A stretch of 36,803 bases of DNA from a virus: positions 1 through 36,803 of the IMG/VR virus record IMGVR_UViG_3300038701_001692; one strand, given 5' to 3'. Of the stretch, positions 1-36,803 are shown in pieces (the stretch's first letter is position 1; every line of letters starts with the position of its first letter). The notes under the pieces were generated by a model. That model ran no database searches. It was not told the DNA's origin and saw only the letters and a program-made list of their open reading frames with translations. A program made the position numbers and the translations under genes.

Positions 1-1706
1 GCGAACGATTGGCATTTCGGGCGAAAGGCTACGATTTACCGGCGTGGACCTGCACAATGGTACGCGCTACGTACTGCGGTCTTCCGGCAAGCCTGGCACA
101 AGCCGGGGAGGCGTTGGGGCTACCCGTTCAAAAAGACGCCGCCGGGAAAGCCCTCATTCGGTATTGGTCTTTACCATGCAAGCCAACAAAGGCAAACGGC
201 GGGCGGACGCGGAACATGCCAGACGATAACCCCGAGAAGTGGCAGGCATTTTGCGATTACCTCCAGGACGACGTAGCCACAACGCGCGAACTTTACCGGG
301 CCTTGTCGCCCTTCCGGTTTACCGAGCAGGAAAATTATTTGCTCGATCAAAAAATTAACGACACTGGCATTTTGGTAGACGCCGGTTTGGTGGACCACGC
401 CATTGAGCTGGACCGGATAGCAGCGCACGAACTAAGCATTGAAGCCCGGAAACTTACCGGGCTGGATAACCCAAACAGCCTTCCGCAGCTGGCCGGGTGG
501 TTAACGGATCAAACCGGCGAAGAAGTAGAAAGCCTTAGAAAGGACGCCGTTATTGACATGCTGGCCAGCGCGGAAGGCGATGTAAAAAGGGCGTTGGAGC
601 TTCGCCTGCAATCGAGCAAAACGAGCGTAAAAAAATACCAGGCTGCGAGGAATTACCTTTGCTGCGACAATCGGGCGCGCGGGGTGTTTCAGTTTTACGG
701 CGCAGGCCGGACTGGCCGCTGGGCCGGGCGGGGTATTCAGGTACAAAACATGCCGCGTAATTACATGCGGACGCTCGAATTGGCGCGGGGCTTGGTGCAA
801 TCCGGGGACTTTGAAACGCTTAATTTTCTGTACTCCGATTCGCAGCAAGTTTTAAAGGAACTTATTCGAACAATGCTTATTCCCGAGCCGGGAAACGTCT
901 TTTTGGTTGCTGACTTTTCAGCGATTGAAGCCCGCGTCTTGTCCTGGCTTTCCGGTGAACGCTGGCGGATTGAAGTTTTTGAAACGCACGGTAAAATTTA
1001 CGAAGCGTCGGCGGCGGCCATGTTCGGGGTGCCCATTGAGCAAATCGGTAAAGGTAGCCCGTACCGCCAGCGCGGCAAAATAGCTGAACTGGCGTTAGGG
1101 TACCAGGGCGGCGTCGGTGCGCTCAAGCAAATGGGCGGCGAAAAAATGGGCCTCGACGAAAACGAAATGGATCAAATCGTTAAGCGGTGGCGGAAAGCAA
1201 ACCCGAGTATTTCGCGCTATTGGTCCCGCGTGGAGGAGGCAGCAAAACGAGCGGTACGCGATCCGGGGCGGCGCGTTAAGCTGGGGGCGGTTAGTTTCTT
1301 TTGCGAGGCTGGCGCGCTTATTATCGAGCTGCCATCGGGCCGGTGGCTCGTTTACCAAAACCCCAGACTGATTCCGGGGCGGTTTGGCGAAATGCTTACT
1401 TTTTTTGGCGTGGATCAAACGACGCGGAAATACACCCGGCAGGATACATACGGAGGCAAGCTGGTAGAAAACATAGTTCAGGCCGTTTCCCGTGATTTGC
1501 TTGCCTACTCCATGCGTAACGTCGATGCGGCGGGATTTAAGATAGTTTTGCACGTTCACGACGAGATAGTCGCGGAGCACCCGGGGGCAGACCCGGCGGG
1601 TGATCTGGTCAAATTAATTAAAGTTATGACAGAAAAACCGGATTGGGCCGAGGGTCTTCCACTTAATGCCGACGGGTTCACGTCACATTTTTACCAAAAA
1701 GATTAA
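1..1706 (+). CDS. Family A DNA polymerase, C-terminal part (rest at 36460-36803)
   Basis: Replicative DNA polymerase with a proofreading domain. This piece is open at its 5' end; joined in frame through the terminal overlap with the 36460 piece it gives one protein of about 640 aa. Visible polymerase motifs (full-protein numbering) are motif A VADFSAIEAR with its Asp near 377, motif B K-x-AELALGYQGG around 430-440, and motif C HVHDE near 592. These match family A enzymes of phage type. The internal TTG at position 9 is not a start, only the first start-like codon in a truncated frame. Transcribed with the ssDNA-binding protein upstream; promoter P1 follows directly after its stop. Confident call. 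Confidence 0.95.
   Translation, partial: ERLAFRAKGYDLPAWTCTMVRATYCGLPASLAQAGEALGLPVQKDAAGKALIRYWSLPCKPTKANGGRTRNMPDDNPEKWQAFCDYLQDDVATTRELYRALSPFRFTEQENYLLDQKINDTGILVDAGLVDHAIELDRIAAHELSIEARKLTGLDNPNSLPQLAGWLTDQTGEEVESLRKDAVIDMLASAEGDVKRALELRLQSSKTSVKKYQAARNYLCCDNRARGVFQFYGAGRTGRWAGRGIQVQNMPRNYMRTLELARGLVQSGDFETLNFLYSDSQQVLKELIRTMLIPEPGNVFLVADFSAIEARVLSWLSGERWRIEVFETHGKIYEASAAAMFGVPIEQIGKGSPYRQRGKIAELALGYQGGVGALKQMGGEKMGLDENEMDQIVKRWRKANPSISRYWSRVEEAAKRAVRDPGRRVKLGAVSFFCEAGALIIELPSGRWLVYQNPRLIPGRFGEMLTFFGVDQTTRKYTRQDTYGGKLVENIVQAVSRDLLAYSMRNVDAAGFKIVLHVHDEIVAEHPGADPAGDLVKLIKVMTEKPDWAEGLPLNADGFTSHFYQKD
2..127. repeat. Direct terminal overlap, left copy
   Basis: Identical over 126 bases to 36678-36803. 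The match breaks at base 1 (g here, t at 36677). The t version gives Phe in the conserved exonuclease motif HNAAFE, while the g version would give Cys, so base 1 is probably the erroneous base. A repeat of this length inside a gene whose reading frame closes across it is best read as an assembly overlap on a circular or circularly permuted molecule, not a biological terminal repeat. Confidence 0.9.
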
Positions 1707-1712
1707 ATATTT

Positions 1713-1744
1713 TTTGGTATTTTGTGAAACTTTGTTTAATATTG
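1713..1744 (+). promoter_or_regulatory. Promoter P1, Bacteroidota type
   Basis: TTTG at 1713-1716, a 20-bp spacer, then TAATATTG at 1737-1744. This fits the Bacteroidota primary-sigma consensus (TTTG near -33, TAnnTTTG near -7) with one mismatch. The predicted start is near 1751, giving a leader of roughly 16 nt before the ATG at 1767. It would drive the pentapeptide-repeat and clamp-like genes. The -7 box and spacer length are the same as in promoter P3 (33507-33538). Confidence 0.75.
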
Positions 1745-1766
1745 TAGAACACTAATTTTAAAAGCT

Positions 1767-2165
1767 ATGATTACTATTAAAAAACTAAACGGCGAAACTC
1801 TGCTTGAATTAGACCGAAGCCGCTTATCCGGGGCCAATTTGTACGGGGCCAATTTGTACGGGGCCGATTTGTCCGGGGCCGATTTGTACGGGGCCAATTT
1901 GTACGGGGCCGATTTGTCCGGGGCCGATTTGTCCTGGGCCGATTTGTCCTGGGCCAATTTGCCTATTTTCTCAAAATGGTCTTTGTCGCACACTACGGAC
2001 GGCGTTATTAAAATCGGGTGCCGGGCAAAAACGGTGGAGGAGTGGGATAAATGGTTTTCAGGAAACGAGACGTTTGAAACCCCACGCGATACGCCCGAAT
2101 TTAAGCGAATACAGGCTTCCTACGAGGCGCACAAAATTTACTATTTATTAACCAAATCCCTTTAA
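1767..2165 (+). CDS. Pentapeptide-repeat protein
   Basis: 132 aa. Residues about 18-52 are a run of A(D/N)LxG-type pentapeptides encoded by near-identical 15-bp DNA repeats (about 1830-1960). Such runs fold as a right-handed beta-helix; some family members mimic DNA, but this run is short. The C-terminal 80 residues are not repetitive ([22 protein letters not shown]) and resemble the conserved tail found on other phage pentapeptide proteins. First gene after promoter P1 and 2 nt before the clamp-like gene. The role is unknown; a replication-linked or host-takeover function is a guess from position. Confidence 0.8.
1828..1961 (+). repeat. 15-bp tandem repeats encoding pentapeptides
   Basis: Successive units of the form GGGGCC(A/G)ATTTGTNC encode [10 protein letters not shown] and similar pentapeptides. 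The near-identity at DNA level suggests recent expansion by slippage or unequal recombination. Confidence 0.85.
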
Positions 2166-2167
2166 TC

Positions 2168-2731
2168 ATGTTACCCAAACTTCATTTAATTTGCTCAAAA
2201 AACATTTTGCAACCCGCCCTGAATCATGTTCGCATTACCCGGCAAGATTTACAGGCGGCAAACGGCCACGTGGCCGCCATCGTGCCGACGGATAGTCTTT
2301 CGATTACGAACAAAAACGAACTCCCGGAGGAGCCTATTTACTTGCATTTCGAAAACTGGAAGCTGCTAACCGCTGCTTCGATTGGTTCGGTTATCTGGGA
2401 TGCCGAAAGAAGCCATTTCGTAGTGATTTACAAGGGCAACAAACCCAACGCCGTTGTGCCTGTGTCTACCGATCCGGGCGGCAATTTTCCCGACATACCC
2501 GCCGTTTTACCAAGGTGGGAAGACGCCGAGCCGCTAAAGTGTATCGGGTTTAACGCGAAGTCGTTGTCTGATCTGGTGGAGGCCATTTCAGACCCAACGG
2601 AAAAGATTAAAAACGTCGCCCTCCGAATGTTTGCCGTAAACCGGGCCATGCTGGCAAAAACCCCTAATGCCGATTTAGGCGGTACAGGTTTAATTATGCC
2701 CATTATGTTATTGCCCGAAATGTACGGGTAG
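2168..2731 (+). CDS. Sliding-clamp-like protein (DnaN fold, divergent)
   Basis: 187 aa. The N-terminus (LHLICSKNILQPALNHVRI, then a segment ending in GHVAAIVPTDSL) resembles the strand-helix-strand clamp module in which a 'TDAH'-like turn is followed by a hydrophobic strand. The C-terminus (IGFNAKSLSDLVEAI, later GLIMPIML) resembles the last clamp domain, where a 'MPV/MPI' strand is typical. At 187 aa it is about half the length of bacterial DnaN, as expected of a one- or two-domain phage clamp that would oligomerise. Location between polymerase and primase-helicase fits a processivity factor. The assignment rests on pattern resemblance only. Confidence 0.55.
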   Translation: MLPKLHLICSKNILQPALNHVRITRQDLQAANGHVAAIVPTDSLSITNKNELPEEPIYLHFENWKLLTAASIGSVIWDAERSHFVVIYKGNKPNAVVPVSTDPGGNFPDIPAVLPRWEDAEPLKCIGFNAKSLSDLVEAISDPTEKIKNVALRMFAVNRAMLAKTPNADLGGTGLIMPIMLLPEMYG

Positions 2732-2734
2732 TGG

Positions 2735-2756
2735 AAAGCCCTTCGGGGCTTTTTGC
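2735..2756 (+). terminator. Intrinsic terminator after clamp-like gene
   Basis: AAAGCCC-TTCG-GGGCTTT, a perfect 7-bp stem with a UUCG tetraloop, followed by TT-G-C-TTT. It starts 3 bp after the stop of the clamp-like gene and lies just ahead of the primase-helicase gene, so it may attenuate readthrough. Confidence 0.8.
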
Positions 2757-2771
2757 TTTACTCAAAACTGT

Positions 2772-5129
2772 ATGACAAAAGATACGATATTAGAAATAGC
2801 GGTTGCCTTTACGGCCCAGGCCCGGAGCTGGAAGAACAAAAAAATTAGCTGGGGTGATTTCCTGAATAAGTTGCGCACGCCGGTTGTTCGGGATATTACT
2901 TTTAAGGATTTCAAAGCCTTAACTAAAAAAGATGCGGCCCGGATAAAGGACGTTGGCGGATACGTTGGCGGATACCTTAGAGGGGGAAAGCGGAGCCCGT
3001 CGAATGTAAGTTACAGGCAACTATTAACGCTTGACATAGATTTTGCCACCCCGGATTTTTGGGAGGCTTTCAACTTCGTGTACGATTGCGAGGCGGTCCT
3101 TCACGGCACCATGAGCAGCGCGCCGGACGCGCCGAGATACCGGTTAATTATCCCGCTATCCCGTGAATGTAGCGCGGAGGAGTACGCTGCATTATCGCGT
3201 AAAGTGGCGGGCAGCGTTGGTATGGACTTCTTCGATAATACGACCTTCGAAGTAAACCGGCTAATGTACTGGCCGAGCGTCTGTTCTGATGTTTCCCCTG
3301 AATTAGAATACCAGGAGGGGGAGTGGTTAGACGTCGATGCGGTTCTTTCCACCTACAGGGATTGGCGCGATGTGGCGGAGTGGCCGACGAACAAACAAGC
3401 CGGGGAAGATATAAGGGCGAAGGCAGCAAAGCAGGAGGACCCCCTCGAGAAACGCGGGATCGTTGGCGCATTTTGCCGTACGCATTCAATCGAGGAAGCT
3501 ATTGAACAGTTTCTCGATCGCGTCTACACTCCGGGCGGCGAAGGCCGGTACACGTATCTCAATGGATCAACGGCAAACGGCTTAGTGGTCTATGATGGCA
3601 AATACGCTTATTCACACCATGGCACCGATCCGGCGGGCGGTTTGCTTTGTAACGCATTTGATCTGGTGCGTGTTCATCGGTTCGGCGAATTGGACAAAGC
3701 CCCAAACAGCCTGAAAAGTTTTAAGGCCATGGAAGAATTTTGCCTCCAAGACAAATCGGTAAAAAGCACGTTGGCACGCGAGTTAAAGGAAGCCTACGCC
3801 TCCGATTTTGAAGATGAAGCGGGCGAGGGATCGGAGGCACCGGGTACGGATTGGCTGGAAGACATGGACATGGATACACGCGGACAGGCGTTTTTGGCGA
3901 CGGCAAAAAACATAGATTTAGTTTTCTCAAATGACCCCGCGCTGAAAGGTTTGTTTGCGCTGAACCAATTTGATAACAAACCCGCCGTTCTGCGGTCTTC
4001 ACCCTGGCGTGAAATAAAAGAAGCGGAACCGATGCGGGACGTGGATCTTTCCGGGCTGCGAAATTACATTGAAAAGGCGTACGGCATAGCGGCGAAAGAA
4101 AAAGTGGCGGACTGCCTGAAATTGGAGTTACACCGAAACGCCTGGCACCCGATCCGGGAGTATCTGAACGGGCTAATTTGGGACGGTGAAAAGCGGGTGG
4201 ATCATTTGTTCATTGATTTCTTCGGCTGCGATAACACAGCATATTCCAGGGAGGCGGCCCGCAAAACGCTTTGCGGCGCGGTGGCGCGTGTATTCAGGCC
4301 GGGCGTGAAGTTCGATCTGGTCCCGGTGATAATAGGCGACGAAGGAATAATGAAAAGTACGTTTTGGGCGCGGTTGGGTGGGCGGTGGTACTCCGATACT
4401 TTTTTTAAGGTGGAGGGGAAAGAAGGCCTGGAGCAATTGCACGGGGCTTGGATTCTGGAAATAGCCGAGCTGGCCGGGCTTCGAAAGTCGGATGCCGAAA
4501 GCACAAAGCATTTTCTAACCAAGCAAATTGACCAATTCAGACCGGCATACGGGCATGTGATTGAAAGCTATCCGCGGCAGAATATCTTTGTGGGTACTAC
4601 CAATATCCGCGACTTTCTGAAAGACCCGACCGGCAACCGGAGGTTCCTGCCTATCCTTGCAAATATGGCTAACAGTACTAAGTCGGTCGATACCGATCTG
4701 GTAGGGGATACAATCCATCAAATTTGGGCCGAGGCGGCCCATTACTTCATGCAGGGCGAACGGTTGTATCTAGGTAGCGAAGCGGCGACCCAGGCGAAGG
4801 CCATACAGGCGGGGCACATGGAACGAGACGAGCGCGCCGGATTGATAGAACGGTTTTTGGACAAGCTGCTTCCCGAGGAATGGGATCAACTGGATACTTG
4901 GGAACGGCAAGCCTTTGCGGCGGATAGCAAGGAAACCGGAACGGTAGAGCGTACGCAGGTAACCGTTGCGGAAATTTGGTGCGAGTGCTTGGGCAAGAAC
5001 CGTGAAGGCATGAGCCGGTACAATACCCGAGAAATTAACGATCTACTCAAATCGCTGGGCTGGGTTTATACCGGAAGCGTTAAGAGCGTTCCTCTATACG
5101 GGAAGCAGCGAATTTTCACTAAAAACTAA
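2772..5129 (+). CDS. Primase-helicase (AEP-like primase N-terminus, VapE/SF3-like helicase C-terminus)
   Basis: 785 aa. The N-terminal domain has LDIDF near residue 88 (a DxD primase motif), then HGTMSSAPDAPRYRLIIPLS and LMYWPS, matching BT4734/Prim-Pol-like domains found ahead of VapE helicases. The C-terminal half has a P-loop GDEGIMKST at about 522-530, a Walker B-like WILEIAEL near 560, and the arginine/sensor region TTNIRDFLKDPTGNRRFLPI. The usual GK of the P-loop is MK here. It would prime and unwind at the fork together with the family A polymerase and ssDNA-binding protein. No replication initiator other than this is visible. Confidence 0.9.
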   Translation: MTKDTILEIAVAFTAQARSWKNKKISWGDFLNKLRTPVVRDITFKDFKALTKKDAARIKDVGGYVGGYLRGGKRSPSNVSYRQLLTLDIDFATPDFWEAFNFVYDCEAVLHGTMSSAPDAPRYRLIIPLSRECSAEEYAALSRKVAGSVGMDFFDNTTFEVNRLMYWPSVCSDVSPELEYQEGEWLDVDAVLSTYRDWRDVAEWPTNKQAGEDIRAKAAKQEDPLEKRGIVGAFCRTHSIEEAIEQFLDRVYTPGGEGRYTYLNGSTANGLVVYDGKYAYSHHGTDPAGGLLCNAFDLVRVHRFGELDKAPNSLKSFKAMEEFCLQDKSVKSTLARELKEAYASDFEDEAGEGSEAPGTDWLEDMDMDTRGQAFLATAKNIDLVFSNDPALKGLFALNQFDNKPAVLRSSPWREIKEAEPMRDVDLSGLRNYIEKAYGIAAKEKVADCLKLELHRNAWHPIREYLNGLIWDGEKRVDHLFIDFFGCDNTAYSREAARKTLCGAVARVFRPGVKFDLVPVIIGDEGIMKSTFWARLGGRWYSDTFFKVEGKEGLEQLHGAWILEIAELAGLRKSDAESTKHFLTKQIDQFRPAYGHVIESYPRQNIFVGTTNIRDFLKDPTGNRRFLPILANMANSTKSVDTDLVGDTIHQIWAEAAHYFMQGERLYLGSEAATQAKAIQAGHMERDERAGLIERFLDKLLPEEWDQLDTWERQAFAADSKETGTVERTQVTVAEIWCECLGKNREGMSRYNTREINDLLKSLGWVYTGSVKSVPLYGKQRIFTKN

Positions 5130-5134
5130 AAACT

Positions 5135-5770
5135 ATGGAAGAACTAAAAGTATTAAATTTATACGCCAGTTTAGGTGGGAACCGTTTTTGCTGGGACGAT
5201 GTGGCAAACGAATTCCAAATTAAAATAAAAGTCTTCGCCGTTGAGATAGATAAAAACTTAGGCGTTTTATACAAAACTAGATTCCCCAATGACACAGTGA
5301 TTATGGGGGACGCGCACGAATACCTTCTTCACAATTATTCCAAGTTTGATTTTATTTGGAGCTCCCCTCCGTGTCCTTCGCACAGTAAAGCGAGGTTCTG
5401 GAGGCGGAAATCAACGACGGCGTTATACCCCGATATGAAACTTTACCAAGAAATTTTATTTTTAAAATACTGGTTTTCGGGGGCTTATCTGGTGGAAAAT
5501 GTTGTGCCTTATTACGTGCCGTTAATACCCGCAAAAAAAATAGGTAGACACTTGTTTTGGTCTAACTTTGACATTCCGGAAAGCATTAATTTCCGAAAGC
5601 ATGCAATTATGGGCGGTTTGCGCGAACTTGACCAATGGTCGGAGTTTCATGCGTTCGATTTTAACCTCTACAGAGGCGAACAAAGGCGGGATAAAGTCGC
5701 GCGTAATTTAGTTGACTACCAATTAGGAGCGGATATATTCAGGCAATTTCTAAAAACTAAAAACTTGTGA
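5135..5770 (+). CDS. Small C5-cytosine DNA methyltransferase
   Basis: 211 aa. Motif I-like LNLYASLGGNRFCWD (SAM binding), motif IV SSPPCPSHS with the catalytic Cys, and motif VI-like VENV are present. The end (RGEQRRDKVARNLVDYQLGADIFRQFL) fits motifs VIII-X in compact form. Bacterial enzymes of this class usually exceed 300 aa; the target-recognition region is nearly absent. Likely marks phage DNA against restriction. Overlaps the next gene by 4 nt (GTGA). The leader carries the ACTAAAAACT tandem motif seen at two neighbouring gene junctions. Confidence 0.85.
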   Translation: MEELKVLNLYASLGGNRFCWDDVANEFQIKIKVFAVEIDKNLGVLYKTRFPNDTVIMGDAHEYLLHNYSKFDFIWSSPPCPSHSKARFWRRKSTTALYPDMKLYQEILFLKYWFSGAYLVENVVPYYVPLIPAKKIGRHLFWSNFDIPESINFRKHAIMGGLRELDQWSEFHAFDFNLYRGEQRRDKVARNLVDYQLGADIFRQFLKTKNL

Positions 5771-6006
5771 AACTTTGGGTTACTGAAATACAAGCCGTTT
5801 GCCCGATTGACGGCGAATTAAAAACGTTTTGCGGCCCAAGCGTACCCGCCCCGACAAAGCAATTAGCTTATGAATATTGCCAAAATAACGGGCTGGGTTA
5901 TTGCCGGGTGATCGGTCAGCTAGTCGCCGAAATACCATGCCGGGAAAATAGCTTTGCGCCGGATTGGGGTAAAATTCTAGATTATGAAAACACGCAAAAA
6001 AACTAA
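5767..6006 (+). CDS. Conserved hypothetical phage protein
   Basis: 79 aa from a GTG that overlaps the methyltransferase stop (GTGA). The sequence has a two-cysteine N-terminal strand (AVCPIDGELKTFCGPSVPAP), then AYEYCQNNGLGYCRVIGQLV. It resembles short cytoplasmic phage proteins that sit in replication modules, but I cannot name the family. No membrane segment or signal. Five nt separate it from the VRR-NUC gene. Confidence 0.7.
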   Translation: MKLWVTEIQAVCPIDGELKTFCGPSVPAPTKQLAYEYCQNNGLGYCRVIGQLVAEIPCRENSFAPDWGKILDYENTQKN

Positions 6007-6011
6007 AAACT

Positions 6012-6443
6012 ATGGAAGAGAAAACGATTGAAACGAAATTTCGCAAAGGAATTGGAAGGCTTGGCGGGTTGTGTATTAAGATGCCTGCCACGTTCTTTTC
6101 AGGCATACCGGATAGGCTTTGCCTTTTGCCTGGCGGCGTTATGTTTTTTGCTGAAATCAAAAAGCCAGGGGCCCGGTTGCGGTCCCGGCAGGAATACGTA
6201 AAAAAGCAGCTGGAAGCGTTGCGGTTTACCGTGTACGTTGTTGATAGCGTGGAGGCGGCGGAGCGTATTATTTACACGTACAGTTCGGATAGATTAACGC
6301 CCGGCGAAACGCGCGAACTGATCGAATTAGCTACGCTCCGGCAGTCGCTAAAATTCTATCATGCCGACAACGATTTGCCGTCGGAGCAATTGGCCAGGTA
6401 TTTTGAGTTGCGCTCTAAAAAGTACCCCGATGCTAGGGCCTGA
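6012..6443 (+). CDS. VRR-NUC domain nuclease
   Basis: 143 aa. N-terminal glutamate (IETKF), a GIPDRLCLLPGG turn, then FAEIKKPGARLRSRQ, and a Val-rich strand TVYVVDSVEAA: the PD-(D/E)xK core layout of VRR-NUC proteins (PDR, ExK, then Q). These are Holliday-junction or branched-DNA nucleases, often next to an SNF2-type helicase in phages, exactly as here. The C-terminal 50 residues are helical and extra to the core. Its 3' end overlaps the helicase start by 14 nt. Confidence 0.85.
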   Translation: MEEKTIETKFRKGIGRLGGLCIKMPATFFSGIPDRLCLLPGGVMFFAEIKKPGARLRSRQEYVKKQLEALRFTVYVVDSVEAAERIIYTYSSDRLTPGETRELIELATLRQSLKFYHADNDLPSEQLARYFELRSKKYPDARA

Positions 6444-7848
6444 AAATTTACACAGTTACCAGCGGTTCGGCGTGCAGCATATTTTAGAAAACCCCAGCGC
6501 GGGGCTTTTCCTAGATATGGGCCTGGGCAAAACGGTTACCACTTTGACGGCCATACGCGAACTTATACAACGCATGGAAGTTGATCGCGTTTTGGTTATC
6601 GGGCCGAAGCGTGTAATTGAAAGCGTCTGGGCGCAGGAGGCGTCGAACTGGTCCCATACCTCCGGGCTTTCTTTCTCGACCGTATCGGGAACGGCAAAGC
6701 AGCGAAAAACCGCGCTGGAAGTTTCCGCCGACGTGTACCTGGTAAGCCGGGATAACGTGCCCTGGCTTTGCGATCAATACGGCGGCAGCCATTTGCCTTT
6801 CGATATGCTGGTTATTGATGAACTGTCAAGTTTTAAAAACCACAATAGCCAACGGTTTAAGGCGTTGAAGCGCGTCCGCAAATCGGTTGCCCGCGTTGTG
6901 GGTTTGACCGGAACGCCAGCCCCCAACGGACTAATTGATCTTTGGGCCCAGGTGTATTTGCTTGACGGCGGCGAACGGCTGGGAGCCTCGATAGGACGGT
7001 ATCGGACCGAATACTTTCGCCCGGATAAGCAAAATGCCGGGGTCGTGTATAGCTACAAGCCGAAAGACGAAAGGCAGGGCGACCGGATATACAAGCAAAT
7101 AGGCGACATAGTTGTAAGCATGAAGGCGACCGATTATTTGGATATGCCCGAGAAAGTTGTAATTAACCAGCGCGTCGAATTTCCGCCCGCGCTGGTGGAA
7201 AAATACAAAACGTTTGAACGTGATTTGGTCCTTGATCTATTGAGCGAATTGGGAGAACAGCAAATAAGCGTGGCGACGGCGGCGGCATTATCCAATAAGT
7301 TGCTGCAGTTCGCGAATGGCGCGGTGTACGATGAAACCGGCGCGTTTCACACCGTGCATGATTTGAAGCTGGAAGCCCTGGACGAGATCCGGGAGGCGGC
7401 CAACGGCAGGCCGCTGCTTGTCGCGGTGGCATTCAGGCACGACGCCGCGCGGCTATTGAAGCGGTACGGGCGGAAAGCCGAGGTGCGCGTATTGGATGGC
7501 CAGCGGGATATTGACGATTGGAACGCAGGCAAAATTGATATGCTAATCCTCCACCCCGCCAGCGGAGGGCACGGGCTTAACATCCAGCACGGTTCGAATT
7601 ACGTTGTTTGGTTCGGCCTTAACTGGTCCCTGGAGCTTTACAAACAGCTAGTGGCGCGCCTGTGGAGGCAGGGGCAGAAAGCCAGGCAGGTTTTCATTTA
7701 TCACATTGTTAGTGCCGGTACGCTCGACGAGCGTGTTCTTAGGGCAATCGCAAAGAAAGACGGTACAGAGGCCGAGTTAATGGAATCCGTGAAGGCTGAA
7801 AAGTCAATGATTGAAGCCGTCCGGGATATTGTAAGCTCGTACAAATGA
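6430..7848 (+). CDS. SNF2/DEAD-like superfamily 2 helicase
   Basis: 472 aa from ATG 6430; an upstream ATG at 6361 would run deep into the VRR-NUC gene and its extension looks like out-of-frame translation, so I reject it. Motifs: GLFLDMGLGKT (Walker A, residues 27-35), VIDELSSFKN (motif II near 130, DELS in place of DEAH), LTGTPAPNG (motif III near 159), and QLVARLWRQGQ (motif VI near 408). Expected to remodel replication or recombination intermediates with the preceding nuclease. Last gene before promoter P2. Confidence 0.92.
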   Translation: MLGPENLHSYQRFGVQHILENPSAGLFLDMGLGKTVTTLTAIRELIQRMEVDRVLVIGPKRVIESVWAQEASNWSHTSGLSFSTVSGTAKQRKTALEVSADVYLVSRDNVPWLCDQYGGSHLPFDMLVIDELSSFKNHNSQRFKALKRVRKSVARVVGLTGTPAPNGLIDLWAQVYLLDGGERLGASIGRYRTEYFRPDKQNAGVVYSYKPKDERQGDRIYKQIGDIVVSMKATDYLDMPEKVVINQRVEFPPALVEKYKTFERDLVLDLLSELGEQQISVATAAALSNKLLQFANGAVYDETGAFHTVHDLKLEALDEIREAANGRPLLVAVAFRHDAARLLKRYGRKAEVRVLDGQRDIDDWNAGKIDMLILHPASGGHGLNIQHGSNYVVWFGLNWSLELYKQLVARLWRQGQKARQVFIYHIVSAGTLDERVLRAIAKKDGTEAELMESVKAEKSMIEAVRDIVSSYK

Positions 7849-7877
7849 AACTTTTTTTAATAATTTATTAAAGTTTG

Positions 7878-7909
7878 TTTGCATAATTCGTTTGGGTTGC
7901 GTACCTTAG
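7878..7909 (+). promoter_or_regulatory. Promoter P2, Bacteroidota type
   Basis: TTTG at 7878-7881, a 20-bp spacer, then TACCTTAG at 7902-7909, a 7/8 match to TAnnTTTG. It lies in an AT-rich gap after the helicase and 33 bp before the ATG at 7943. It would drive the small-protein operon ending at the 9136 terminator. Confidence 0.75.
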
Positions 7910-7942
7910 CGTTATACAAAAACAACAAAAACAACGAAGGAA

Positions 7943-8215
7943 ATGAAAACTTATAGTAAAGTAGTATCAGAAAAAACAGTAGTAGTCGGCGGGCAGGATA
8001 ATTTAGGCGCAAAGGCTGATTTTCTACAGGTAGAAGAAGAGTGCAACAATGGACAAAATTATTTTAGGGTGTACTTTCTAACGAAGACTGACGGACAACC
8101 GCTAAAAACTTTTCACAGTAAAGAAGAGGCGGTAGACGCTTGTAGAAAATCTATTAGACCACTAAAAGTACCTGTAAGCCACGTTAACTTGCGCTATTTT
8201 ATTTTTGAACTTTAA
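7943..8215 (+). CDS. Hypothetical protein
   Basis: 90 aa, not recognised. Mixed polar sequence with predicted strands (NYFRVYFLTKTDGQPLKTF) followed by a helix (SKEEAVDACRKSI), which suggests a small alpha/beta fold. No signal peptide or membrane segment. First gene after promoter P2; its base composition is more AT-rich than its neighbours, which may mark it as a recently acquired early gene. Confidence 0.7.
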   Translation: MKTYSKVVSEKTVVVGGQDNLGAKADFLQVEEECNNGQNYFRVYFLTKTDGQPLKTFHSKEEAVDACRKSIRPLKVPVSHVNLRYFIFEL

Positions 8216-8243
8216 ATTAGTAAAACTGTAAACAAAAACAATC

Positions 8244-8318
8244 ATGCTAAATCTATTTGTAATTATTATCTCACAGGTTCTTATATGGGGGGCCGCTCTA
8301 ATCCTTTCAAGAAAATGA
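8244..8318 (+). CDS. 24-aa single-span membrane peptide
   Basis: Reads MLNLFVIIISQVLIWGAALI then LSRK and stop. Almost the whole peptide is one hydrophobic helix ending in a positive cap. Its TGA overlaps the ATG of the next gene (ATGA at 8315-8318), a typical coupled junction, which both supports translation and fixes the downstream start. Function unknown. Confidence 0.5.
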   Translation: MLNLFVIIISQVLIWGAALILSRK

Positions 8319-8749
8319 AACTAAAATTTATCGAAAGAACCGGCAGCCGGGCGGGTACCCGGCCAACCATATCGCTCACGAAGCGCGGAGCGATAACGAT
8401 TAGCAAACCGGCGCAGCGGCAGTACGGCATTAAGGCAGGCGACCGGATCGCATTACTCCAGGACGAGGAAAGGCCGAACGATTTTTATTTAATCGTTAAT
8501 CCGTACAAGCCCAGGGAGCCTTATAAAACGAAGGGGCATTTCGACGAGAGCTACCCGCTTTTGCGGGAGACTGGGCAAACTTCACTAGCATGCAATTATG
8601 TAGACGCCGTGCGCGTTTTTAACGATCAATTCGATCTCTACGATTCTTCGGTAAAGGTCCAGCTTGGCGAAAAGCAGGATAGTTTATTCGGCGAACTTAT
8701 CACAATTATAACCGCGCCCCTGGTGGCCAAAAAGAAAGAAAGCAAATGA
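8315..8749 (+). CDS. Hypothetical protein, possibly AbrB-like
   Basis: 144 aa from ATG 8315. An in-frame ATG at 8285 exists, but starting there would overlap the 24-aa membrane peptide, and the ATGA overlap favours 8315. Residues about 20-55 (LTKRGAITISKPAQRQYGIKAGDRIALLQD) resemble the swapped-hairpin AbrB/MazE DNA-binding pattern (gxItip..r..ygi..Gd.v.l). The rest is not recognised. Might be a regulator of phage genes; resemblance only. Overlaps the next start by 4 nt. Confidence 0.6.
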   Translation: MKLKFIERTGSRAGTRPTISLTKRGAITISKPAQRQYGIKAGDRIALLQDEERPNDFYLIVNPYKPREPYKTKGHFDESYPLLRETGQTSLACNYVDAVRVFNDQFDLYDSSVKVQLGEKQDSLFGELITIITAPLVAKKKESK

Positions 8750-9108
8750 GCGATTTACAGAAAAAATTCAGCGAGGCGCACATAGCCCTGGCGGGCTTGG
8801 ATAAGGCCGTTGCCGATGCGATCCACGAACTAAAAACCGCATTCGAAAAGAGAATAACCGGTATTGAGTCCTCCCACGTCGCCCAACTTACCAGGATGGA
8901 AAAGGAACTCGATGAGCAAAACGAAGAGTTGGAAGAGTTGCGGGAAGTGGCTGGCGAAATAGTATCCGAGCAAAAAGGCGTTTTGCCGATTGATAGGCTG
9001 GATAAAAAGTTACTATTCGAAAAGCTGGCCGCTTGCTGGGATCATTTGGATAACGCCGATATGCAAGACTTGGAAAAAGTTTTAGACCGGAAAGGCGTTA
9101 CGCTTTAA
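8746..9108 (+). CDS. Coiled-coil protein, unknown function
   Basis: 120 aa, acidic. Residues about 15-75 form a long helix with heptad spacing (HELKTAFEKRITGIES, then QLTRMEKELDEQNEELEEL), suggesting a homodimeric coiled coil. A second helical domain follows (LDKKLLFEKLAACWDHLDNADMQDLEKVL by pieces). No enzyme motif is visible. Last gene of the P2 operon; the terminator at 9136 follows. Could be a scaffold-like or inhibitor protein, but nothing in the sequence decides it. Confidence 0.7.
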   Translation: MSDLQKKFSEAHIALAGLDKAVADAIHELKTAFEKRITGIESSHVAQLTRMEKELDEQNEELEELREVAGEIVSEQKGVLPIDRLDKKLLFEKLAACWDHLDNADMQDLEKVLDRKGVTL

Positions 9109-9135
9109 CGCCCTCCGGGATCTGATCTAATTACC

Positions 9136-9158
9136 AAAACGCCTCCGGGCGTTTTTTT
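9136..9158 (+). terminator. Intrinsic terminator, start of module copy A
   Basis: AAAACGCC-TCCG-GGCGTTTT, 8-bp perfect stem followed by further T residues. Ends the 7943-9108 operon. The same hairpin sits at the head of module copy B. Confidence 0.88.
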
Positions 9159-9237
9159 TGTGCCTTTTTGGAAACAAAAAACCGCTTTGTTGCCTTCTTT
9201 GTTGCCCATGTAACTATCTGATAGTCAATATATTTAA

Positions 9238-9254
9238 TACTATTGTAAACAATA
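9238..9254 (+). promoter_or_regulatory. Candidate late promoter -7 box with overlapping operator, copy A
   Basis: TACTATTG (9238-9245) resembles the -7 box TAATATTG of P1 and P3, but no TTTG lies 20 bp upstream. The two forward TTTGTTGCC boxes sit roughly 30-50 bp upstream, where an activator could replace the missing -33 contact. The inverted repeat TATTGT-AA-ACAATA overlaps the box and would suit a repressor. Both are conserved in copy B. Inference from layout. Confidence 0.45.
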
Positions 9255-9473
9255 AATAATAATATAAAAAAGATATAGAGCAGTAAGGGGTATATAGATA
9301 GAATAGGGGTGTGATACATACACCCCTATACCCGCGAGGAGTTTTATAGGATTTTTGTTGCCTTTGTTTCCGGAATGCGTTAAACCTTTGATATTCAGGG
9401 CAATATACTGGCAACAAAGCAAGCGCATTGTTTCCGCTTGCATCCTGTTAATTTTTTTCGTAAAATTGGCCTA

Positions 9474-10070
9474 ATGAATTGGGCCAAGGTATCTATATCG
9501 AAAATCAAACGGAACCCGAACAATCCCAGGGTGATTAAAGATGGTAAGTTTGAAAAGCTCGTAAAGTCTATCCGGGAGTTTCCCGAAATGCTTGAGATAA
9601 GACCGATCGTTGTAAACGCCGATATGATTGTCCTGGGCGGCAACATGCGGCTAAAGGCATGCAAAGAAGCCGGGTTAAAGGAAATTCCCGTAATACAGGC
9701 CGCCGAACTAACCGAAGCGCAACAACGGGAATTTATCATTAAAGATAACGTGGGCTTCGGCGAATGGGATTGGGAACTGATTGCCAACGAATGGGACGCC
9801 GACGAGCTACAGGATTGGGGCTTGGATCTTCCCGGCTTTGAGGATGTGGAAGATTTAGGCACCGAGTTTAGTTTACCCGACGGGGACAAAGAGCCGTTTC
9901 AGCAAATGACATTTACCCTCGCCGATGAGCAGGCGACGGTTATAAAAAACGCCATTGATGACATAAAAGCAACGGAGGAGTATAAGTATGCCGAAACAAT
10001 GGGCAATGAAAACAGCAACGGGAATGCGCTTTATTTAATCATTATGCAATGGGCAGAGCAAAGGAGATAA
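9474..10070 (+). CDS. ParB-like N-terminal domain protein, partner of a DNA modification gene
   Basis: 198 aa from ATG 9474 (NWAKVSISKIKRNPNNPRV). The TTG-initiated extension to 9438 falls inside module copy A and is rejected. Residues about 5-95 form a ParB/Srx-like fold: NPNNPRVI, then IVLGGNMRLKACKEAG (the GGNxR turn), then FIIKDNVGFGEWDWE. In phages such proteins often pair with DNA modification enzymes rather than with ParA; no ParA is present. The C-terminus (MTFTLADEQATVIKNAI, NGNALYLIIMQW) is seen in similar phage proteins. Overlaps the Mom-like gene by 22 nt. Confidence 0.82.
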   Translation: MNWAKVSISKIKRNPNNPRVIKDGKFEKLVKSIREFPEMLEIRPIVVNADMIVLGGNMRLKACKEAGLKEIPVIQAAELTEAQQREFIIKDNVGFGEWDWELIANEWDADELQDWGLDLPGFEDVEDLGTEFSLPDGDKEPFQQMTFTLADEQATVIKNAIDDIKATEEYKYAETMGNENSNGNALYLIIMQWAEQRR

Positions 10071-10789
10071 CCGTTAAAGTCATACCCGCTAAAGTCGCAA
10101 CGGAGTTTGTGGAAAAACACCATTACAGCGGCAGGGTTGTTAATAATAGTTCGCTCCATTTTGGAGCTTTTTTAGATGGTAAGCTTCACGGCGTTATGTC
10201 ATTTGGGAGCCCGATGGATAAGCGAAAGGTTTTACCGCTCGTGCAACCATCGCCTTGGAACGGAATGCTTGAATTAAACCGGATGGCGTTTGATGATTAC
10301 CTACCCCGAAATTCAGAAAGCCGCTGCATATCTATAGCGATTAGACTAATACGCAAAAACGCGCCTCACATAAAATGGATTCTTTCATTTTCGGACGGAA
10401 CGCAGTGCGGCGACGGAACTATTTACAGGGCGTCGGGCTTTGTATTAACGGGCGTATCTGTAAACAGAACGATTTATGTTTTTCCAAACGGAGAGACTAT
10501 AGCCGATATAGCTTGGAATAGCGCAACGCCTGCGGCTCAGAAAAAATACGCCCAAAGACTTGGAATACCGGAACCGGATTTGGGGTGCTTTCTCAGTAGA
10601 AACGCAAAAAAAGCAGGCGGTCGGCGTATGGAAGGTTTTCAGCTCCGGTACATTTATTTAATAGATAAAGCGTGCAAAATAACCGTTCCGATATTACCGT
10701 TTAGCAAAATCGACGAACTTGGGGCGGGTATGTACCGGGGCGAAAAATCGGCGGTGATCGAAAGAAAACTAAATGCGCAAATGGGGTAA
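10049..10789 (+). CDS. Mom-like DNA adenine modification protein (GNAT fold)
   Basis: 246 aa. Shows the Mom-type layout: VEKHHYSGRVV, HFGAFLDGKLHGVMSFGSP, ELNRMAFDDYLPRNSES, then IKWILSFSDGTQCGDGTIYRASGF. Phage Mu Mom converts adenine to N6-methylcarbamoyl-adenine and so blocks restriction; the family has an acyltransferase-like fold. The overlap with the ParB-like gene suggests they work together. With the C5-methyltransferase at 5135, the phage carries two distinct DNA-protection routes. Chemistry of the product is inferred from the family only. Confidence 0.8.
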   Translation: MGRAKEITVKVIPAKVATEFVEKHHYSGRVVNNSSLHFGAFLDGKLHGVMSFGSPMDKRKVLPLVQPSPWNGMLELNRMAFDDYLPRNSESRCISIAIRLIRKNAPHIKWILSFSDGTQCGDGTIYRASGFVLTGVSVNRTIYVFPNGETIADIAWNSATPAAQKKYAQRLGIPEPDLGCFLSRNAKKAGGRRMEGFQLRYIYLIDKACKITVPILPFSKIDELGAGMYRGEKSAVIERKLNAQMG

Positions 10790-10798
10790 GGTAACCCG

Positions 10799-10827
10799 CC
10801 CGGCATTCCAGCCGGGAGATGGCCATC
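10799..10827. other. GC-rich hairpin and palindrome upstream of small terminase
   Basis: CCCGGC-ATTCCA-GCCGGG (10799-10816) followed one base later by the perfect 10-bp palindrome GATGGCCATC (10818-10827). No U tract follows, so it is not a standard terminator. Its place between the modification genes and terS is where cos or pac sites often lie. Confidence 0.45.
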
Positions 10828-10846
10828 GGACGGACCTTTGCGCTCA

Positions 10847-10909
10847 ATGAACTTACAAGAATTAACAAAACTATACAGCTATAAAAAAGCCGGCAAAACA
10901 TATAATTAG
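10847..10909 (+). CDS. Possible 20-aa leader ORF or 5' part of terS
   Basis: MNLQELTKLYSYKKAGKTYN then TAG. It overlaps the upstream in-frame extension of the small terminase in another frame. A +1 shift at the A6 run (TAT AAA AAA, about 10882-10887) would join its first 14 residues to the terS helix-turn-helix. Either a chance ORF, a translational leader, or the true terS start with a shift or sequencing indel. Confidence 0.3.
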   Translation: MNLQELTKLYSYKKAGKTYN

Positions 10910-11246
10910 GCAAGCTATAATTAAGGGCTTCGGAAACATGACCGTGATCGCGAAATCACTAGGTGTCGAAAGGATAACGCTTTACAAATGGATAGAGAAA
11001 GAGGGTTTAAACGATGCTTTGATTGAAGGTAGAAACGCACGTTTAGACTTTGCAGAAAATAAACTGGATAAAAAAATAGAATCCGGCGACACTACTGCAA
11101 TAATTTTCATATTAAAAACATTAGGCAAAAAACGTGGGTACGTGGAGCGGCAGGAACACGGTATTGATCTGATGAATCCAATTTTTAACGCGATCGATTT
11201 GGATGTTCCAGAGAACAACGGCACAGGCGAAAATAGCGGCACTTAG
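10881..11246 (+). CDS. terS: Terminase small subunit (N-terminus uncertain)
   Basis: DNA-recognition subunit of the packaging motor. From the first ATG (10938) it is 102 aa and begins in the middle of a helix-turn-helix: MTVIAKSLGVERITLYKWIEKEG. The same frame is open upstream to a stop 24 codons before the ATG and encodes AKHIIRQAIIKGFGN just ahead of it, which completes the expected first helix and the 'GN' turn of this HTH. No ATG, GTG or TTG lies in that extension; ATA at 10881 is the coordinate used here as a minimal estimate. The downstream half (DTTAIIFILKTLGKKRGYVERQEHGIDL) is typical of small terminases. Overlaps terL by 44 nt. Confidence 0.8.
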   Translation: MKKPAKHIIRQAIIKGFGNMTVIAKSLGVERITLYKWIEKEGLNDALIEGRNARLDFAENKLDKKIESGDTTAIIFILKTLGKKRGYVERQEHGIDLMNPIFNAIDLDVPENNGTGENSGT

Positions 11247-12429
11247 AAAACGCGTACGGATTGTGCAGGGTGGCACTTCGTCCTCCAAGACGTTTTCCAT
11301 TTTGCCGCTGCTTATCAATTACGCGATCACAAAACCCGGATCGGAAATATCCGTTGTGGCCGAATCCGTTCCGCATTTGAAGCGGGGGGCCGTTAAGGAT
11401 TTTTTGAAAATTCTAGTCTGGACGAACAATTACAAAGACGATTTTTTTAATCGCTCCTCACTAAAATACACTTTCCCGAACGGCTCCTACATTGAGTTTT
11501 TTAGCGCGGACCAGCCCGACAAACTCCGGGGCGCGCGCCGGGATGTGCTTTTCATCAATGAATGCAACAACGTACCGTTTGAGGCGTACCAGCAATTAGC
11601 CATACGAACCAAGAAATTCATTTATTTGGATTACAACCCAACGGAATCGTTTTGGGTGCATTCCGAATTGATAGATGATCCGGATAGCGAATTTATTATT
11701 TTGACGTACCGGGATAACGAGGCCTTGGACCCGGCACTTGTTCGGGAAATTGAAAAGGCCCGCGAAAAGGCGGCAGCGTCTGATTATTGGGCGAATTGGT
11801 GGAAAGTGTACGGCCTGGGGCAAGTCGGCAGTTTGCAAGGCGTTATTTTCTCAAATTGGAAAACGATACCCGGTGTACCGCAGGACGCCCGGTTGCTGGG
11901 CTACGGGCAGGACTTTGGCTTTACAAGCGATCCCGCCGCTACGGTGGCTGTTTACACCCACGACGGCAAAATAATACTTGACGAACTGATATACCGCCGG
12001 GGCATGATTAACGCCGAATTGGTACGCGAATACAAGCGCGTCGGCGTTAAACCCGGCGTGCCTATATGGGCCGATAAAGCGGAGCCCAAATCGATCAAAG
12101 AAATAAGCGGGTACGGGTACCGGATTGCCGGAGCGGACAAGGGCCCGGATAGCGTGAATTTTGGAATTGATTTGCTACAGGGGTACGAACTACTCGTAAC
12201 GGCGCAAAGTACCAACCTGATCGACGAGCTACGAAGTTATATCTGGGAGAAAGACCGGACGACGGGAAAGAGTACCAACGCGCCGCGTGACGCCAATAAT
12301 CATGCCATCGACGCGGTCCGGTATTTGGCCGTTATGATGCTTACCAATTACCAGCCAAACTACAAAGGAAAAAGCCATGGCAAAATCAAAAACAAAGCCG
12401 CCGACGAATTTTATAAAGGCTTCATTTAG
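11203..12429 (+). CDS. terL: Terminase large subunit
   Basis: 408 aa packaging ATPase and nuclease. Walker A-like GGTSSSKT at residues 23-30 just after the RVRIVQ strand, Walker B DVLFINE near 114-120, and a C-terminal RNase H-like nuclease with acidic residues in DFGFTSDPA (near 237), ADKAEPKSIKEI and DANNHAIDAVRY (near 365). The C-terminal Asp of that last motif is usual for metal binding. Order terS-terL with a long overlap is standard. The end overlaps the next gene by 53 nt, which is unusually long. Confidence 0.95.
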   Translation: MFQRTTAQAKIAALRKRVRIVQGGTSSSKTFSILPLLINYAITKPGSEISVVAESVPHLKRGAVKDFLKILVWTNNYKDDFFNRSSLKYTFPNGSYIEFFSADQPDKLRGARRDVLFINECNNVPFEAYQQLAIRTKKFIYLDYNPTESFWVHSELIDDPDSEFIILTYRDNEALDPALVREIEKAREKAAASDYWANWWKVYGLGQVGSLQGVIFSNWKTIPGVPQDARLLGYGQDFGFTSDPAATVAVYTHDGKIILDELIYRRGMINAELVREYKRVGVKPGVPIWADKAEPKSIKEISGYGYRIAGADKGPDSVNFGIDLLQGYELLVTAQSTNLIDELRSYIWEKDRTTGKSTNAPRDANNHAIDAVRYLAVMMLTNYQPNYKGKSHGKIKNKAADEFYKGFI

Positions 12430-13072
12430 TCAGGTAACCACCACGGATTTGCTGGCCATCCAGGACGATACGCCGCGCGCCGTTATCGTTGCGCTCACTA
12501 GCTTAACGGCAGCGGAGGCGGCCCGGCTTTCTGCCGATGATGTAGCCGCGCTTTACGAAATTTTAAGCTACCTAACCGACCCAGCGGAAATAGCTTTGGC
12601 CCTGCCGCCGGACTTCGAGCCTCCACAGATTGACGTAGCGGGGGAAACGTTCGAGAAGCTGGAGTTAGCTAAATTGCGAATGAGCCAATTTAAAGCCCCG
12701 TACCGGCTTTTCCCTGCTTTGGTGAGCGTGTACCTGGGCGATGGTGCGTTAAGCGGACCGGCAGCGGTTTGTCTTGCCACAGGCGCGCTTTTGCTACAAC
12801 AGTTGAACGCATTTTTTGAAAGGTTCAAAGACCTGGCGGGCGAAAAGCCCAGCGAAGACCAGACCGAGGCGGGCATTGACGCGCTGCATTCCTTCGGACC
12901 TTATGCGATTGCCGAGGGCATAGCGGCGAAGTACGGGCAGCGGCCCTATGAAGTTTTTCAATGGTCGGCGGAAGAAATTTATCTGGAGCTTACCTACCAA
13001 CTGGCAAAAAGTAAGTACCAGGATAACCTCCGGGAAATTGAAAAAAGGAAAAACGCGAAGCCAAAAAAGTAA
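12377..13072 (+). CDS. Putative tail assembly chaperone-like protein
   Basis: 231 aa. N-terminal Ala/Asp-rich helices, a central hydrophobic region, and a C-terminal segment AAKYGQRPYEVFQWSAEEIYLELTYQ by pieces, which resembles the 'YGW..DEV..M...' pattern of gpG-type tail chaperones. Highly basic end (EKRKNAKPKK). It starts inside terL with a 53-nt overlap in another frame. Tail chaperones usually sit just before the tape measure, but here 4.8 kb separates them, so the call is tentative. Alternative: a head or neck accessory protein. Confidence 0.45.
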   Translation: MAKSKTKPPTNFIKASFSQVTTTDLLAIQDDTPRAVIVALTSLTAAEAARLSADDVAALYEILSYLTDPAEIALALPPDFEPPQIDVAGETFEKLELAKLRMSQFKAPYRLFPALVSVYLGDGALSGPAAVCLATGALLLQQLNAFFERFKDLAGEKPSEDQTEAGIDALHSFGPYAIAEGIAAKYGQRPYEVFQWSAEEIYLELTYQLAKSKYQDNLREIEKRKNAKPKK

Positions 13073-13087
13073 CGGTCGAACCTGAAA

Positions 13088-13110
13088 AACGCCTCCGGGC
13101 GTTATTTTTA
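13088..13110 (+). terminator. Intrinsic terminator, start of module copy B
   Basis: AACGCC-TCCG-GGCGTT followed by ATTTTTA, near-identical to the terminator at 9136. Ends the modification/packaging operon 13 bp after its last stop. Confidence 0.85.
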
Positions 13111-13188
13111 TGCCTTTTTTGGCAACAAAAAACCGCTTTGTTGCCATCTTTGTTGCCAACGTAACTCGCTGGTATTCAGTTACTTTAC

Positions 13189-13205
13189 TACTATTGTAAA
13201 CAATA
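13189..13205 (+). promoter_or_regulatory. Candidate late promoter -7 box with overlapping operator, copy B
   Basis: TACTATTG plus the overlapping inverted repeat TATTGT-AA-ACAATA, conserved from copy A while flanking bases have drifted. No -33 TTTG at the usual spacing; forward TTTGTTGCC boxes lie upstream at 13137-13157. Same inference as for copy A. Confidence 0.45.
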
Positions 13206-13359
13206 AACAATAATATATAAAAGATATAATAGTAAAAGGGGTGTGTATATACGCGAGGGGTTATAATGCAGACACCCCTAAGCCCGCGAGGAGTTTTATA
13301 GGATTTTTGTTGCTTTTGTTGCCATATCGGGTTAAACCCTTGTGCCTCAATGGGTTATA

Positions 13360-13482
13360 ATGGCAACAAAGAAAATTATTGTTTCCGGGCTACCTGAATT
13401 GCCTTTTTTGGTTGGCTGCTTTGCTTTCTGGCTAATTAGCCGTATATTTTCGCCCGAATGGCAAACTATCAAAATATCGTGA
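13360..13482 (+). CDS. Possible 40-aa membrane peptide
   Basis: ATG at 13360 opens MATKKIIVSG, then a hydrophobic stretch LPFLVGCFAFWLISRIF and a short polar end; stop at 13480. It overlaps the first 25 nt of the next gene and begins within module copy B. In copy A the matching frame has CTG in place of ATG and runs on into the ParB-like gene, so the ORF may be chance. Low confidence. Confidence 0.25.
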   Translation: MATKKIIVSGLPELPFLVGCFAFWLISRIFSPEWQTIKIS

Positions 13483-13871
13483 ACCTATGCCGGGCCGCAA
13501 CGCCGGACGGCTGCCGCTTCATGCACGGGAGGCTAACCGACTTTTCGCAAGGGTACAACGGTTTATTCCCGCTGGTTACTTTGCTACCCTTCACCGTTAC
13601 GGATGCGCGAAGTACTCCAGACGGCGTTTTCGATTCGGCCAACGTGGTAGTCGGGTTCTGGCAGCAGGACCGCCCCGACACGACAAGCGAAGAGCGCGAA
13701 CGGCTTATTGCCGAAATGGATTCTTTGAGCGATCAATTTTTAGATAGCGTCTTGGAAAGCCCCGCGGTAGCACTTTCGAATATTCAAAAAGAACCGCAGT
13801 ACCAAATGTTCCAGGCAACCCTTTCGGGCTTTGCCGTTTCTTTCACCATTAACGCCGTTTCGCCATGCTGA
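13458..13871 (+). CDS. Putative tail/neck protein
   Basis: 137 aa, not assigned to a named family. Sequence features: GRLTDFSQGYNGLFPLVTLLPFTVT, then VVVGFWQQDRPDTTSEERERLIAEM (by pieces), and a helical C-terminal half. The short length, position at the head of the structural operon and overlap (7 nt) with an HK97-gp10-like gene suggest a tail-completion or head-tail joining role. No membrane segment. First gene downstream of module copy B. Confidence 0.6.
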   Translation: MANYQNIVNLCRAATPDGCRFMHGRLTDFSQGYNGLFPLVTLLPFTVTDARSTPDGVFDSANVVVGFWQQDRPDTTSEERERLIAEMDSLSDQFLDSVLESPAVALSNIQKEPQYQMFQATLSGFAVSFTINAVSPC

Positions 13872-14350
13872 CCCAGGTAACACAAGCCCTACTGGAAGAT
13901 TTTGCAGAAAGCGTTATCGCAGGTATCCAAAAGAATATTCGAACCAAACAAGTGACGGAGTTTGGGCCTATGTACGCCAGCGGCAAAATGAGCGATTCGC
14001 TTGATTACCGGATTGACGCGAACGGCCTTACGATCTACTCTTCCGAAAAGTATTTTACCGTTTTGGAAACCGGGCGGAAGCCAGGGAAGCGGCCCCCGAT
14101 TAGCGTGATTGAAAAATGGATTCGGGCGAAGCCCGTGGCCTCCGAAATGAACCCGCGCAGTTTGGCTTTTTTGATTGCCCGAAAGATAGGCGAAGAGGGA
14201 AGTTTACTATATCGACAGGGTGGGCGGTCCGGCGTAATTTCAGACGAAATAAACGACAAGGTTTTACAGGAAAAACTAATTGACGTGATCGGAGTAGAAT
14301 TTCGTAATTACGTGATAAACGAATTTATCAACAAATCCGTGAGGGAATGA
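13865..14350 (+). CDS. HK97 gp10-like head-tail joining / tail completion protein
   Basis: 161 aa. The segment YFTVLETGRKPGKRPP followed by ISVIEKWIRAK and LAFLIARKIGEEGSLLYRQGG matches the gp10-like pattern, in which a 'E.G..P...P' turn precedes a helix and an 'R.I...G' helix. Such proteins sit at the neck or tail terminus. Overlaps its neighbours at both ends (7 nt upstream, 4 nt ATGA downstream), so the three are probably coupled. Confidence 0.7.
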   Translation: MLTQVTQALLEDFAESVIAGIQKNIRTKQVTEFGPMYASGKMSDSLDYRIDANGLTIYSSEKYFTVLETGRKPGKRPPISVIEKWIRAKPVASEMNPRSLAFLIARKIGEEGSLLYRQGGRSGVISDEINDKVLQEKLIDVIGVEFRNYVINEFINKSVRE

Positions 14351-15810
14351 GCCTTTTGCAGGAAATAACCAGACCGGCGAACGGTCAAGATGTTTTTAGC
14401 CCGATTGTATTTGAATACGCCTGGGCGGCTAACTCCTGTTTGTTCATCGATCAAACCGGGATCGCAGCTATTGAAGTGTCGATTAGCTACGAACCGTTTA
14501 TTGCCGTGGGGGACGCTATTCGAATTTTGAACGGCTCATACCAGGGAACCTATACGGTTACAGCCAAAACGCCAGACGTATCGCTTATCCTTACGCTCAA
14601 TACTGCCTACATAGGTTCCAGCGCGGCAACGGGATCGAACGAATTTACGCCCGAGGGCGCGCAGGACTTCCAACTGATTGCCGGGTATGCCTCCGGACCG
14701 GAATCAACCGAAAAGCCCTGGCAGGTTATCGACGAAATTAGAGTTAGCCCAGGGCCGACCGGCGTTTATCGTTTTGACGTTTCCGGATTTTTGCGCTCCC
14801 GGTTTGCCATAACGCCCCCCACCGAGGGGGCAAACGTCCCAATTAGTTTGCGCTTTGATGCCAGGCTAAAAAGCGCGGCGGCACTCCCGAGCGACGCCAA
14901 CGCCATAACGGCGTATTACGGTCTGGAAAGCCTTTCGAGCGCGCAACAGGCAGGGACGGAGCCCGTCGGCGAAAGGCCCATTTTGTTTTTTGGCAACGCG
15001 CCTACGCTTTACAGCCTGGCACTTGGCAAAGGCATAATTCATAACTTCGTATCGAACCCCGCCGAACCAGCCGCAACGGAAAGCGGCGCGGAAATTGATT
15101 TACGTCTTTTATCCTGCCAGCCGAAAGAAATAAACTGGCTGGGGGCTTCGCCGACCGCCGGGTTTACCGTTTCGCCCACGCTGCCATCCTGGATTCAGGC
15201 AACCGCCGTTGGTAACAATATCGAATTAATTTTGAATCCGTGTACGGCGGGCGTGGGGGACTACCTTGCCGCCGATTACAACCCGATTGACTACCTAACC
15301 GCCGGGGAGGTGAACAGCGTTACAGGGTGCTACTCTTTTGCCTTTTCGCTATCCGGCAGCCCGTTATTTACGCTGGCCGTTTGCGTCGATCCAATTAGCG
15401 AAATACTGACCGTTTGCCCAGCCGACGTTTTGAACTTCGCCTGGCTAAACCAGCGCGGCGGCTTTTCGAGTTTTGCGATTGAATGCAAATACGATAGCGG
15501 GCGCGAGTTTGGATCTGATAACACGGTAGTAGACGCGGCGCATACTTTGAAGCGTGTGGAGTTTCGGGACGTGTACGACTTTACCGAGGCGCGCGGCGGC
15601 GTGTTATCGAAAAATCAATTGGACTTATTGGCGTCTATGCGAAGTGCCATCCAAGTATTTTTGTACAACGAAGGCACGGCGGCGTTTGATATCCCGATAG
15701 TTTTGGACCGGTCAAGCTTTCGGACGTACGGCAACCGATTTAATCAATCCGAAACCCGGTTTAGTTTTCGTTTCAGAAAGGCCAAACAGGTAAATGTGCA
15801 AACCCAATGA
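14347..15810 (+). CDS. Putative tail structural protein
   Basis: 487 aa, beta-rich, with many short Gly/Pro/Thr turns (ISYEPFIAVGDAIRILNGSYQGTYTVT). Composition and length fit a tail or distal-tail protein of Bacteroidota phages. Several Cys residues lie in the C-terminal half (SCQPKEINW, NPCTAGVGDY, CVDPISEILTVCPADV). No catalytic motif recognised. Coupled to the genes on both sides by ATGA overlaps. Function inferred from position ahead of the tape measure. Confidence 0.6.
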   Translation: MSLLQEITRPANGQDVFSPIVFEYAWAANSCLFIDQTGIAAIEVSISYEPFIAVGDAIRILNGSYQGTYTVTAKTPDVSLILTLNTAYIGSSAATGSNEFTPEGAQDFQLIAGYASGPESTEKPWQVIDEIRVSPGPTGVYRFDVSGFLRSRFAITPPTEGANVPISLRFDARLKSAAALPSDANAITAYYGLESLSSAQQAGTEPVGERPILFFGNAPTLYSLALGKGIIHNFVSNPAEPAATESGAEIDLRLLSCQPKEINWLGASPTAGFTVSPTLPSWIQATAVGNNIELILNPCTAGVGDYLAADYNPIDYLTAGEVNSVTGCYSFAFSLSGSPLFTLAVCVDPISEILTVCPADVLNFAWLNQRGGFSSFAIECKYDSGREFGSDNTVVDAAHTLKRVEFRDVYDFTEARGGVLSKNQLDLLASMRSAIQVFLYNEGTAAFDIPIVLDRSSFRTYGNRFNQSETRFSFRFRKAKQVNVQTQ

Positions 15811-17861
15811 CGGAAATTTTCATTAACGGGCAATTGGTGGATACGCAGGACGCCGAGATAGTTTTAACCGCCCAGGCTTTGACATTCGACAGCCTGGGTA
15901 GTAGGCGCGGCAGCTACTCCAATATTTTTGAACTGGCAAAGACGAACGCGAACCGGGCTTTATTCGATAATTGCGATTTAGTTACCAGCCTGACCCGAAC
16001 GCCGTACACGCTGAATACCTGCCGAATTATACAGGATGGTATTTTGATCGTGAACGGCAGCGCGGTAATAATGGCAACGAAGGACAGCTACAGGCTTTAT
16101 GTTACTTCAGGCAATACCGATTTTTTTAAGGCCGTCGGGTCGCTCAAATTAACCGACGTGGATTTGGTCGAATACGATCACGCCTATACGGGCGCAAACG
16201 TTGCGACCCTTCGGGAAACAACCGAGGGTTTTGTGTACCCGAACTTGGATTATGGTTTTTTTGAATACGCCGACCCGGACGCGGGGGCGTACAGTTTCAG
16301 ATTTTTCCAACCCAGTTTTTGGGCAAAAACAATACTTGAGAAAGCCGTATCCGATTTGGGCTATAAGATTTCCGGTGATTTACTCAATACCCTAACTTAC
16401 CGGAGCCTGGCGGTACTTTGCCGGGGGGCCGTTGCGAACGTTGGCGAAAACCTGGCACAATACGAGGCAACGATTGATTATAACCAACTGACCGGCGACA
16501 CGGTGGAAAAGATCAATTTCCCGGACCGCCTGAAAGACAAAAACGATTTATACGGCCCTGACGCAAACGCGGGGCAGTTTACCTACCAGCCCAGGGTACC
16601 AACCTACACCGGGTACCGGTTCGAAATAACCATAACGGGAAAGGTTATAACAAATCTGCCGCGCCGGTACACGAACGCCGAGGTTTGGGTGGACCTGCTA
16701 ATTTACAACGCCGCCGGTACGCTACTTCTTACAGTTGAATCCCGGCCCGTAACTTTCGAAAACAGGTTCTTTGGCGTGTTTAACGTTTACCGAGCCCCGA
16801 GCGGCGGAACGCTGGAACGGGATTTGAATTTCACGTACCCGGCCCGGACCGAAGATTACGCCGCTCTCAATTCGCTGCTTACCTCCACAGCCGATTTAAC
16901 AACGCTTCGTTTTGGCTGGCGCGTACGCAGCAACCGCCCCGGCTATGGCCTGAAATATTTGCGCTTTGAGAATTTGGAATTTAGTATCAACCAGGTAATT
17001 TCGAACGGTGGGCGGTTGGGCGGTTTGCCAACTTCACAAATTACCGTGGAGGCGGCCAACGTATTGCCAAGCGAGCCGACCGTTGGTGATTTGCTGCTAA
17101 CCGTGGCCAATTTGGAAGGCGCGATAATTCAGGTCGACGAAGCGAGCAAAACGGTGCATACTTCCCGGATTGATCGGCTAATTGAAAACAAAGCCCGCGC
17201 GCTGGATTGGTCCGGTAAACTAGACATTTCTGAAAGGCCGGAAGTAGACTACCAACTGGAAGGTTTTGCCCGGCGTAATTTTTACCGATTCGCAGCGGAC
17301 GACAAAGATCCTTTTTTGGAACCCAACGAGGGGCGCGGCGAATTGGTTGTTGATAATGAAAACTTACCAGCGGAAAAAGACGTTTTTACAAGCAAGTTTG
17401 CGCCGGTTCCTGTTTTACCCAGTCTGCAAGATAGCCGGGTTATGGGCCGGGTTTTCACCGGTGAAAAATATACCTTTGATGGATTTAGCTACAATCTGAA
17501 CGCCGACGCAAAAGTTGAAGACTTTGCGCCGCGCGTTGCGATCCTCTCCACATCTGGCGCAACGGTGGACGTGGAAGGGCAAACCGGCGTAAATGAAATT
17601 AACTACGAAGTGAACGCCGCCGCGCTTAGTTTCGAAAGGGCGTTGCGGGATAATTACCGGGTTTTCCAAACCGTATTCCAAAACACGAAAGTCGTGGAGG
17701 CATTGTTCTTGCTTGACCTCCGGGACGTTCAAACGCTGGATTTTACGCGCCCGGTTTATGTGGAATATTTTGGGGATTATTTCTACATTGAGCAAATCAA
17801 ACAGTACAAAGTAAACCGCCGGGAAAGTTGTTTTGTAAGATTGATAAAATTAGGTATTTAA
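15807..17861 (+). CDS. Putative tail hub / baseplate protein
   Basis: 684 aa. N-terminus TEIFINGQLVDTQDAEIVLTA then SRRGSYSNIFELAKTNANRALF describes a compact beta domain common to large tail proteins of Bacteroidota phages. The middle is beta-rich, with ISNGGRLGGLPTSQITVEAANVLPSEP in pieces around residues 398-430. The C-terminus contains aromatic strands (DFTRPVYVEYFGDYFYIEQIKQYKV). Possible hub or distal-tail role from size and position right before the tape measure; I cannot name the family. Confidence 0.6.
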   Translation: MTEIFINGQLVDTQDAEIVLTAQALTFDSLGSRRGSYSNIFELAKTNANRALFDNCDLVTSLTRTPYTLNTCRIIQDGILIVNGSAVIMATKDSYRLYVTSGNTDFFKAVGSLKLTDVDLVEYDHAYTGANVATLRETTEGFVYPNLDYGFFEYADPDAGAYSFRFFQPSFWAKTILEKAVSDLGYKISGDLLNTLTYRSLAVLCRGAVANVGENLAQYEATIDYNQLTGDTVEKINFPDRLKDKNDLYGPDANAGQFTYQPRVPTYTGYRFEITITGKVITNLPRRYTNAEVWVDLLIYNAAGTLLLTVESRPVTFENRFFGVFNVYRAPSGGTLERDLNFTYPARTEDYAALNSLLTSTADLTTLRFGWRVRSNRPGYGLKYLRFENLEFSINQVISNGGRLGGLPTSQITVEAANVLPSEPTVGDLLLTVANLEGAIIQVDEASKTVHTSRIDRLIENKARALDWSGKLDISERPEVDYQLEGFARRNFYRFAADDKDPFLEPNEGRGELVVDNENLPAEKDVFTSKFAPVPVLPSLQDSRVMGRVFTGEKYTFDGFSYNLNADAKVEDFAPRVAILSTSGATVDVEGQTGVNEINYEVNAAALSFERALRDNYRVFQTVFQNTKVVEALFLLDLRDVQTLDFTRPVYVEYFGDYFYIEQIKQYKVNRRESCFVRLIKLGI

Positions 17862-17865
17862 AGCC

Positions 17866-20250
17866 ATGGCAGAGGAAAACATTTTGTTGCGCGTCGGTAT
17901 AGACGAAAACCAAATAGCCCGAAGCGAAGCGGCTATAATCGAAGCCCGGAAGGAAATCGATAAACTTAAAGCCGCTCAAAAAGAACTGGCCAAAGAGGGC
18001 AAGCAAAACACCGTCGAATTTGTACGCAACGAAACGGCGGTTAAGGATTTGTCCGTAACAGTCCGGGAAAACCAGCGCGTTTTGGCGGCTAATCAAAAAT
18101 TGCAAAAATCCTCCACCGGATCAATTGCCGAACTTCGCGCGAATGTTTCCCGGCTAAAGCAGGAGTACATAAATTTGAGTGAGGCCGAACGGGAAAACGA
18201 GAAAGTAGGCGGCGCGCTCCAAAAGGAATTATTGGCACAAACTAACCAGCTAAAAGAACTGGAAGAGGAAATAGGCGTAACCAGCCGGAACGTTGGTAAT
18301 TACACCGCTGCCATTTTGGAAGCGGCAGACAGTACCGGGATTTTTGGCCAAGCGCAAAAGGCATACGCCGACGCGCAAAAGCTAGCAACGGCGGCCCAGA
18401 AAGTAGGAACCGCCGCCACCCGGTCATTTGGCGCGGCACTTATAGCCACTGGGATAGGGGCTTTTATTCTTTTGCTGGGATCGCTTATTAGCTACCTAAC
18501 CCGAACGCAGGAGGGCATGGATAAAGTCGCCCAAATAACGGATGCCGTTGGGACTTTCGTTTCCGTTGTGTTTGATAGGTTTGCCAAATTGGGAAAACAG
18601 CTTGTGGGTTCTGTGATTCCGATTTTCGAAGGCTTGAGCGGAATCCTGACCGGCATATTTACGCTTAACCCGGATTTACTTATAGCCGGACTGAATAGAG
18701 TCCAAGAGGCGGCCAGCAAAATCGAAAGTATAAACTTATTGCAGCTAGGAGCCGACGCGGGCCGGGCCGCCGTTGAGTCGGCGAACCTTACCAAAGAATT
18801 GCAAAAAGTTGTGAGATCCGAAAAAGCCCTTTCGCTCGAAAGAGCGGAAAGCCGCCAGCAAATTGAGCAACTGAAAAAAGCGAGCGACGATATAACGTTA
18901 AGCAACGAAGAGCGCACCGACGCAGCCCGGAAAGCCTTGGAAATAGAATTGAACCTTGAGCAAAAGGCCATCGATCTACAGAAAGAACGTGTCAGGATTC
19001 TCAAAGCGCAAAACGCGTTAAGCGAAAGTACGGACGAAGATACCAACCGGGCTATTGATGCTGAAATAGAATTAGCCAACCTCCAGCAGGAAAGCGCAAC
19101 CAAGCAAATTGAACTACAGAACAAATTAAACGCCCTCAACAAAGAAGCCGCCGACAAGCGGGCTGCGATTGCGAAAGAAGAGGCCGACAAGCAAGCCGCC
19201 GCAAACGAAAAGAAAATTGCGGAGGACGCCGCCGCCCAAGAAAAGATAAACGAACAATACGCCGAAACGCTAAAAGAAAGAGCGGAAACGACCAACGCGG
19301 CAATTCGGGATTCGATCAATGAGGTAAAAAGGCAATTCGCCGACGGGCTTATTGATTTGGAAATTTACCAGCGTGAACTTGACCAGGTGGAGGCCTTGGC
19401 ACTAGAAACGCGAAAGGCCGCTTTGCAGGAGCAATTAGACGCAACGCGGGAAAATGCTTTGATCGATGCCGAAACGCGCGCCGAGATTGAAAAGAACCTA
19501 ACCGCCGAACTTCAACAAATCGAGGACCAGCAGGTTAGCGCAAGCGTTGCGGCGCGACAGGCCGAAATTGACGCCGCCAAAAAAGCGGCGGAGGAAAAAA
19601 AGCAATTAGCCAAAGATTCCGCAGCGTTTCAGATACAAGCCGAAAACGCCGTATTAAACGCGGCCAAATCGGTATTTGGCGAACAAAGCGCAGCGGGTAG
19701 GATAGCCGCAAGTTTCCAGGCTATTATTGACACGTACCGGGGGGCCAACTTGGCACTGGCTACGATCCCCCCGCCGTTCGGCCAAATTATCGCAGCGGCG
19801 ACCGTCGCACAGGGTTTGGCCAACGCTGCAAAGATAAATAGTACACCGACGCCTAAATTTGCCGAGGGCGGCGAAATAGGCGTAACGGGCCCGTCGCACG
19901 CTGGCGGAGGCGTGGATTTGGCCTTGGGTGGGCAAACAGTCGCAAACGTGGAGGGCGGCGAAGGCGTTTTTGTTATGAAGAAGTCCGCCTACAGCGCGTT
20001 AAAGGCTTTGAGTAGTTTCAATCAATCCCACGGCGGAAACTCCTGGCTTTCCGGTACGCACAGGCATTTGGCCGACGGTGGGGCCGTTGCGCGCTCCTCC
20101 GTTCCGGCACTTGACCGGACCGCGCTTTCTGAAACGCAGCAAAGTTTTGAAAATGCAATTAGCCAGTTAAATATTGTTACAAAAATTACCGATATTGAAC
20201 GCGTGCAAAATGAGACGCGCCTCGTCCGCGTCTCAAGTGATTTAAGTTGA
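17866..20250 (+). CDS. Tape measure protein
   Basis: 794 aa. Long helical, Lys/Glu/Ala-rich N-terminal half (DKLKAAQKELAKEGK, LRANVSRLKQEYINLSEAE), one hydrophobic segment about residues 190-208 (ATGIGAFILLLGSLISYL), a second coiled-coil region about 310-600, and a C-terminal Gly-rich domain with FAEGGEIGVTGPSHAGGGVD, a signature of tape measure C-termini. At the usual 1.5 Angstrom per residue the tail would be near 120 nm. The long minus-strand ORF opposite it is a codon-bias shadow. Confident. Confidence 0.92.
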   Translation: MAEENILLRVGIDENQIARSEAAIIEARKEIDKLKAAQKELAKEGKQNTVEFVRNETAVKDLSVTVRENQRVLAANQKLQKSSTGSIAELRANVSRLKQEYINLSEAERENEKVGGALQKELLAQTNQLKELEEEIGVTSRNVGNYTAAILEAADSTGIFGQAQKAYADAQKLATAAQKVGTAATRSFGAALIATGIGAFILLLGSLISYLTRTQEGMDKVAQITDAVGTFVSVVFDRFAKLGKQLVGSVIPIFEGLSGILTGIFTLNPDLLIAGLNRVQEAASKIESINLLQLGADAGRAAVESANLTKELQKVVRSEKALSLERAESRQQIEQLKKASDDITLSNEERTDAARKALEIELNLEQKAIDLQKERVRILKAQNALSESTDEDTNRAIDAEIELANLQQESATKQIELQNKLNALNKEAADKRAAIAKEEADKQAAANEKKIAEDAAAQEKINEQYAETLKERAETTNAAIRDSINEVKRQFADGLIDLEIYQRELDQVEALALETRKAALQEQLDATRENALIDAETRAEIEKNLTAELQQIEDQQVSASVAARQAEIDAAKKAAEEKKQLAKDSAAFQIQAENAVLNAAKSVFGEQSAAGRIAASFQAIIDTYRGANLALATIPPPFGQIIAAATVAQGLANAAKINSTPTPKFAEGGEIGVTGPSHAGGGVDLALGGQTVANVEGGEGVFVMKKSAYSALKALSSFNQSHGGNSWLSGTHRHLADGGAVARSSVPALDRTALSETQQSFENAISQLNIVTKITDIERVQNETRLVRVSSDLS

Positions 20251-20251
20251 T

Positions 20252-20668
20252 ATGGGAAAAAGAACGTTGCTACTGATCCGGGACGATAAATCCGACAAAC
20301 AAACAAAAGGCCGTTTGTCGGCACTCGATGAAAACGGGGCCGTTGTGTATTCCTGCTTTACGCTCGAATTGCCATGGAGGGGGAACCAGCAAAATGTTTC
20401 CTGCATACCGCCGGGCCGGTACAAAGTAAAAAAGCGAATTAGCCATAAGTACGGCGAACATTTGCATATTTTGGAAGTTCCGGGCCGGGCTTACATTTTA
20501 ATCCACGAGGCGAATTTTGTTTCCCAGCTTCGCGGGTGCATAGCCGTCGGCAAATCGAAAGCTGACATTAACGGCGACGGCATCCGGGATCTTGTTGGAT
20601 CCGTCCGGGCAAAAAAGGAATTGTTAAAGCATTTGCCCGATGAAACCGAGATAGAGATAAAGCCATGA
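20252..20668 (+). CDS. DUF5675 family protein, candidate endolysin or cell-wall enzyme
   Basis: 138 aa, DUF5675 pattern: CFTLELPWRGNQQNVSCIPPGRYKVKKR (in pieces), HLHILEVPGRAYILIHEANF, RGCIAVGKSKADINGDGIRDL. His85 in LIHEAN and Cys96 in RGCI recall the His...GC spacing of L,D-transpeptidase-type active sites, but no enzyme activity is known to me for the family. No signal peptide. It overlaps the u-spanin candidate by 4 nt (ATGA), and no other endolysin is recognisable in the genome, so this is the best candidate for the wall-degrading enzyme. The DINGDGIRD stretch looks like a calcium-binding loop. Confidence 0.75.
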   Translation: MGKRTLLLIRDDKSDKQTKGRLSALDENGAVVYSCFTLELPWRGNQQNVSCIPPGRYKVKKRISHKYGEHLHILEVPGRAYILIHEANFVSQLRGCIAVGKSKADINGDGIRDLVGSVRAKKELLKHLPDETEIEIKP

Positions 20669-21162
20669 GACCGTTAATTTTTGTACCGCTTATTCTTTGC
20701 GCGTGTAATACGCAGAAGCAAACAACCCGGAGCCGGGCGGAAATTAAAACAAATACCGAATTGAAAACTATTCAAATAGATGAAAGAGATTATCAAAAAG
20801 CCGTGCAACTTAAAAGGGCAAAAGACACCCAAGCCGGAACGCGTTCGATTATCGATATTGTCCCCAGGGGAGCTTTCCGAATTTCGAGCGATGGCACTTT
20901 TGAGGGCGAAGCATTACAGATTAGGATACACCGCAGGGACACCGCCCGAGCGCGTGAAGCCTTAGAAATAAACACAGCGGAAGCGGACCGGGGGCAAACC
21001 CAAACGACCAAAACGGAAAAGGCGAACGAAGCCCTTTCTATCCAGGAAACTGAAAAGCAAGTGGAAAGAGCCCCTAATTTTTACATTTGGATCGGGGCGG
21101 CCCTGGGCGTTTTGCTAATCGTTGCAGGCCTTCGAATTTTTACAAAATTGATCCCTCGCTAA
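20665..21162 (+). CDS. Candidate unimolecular spanin (u-spanin)
   Basis: 165 aa. Short signal MRPLIFVPLILCA then Cys14; LCAC fits a lipobox, so the mature N-terminus would be lipid-anchored in the outer membrane. The C-terminus has one membrane segment, about 139-159 (FYIWIGAALGVLLIVAGLRIF), ending in a basic tail, which would sit in the inner membrane. The ~120 residues between are charged and periplasmic. Lipid anchor at one end and inner-membrane span at the other is the defining layout of u-spanins, which fuse the membranes in the last lysis step of Gram-negative hosts. Coupled to the DUF5675 gene. Confidence 0.7.
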   Translation: MRPLIFVPLILCACNTQKQTTRSRAEIKTNTELKTIQIDERDYQKAVQLKRAKDTQAGTRSIIDIVPRGAFRISSDGTFEGEALQIRIHRRDTARAREALEINTAEADRGQTQTTKTEKANEALSIQETEKQVERAPNFYIWIGAALGVLLIVAGLRIFTKLIPR

Positions 21163-21311
21163 AACCGGCCCGGAAAAATGTTATTGAGCCATCCGGTTAA
21201 ATCTTTTCCTGTGGCTATGTAGTACCCGGCGAATAATGGGAAACCGAATACCAAAATGAAAAGGGCAAAAAAAGCGACTACCGTCGCGGCTATTCTACTA
21301 ACGTACTTCAT
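21159..21311 (-). CDS. 50-aa membrane protein on minus strand
   Basis: Begins MKYVSRIAATVVAFFALFIL, with hydrophobic residues continuing to about position 33 (VFGFPLFAGYYI), then a polar tail TGKDLTGWLNNIFPGRF. One or two closely packed membrane helices. It starts 4 nt after the stop of the ribbon-helix-helix gene and ends overlapping the u-spanin stop on the other strand. Possibly an antiholin, superinfection-exclusion or other membrane-modifying protein; the sequence does not decide. Confidence 0.6.
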   Translation of the reverse strand: MKYVSRIAATVVAFFALFILVFGFPLFAGYYIATGKDLTGWLNNIFPGRF

Positions 21312-21315
21312 GGGA

Positions 21316-21456
21316 TTAGGAGTTTAAATATTTGTGGATTAGCGATTTTAGTACACTGGTTTGCGTTTTGCTTTCCTTTTTTACCTTAGCGGCAAACCGC
21401 TCTTTGAGGTTTTTCGGAAGATGCACCTTAACCTGATCTAATTCGTTTTTGCCCAC
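21316..21456 (-). CDS. Ribbon-helix-helix (CopG/Arc-like) DNA-binding protein
   Basis: 46 aa from a GTG start. Strand LDQVKVHLPKNL, then helices KERFAAKVKKES and TSVLKSLIHKYLN: the short ribbon-helix-helix pattern with a 'hLP..L...f' beginning. A family of this size forms dimers that bind short inverted repeats. It heads a two-gene minus-strand unit, the only leftward coding in the genome, next to an AT-rich divergent gap (21457-21520). Candidate regulator of that gap, or of the TATTGT-AA-ACAATA repeats in modules A and B. Confidence 0.65.
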   Translation of the reverse strand: MGKNELDQVKVHLPKNLKERFAAKVKKESKTQTSVLKSLIHKYLNS

Positions 21457-21481
21457 TGCTTTATTTTTTGGGGAATTTATA

Positions 21482-21489
21482 CAAAATTA
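21482..21489 (-). promoter_or_regulatory. Possible -7 box for the minus-strand pair
   Basis: On the minus strand this reads TAATTTTG, a full match to TAnnTTTG, about 25 bp before the GTG at 21456. There is no TTTG at the matching -33 position, so the promoter is weak or needs an activator. The gap also precedes the rightward head genes. Confidence 0.35.
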
Positions 21490-21520
21490 TTTGGAAATTC
21501 AAATTACATTTCGTGCAATT

Positions 21521-22723
21521 ATGCGAACGCTACACATAGAAGGGGTAATTAGCCGCCGGGACGAGGCCGAGAAAATGGCACCCGGCGAAAAGATATTCAG
21601 CTTTGAAGACCTTGAAAACTTTTTGGTGGGTAACGGCAACGCGCCTTTCGAAGCGATAATTAAAAGCCCTGGCGGCAGCGTGGAAGAGGGGTTTAAGATT
21701 TACAACCGCCTCCGGGAGTACGACGTTACGACCGTTGCGATCAAAGCCAGTAGTATCGCATCCGTTATTTTTCTGGCTGGCAAAACGCGAAAGGTTACGC
21801 CGAAAAGCGAAATTATAATTCATAACGCCTGGGTAGACGCGCAGGATTTAGAGGGCGAAAAATTAAATTACCACACCTTAAAAGCCCTGACCGAATTTTT
21901 CGCCGAAACTGACAAGAAAATACTGGGCGTCTATTCACAGATTGCCGGGGAGGAGAATATCGCAAAACTGTTTTCTTTGATGGCGCAGGATACCGATCTG
22001 GGCGCGGAGCAAGCCTTGACGCTTGGCTTTGCTACCGAAATTACAAATGGTGAATTTGAAACAGCCTCTTTTAAAAATAGGGTTTTGACATTTAGTAAAA
22101 ATCAAATTGATATAATTAACCAAGAATCACAAATGAAAACCGAGGAAAAACTAAATGCGTTTGAAAAGGCATTAGCCGGGCTTAAAAATCTATTCAAGCT
22201 ATCGGCGAAGAACATGGCGACTGTTACGACCGAGGGCGTCGAAATTTTCATATCGGGGGCCGAGGAGGGCGAACTTGTTGGTAAAACGGTTTACCTGGCC
22301 GAGGACGGACTGCCGACTGAAACACTGGCCCCCGCTGGGGAACACGTTTTGGAGGATGGCACAAAGGTTGTTCTCGACGACTCCGGGGTAATTACCAAAA
22401 TTGAAGCCCCCGAGCCCGTGGAGGATGTGGAAGCCTTGAAGGCCGCTTACGAAGAGGAAAAGAAAGCGATGGAGGAAGATAAAGCCAAACTCGAGGCCAA
22501 AGTGGCAGACCAGGCGAAAACGATTGCGGCACAAGCCAAGGCAATCAATGAAAGCAAAACGCAGCTCAACAAATTGGCCGAGGATTTCGCGGGCCTCAAA
22601 AACATGGTAACGGGCGACCCGGAAAAGAAAACCGAGCCAAAGGCAATAAGCGCGGAAGAGTTCAATAAGTTGAGCCCTGGCGACAAAATCCGGCTAAGGG
22701 CCATGAACAAGGCCGGAAACTAA
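21521..22723 (+). CDS. Head maturation protease (ClpP/S49-like) fused to scaffold domain
   Basis: 400 aa from ATG 21521 (RTLHIEGVISRRDEAEK). A longer frame back to 21449 exists, but its extra residues overlap the AT-rich gap. Protease domain to about residue 190: AIIKSPGGSVEEGFKIYN, IKASSIASVIFLAGK with Ser78 as likely nucleophile, SEIIIHNAW with His101, and an Asp near 157-159 in DTDLGAEQAL. After a short AT-rich, Asn/Gln-rich linker the C-terminal part has VGKTVYLAEDGLP, EHVLEDGTKVVLDDSG and a coiled coil (about 310-360), typical of an internal scaffold. Cleaves scaffold and capsid during head maturation. Directly precedes the capsid gene. Confidence 0.9.
   Translation: MRTLHIEGVISRRDEAEKMAPGEKIFSFEDLENFLVGNGNAPFEAIIKSPGGSVEEGFKIYNRLREYDVTTVAIKASSIASVIFLAGKTRKVTPKSEIIIHNAWVDAQDLEGEKLNYHTLKALTEFFAETDKKILGVYSQIAGEENIAKLFSLMAQDTDLGAEQALTLGFATEITNGEFETASFKNRVLTFSKNQIDIINQESQMKTEEKLNAFEKALAGLKNLFKLSAKNMATVTTEGVEIFISGAEEGELVGKTVYLAEDGLPTETLAPAGEHVLEDGTKVVLDDSGVITKIEAPEPVEDVEALKAAYEEEKKAMEEDKAKLEAKVADQAKTIAAQAKAINESKTQLNKLAEDFAGLKNMVTGDPEKKTEPKAISAEEFNKLSPGDKIRLRAMNKAGN
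22133..22723 (+). CDS. Candidate nested scaffold protein (internal start)
   Basis: In-frame ATG at 22133 (MKTEEKLNAFEKALAGLKNL) after a locally AT-rich stretch (22070-22132) that looks like the A-rich leaders of real genes here. It would give a 196-aa scaffold lacking the protease, analogous to lambda Nu3 inside gene C. The start falls exactly at the domain boundary. No separate scaffold gene is present. Confidence 0.45.
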   Translation: MKTEEKLNAFEKALAGLKNLFKLSAKNMATVTTEGVEIFISGAEEGELVGKTVYLAEDGLPTETLAPAGEHVLEDGTKVVLDDSGVITKIEAPEPVEDVEALKAAYEEEKKAMEEDKAKLEAKVADQAKTIAAQAKAINESKTQLNKLAEDFAGLKNMVTGDPEKKTEPKAISAEEFNKLSPGDKIRLRAMNKAGN

Positions 22724-22755
22724 AACAAATTGAAAACCTAAAACTTTAAAGAATA

Positions 22756-23991
22756 ATGGCAACTATCAATTTTCCTGATGGAAACACCTACGCCGGTAAA
22801 CTGTATGCAGAATACCTTACCCCGGCTATCCTGGCACCCGCCGGGCTTGTAAACCGTGGCCTCGTTACGCCAGTTGAAACGGTTAAGGGTAAGGAAACGC
22901 TTCGAGGCGTAAGCCGCGCGATTGAGTTCCAAAACCCGTCGGCAATGTTCAACGCGCAAAGCGGCAACATCGATTTGTCCGAGAAGCAACTGGAGCTGAA
23001 AGCCTACGAGGTAATGGATCAAATCGACGCCAGTTTGCTTCGAACCACTTGGGAATCCGAACAGCAAAAACCCGGTTCGTTCGAAGACTACAAACTGACC
23101 CCCGAACTGTACAACTTTCTGCTTGAGCGCATTTACGTGCCCCGAATGGGCCTTGCGAACGAAGCGTTGTATTTGCTTGGAAAAGCGGGCGTAAACGGTA
23201 CGGAAGTGGCAACCGCTTCTTTTTCCGCTGCCTACCCCGGTCTGCTTCCCTCCATGATTGCGGACGCTGGCGTTGCTAAACGTGCGCTTCCGCCTTCCGC
23301 AAAGGCCACCATTTCGGCAATTGCCTCCGGTGCTGCCGGGGCCGCAACCGTAACGGTGGGCGACGCGTCCAGCATCATTCCCGGCGACCGCGTTACCCTA
23401 ATCGGGACCGACGGAAACCAGGAGATAGGGGGCGCAACGATTGAGGGGCAAACCGTAACCGTCGTTTCCATTTCTGGCAACGTTCTTACCATTCAGGAAG
23501 CCGTTACCGGTGCAACCGCCGCAACGGAAGGGAGCGCATTCTTTGTGAACCAAAACAACGTGCTTGCCGTGCTTACTTCGGTTTACATGAGCATCCCGCA
23601 GAAAATCAAAAAGCAAGTTTCCAACACCGGCAACGGACGGACAAAGATCCACGTTAGCGATCGGATTGCGGACGCGTATCGGGTGGCAAACGGGCTTATT
23701 TCCGGGCAGGCCGGACAATTCACCCGAACCGGGTACTTTGAGCAGGACGCGCTAATCCCGTACTTGGACATTGACCTTGTGGCAATGCCTTACTGGAATG
23801 ACAATCAACTGGCGGTATGGAACCCCGGCAACGTGTTCCTGGGCTTTGACCTTTTGAGCGACGAAGTTTTTGCGCGGGTTTTGTACCTGGGTGAAGTTAC
23901 CGGGGACGACGTGTACCGGGTTAAAAACCGGATGAAATCGGACATTACATACAAATACGCCTCCGAGGTTCTTTTGTACCGTCCGCAGTAA
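22756..23991 (+). CDS. Major capsid protein with inserted beta domain
   Basis: 411 aa. Follows the protease/scaffold gene by 33 bp and ends at a strong terminator, as expected for a highly expressed capsid gene. Features: N-arm (NFPDGNTYAGKLYAEYLTPAIL), E-loop region, a long helix VPRMGLANEALYLLGKAG, and a C-terminal part with VSDRIADAYRVANGL and DLVAMPYWNDNQLAVWNPGN. Residues about 178-262 (ATVTVGDASSIIPGDRVTLIG, later VVSISGNVLTIQEAV) are beta-rich and Gly/Val/Thr-rich, resembling an inserted surface domain. Probably HK97-fold from context. Confidence 0.85.
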   Translation: MATINFPDGNTYAGKLYAEYLTPAILAPAGLVNRGLVTPVETVKGKETLRGVSRAIEFQNPSAMFNAQSGNIDLSEKQLELKAYEVMDQIDASLLRTTWESEQQKPGSFEDYKLTPELYNFLLERIYVPRMGLANEALYLLGKAGVNGTEVATASFSAAYPGLLPSMIADAGVAKRALPPSAKATISAIASGAAGAATVTVGDASSIIPGDRVTLIGTDGNQEIGGATIEGQTVTVVSISGNVLTIQEAVTGATAATEGSAFFVNQNNVLAVLTSVYMSIPQKIKKQVSNTGNGRTKIHVSDRIADAYRVANGLISGQAGQFTRTGYFEQDALIPYLDIDLVAMPYWNDNQLAVWNPGNVFLGFDLLSDEVFARVLYLGEVTGDDVYRVKNRMKSDITYKYASEVLLYRPQ

Positions 23992-23996
23992 GACAA

Positions 23997-24023
23997 GGCG
24001 GCCCTTTACCGGGCCGCCGTTTT
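23997..24023 (+). terminator. Intrinsic terminator after major capsid gene
   Basis: GGCGGCCC-TTTACC-GGGCCGCC, perfect 8-bp GC stem, followed by GTTTTC. It would limit readthrough so that capsid mRNA exceeds that of downstream genes. Confidence 0.85.
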
Positions 24024-24045
24024 CTAATTTGAAAAAATATTCAGT

Positions 24046-24645
24046 ATGGCATGCAATGAATTGACCAGGGGTATTAACCCGAATTGCGAAGCGACCCGAA
24101 AGGCCGGAGGGCTTAACAAACGAATTTTCGTCGGCTTGCTGGCTGACCTTACGGCGGTTACTTTCGGAACGGGCAACGTCGTTACGGCGTTTACCTTCGC
24201 CGCGAACAAGGGCTTTGTAAAACTGATCGGAAAGCGCGAAAAGCATAACAGCGTAATGGCCTTAGAAGTTGGCGAAAACTTCAATTTGCGGAACCACGGC
24301 GTGAACTTGGTTACCTACTACAATACGCCGGAGGAGCTGGAAGCCCTGGACGCGCTTATTGACGTGGAAGGCGCGTTTGCCGTTGTGGAAACCAACGCCG
24401 GGGAGCTGGAAGTCTGGGGGATGAATAAGGGTTCCAATTTTGCGAACTTTGGCTTAAAGGCCTCCGCTATTGACGGCGGAAGCGGAACGGCGTTCACAGA
24501 TAGCAATATCTATACGCTTTCAATGAATGGGAATCACGAGAATTTGCAAATGTACTTTGCGAGCGTTCCGGGAACCTCCACTTTGAGCGAAGATATCGCG
24601 ATCTTGGACGGCCTGACCATTTGGCCCGCGCCGCCCGCGCCCTAA
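24046..24645 (+). CDS. Putative structural protein, possibly major tail tube
   Basis: 199 aa. Starts MACNELTRGINPNCEATRKAG and contains strands FVGLLADLTAVTFGTG, FNLRNHGVNLVTYYN and YTLSMNGNHENLQMYFASVPG. The compact beta layout and its own flanking terminators suggest high expression, like a tail tube or decoration protein. The N-terminal 'MxCN.LT.GI..NC' pattern recurs in structural proteins next to capsid genes of Bacteroidota phages. Which of the two roles applies cannot be told from sequence alone. Confidence 0.55.
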   Translation: MACNELTRGINPNCEATRKAGGLNKRIFVGLLADLTAVTFGTGNVVTAFTFAANKGFVKLIGKREKHNSVMALEVGENFNLRNHGVNLVTYYNTPEELEALDALIDVEGAFAVVETNAGELEVWGMNKGSNFANFGLKASAIDGGSGTAFTDSNIYTLSMNGNHENLQMYFASVPGTSTLSEDIAILDGLTIWPAPPAP

Positions 24646-24665
24646 ATGGTTGTGAAAGATTTAGA

Positions 24666-24696
24666 AGCCCTACCCTTTTTTGGGCGGGGCTTTTTT
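24666..24696 (+). terminator. Intrinsic terminator after 199-aa structural gene
   Basis: AGCCCTACCC and GGGCGGGGCT form a stem with one mismatch around a T6 loop, followed by TTTTTT. With the 23997 terminator it isolates the 199-aa gene as its own transcript segment. Confidence 0.85.
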
Positions 24697-24724
24697 CTTA
24701 TATTACCAAAAAAAATTATGCGTT

Positions 24725-25006
24725 ATGGCTTATAAGTTCAAAAAGCAATACGAAAACCAAACGGTTGTACTGGCAGACGGTACACTGATAGACAAAGAAA
24801 GCATTAACCGGCCTTCGGTTAAAGCCAAAATAAATAGCGGCGTTTGGTTTGCCTACATGCTGGAGGAGGCCAAACCCGAGGAGGCCAAACCCGAGGAGGC
24901 CAAACCCGAGGAGGCCAAACCCGAGGAGGCCAAACCCGAGGAGGCCAAACCCGAGGAGGCCAAACCCGAAGAGGCCAAACCCAAAAAACGAACCCGAAAA
25001 AAGTAA
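24725..25006 (+). CDS. Small protein with EEAKP pentapeptide tandem repeats
   Basis: 93 aa from ATG 24725; the frame's earlier ATG at 24680 lies inside the terminator tail and is rejected. N-terminal 45 residues form a small folded part (YKFKKQYENQTVVLADGTLID, ESINRPSVKAKINSG), then eight copies of EEAKP and a basic end KKRTRKK. The repeats make an extended acidic/basic linker. It sits between the structural gene and portal, so a virion-linked or head-tail role is likely. The start of the portal gene follows after 6 nt. Confidence 0.65.
   Translation: MAYKFKKQYENQTVVLADGTLIDKESINRPSVKAKINSGVWFAYMLEEAKPEEAKPEEAKPEEAKPEEAKPEEAKPEEAKPEEAKPKKRTRKK
24863..24982 (+). repeat. Eight 15-bp tandem repeats (EEAKP)
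   Basis: Unit GAGGAGGCCAAACCC; the last copy begins GAA instead of GAG. Repeat copy number is prone to change by slippage. Confidence 0.9.
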
Positions 25007-25012
25007 AAGACG

Positions 25013-26530
25013 GTGAAGCCAAAAAATGTAAAGCAGGCGAAAGAGGTAATTAACCTAAAGGCCGACGCCGCCGCGCTGCAATCAAAAAGTTTTGTTTCGA
25101 CGCTTGCAAATTTGAAAACGAAGATAGCGCGGGCGGCGAAAAATGCCGTGGCCGTTATTCTTAGGAACCAAGCAAACGACCGCTACTGGTACGGCGAATT
25201 GGATAATTTGCCAAACACCATAATCGCAACCGTCGATAATTCCGGGACAGCCACCGCCTGTATAGGCCGTCTGGAACAATTTATCAAAGCCGACGGCTTT
25301 ATTCAAGAAGGATTGGACGGCGTTAAAGTAAACAGCCGTCAAACCTTTGCCGCTTTGCTCGATGAAGTTACAACAAACGTTGCCTACCTGGAAGGCTTTG
25401 CGCTTCGTCTAATTTTCAACAATTCCGGGCAGGTAGTCAAGATTTTTAATATTGATGTGAAGACCCTTCGCCGCGTTGGCGGCGGGTTTGAGTTCAACCC
25501 GCTAAATGGCGAATTGGGTAAAGTTGAACACGAAACGAAATTTTACCCGGAGTTTGACCCGGACCGGCCCCCGGCTGAGCGGCTTACATTAATTGCCGAA
25601 CAGGTCCGAAAGCACGGCGAACAGTTGGGCGAAATACTCTACGTTTTCCGCAAAGGTCTGGGCCGTTATTACGACGTTTACCCAGTCCCGCGCTACTATT
25701 CAGCGATTGAAGACGTTGTAAGCGACGGCAAAATTAGCCGGTTGGATTTGCGGAATATTTCGCAGGGCTTCCGAACGCCGGTAATTATTTCCACCGGCCC
25801 CATTGATGATTTGAACGAAGATGAAGATGGCAACACAGCGCAAGACTATTTTGATGCAGCTTTACAGGAATTTACCGGCGAAGAAGCCAGCCCGATCCTC
25901 CACCTAAAAGGTAGTACGGAAGAATTTAAGCCGACCGTTACGACTATTAACGTCGCTGAAATTCTCGACCAAACGGATCGCGCCAGCGAACGGATTGCGA
26001 AGCGCGTGGCGCGCGTTATGGAGGTTCCCGAGGTGCTTGTTGGCATAGCGAAGGAAGGGCAACTGGGCAACGTTCAGGAGGTAAAAAACCAAATGGCTTT
26101 GTTCGCGCTTAGCGTGTACAAAAAGCAGGATTTGATAAAACAGGGCCTTGATTTGATTAAACCCATTTTGGCGGTCCAAGGCATAACGCCGGAAACGGAT
26201 TTCACTATTAGTACGTTAAAGCCGTTCGATTTTATCCCGGACGCGGTTATTGCAAACCTTAGCCCGGAAGAGCAAAAGGAACTGTTTGAAATTGATCTTC
26301 AAACGAGCGCGCCCGCAGCGCAACCCGGCGCGCCGGGGCAACCCGTGGAGCGAAACGACGCGTTGGCAAACCTGACAGGCAGGCAGCTACAGAACATCCA
26401 GCGCATAGTTCGGAAATTCAATAAAAGCGAATTGACATTCGACCAAGCCGCCGTTATGCTTCGCGACGGGTTCAACTTTACGGACGATCAAATCGGCGTT
26501 TGGCTTATCACAGAAAACGGAGAGGAATGA
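25013..26530 (+). CDS. Portal protein
   Basis: 505 aa from GTG 25013; no earlier in-frame start fits. Portal features of the Bacteroidota phage type: YPVPRYYSAIEDVVSDGKISRL in pieces, NISQGFRTPVIIS, EILDQTDRASERIAKRVARVMEVPEVLVG, and a C-terminal helical domain (NLTGRQLQNIQRIVRKFNKSELTFDQAAVMLRDGF in pieces). Forms the dodecameric vertex through which DNA is packaged. It lies downstream of the capsid gene, whereas most tailed phages place it between terminase and protease. Overlaps the connector gene by 4 nt. Confidence 0.88.
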   Translation: MKPKNVKQAKEVINLKADAAALQSKSFVSTLANLKTKIARAAKNAVAVILRNQANDRYWYGELDNLPNTIIATVDNSGTATACIGRLEQFIKADGFIQEGLDGVKVNSRQTFAALLDEVTTNVAYLEGFALRLIFNNSGQVVKIFNIDVKTLRRVGGGFEFNPLNGELGKVEHETKFYPEFDPDRPPAERLTLIAEQVRKHGEQLGEILYVFRKGLGRYYDVYPVPRYYSAIEDVVSDGKISRLDLRNISQGFRTPVIISTGPIDDLNEDEDGNTAQDYFDAALQEFTGEEASPILHLKGSTEEFKPTVTTINVAEILDQTDRASERIAKRVARVMEVPEVLVGIAKEGQLGNVQEVKNQMALFALSVYKKQDLIKQGLDLIKPILAVQGITPETDFTISTLKPFDFIPDAVIANLSPEEQKELFEIDLQTSAPAAQPGAPGQPVERNDALANLTGRQLQNIQRIVRKFNKSELTFDQAAVMLRDGFNFTDDQIGVWLITENGEE

Positions 26531-27072
26531 CTGTATTAATTTCAAAGGCCGATTTTCTGGCGGCTAATCTTGTGAAGTTTTCGCCCAATATTGCGGACGA
26601 TCAATTGAGCCCGTTTATTTATGCGGCCCAGGAGTATGAGTTGGAGCCAAAGATGGGCGCGGAGCTTTACCGGGATTTAGTGGCATATGCCGAAACGCCA
26701 ACAGGCACCCGACCCGAGCTGGCCGCGTTTCTTTTCGGTCCGGTCCGGCGTTTCTTGGTTTTGGCAGCCTACCGCCGTTTCATTTCGGCGCATGGCATGA
26801 ACGTTACCCAATTCGGCTTGACGAAAACCGCCGACCCCCAGGGAACGTTTAATCAGGCGGAAGCCTCCGAACGCGCCGTAATTATCCGGCAAATTGATGC
26901 GGACTGCAGCGTGGCTTTGATCAAAATGGTAAACACCCCTTTTGTATTCGACGGCGTGAGCTATGAAAAGAACGTGAAAGCGGGGCAGCCGACCGCCTCA
27001 ATACGCGCGCCAAAACGCCGGGTAAAAAATCGGTATTTGGACGAGGATTTAAGCTATAAAAATCTCCTGTAA
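26527..27072 (+). CDS. Head-tail connector-like protein (DUF6712-like)
   Basis: 181 aa from ATG 26527 (ATGA overlap with portal); an ORF start at 26500 is upstream and inside portal, so rejected. Pattern: IADDQLSPFIYAAQEYELEPKMGAELYRDLV in pieces, LFGPVRRFLVLAAYRRFISAHGMNVTQFGL, matching short connector proteins that begin with a helix pair and 'L.P..G..LY'. Adjacent to portal, it would dock the neck on the portal ring. The last basic segment (KRRVKNRYLDE) may contact DNA or portal. 1-nt overlap with the fibre gene. Confidence 0.65.
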   Translation: MTVLISKADFLAANLVKFSPNIADDQLSPFIYAAQEYELEPKMGAELYRDLVAYAETPTGTRPELAAFLFGPVRRFLVLAAYRRFISAHGMNVTQFGLTKTADPQGTFNQAEASERAVIIRQIDADCSVALIKMVNTPFVFDGVSYEKNVKAGQPTASIRAPKRRVKNRYLDEDLSYKNLL

Positions 27073-29057
27073 TGGCATTCACAAAGGCACAACTCGAAGC
27101 CCTTAAAAATTCGCTGCTTGCCAGCGGGCAGCCGATTAACGCAGCGACGCACCGGGAATTGGTACAAAAACTAATTGACGAGCTATACGACGCACAAAGC
27201 CGGGGGGATTTACTTTCCAGCGTTCAGGCGACCGCCACAACGCAGGCGGGCGACGTGGTACTTGTTATCCGATCCGGTCAGGCGTACCTTATACCCGCAA
27301 CGGAGTTTGGCGCGGCGGGTATTGCCTTGGGGGATCTAACCAATACGGTTATAGTCGATCCCCAAGACGGCGACGTTTTGGCGTATAATGCAGTAACAGA
27401 AAAATGGGAAAACATTTCCTCCGATTTGGGCGCAACGGCGGTCCCATATACCGGGGCGGTCGGTTCGGTCAATCTTGGGGAATTTGGTTTGTCGGCGGGG
27501 TTCCTGAAACTTGACACTACGCCGACCGGAACGCCAACCGATGCAGGAACGATGTTTTGGGACGAAGACGACCAGACGGTTGATATTCGCCTGAATGGGT
27601 ACGTGATGAAAATAGGCGAAGACCTGTTTTACCCGGTCAAAAATCAAACCGGATCGAGCATACCGAAAGGAACGGCGGTGCGCTTCGCCGGCACTTTGGG
27701 TTCCTCCGGGCGGCTACTTATCGAGCCTTTTTTAGCCGATGGCAGCCAAGACAGCAGAAACTTTATGGGCGTAACGGCGGAAGCCATAGCGGACGGGGCC
27801 GACGGGAAAGTTCTTTGGTTCGGGCGTATTCGTGGGATTGATACCAGCGCATTTTCGGAGGGGGATATACTTTACGCTTCGCCCTCCACGGCGGGATCAT
27901 TTACGGCAACCCGGCCAACTTTCCCGGAAAATATAATTAGTGTGGCGGCGGTGATTAATGACAGCGCAACGCAAGGCGTTATATTCGTTCGACCCCGGAC
28001 TGAATTTCTACAGGGCGGCGGCAGCGAGTTCTACATTCCGGCGTTTGATTCAAATGGCAATCTAATCGAACGGAATTGGCGCGTGGATTCCAACGGCGTA
28101 CTGATTGCCAGCGGAACGTCGGGGATAATAAGCATACGAAATGTGCTTTCTGGGGAAAACGTTCACGCTATTTTGAGCAACATTTACCTAAAATCTACGG
28201 GTATCATTTTCAATACGGCGGCAAACAACCCGGTACCTGGAAGCAATTCGCGATACAGCAAAGCGGGGAATTTTATTTTTGCAAGTGCGGATACCGATAC
28301 AAACGACATTTTCGTAAAGTACATGTACTCGGCATCCTCCCTTTTTACGGCTTGGAAAAAATTGCTCGTTTCGCTGGGTACCTCCGGGCAGATTGGTTTC
28401 TACAATTCAGCAGGGCAGGTGATCGGGGATAGCGGTTTTATCTGGGATAATGCAAACAAGCGTCTTGGCGTTGGTACCGCAACGCCCTCTTACGCAGCCC
28501 ACGTCCGCAGATCGGGCGATGCTAGAGTTTATTGCGAAACGTCTTCGGATAATGGTTTAGCCTACGTTGGCACAATTTCGGATGTGGCCAACGTTCAGCT
28601 GGCAGCCTTTGGTTCAAATTACCCGGCCCCTTGGGCGGGTAAATCAGGCGTTTATTTAGACCCCGGACAAAATGATTTTAATGTTTGGTTCGGTAATAAA
28701 TTAGTTTCTGCTATTGACAACAACGGCAATACGAGGGCATCCACGTTTTATTCTGAAAAAATAACCGTTACGCTATCAACAAACGGCGTGGATGTAGACG
28801 TTAAGACCTTTGCAGCGACGGATAAAAAGATATTTCGCGCAACGGCCATACCCACCGACAATACCGATTTGTACGCGCTGGCGGACTTTTCAAAACTATA
28901 CGACGGCACCAATTCGGTATTTCGGCGGACGTCCTTAGCCGGATCGAATATGGCGTTGGATGTAGACGGATTGAACGGAAGCATTTTGCAAGCCCGAGCG
29001 ACCAGCGCGACGGGCGAAAACAAAGAAATTGAAGTAAGTATTATTTATTACGTTTAA
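27072..29057 (+). CDS. Large tail fibre / virion appendage protein
   Basis: 661 aa. N-terminus is helical (FTKAQLEALKNSLLASGQP, HRELVQKLIDELY), then a beta-rich body with MFWDEDDQTVDIRL, VKNQTGSSIPKGTAVRFAG and WFGRIRGIDTSAFSEGD, a module common in phage fibres. The middle has repeats of short Gly/Ser turns and a segment near residue 470 (RLGVGTATPSYAAHVRRSGDARV) typical of fibre distal domains. No chaperone (autoproteolytic) motif is visible. Probably adsorption apparatus. Confidence 0.7.
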   Translation: MAFTKAQLEALKNSLLASGQPINAATHRELVQKLIDELYDAQSRGDLLSSVQATATTQAGDVVLVIRSGQAYLIPATEFGAAGIALGDLTNTVIVDPQDGDVLAYNAVTEKWENISSDLGATAVPYTGAVGSVNLGEFGLSAGFLKLDTTPTGTPTDAGTMFWDEDDQTVDIRLNGYVMKIGEDLFYPVKNQTGSSIPKGTAVRFAGTLGSSGRLLIEPFLADGSQDSRNFMGVTAEAIADGADGKVLWFGRIRGIDTSAFSEGDILYASPSTAGSFTATRPTFPENIISVAAVINDSATQGVIFVRPRTEFLQGGGSEFYIPAFDSNGNLIERNWRVDSNGVLIASGTSGIISIRNVLSGENVHAILSNIYLKSTGIIFNTAANNPVPGSNSRYSKAGNFIFASADTDTNDIFVKYMYSASSLFTAWKKLLVSLGTSGQIGFYNSAGQVIGDSGFIWDNANKRLGVGTATPSYAAHVRRSGDARVYCETSSDNGLAYVGTISDVANVQLAAFGSNYPAPWAGKSGVYLDPGQNDFNVWFGNKLVSAIDNNGNTRASTFYSEKITVTLSTNGVDVDVKTFAATDKKIFRATAIPTDNTDLYALADFSKLYDGTNSVFRRTSLAGSNMALDVDGLNGSILQARATSATGENKEIEVSIIYYV

Positions 29058-29059
29058 AG

Positions 29060-29344
29060 ATGGAATTTAAAATCGAAATAAAGAATATGGAGCGGCACCC
29101 GGTAACGGGATTTGTTACAACCGTTCATTTTCTTACCACCGTTACAGACGGCGACAAATCATTAGCCTTGCCGGGAGCGTCCGTTTTCTATTTTCGCGAA
29201 CACGACGTAATACCCTTTGAAGAACTGACGAAAGAAATTGTTCTTGAATGGGTTGTGAAAGACGTAAATTTTGCTTTTCTTGAAAGCGAATTAAAAAACC
29301 AGATTGATTATTCACGAATTAACGGTGTGCCGTGGAAAGATTAA
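29060..29344 (+). CDS. Small phage protein, DUF7936-like
   Basis: 94 aa. VTGFVTTVHFLTTVTDG, then IPFEELTKEIVLEWVVKD and FLESELKNQIDYSR with a terminal PW-K. The order strand, 'yee.Lte..v..Wv', helix, 'PW' end matches short proteins found next to fibre genes in unrelated phages. Function unknown. It overlaps the 37-aa membrane peptide by 13 nt. Confidence 0.6.
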   Translation: MEFKIEIKNMERHPVTGFVTTVHFLTTVTDGDKSLALPGASVFYFREHDVIPFEELTKEIVLEWVVKDVNFAFLESELKNQIDYSRINGVPWKD

Positions 29345-29445
29345 CGACAAGCGAAAAGGCTTTATTAATAGGAATGGCCTTAATATTAGCCGTTTCTGTT
29401 CTATTCCTGTATGAAGTTTTCAAGTACAACCCGGCTATTTATTAA
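29332..29445 (+). CDS. 37-aa single-span membrane peptide
   Basis: GTG start inside the end of the previous gene; reads MERLTTSEKALLIGMALILA (initiator shown as M) then VSVLFLYEVFKYNPAIY. Membrane helix about residues 10-27 with the charged end inside. An internal ATG at 29374 would leave a 23-aa version. The overlap with its neighbour and 3-nt gap to the next gene argue for translation. Possibly a small holin-like or assembly protein. Confidence 0.5.
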   Translation: MERLTTSEKALLIGMALILAVSVLFLYEVFKYNPAIY

Positions 29446-29448
29446 GGC

Positions 29449-29829
29449 ATGGCAACGGCAATAGTTGATAAAATAGGCGTTTTGAATATTGAATTGAGGC
29501 AGGGCGACACAAGGCCGATCTATCTTACATTCAATCAAACACCGCCCAGCGGGGGGAGTGAACCGATGGACCTTACCGGATTCACGGCAATTCGGCTGGA
29601 TGTCAAAACGCGCAAAGATATTGCCGAAGCCCCTTTTGTATCCTGGCAAATTGGCAACGGGCTCACTATTTCGGGTGCAGATAATAATGTACTTAGTTTT
29701 CAGTTTAATGCCGAATTTACGAGAACCGCCGCGCCTGGTTGGTTCTATGATATTAAGTTCACAAGGCCCAGCGGCATTATGCATTTGATTGAAGGCACGA
29801 TAACAGTTCAACCAGTCGCGACAAAATGA
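29449..29829 (+). CDS. BppU-like N-terminal baseplate/fibre attachment protein
   Basis: 126 aa. LNIELRQGDTRPIYLTFNQTPP, MDLTGFTAIRLDVKTR, then WFYDIKFTRPSG and LIEGTITVQPVAT fit the beta-sandwich domain at the N-terminus of baseplate upper proteins ('l.qGDt..i...l', 'DLTG', 'Gt..v'). Here the domain stands alone. It probably links fibres to the virion. ATGA overlap with the next gene. Confidence 0.65.
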   Translation: MATAIVDKIGVLNIELRQGDTRPIYLTFNQTPPSGGSEPMDLTGFTAIRLDVKTRKDIAEAPFVSWQIGNGLTISGADNNVLSFQFNAEFTRTAAPGWFYDIKFTRPSGIMHLIEGTITVQPVATK

Positions 29830-30353
29830 GCGAAGTAACGATAACACAAGACGGGCCGTATCCGATATTCTACACCGTACAGGTGGAGCTATCACCGGAA
29901 GCGGCGGCGAAGCAATACGCGGAAGAAGCGGAAGCCTCCGCCAGCGCGGCGGCAGCGTCGGCTACCAGTGCGGGTGAAAGCGCAACGGCAGCGGCGGCCT
30001 CCGCCAGCGCGGCAGCTACAAGCGCGGGCGAAGCGGCTACCAGCGCGGGCGAAGCGGCAGCCTCCGCCAGCGCGGCAGCTACGAGCGCGGGCGAAGCGGC
30101 CGGAAGCGCAACGGCGGCCGCTACGAGTGCAGGCGAAGCGGCTACCAGCGCAGGCGAAGCGGCTACCAGCGCAGGCGAAGCGGCTACCAGCGCAGGCGAA
30201 GCAGAAACCGCAAAGGCGTACCTGGAATCTTTTCTATTCCATTACGTAAGCGACGACGCGACAGCGGTCCGGGTGGGCATCGGTACGCAAGTGCTAGTAA
30301 GCGAAAGCACAACGGGATATCCGAGTGTAATACTTGAACTTTCAACAAGCTAA
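29826..30353 (+). CDS. Ala/Ser/Gly/Glu-rich repeat tail-fibre protein
   Basis: 175 aa. After a short beta N-terminus (ITQDGPYPIFYTVQVELSP), residues about 30-130 are Ala/Ser/Thr/Gly/Glu repeats built on SAGEAAT and SAAAT units, which form a long trimeric helical shaft in similar fibres. The end (RVGIGTQVLVSESTTGYPSV) returns to a beta form. The shaft DNA is repetitive, so its length can vary between isolates. Part of a chain of overlapping fibre genes. Confidence 0.65.
   Translation: MSEVTITQDGPYPIFYTVQVELSPEAAAKQYAEEAEASASAAAASATSAGESATAAAASASAAATSAGEAATSAGEAAASASAAATSAGEAAGSATAAATSAGEAATSAGEAATSAGEAATSAGEAETAKAYLESFLFHYVSDDATAVRVGIGTQVLVSESTTGYPSVILELSTS
29935..30205 (+). repeat. Degenerate short tandem repeats in fibre gene
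   Basis: Repeats of about 21 bp encoding SAGEAAT-type units, with the last four copies nearly identical (about 30121-30200). Recent expansion likely. Confidence 0.75.
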
Positions 30354-30356
30354 GAA

Positions 30357-30812
30357 ATGAGCACAGTGCAACAATTCGAATTACTCAAAAAAAGTGCCGT
30401 TACGCAGATACAGGACGACCTAGAGGCCGCCGTGGAAGCGGATCGCATAGCGGCGGAAGCGGCAGCGACGGCGGCGGCTCAAAGTGCTGCGGAATCGGCT
30501 TTTGCGTCCGTGCAGGACCTGGGGGATATTACCGGGGCCGTAACCGTCGACCTGTCGAGCGGCGAATTGGTAAAGGCAAATCTTACGGGAGGCGTAACGC
30601 TTTCCTTTTCTGGCCTCCCGCCTTCGGGCGTGGAACTGGCTTTTTCTTTGCGGTTTTCCGGGTTGCAGTCGATCGCCCTTCCAGCGGGCACAAAATTTGC
30701 AAACGGGCAAGCCCCAGTGCCCGAAGGGTCTTTGTACGAGATACCGTGTAGTATTGATTCGGCGGGGGGCCTTATTGTGTATGGAGTAATCAACAACATA
30801 GCAACGGCATGA
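30357..30812 (+). CDS. Tail-fibre beta-domain protein
   Basis: 151 aa. An N-terminal coiled coil (LEAAVEADRIAAEAAATAAA) leads into a beta domain: ITGAVTVDLSSGELVKANLTG, LSFSGLPPSGVELAFSLRF, LPAGTKFANGQAPVPEG. This is the common 'G.v.ldls.g.v..a.l.g..t' fibre-tip domain, which trimerises. Probably the continuation of the repeat protein upstream. ATGA overlap with the lectin-like gene. Confidence 0.65.
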   Translation: MSTVQQFELLKKSAVTQIQDDLEAAVEADRIAAEAAATAAAQSAAESAFASVQDLGDITGAVTVDLSSGELVKANLTGGVTLSFSGLPPSGVELAFSLRFSGLQSIALPAGTKFANGQAPVPEGSLYEIPCSIDSAGGLIVYGVINNIATA

Positions 30813-31720
30813 GGCTAACGGATATGCAAAAGCGGATTTTGTCTGGGAGGAGAAAACAGTTTCTTGATCTATTTCCGGGAGCGATAGGTGCATGGTCTCT
30901 GCGGCAGCTTAGTTTCCCGGCCGTCGCCGTGGTACGTGTGCGGCGAAGTTCGGATAATGCCGAGCAGGATTTTTTCCCAAACCAGATAACGAACGGCGAA
31001 TTAACGGACTGGGTTGGGGCTGCAAACGACGGCAGCGTGTCGGTGTGGTACGACCAAAGTGGAAACGGGGCGCACCAACAACCGCCTTCACCCGCCGAGG
31101 AACCTTTCATAGTAGAATCAGGGGGGCTAATCACCAAAAACGGAAAACCAGCCGTAAAGTACAATTCCGGAAACGGGAGAACGACAGCAACCGTTCCGGG
31201 GCTTTCCGATGTAGCGAACCTATCCACCTTCGTTGTCGATAGCCCTTCGCTGGCAAGTGCGCCCGATACGATATCTAATATTATTTTCGGGTATGCTTTG
31301 GGCGGGGATTCAGAGCCAAACCAAGGATTTAATTTTGGGGTGACTACTGGTTTACTCGCGGGGGAAACTTACACCTTTACATTCGCTGGGCTCAACCTGC
31401 AGAGGCTTGGGTCCTCGAACTATTCGCATGCAGCCGGGGAGCAGCTCTTCCACGCCATATTCAATTTAGGGACGGGTTTGGAATCTTGGAAAAATGGAGT
31501 TCAGATAAGCTTCGATCTGTCATCCGGTAATCTTACTACTTCTAGCCCCGTTTCTCCAGAAAAAACGGGTTCGGCTCTTAACACGTTCCACCTGAACTCG
31601 AATAACGGCGTCGGGAATGGCCCGGAAAAGTTATACCAAGAAGTTATTATTTACCCCGCCGATAAAAAATCGGATCGGGTAGATATAGAGTCTAATCTAA
31701 CAACCTATTACGGGACATGA
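30809..31720 (+). CDS. Receptor-binding / lectin-like tail protein
   Basis: 303 aa. Contains GAWSLRQL, AVVRVRRSSDNAEQDFF, then VSVWYDQSGNGAHQQ, a motif set shared with arabinofuranosidase-B-like / concanavalin A-like beta-sandwich domains that occur widely in phage tail proteins. The remainder (GFNFGVTTGLLAG, LFHAIFNLGTGLESWKNGVQI) fits the sandwich. No hydrolase residues can be confirmed, so carbohydrate binding is the safer inference. Likely host-range determinant. ATGA overlap with the next gene. Confidence 0.75.
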   Translation: MRLTDMQKRILSGRRKQFLDLFPGAIGAWSLRQLSFPAVAVVRVRRSSDNAEQDFFPNQITNGELTDWVGAANDGSVSVWYDQSGNGAHQQPPSPAEEPFIVESGGLITKNGKPAVKYNSGNGRTTATVPGLSDVANLSTFVVDSPSLASAPDTISNIIFGYALGGDSEPNQGFNFGVTTGLLAGETYTFTFAGLNLQRLGSSNYSHAAGEQLFHAIFNLGTGLESWKNGVQISFDLSSGNLTTSSPVSPEKTGSALNTFHLNSNNGVGNGPEKLYQEVIIYPADKKSDRVDIESNLTTYYGT

Positions 31721-32169
31721 AATATTGGAAGAACGGAATAATAACTGAAAGGCCGGAGGTGCGGTACGTTATAAACCCCTCTCGCGAACAGATATTGTCG
31801 GCGGGGTGGGCACCTTACGTAGACAAGCGACCCGAATACGATCCCGTTACCGAAAAGGCCGTGGTAACAGGTGTGGTCAATGGCGTGGTGAAGTATGCGG
31901 TAGAGCCCCTTACTGAAGAGGAAATTAGACTGCGGGAAACGCCGCAAAAAATATCGCAGCTCCAAGGTAAATTGCACCTTTCGGCCATTGGGCTATTTGA
32001 TACCGTCGAGGGTATTGTGAGACAAGCCGAACAGCCAACAAAAATATACTGGCAGACGGCTGCCACCTGGCAACGGACCAGCCCGATTATTGCGGGCGTG
32101 GCCGGGCAGCTGGGCATGAGCGAACAGGAGATAGACGAGTTTTTTATCCAGGCAGCGAAAATAAAATAG
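31717..32169 (+). CDS. Putative tail-fibre assembly or accessory protein
   Basis: 150 aa. N-terminal part with YWKNGIITERPEVRYVI; a hydrophilic middle (PLTEEEIRLRETPQKISQL); C-terminal helices LSAIGLFDTVEGIVRQAE, KIYWQTAATWQRTSPIIAG, LGMSEQEIDEFF. The last block is widespread at the ends of fibre-associated phage proteins. Follows the receptor-binding gene by ATGA overlap, as fibre chaperones usually do. Confidence 0.6.
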   Translation: MKYWKNGIITERPEVRYVINPSREQILSAGWAPYVDKRPEYDPVTEKAVVTGVVNGVVKYAVEPLTEEEIRLRETPQKISQLQGKLHLSAIGLFDTVEGIVRQAEQPTKIYWQTAATWQRTSPIIAGVAGQLGMSEQEIDEFFIQAAKIK

Positions 32170-32171
32170 CG

Positions 32172-32381
32172 ATGAACCATTTAGATTCTTTTGATTACAT
32201 TTTGGGGCTGGCCGCCGTTGGCACGCTCGTTTCAATTATCGAAATGAATGAGGCATTACGGTTTTTGATTTTGCTTGCAACTTTTCTGGGTATTCTGGTA
32301 AAGACGTGGGAGCAAATTAAAAATTCAGGCCATTTTCTCAAAGATATAAAGTCGCTATGGGGCCGGATCAAAAGAAAATAA
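32172..32381 (+). CDS. Small two-span membrane protein, candidate holin
   Basis: 69 aa. Hydrophobic helices about residues 9-27 (YILGLAAVGTLVSIIEM) and 30-47 (LRFLILLATFLGILVKTW), a short turn between them, then a basic C-terminus (SLWGRIKRK). This layout suits a class II holin. It overlaps the 50-aa gene at 32357 by 25 nt in another frame. The lysis enzymes lie far away (20.3-21.2 kb), so membership of the lysis system is inferred only from the topology. Confidence 0.55.
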   Translation: MNHLDSFDYILGLAAVGTLVSIIEMNEALRFLILLATFLGILVKTWEQIKNSGHFLKDIKSLWGRIKRK

Positions 32382-32509
32382 AACGGTTGGGTCTTTGGGC
32401 GATTTTCCTTATTGCCGTTGGTGGCGTAGCGGCTTTTTTTGTACCGGCTGAAACGGCGGGTTTGTTCTTCGCGTTGCTCCGGGATATCATTACTAACCTG
32501 CTATTATAA
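32357..32509 (+). CDS. 50-aa membrane peptide
   Basis: Starts MGPDQKKIKRLGLWAIFLIA and continues VGGVAAFFVPAETAGLFFALLRDIITNLLL. A basic N-terminus, one clear membrane helix (13-30) and a second hydrophobic C-terminal segment. Its start is inside the previous gene and its stop TAA shares a base with the ATG of the metallophosphoesterase gene (TAATG), strongly suggesting coupled translation. Possible holin/antiholin partner of the 69-aa protein. Confidence 0.55.
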   Translation: MGPDQKKIKRLGLWAIFLIAVGGVAAFFVPAETAGLFFALLRDIITNLLL

Positions 32510-33381
32510 TGGGAAACACGGTAAAAAGGATTACAAAGAACACCCATGCGATCACGGCAAAAGGGCTAAATTTCAAAATGGCCTGCCTTAGCGACATTCA
32601 CTGGGATAACCCGAAATGTGACCGGGTAAAACTAAAAGCCCATTTGGAGTACTGCCGAAAAAAAGATTTACCGATATTCATTAACGGTGATTTCTTTTGC
32701 CTGATGCAGGGCCGGTACGACCCGAGGCGAAGCAAGAAAGACATTCGGCCCGAGCACAACAAAGCCGATTACCTGGACGCCGTTGTACTGGACGCCGTGG
32801 AATGGTGGAGCCCTTACGCGCATTTACTTACTGTTATCGGGTACGGGAATCACGAAACCGGAATTATTAAGAACTGCGAAACCGATCCCCTCCAGCGGTT
32901 TGTCGATTTGTTGAATTACAAAAACGGAAGCAAAGTACATACCGGCGGTTATGGCGGCTGGCTTGTCGTGAAATCGGAGGCTGGCAAAACGCTAAAGGCC
33001 ACCATCATTAAGTATTTCCACGGATCGGGCGGGGGCGGCGTTGTAACGAAGGGGGCAATCAATCAAACGCGAGCCCTTGAGATGTACGAAAACATGGACA
33101 TTTTTCTGATGGGACACATACATGAAAACTCTTCCCGAAACGACGTTCGGGAATCTTTTTGCTACAACCCCGGTAAGCGGGTGTATGAGATCCAACACAA
33201 AAACATTCATCATGCCTTGTTAGGCACCTACAAAGAGGAATACGCCGAAGGGGCGTTCGGCTGGCACGTGGAGCGCGGCGCGCCGATTAAGCCCACCGGA
33301 GGCCGTATTTTAGAAATAAACGTTACCAGGGAAAAAAATAGCCTGTACACAACCTGCGATTCCTATAAAATTATCGCATAA
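32509..33381 (+). CDS. Calcineurin-like metallophosphoesterase
   Basis: 290 aa. All core metal motifs are present: SDIHWD (Asp29, His31), NGDFF, GNHE (113-116), a His in YFHGSGGGG, and GHIHE (His203, His205). Family members hydrolyse phosphomono- or diesters of nucleotides or DNA. No SbcC-type partner is encoded. Located at the end of the fibre/holin block and translationally coupled to it, so a late role (DNA end processing, or counter-defence by cleaving a signal nucleotide) is possible but unproven. The strong terminator at 33383 follows. Confidence 0.85.
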   Translation: MGNTVKRITKNTHAITAKGLNFKMACLSDIHWDNPKCDRVKLKAHLEYCRKKDLPIFINGDFFCLMQGRYDPRRSKKDIRPEHNKADYLDAVVLDAVEWWSPYAHLLTVIGYGNHETGIIKNCETDPLQRFVDLLNYKNGSKVHTGGYGGWLVVKSEAGKTLKATIIKYFHGSGGGGVVTKGAINQTRALEMYENMDIFLMGHIHENSSRNDVRESFCYNPGKRVYEIQHKNIHHALLGTYKEEYAEGAFGWHVERGAPIKPTGGRILEINVTREKNSLYTTCDSYKIIA

Positions 33382-33382
33382 A

Positions 33383-33416
33383 AAAAGCGGCCCCAATAGC
33401 AAAGGCCGCTTTTAAA
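33383..33416 (+). terminator. Intrinsic terminator after metallophosphoesterase
   Basis: AAAAGCGGCC (33383-33392) and GGCCGCTTTT (33404-33413) form a perfect 10-bp stem with an 11-nt loop. Marks the end of the late transcript. Confidence 0.88.
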
Positions 33417-33506
33417 TCCCCCAATCCAAACTCAAAAACTATGGAATACTAATGTAACGCTTTGGGCGTAACTTTGTGCGGCGTTGTGCATATTTTTTTA
33501 AAATAA

Positions 33507-33538
33507 TTTGCTAAAAAGTAAAATATTTTTTAATATTG
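33507..33538 (+). promoter_or_regulatory. Promoter P3, Bacteroidota type
   Basis: TTTG 33507-33510, 20-bp spacer, TAATATTG 33531-33538. Same -7 box and spacing as P1. The predicted start near 33545 gives a short leader to the ATG at 33560. Drives the XRE-like regulator and following early genes. Confidence 0.78.
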
Positions 33539-33559
33539 CCTAAACAAAGAAGCAAAAAA

Positions 33560-33961
33560 ATGGACCTTCAAAAAATTTTAAACCAATCGGGCCTCCGATC
33601 CGAGCACGTTGCGCGGCAACTGTACCCGGAGAACAAGCACCCGTACAACGCATTTTTGCGTGTGCTTAATGGCAAGAGCCAGTTAAACGCCACGCAAATA
33701 CTGACCCTGTGCGATCTTACCGGACTGACCCCAAACGAGCTACTAAACGCCGGTGCGCGCTGGGCCGGATCGCTTAAAAACGGAACGCTAACCCTCCGCC
33801 TGGGCGAACACGTCGTGGAATATACAAGCGCGCTAAATGTTTACGAACTTCGCCGGGTAACGGCGGGCCTTACTCAATTTGTCGGAACCTTTACGGTTCC
33901 CGCCGGTATTACCGTGAAAAACTTCTTGGAACTTATCAACAATCAAATAAACAATAGCTAA
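33560..33961 (+). CDS. XRE-like helix-turn-helix regulator
   Basis: 133 aa from ATG 33560 (MDLQKILNQSGLRSEHVARQ). An upstream TTG at 33536 lies inside the -7 box and is rejected. HTH about residues 8-60: LRSEHVARQLYPENKHPYNAFLRVLNG in pieces, then LNATQILTLCDLTGLTPNELL. The C-terminal part (LTLRLGEHVVEYTSALNVY) is beta-rich. As first gene of the early operon it may repress or activate P3 and other promoters; no integrase is present, so lysogeny control is not implied. Confidence 0.75.
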   Translation: MDLQKILNQSGLRSEHVARQLYPENKHPYNAFLRVLNGKSQLNATQILTLCDLTGLTPNELLNAGARWAGSLKNGTLTLRLGEHVVEYTSALNVYELRRVTAGLTQFVGTFTVPAGITVKNFLELINNQINNS

Positions 33962-33963
33962 AA

Positions 33964-34404
33964 ATGGTAAAATTAGAGCTTACCCTCGATCCGAAAGACG
34001 CGCGGCAAATGCGCGCACTGTCTACTTTTGCAAGCATGCTGGGCACCGAACCGGGCCTTGCATCTAAGCCTGCAGAACTGGCGGACGCCGAAAAGCAGCA
34101 AAAGGCGGAACCGGCGGAACCGGCGGAACCGGCGGAACCTGCGGAACCGGCAAAGCCAAAAAAGCGGGCCGCCGCAAAGCCAAAAGAAAAAACCGAGGCC
34201 GAAGCGAAAGAACCGGCAGAACAACCCGCCGAAAGCGGTTCAAAAATTACCCTCGACGACATTCGCCGGGTAGTAGCTGAAAAGAAAGAAAAGCACTTTC
34301 AAGTTATGAAATTCAAATTAAAACAGGATTTCGGCGTTACGAAAACGCCCGATTTGAAAGAAGAGCAGTATGAGGCATTTTACAACTTCGTAAACGGTTT
34401 GTGA
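33964..34404 (+). CDS. AEP-repeat protein with conserved C-terminal helical domain
   Basis: 146 aa. N-terminal LELTLDPKDARQMRALSTFASML, then a low-complexity linker with five (P)AEPAEP units and Lys/Ala-rich stretches (AKPKKRAAAKPKEK), then a C-terminal helical domain ITLDDIRRVVAEKKEKHF and GVTKTPDLKEEQYEAFYNFV. That last 'LedvR...ek.......l....g...l..l..e.y..f' layout recurs in phage replication or recombination accessory proteins. Function not known. Sits between the regulator and the DUF2800 gene. Confidence 0.6.
   Translation: MVKLELTLDPKDARQMRALSTFASMLGTEPGLASKPAELADAEKQQKAEPAEPAEPAEPAEPAKPKKRAAAKPKEKTEAEAKEPAEQPAESGSKITLDDIRRVVAEKKEKHFQVMKFKLKQDFGVTKTPDLKEEQYEAFYNFVNGL
34104..34151 (+). 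repeat. 9-bp tandem repeats encoding AEP units
   Basis: Unit (G)CGGAACC(G/T), repeated at least five times. DNA-level identity suggests slippage expansion, as in the EEAKP gene. Confidence 0.75.
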
Positions 34405-34405
34405 A

Positions 34406-35602
34406 ATGGGCGAAGTAAAAAACCATAAGGACAGGGCGCACGCGGTACTGTCCGCCTCTTCCGCGCACCGCTGGATGGCCTGTACCCCCAGCGCGCGTCT
34501 GGAGGACAAAATGCCAAGCGAGGGAAGTAGCGAATTTGCCGCCGAGGGCACACTGGCGCACGAGCTGGCCGAGGCTGAACTACTCCATTTGCTCGATAAG
34601 ATTTCGCTGGGCGAATACGTTGCACGAAAAACCCGAATACTCAATGCGGTGTATTACTCCGTCGAAATGATCGACGAAGTCGAAAAGTACACGGCGTTTG
34701 TCCAAGACGCGTGGAAGGATGCAAGGGCGCGCGATCAATTTGCCGAAATACTGATTGAAGATCGCATCGATCTTTCCGCCTGGGTGCCGGAAGGCTTCGG
34801 GACAAATGATGTGGTAATAATTTCCGGGGATCTTATTTCGGTGATTGATTTGAAGTACGGGAAAGGCGTTCGCGTTAAAGCGGACGACAATCCGCAGCTA
34901 ATGTTATACGCCCTGGGCGCGCTCGAAAAGCATGGCCTTAATTATGACATCCGGCAGGTATCACTAACCATACACCAACCCCGGCTAAATAGCGTTTCGG
35001 AATACAGCCTTTACGCGGAAGAGTTGCAGGACTGGGCCGAAAAGGAAGTAAAGCCGAAAGCGGCGCAAGCCTTTGAGGGGTTGGGCGAATACATACCCGG
35101 CGATCATTGCCAGTTTTGCAAAGCCGCCCCGCGTTGCCGCGCCTTGGCCCGTGAAAATTTGGCTTTGGCAAAGCATGATTTTGCCGATCCGGGCGAACTG
35201 ACGGACGGCGAACTTGTCGATATTTACCACAAGTTGGATTTGCTTACCAAATGGGCTGGTAAAGTAAGTAAGTACCTCCTCGATGAAGCCTTAGCAGGCA
35301 AACCGTTCGAAGGCCTCAAGTTAGTAGAAGGGCGAAGCGTTCGGCAAATTAAAGACGAGGCCGCCGTGGTAAAGGGTTTGGAGCACGCCGGGTTTACGCC
35401 GGACAAGTTTTTAAACACGAAACTAAAAGGCATTACTGATCTTACCAAGTTGCTTGGAAAGCAGGGTTTTGAAAACGTTGTGGGCCCTTACATCATTAAA
35501 CCCGCCGGGAAACCTACACTTACCACGTCGGACGATCCGCGCCCGGCTATTAATTCAACTGAACAACACGCAAAAGATTTCGAAGATGAAAACGAGGCCT
35601 AA
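34406..35602 (+). CDS. DUF2800 protein, PD-(D/E)xK Cas4-like nuclease
   Basis: 398 aa. N-terminal LSASSAHRWMACTPSARLED, EGTLAHELAEAEL, then IEDRIDLSAWVPEGFGTNDVVII, VIDLKYGKGVRVKA with Asp148 and Lys150 as the D-x-K pair, NPQLMLYALGAL, and IHQPRL. A Cys cluster DHCQFCKAAPRC (235-244) suggests an iron-sulphur or zinc site of Cas4/AddB type. Such proteins usually adjoin an Enc34-type ssDNA-binding protein, as here. Probably an exonuclease for replication-linked recombination. Overlaps the next gene by 17 nt. Confidence 0.88.
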   Translation: MGEVKNHKDRAHAVLSASSAHRWMACTPSARLEDKMPSEGSSEFAAEGTLAHELAEAELLHLLDKISLGEYVARKTRILNAVYYSVEMIDEVEKYTAFVQDAWKDARARDQFAEILIEDRIDLSAWVPEGFGTNDVVIISGDLISVIDLKYGKGVRVKADDNPQLMLYALGALEKHGLNYDIRQVSLTIHQPRLNSVSEYSLYAEELQDWAEKEVKPKAAQAFEGLGEYIPGDHCQFCKAAPRCRALARENLALAKHDFADPGELTDGELVDIYHKLDLLTKWAGKVSKYLLDEALAGKPFEGLKLVEGRSVRQIKDEAAVVKGLEHAGFTPDKFLNTKLKGITDLTKLLGKQGFENVVGPYIIKPAGKPTLTTSDDPRPAINSTEQHAKDFEDENEA

Positions 35603-35822
35603 CACAAAGCAACGCACAGAAATAAGAATTGCGCAGATGGCAACAAAGAACCTCCGTGACGAACTTTTAAAGCGCAGAAAGTTTCACCCGCTTGCCGTTG
35701 GTAAAATACAAAGCCGGGAAGAAATTGCAGCGCGCCGGAATCCGTACGGTTCGAAGGCGTACCGGATAATCTTCCCGGCCAGGCCGATGTCCCGAGCTGA
35801 AATAAAAAACGCTTTAAAATAA
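35586..35822 (+). CDS. Small basic hypothetical protein
   Basis: 78 aa from ATG 35586; the longer in-frame extension to 35454 reads through DUF2800 and looks like shadow sequence. Rich in Arg/Lys (MKTRPNTKQRTEIRIAQMAT, RDELLKRRKFHP, REEIAARRNPYGSKAYRI). The C-terminus (SRAEIKNALK) is helical. Possible nucleic-acid binder; no family recognised. Followed by promoter P4. Confidence 0.55.
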   Translation: MKTRPNTKQRTEIRIAQMATKNLRDELLKRRKFHPLAVGKIQSREEIAARRNPYGSKAYRIIFPARPMSRAEIKNALK

Positions 35823-35854
35823 TTTGCTATTTTGCTAAACTTTATTTAATTTTA
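35823..35854 (+). promoter_or_regulatory. Promoter P4, Bacteroidota type
   Basis: TTTG 35823-35826, 20-bp spacer, TAATTTTA 35847-35854 (one mismatch to TAnnTTTG). About 30 bp before the ATG of the ssDNA-binding gene at 35885. Confidence 0.7.
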
Positions 35855-35884
35855 AATCAAATTCTAAATTCTAAACTCTTAATT

Positions 35885-36406
35885 ATGAATGACACTAAAG
35901 TTGTAACCGGATTATGCAGACTTTCTTACCTGAAAGTGTGGGAGCCTGAAACAGACGAAAACGGGCAGAAATTTTACAAGGCCTGCGTTTTGATCCCAAA
36001 GGGCGACAAGGCGACACTGAAAAAGATTGAACGCGCGGTGGAGGCTGCTATTACGGCGAAGTGGGGAGCCAAAAGGCCGAAGGGTTTGCGGCTGCCTTTG
36101 CGGGACGGCGACGAAGAAAAAGACGGCGCGGAGTTTGAAAACATGATGTTTTTTAACTGCAAGACAAAGCGGCAGCCCGGCCTTTTGAATGCAAAGCGCG
36201 AGGAGATTTTGGACGAGGCCGAGGTTTACTCCGGGGCCTGGGGCAAGGTGAGCGTGAACCTTTATACCTATGATCGCCCAGACGGAAAAGGCGTGGCCGT
36301 TGCGCTTAACGCCATCCAAAAATTAAAAGACGACGAAAATCTAAGCGGCGGCGGTTGGAGTGCGGACGACTTCGAAGAGGAAGAGGAGTACGAGGACGAC
36401 ATTTAA
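35885..36406 (+). CDS. Enc34-type ssDNA-binding protein (DUF2815)
   Basis: 173 aa. Family layout: GLCRLSYLKVWEPETDENG, KFYKACVLIPKGDK, LRDGDEEKDGAEFENMMFFN in pieces, AKREEILDEAEVYSGAWGKVSVNLYTYD in pieces, and KGVAVALNAIQKL. It ends in an acidic tail (ADDFEEEEEYEDDI) like those by which bacterial SSBs recruit partner proteins. Coats ssDNA at the fork. Own promoter P4 and own terminator allow higher expression than the polymerase that follows. Confidence 0.9.
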   Translation: MNDTKVVTGLCRLSYLKVWEPETDENGQKFYKACVLIPKGDKATLKKIERAVEAAITAKWGAKRPKGLRLPLRDGDEEKDGAEFENMMFFNCKTKRQPGLLNAKREEILDEAEVYSGAWGKVSVNLYTYDRPDGKGVAVALNAIQKLKDDENLSGGGWSADDFEEEEEYEDDI

Positions 36407-36428
36407 AATCAAACCTACCACAAACCGG

Positions 36429-36455
36429 GGCGCCCTTTGCGGGGCGCCTTTTTTT
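36429..36455 (+). terminator. Intrinsic terminator between ssb and polymerase
   Basis: GGCGCCC-TTTGCG-GGGCGCC, perfect 7-bp stem, followed by T7. Only 12 bases or fewer separate its T tract from the polymerase ATG, so polymerase expression depends on readthrough. Confidence 0.88.
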
Positions 36456-36459
36456 CGCT

Positions 36460-36803
36460 ATGGAGTTGTTCATCGATCTGGAAACCTATTGCAGCGTCGA
36501 TCTGACAAAAACGGGCGTGTACCCGTATTTTGAAAGCGCGGATTTTGAAATATTGCTAGTCGGCTATGCCGTGGACGACGGCCCGGTAATTGTCTTTGAA
36601 TGGGGTGATTTACCAGCCCGGCAAAAGTTCGAAAAGCTATTGCCGCAAGCGGAACTAATTGCGCATAACGCCGCGTTCGAACGATTGGCATTTCGGGCGA
36701 AAGGCTACGATTTACCGGCGTGGACCTGCACAATGGTACGCGCTACGTACTGCGGTCTTCCGGCAAGCCTGGCACAAGCCGGGGAGGCGTTGGGGCTACC
36801 CGT
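36460..36803 (+). CDS. Family A DNA polymerase, N-terminal part (continues at 128)
   Basis: Start ATG 36460. Begins MELFIDLETYCSVDLTKTGV: the DxE of exonuclease motif I is at residues 6-8, and AHNAAFERLAF near 68-78 is the motif II region of a DEDD 3'-5' exonuclease. The frame runs off the window end at codon 114 and resumes in the overlap at its start. Full protein is about 640 aa, shorter than E. coli Pol I because it lacks the 5' nuclease domain. Confidence 0.95.
   Translation, partial: MELFIDLETYCSVDLTKTGVYPYFESADFEILLVGYAVDDGPVIVFEWGDLPARQKFEKLLPQAELIAHNAAFERLAFRAKGYDLPAWTCTMVRATYCGLPASLAQAGEALGLP
36678..36803. repeat. Direct terminal overlap, right copy
   Basis: Exact copy of 2-127. 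See the left copy. The genome unit is therefore 36,676 bp. Confidence 0.9.

Follow-up and report, generated by a model that had tools for sequence, protein, structure and literature searches.

A DUF5675 gene coupled to a u-spanin-like gene

The window, by which we mean the whole 36,803-base stretch of viral DNA analysed here, carries a DUF5675 gene directly after the tape measure gene and surrounded by tail genes. The features of this locus, together with a candidate holin gene located elsewhere in the genome, are:

20252..20668, + strand: DUF5675 protein, 138 aa long; putative endolysin whose cysteine site would be of the L,D-transpeptidase type (YkuD/Csd6-like) (Pfam; swaps in relatives; structure model)
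20504..20506, + strand: CAC codon of His85, proposed general base (invariant in 71 members; placed by HHalign on the YkuD catalytic His)
20537..20539, + strand: TGC codon of Cys96, proposed nucleophile (at least 90% conserved; placed by HHalign on the YkuD catalytic Cys)
20665..20668, + strand: ATGA overlap, with the spanin start on the DUF5675 stop; translational coupling (from the sequence)
20665..21162, + strand: u-spanin-like outer-membrane lipoprotein of 165 aa with a C-terminal transmembrane (TM) helix (lipobox-like Cys14, TM 141-159; homologues)
32172..32381, + strand: candidate holin of 69 aa with two hydrophobic segments and a basic tail (layout only, weak)

The product of ORF 20252-20668 matches PF18925 (DUF5675) with an E-value of 4.7e-26 and 91.3 bits, well above the curated cut-off of 26.7, and also matches phrog_1501, a family of unknown function. 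In the family alignment (71 members), E39, Y57, H85 and G95 are invariant, and C96 is conserved in at least 90% of the proteins. The window protein has no signal peptide, and its structure was predicted with a pLDDT of 97.

The 165-aa protein encoded immediately downstream starts with a lipobox-like segment (..LILCAC-N). Judged from its sequence, it appears to combine the features expected of a u-spanin, namely an N-terminal lipobox and a C-terminal TM helix in a single protein that is coupled to an endolysin. Close homologues adjoin DUF5675 at the same place in two other loci (L002 and L014), while a scan of viral contigs with the window spanin gave no match. The pairing of DUF5675 with a coupled protein of u-spanin layout, as described in the initial annotation, is thus borne out by the PF18925 match, the ATGA overlap, the lipobox-like start and TM segment 141-159, as well as by the neighbour survey presented below. 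Right behind the spanin gene, two small ORFs (50 and 46 aa) lie on the minus strand (21159-21456), one with a TM helix and the other basic.

No holin gene adjoins the DUF5675–spanin pair in the window genome. Our guess for the holin is the putative 69-aa product of 32172-32381, which has no Pfam or PHROG match. We also considered this protein as possible kin of the TM neighbours of DUF5675 in other genomes and found no similarity.

The last 127 nt of the window repeat the first 127 nt, with a sole mismatch at base 1, and a DNA polymerase ORF crosses the join of the ends; the genome is therefore apparently complete (circularly). Pfam scans, which cover part of the window genes only, assigned its other main ORFs to polymerase, terminase, protease, methylase, Mom and similar families. 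In agreement with the earlier statement that the genome encodes no known wall hydrolase, no wall-type muramidase, amidase or peptidase was detected among these ORFs. Other products of the genome are a DNA modification protein of the Mom family with a ParB_N protein next to it and, at another place, a C5 cytosine methylase (10049-10789, 9438-10070, 5135-5770); a possible role of the Mom-family protein and the methylase is genome protection. Highly repetitive proteins with EEAKP and SATSAGEAA repeats are encoded at 24680-25006 and 29826-30353, beside the portal gene and in the tail-end region.

DUF5675 is exchanged for known endolysin genes

The strongest evidence for reading DUF5675 as an endolysin comes from comparisons of closely related phages. 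Across three phage groups, the DUF5675 gene is exchanged precisely for a GH108 lysozyme, Peptidase_M15_3 or Amidase_2 gene, with near-identical flanks. These endolysins occupy the same lysis-cassette slot as DUF5675 in otherwise near-identical phages, but they are unrelated to it in sequence and belong to other catalytic types (glycosidase or zinc enzymes).

The first group comprises Mu-like phages. In Vibrio phage martha 12B12, DUF5675 lies in the slot that holds a GH108 lysozyme with a PG_binding_3 domain in 1.028.O, and the DNA of the two phages is 97-98% identical on both flanks of this slot. Shewanella MuM16-2 likewise carries GH108 in the position held by DUF5675 in martha 12B12. Downstream of the martha-type lysis slot lies a gene for a DUF2730 protein, the family of the Mu gp25 releasin; the endolysin gp22 is the sole Mu lysis gene known from mutant screens (PMC9239132). 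A second difference between martha and 1.028.O concerns a neighbouring gene of unknown family, which is of similar size and type in both phages. The martha-specific genes that occur in L009 outside its regulatory end were all scanned, and none matches a lysin family.

In the second group, a tail protein is 100% identical between 1.157.O and 1.228.O, two phages of V. breoganii. The slot contains DUF5675 in 1.157.O, Peptidase_M15_3 in 1.228.O and Amidase_2 in the sibling phage 1.240.O. Between 1.157.O and 1.228.O, DNA identity is 95-98% as far as base 3 of the DUF5675 gene and returns to this level 9 bases before the gene end, and the TM genes adjoining the swapped gene are near-identical. The endolysin slot by the TM gene is a clean swap point in these phages (L270, L273, L274), with at least three enzyme types.

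The third group consists of V. cyclitrophicus phages, with a holin and DUF5675 in 1.122.A, a TM protein and M15_3 in 1.214.O, and a holin and GH108 in 1.247.A; their shared flanks stop at the cassette edges. The pair 1.122.A and 1.232.O was rejected as an example of displacement because the lysin lies on the opposite strand, and 1.214.O and 1.247.A, which are closer siblings, were taken instead.

Lysin exclusion, gene neighbours and domain fusions

We further examined six lysin families in 36 viral records. They were found in none of the 26 records with DUF5675 and in eight of the ten terminase relatives without it (one-sided exact P ~1.5e-6, for records that are not independent and many of which are fragments). 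The scans for PF11860 and PF05838 matched no control genome, so that the absence of these two families is less weighty.

A survey of gene neighbours, proposed in the initial annotation, revealed enrichment for holins and u-spanins. Under a fixed scoring rule that relies on simple hydrophobicity rules, upstream neighbours of at most 220 aa with TM helices were found at 28 of 35 loci, compared with 32 of 256 background proteins (P 3e-16). Downstream neighbours with u-spanin layout were present in 7/22 viral loci versus 1/157 size-matched background proteins (P ~1e-6). Curated holin families lie next to DUF5675 upstream in eight of 60 loci and downstream in two of 59, and the closest relative (L002) carries Phage_holin_4_1, DUF5675 and the homologous spanin in a row. 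DUF5675 occupies the endolysin position in lysis cassettes and is genetically linked to holin and spanin.

In one Cytophagaceae genome, two genes encode fusions of an N-acetylmuramidase domain (PF11860) with DUF5675 (L095 4657-6387 and L097 308-1525). Together with the swaps in three phage groups, the lysin exclusion and the holin and spanin neighbours, these fusions strongly support the earlier proposal that DUF5675 is a candidate endolysin. At another locus, the gene adjoining DUF5675 (L102 6327-6983) carries a further YkuD-like domain and resembles PHROG endolysin family 33083 in the C-terminal portion of the latter.

A putative active site of the L,D-transpeptidase type

His85 and Cys96 had been likened to the active site of L,D-transpeptidases (LDTs). 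In an HHalign comparison of DUF5675 with a YkuD profile made from domains of 13 genomes, H85 and C96 fall on the catalytic His and Cys with a score of 23.5, which was reached by 0 of 200 column shuffles (best shuffle 18.0). By our own reading, DUF5675 also shares with YkuD a P.G.[FY] motif N-terminal of the superposed His...GC. The window protein had no match to the Pfam family PF03734 (YkuD), not even at E <= 1, sequence searches of the PDB retrieved no relative of DUF5675, and a Foldseek search of the PDB with the window model returned only noise, with no match at E <= 0.001.

The confident model of L109, a divergent member with a longer His-Cys loop, retrieved Helicobacter pylori Csd6 (4XZZ) as the first Foldseek match (prob 1.00, E 0.017, TM 0.53), with the runner-up at prob 0.08. 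Csd6 is an L,D-carboxypeptidase in which His160 and Cys176 are essential (PMC4599014). The fold link between DUF5675 and Csd6 suggested by this model is good, though short of overwhelming. Against the viral structure library BFVD, the window model retrieved a crAss protein labelled 'L,D-carboxypeptidase/transpeptidase' and, with prob 0.99, the C-terminal region of an endolysin from a Nodularia phage. The latter, gp079 of Nodularia phage kac68v162 (L264 5328-6581), matches PF03734 weakly in its C-terminal domain (E 0.0021). Unlike DUF5675, this YkuD-like domain is an extra behind a Phage_lysozyme domain, and it does not score as PF18925.

The motif described for L,D-transpeptidase domains, H(S/G/D)X14-19C (PMC4599014), implies a His-to-Cys distance of 16-21. 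In DUF5675 this distance is 19 in 11 loci (e.g. HSGN...THVQGC in L109), 20 in three and 11 in the window protein. The spacing of 19 in one clade of the family thus lies inside the motif range, whereas that of the window protein is shorter. Of the earlier comparison with the L,D-transpeptidase site, the likeness of the two residues was supported by the profile comparison and the Csd6 fold match, and the spacing in the window protein departs from the motif. The Cys is replaced by Gly in three members from Flavobacteriia genomes (L118, L120, L139) and by Ser in the muramidase fusion L097.

Our alignment also revealed that DUF5675 lacks the arginine found in the GCIR motif of YkuD. LD-transpeptidases keep this conserved active-site Arg, and it is absent in the YkuD-type amidase DpaA (PMC12729407). 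By analogy with DpaA, the loss suggests that DUF5675 would be a hydrolase rather than a transpeptidase. E. coli DpaA (LdtF) is itself an LDT-type enzyme acting as a hydrolase, but it is cellular, detaches Braun lipoprotein and is no lysin. In contrast to Csd6 and YkuD, DUF5675 is a compact single domain that lacks both a signal peptide and the Arg after GCI, and it resides in lysis cassettes. On the basis of motif and fold, we file DUF5675 as LDT-like, a label that makes no claim to formal PF03734 membership.

Proposed mechanism and alternative explanations

We propose that the DUF5675 gene encodes the endolysin of the window phage, which would be an LDT-type cysteine enzyme acting before the u-spanin (probability about 0.87). 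Sequence and comparative genomics show how the cassette is laid out, that DUF5675 and known endolysin genes are interchangeable, and that the LDT-like His/Cys pair is conserved; from these we infer that the protein is catalytic, which bond it cuts, which protein is the holin and in what order the steps occur. Since it has no signal peptide, the protein would be expected to wait in the cytoplasm until the holin opens the inner membrane. Once in the periplasm, the enzyme would cleave the stem peptide of the peptidoglycan at an L,D bond, with Cys96, activated by His85, as the attacking residue. The likeliest target would be mDAP3-D-Ala4 in cross-linked stems, and the other candidate is L-Ala1-D-Glu2. 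Both candidates are L,D bonds, and hydrolysis of the acyl-enzyme would open the cross-links. In the last step, the co-translated u-spanin would fuse the inner and outer membranes.

Csd6 itself only trims peptide stems and is not lytic. Its position as the closest solved fold, being that of an L,D-carboxypeptidase, would fit an alternative in which DUF5675 is a lysis effector that poisons the wall by L,D-carboxypeptidase activity or D-amino-acid exchange, in the manner of Tlde1, with lysis resulting from blocked wall synthesis. A precedent is the effector Tlde1a, a small protein made up of an LDT fold alone, which damages the wall through dual L,D-carboxypeptidase and exchange activity and has Csd6 as its nearest structural homologue (PMC9638812); it is, however, delivered by a T6SS. 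We regard wall poisoning as improbable, because DUF5675 substitutes one for one for GH108, M15 and Amidase_2 enzymes while the holin and TM genes next to it are unchanged or equivalent, and because, like the YkuD amidase DpaA (PMC12729407), it lacks the Arg after GCI.

Still less probable is that DUF5675 is an accessory lysis protein and that the true endolysin is another, unrecognised gene. Phages are known to contain lysis genes of unknown type, and the partial Pfam coverage of the window genes would leave room for one. However, the swap between 1.157.O and 1.228.O is limited to one gene within the 95-98% identical flanks, and the lysin-free set of martha-specific genes in L009 outside its regulatory end likewise speaks against a second enzyme.

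The location right behind the tape measure gene, amid tail genes, and the homologue in Ralstonia phage RP31, in which the DUF5675 domain is part of a very long protein, could point to a virion-associated wall-opening or injection component acting at entry, which we consider very unlikely given the lysis-cassette swaps, the coupling to spanin and holin, and gp30, the DUF5675 protein of Cellulophaga phage phi39:1, which bears no virion MS/MS mark in a record where many tail proteins are marked. On this MS/MS annotation, DUF5675 was rejected as a component of the virion structure; some members may be virion-borne, as the long RP31 protein indicates.

Distribution of the family

With the window protein as query, tblastn found relatives in 148 phage records (E <= 1e-3), and with a divergent member in 191. 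Scans of viral contigs yielded 288 relatives, of which 80 were retained, and scans of GTDB genomes yielded 51, from Bacteroidota, Desulfobacterota and others. Phages with DUF5675 include those of Vibrio, Cellulophaga, Salinibacter, Campylobacter, Rheinheimera, Alteromonas and Microcystis, as well as crAss-like phages and several microviruses, and the initial description of a family of Bacteroidota phages is hence too narrow. The crAss-like relatives carry the annotation 'transpeptidase catalytic domain protein' (tblastn E 8e-7).

Endolysin function would extend beyond the window phage: DUF5675 very probably constitutes a class of lysis enzymes that is widespread among phages but has gone unlabelled. 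Neither Pfam nor PHROGs provides a lysin name for DUF5675, and NCBIfam gave no name. In open-licence full texts, DUF5675 is mentioned in two papers, in neither with a lysis role, and we found there no prior claim of lysis by DUF5675, a YkuD endolysin or a crAss transpeptidase. In our reading, DUF5675 would be an endolysin whose core is a domain of the L,D-transpeptidase type. We lean towards the broader view that the whole family is one endolysin class, in which an LDT-type cysteine fold has turned into a lytic cross-link endopeptidase that is exchanged among tailed dsDNA phages of multiple phyla and carried by ssDNA microviruses. Among deposited phages, well over a hundred, crAss-like ones among them, have a DUF5675 protein called hypothetical or transpeptidase, and many of these phages apparently lack any known lysin. 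If the family were recognised, such genomes would gain their missing lysis enzyme and the endolysin repertoire a further catalytic type. Recognition would also raise the questions of how a domain of the L,D-transpeptidase type turns lytic and by what means some microviruses lyse host cells.

In ssDNA microviruses, DUF5675 is encoded at 1678-2067 of PV067912.1 (L004), 3009-3419 of MH992181.1 (L271) and 3955-4380 of L010; in the first two, it sits between the major capsid and pilot protein genes. M15_3 peptidases have been reported in Microviridae (PMC3394797), and in parallel to these the microvirus DUF5675 proteins are candidate lysis enzymes. If true, they would represent a lysis route different from that of the phiX174 E protein.

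A separate clade is found in Bacteroidota genomes (L103, L104, L112, L118, L119, L121, L122, L126, L139). Here, DUF5675 has an upstream gene of ~251-253 aa and a downstream small TM gene, mostly with two helices, and the Cys is lost in some members. This clade perhaps has a role other than phage lysis.
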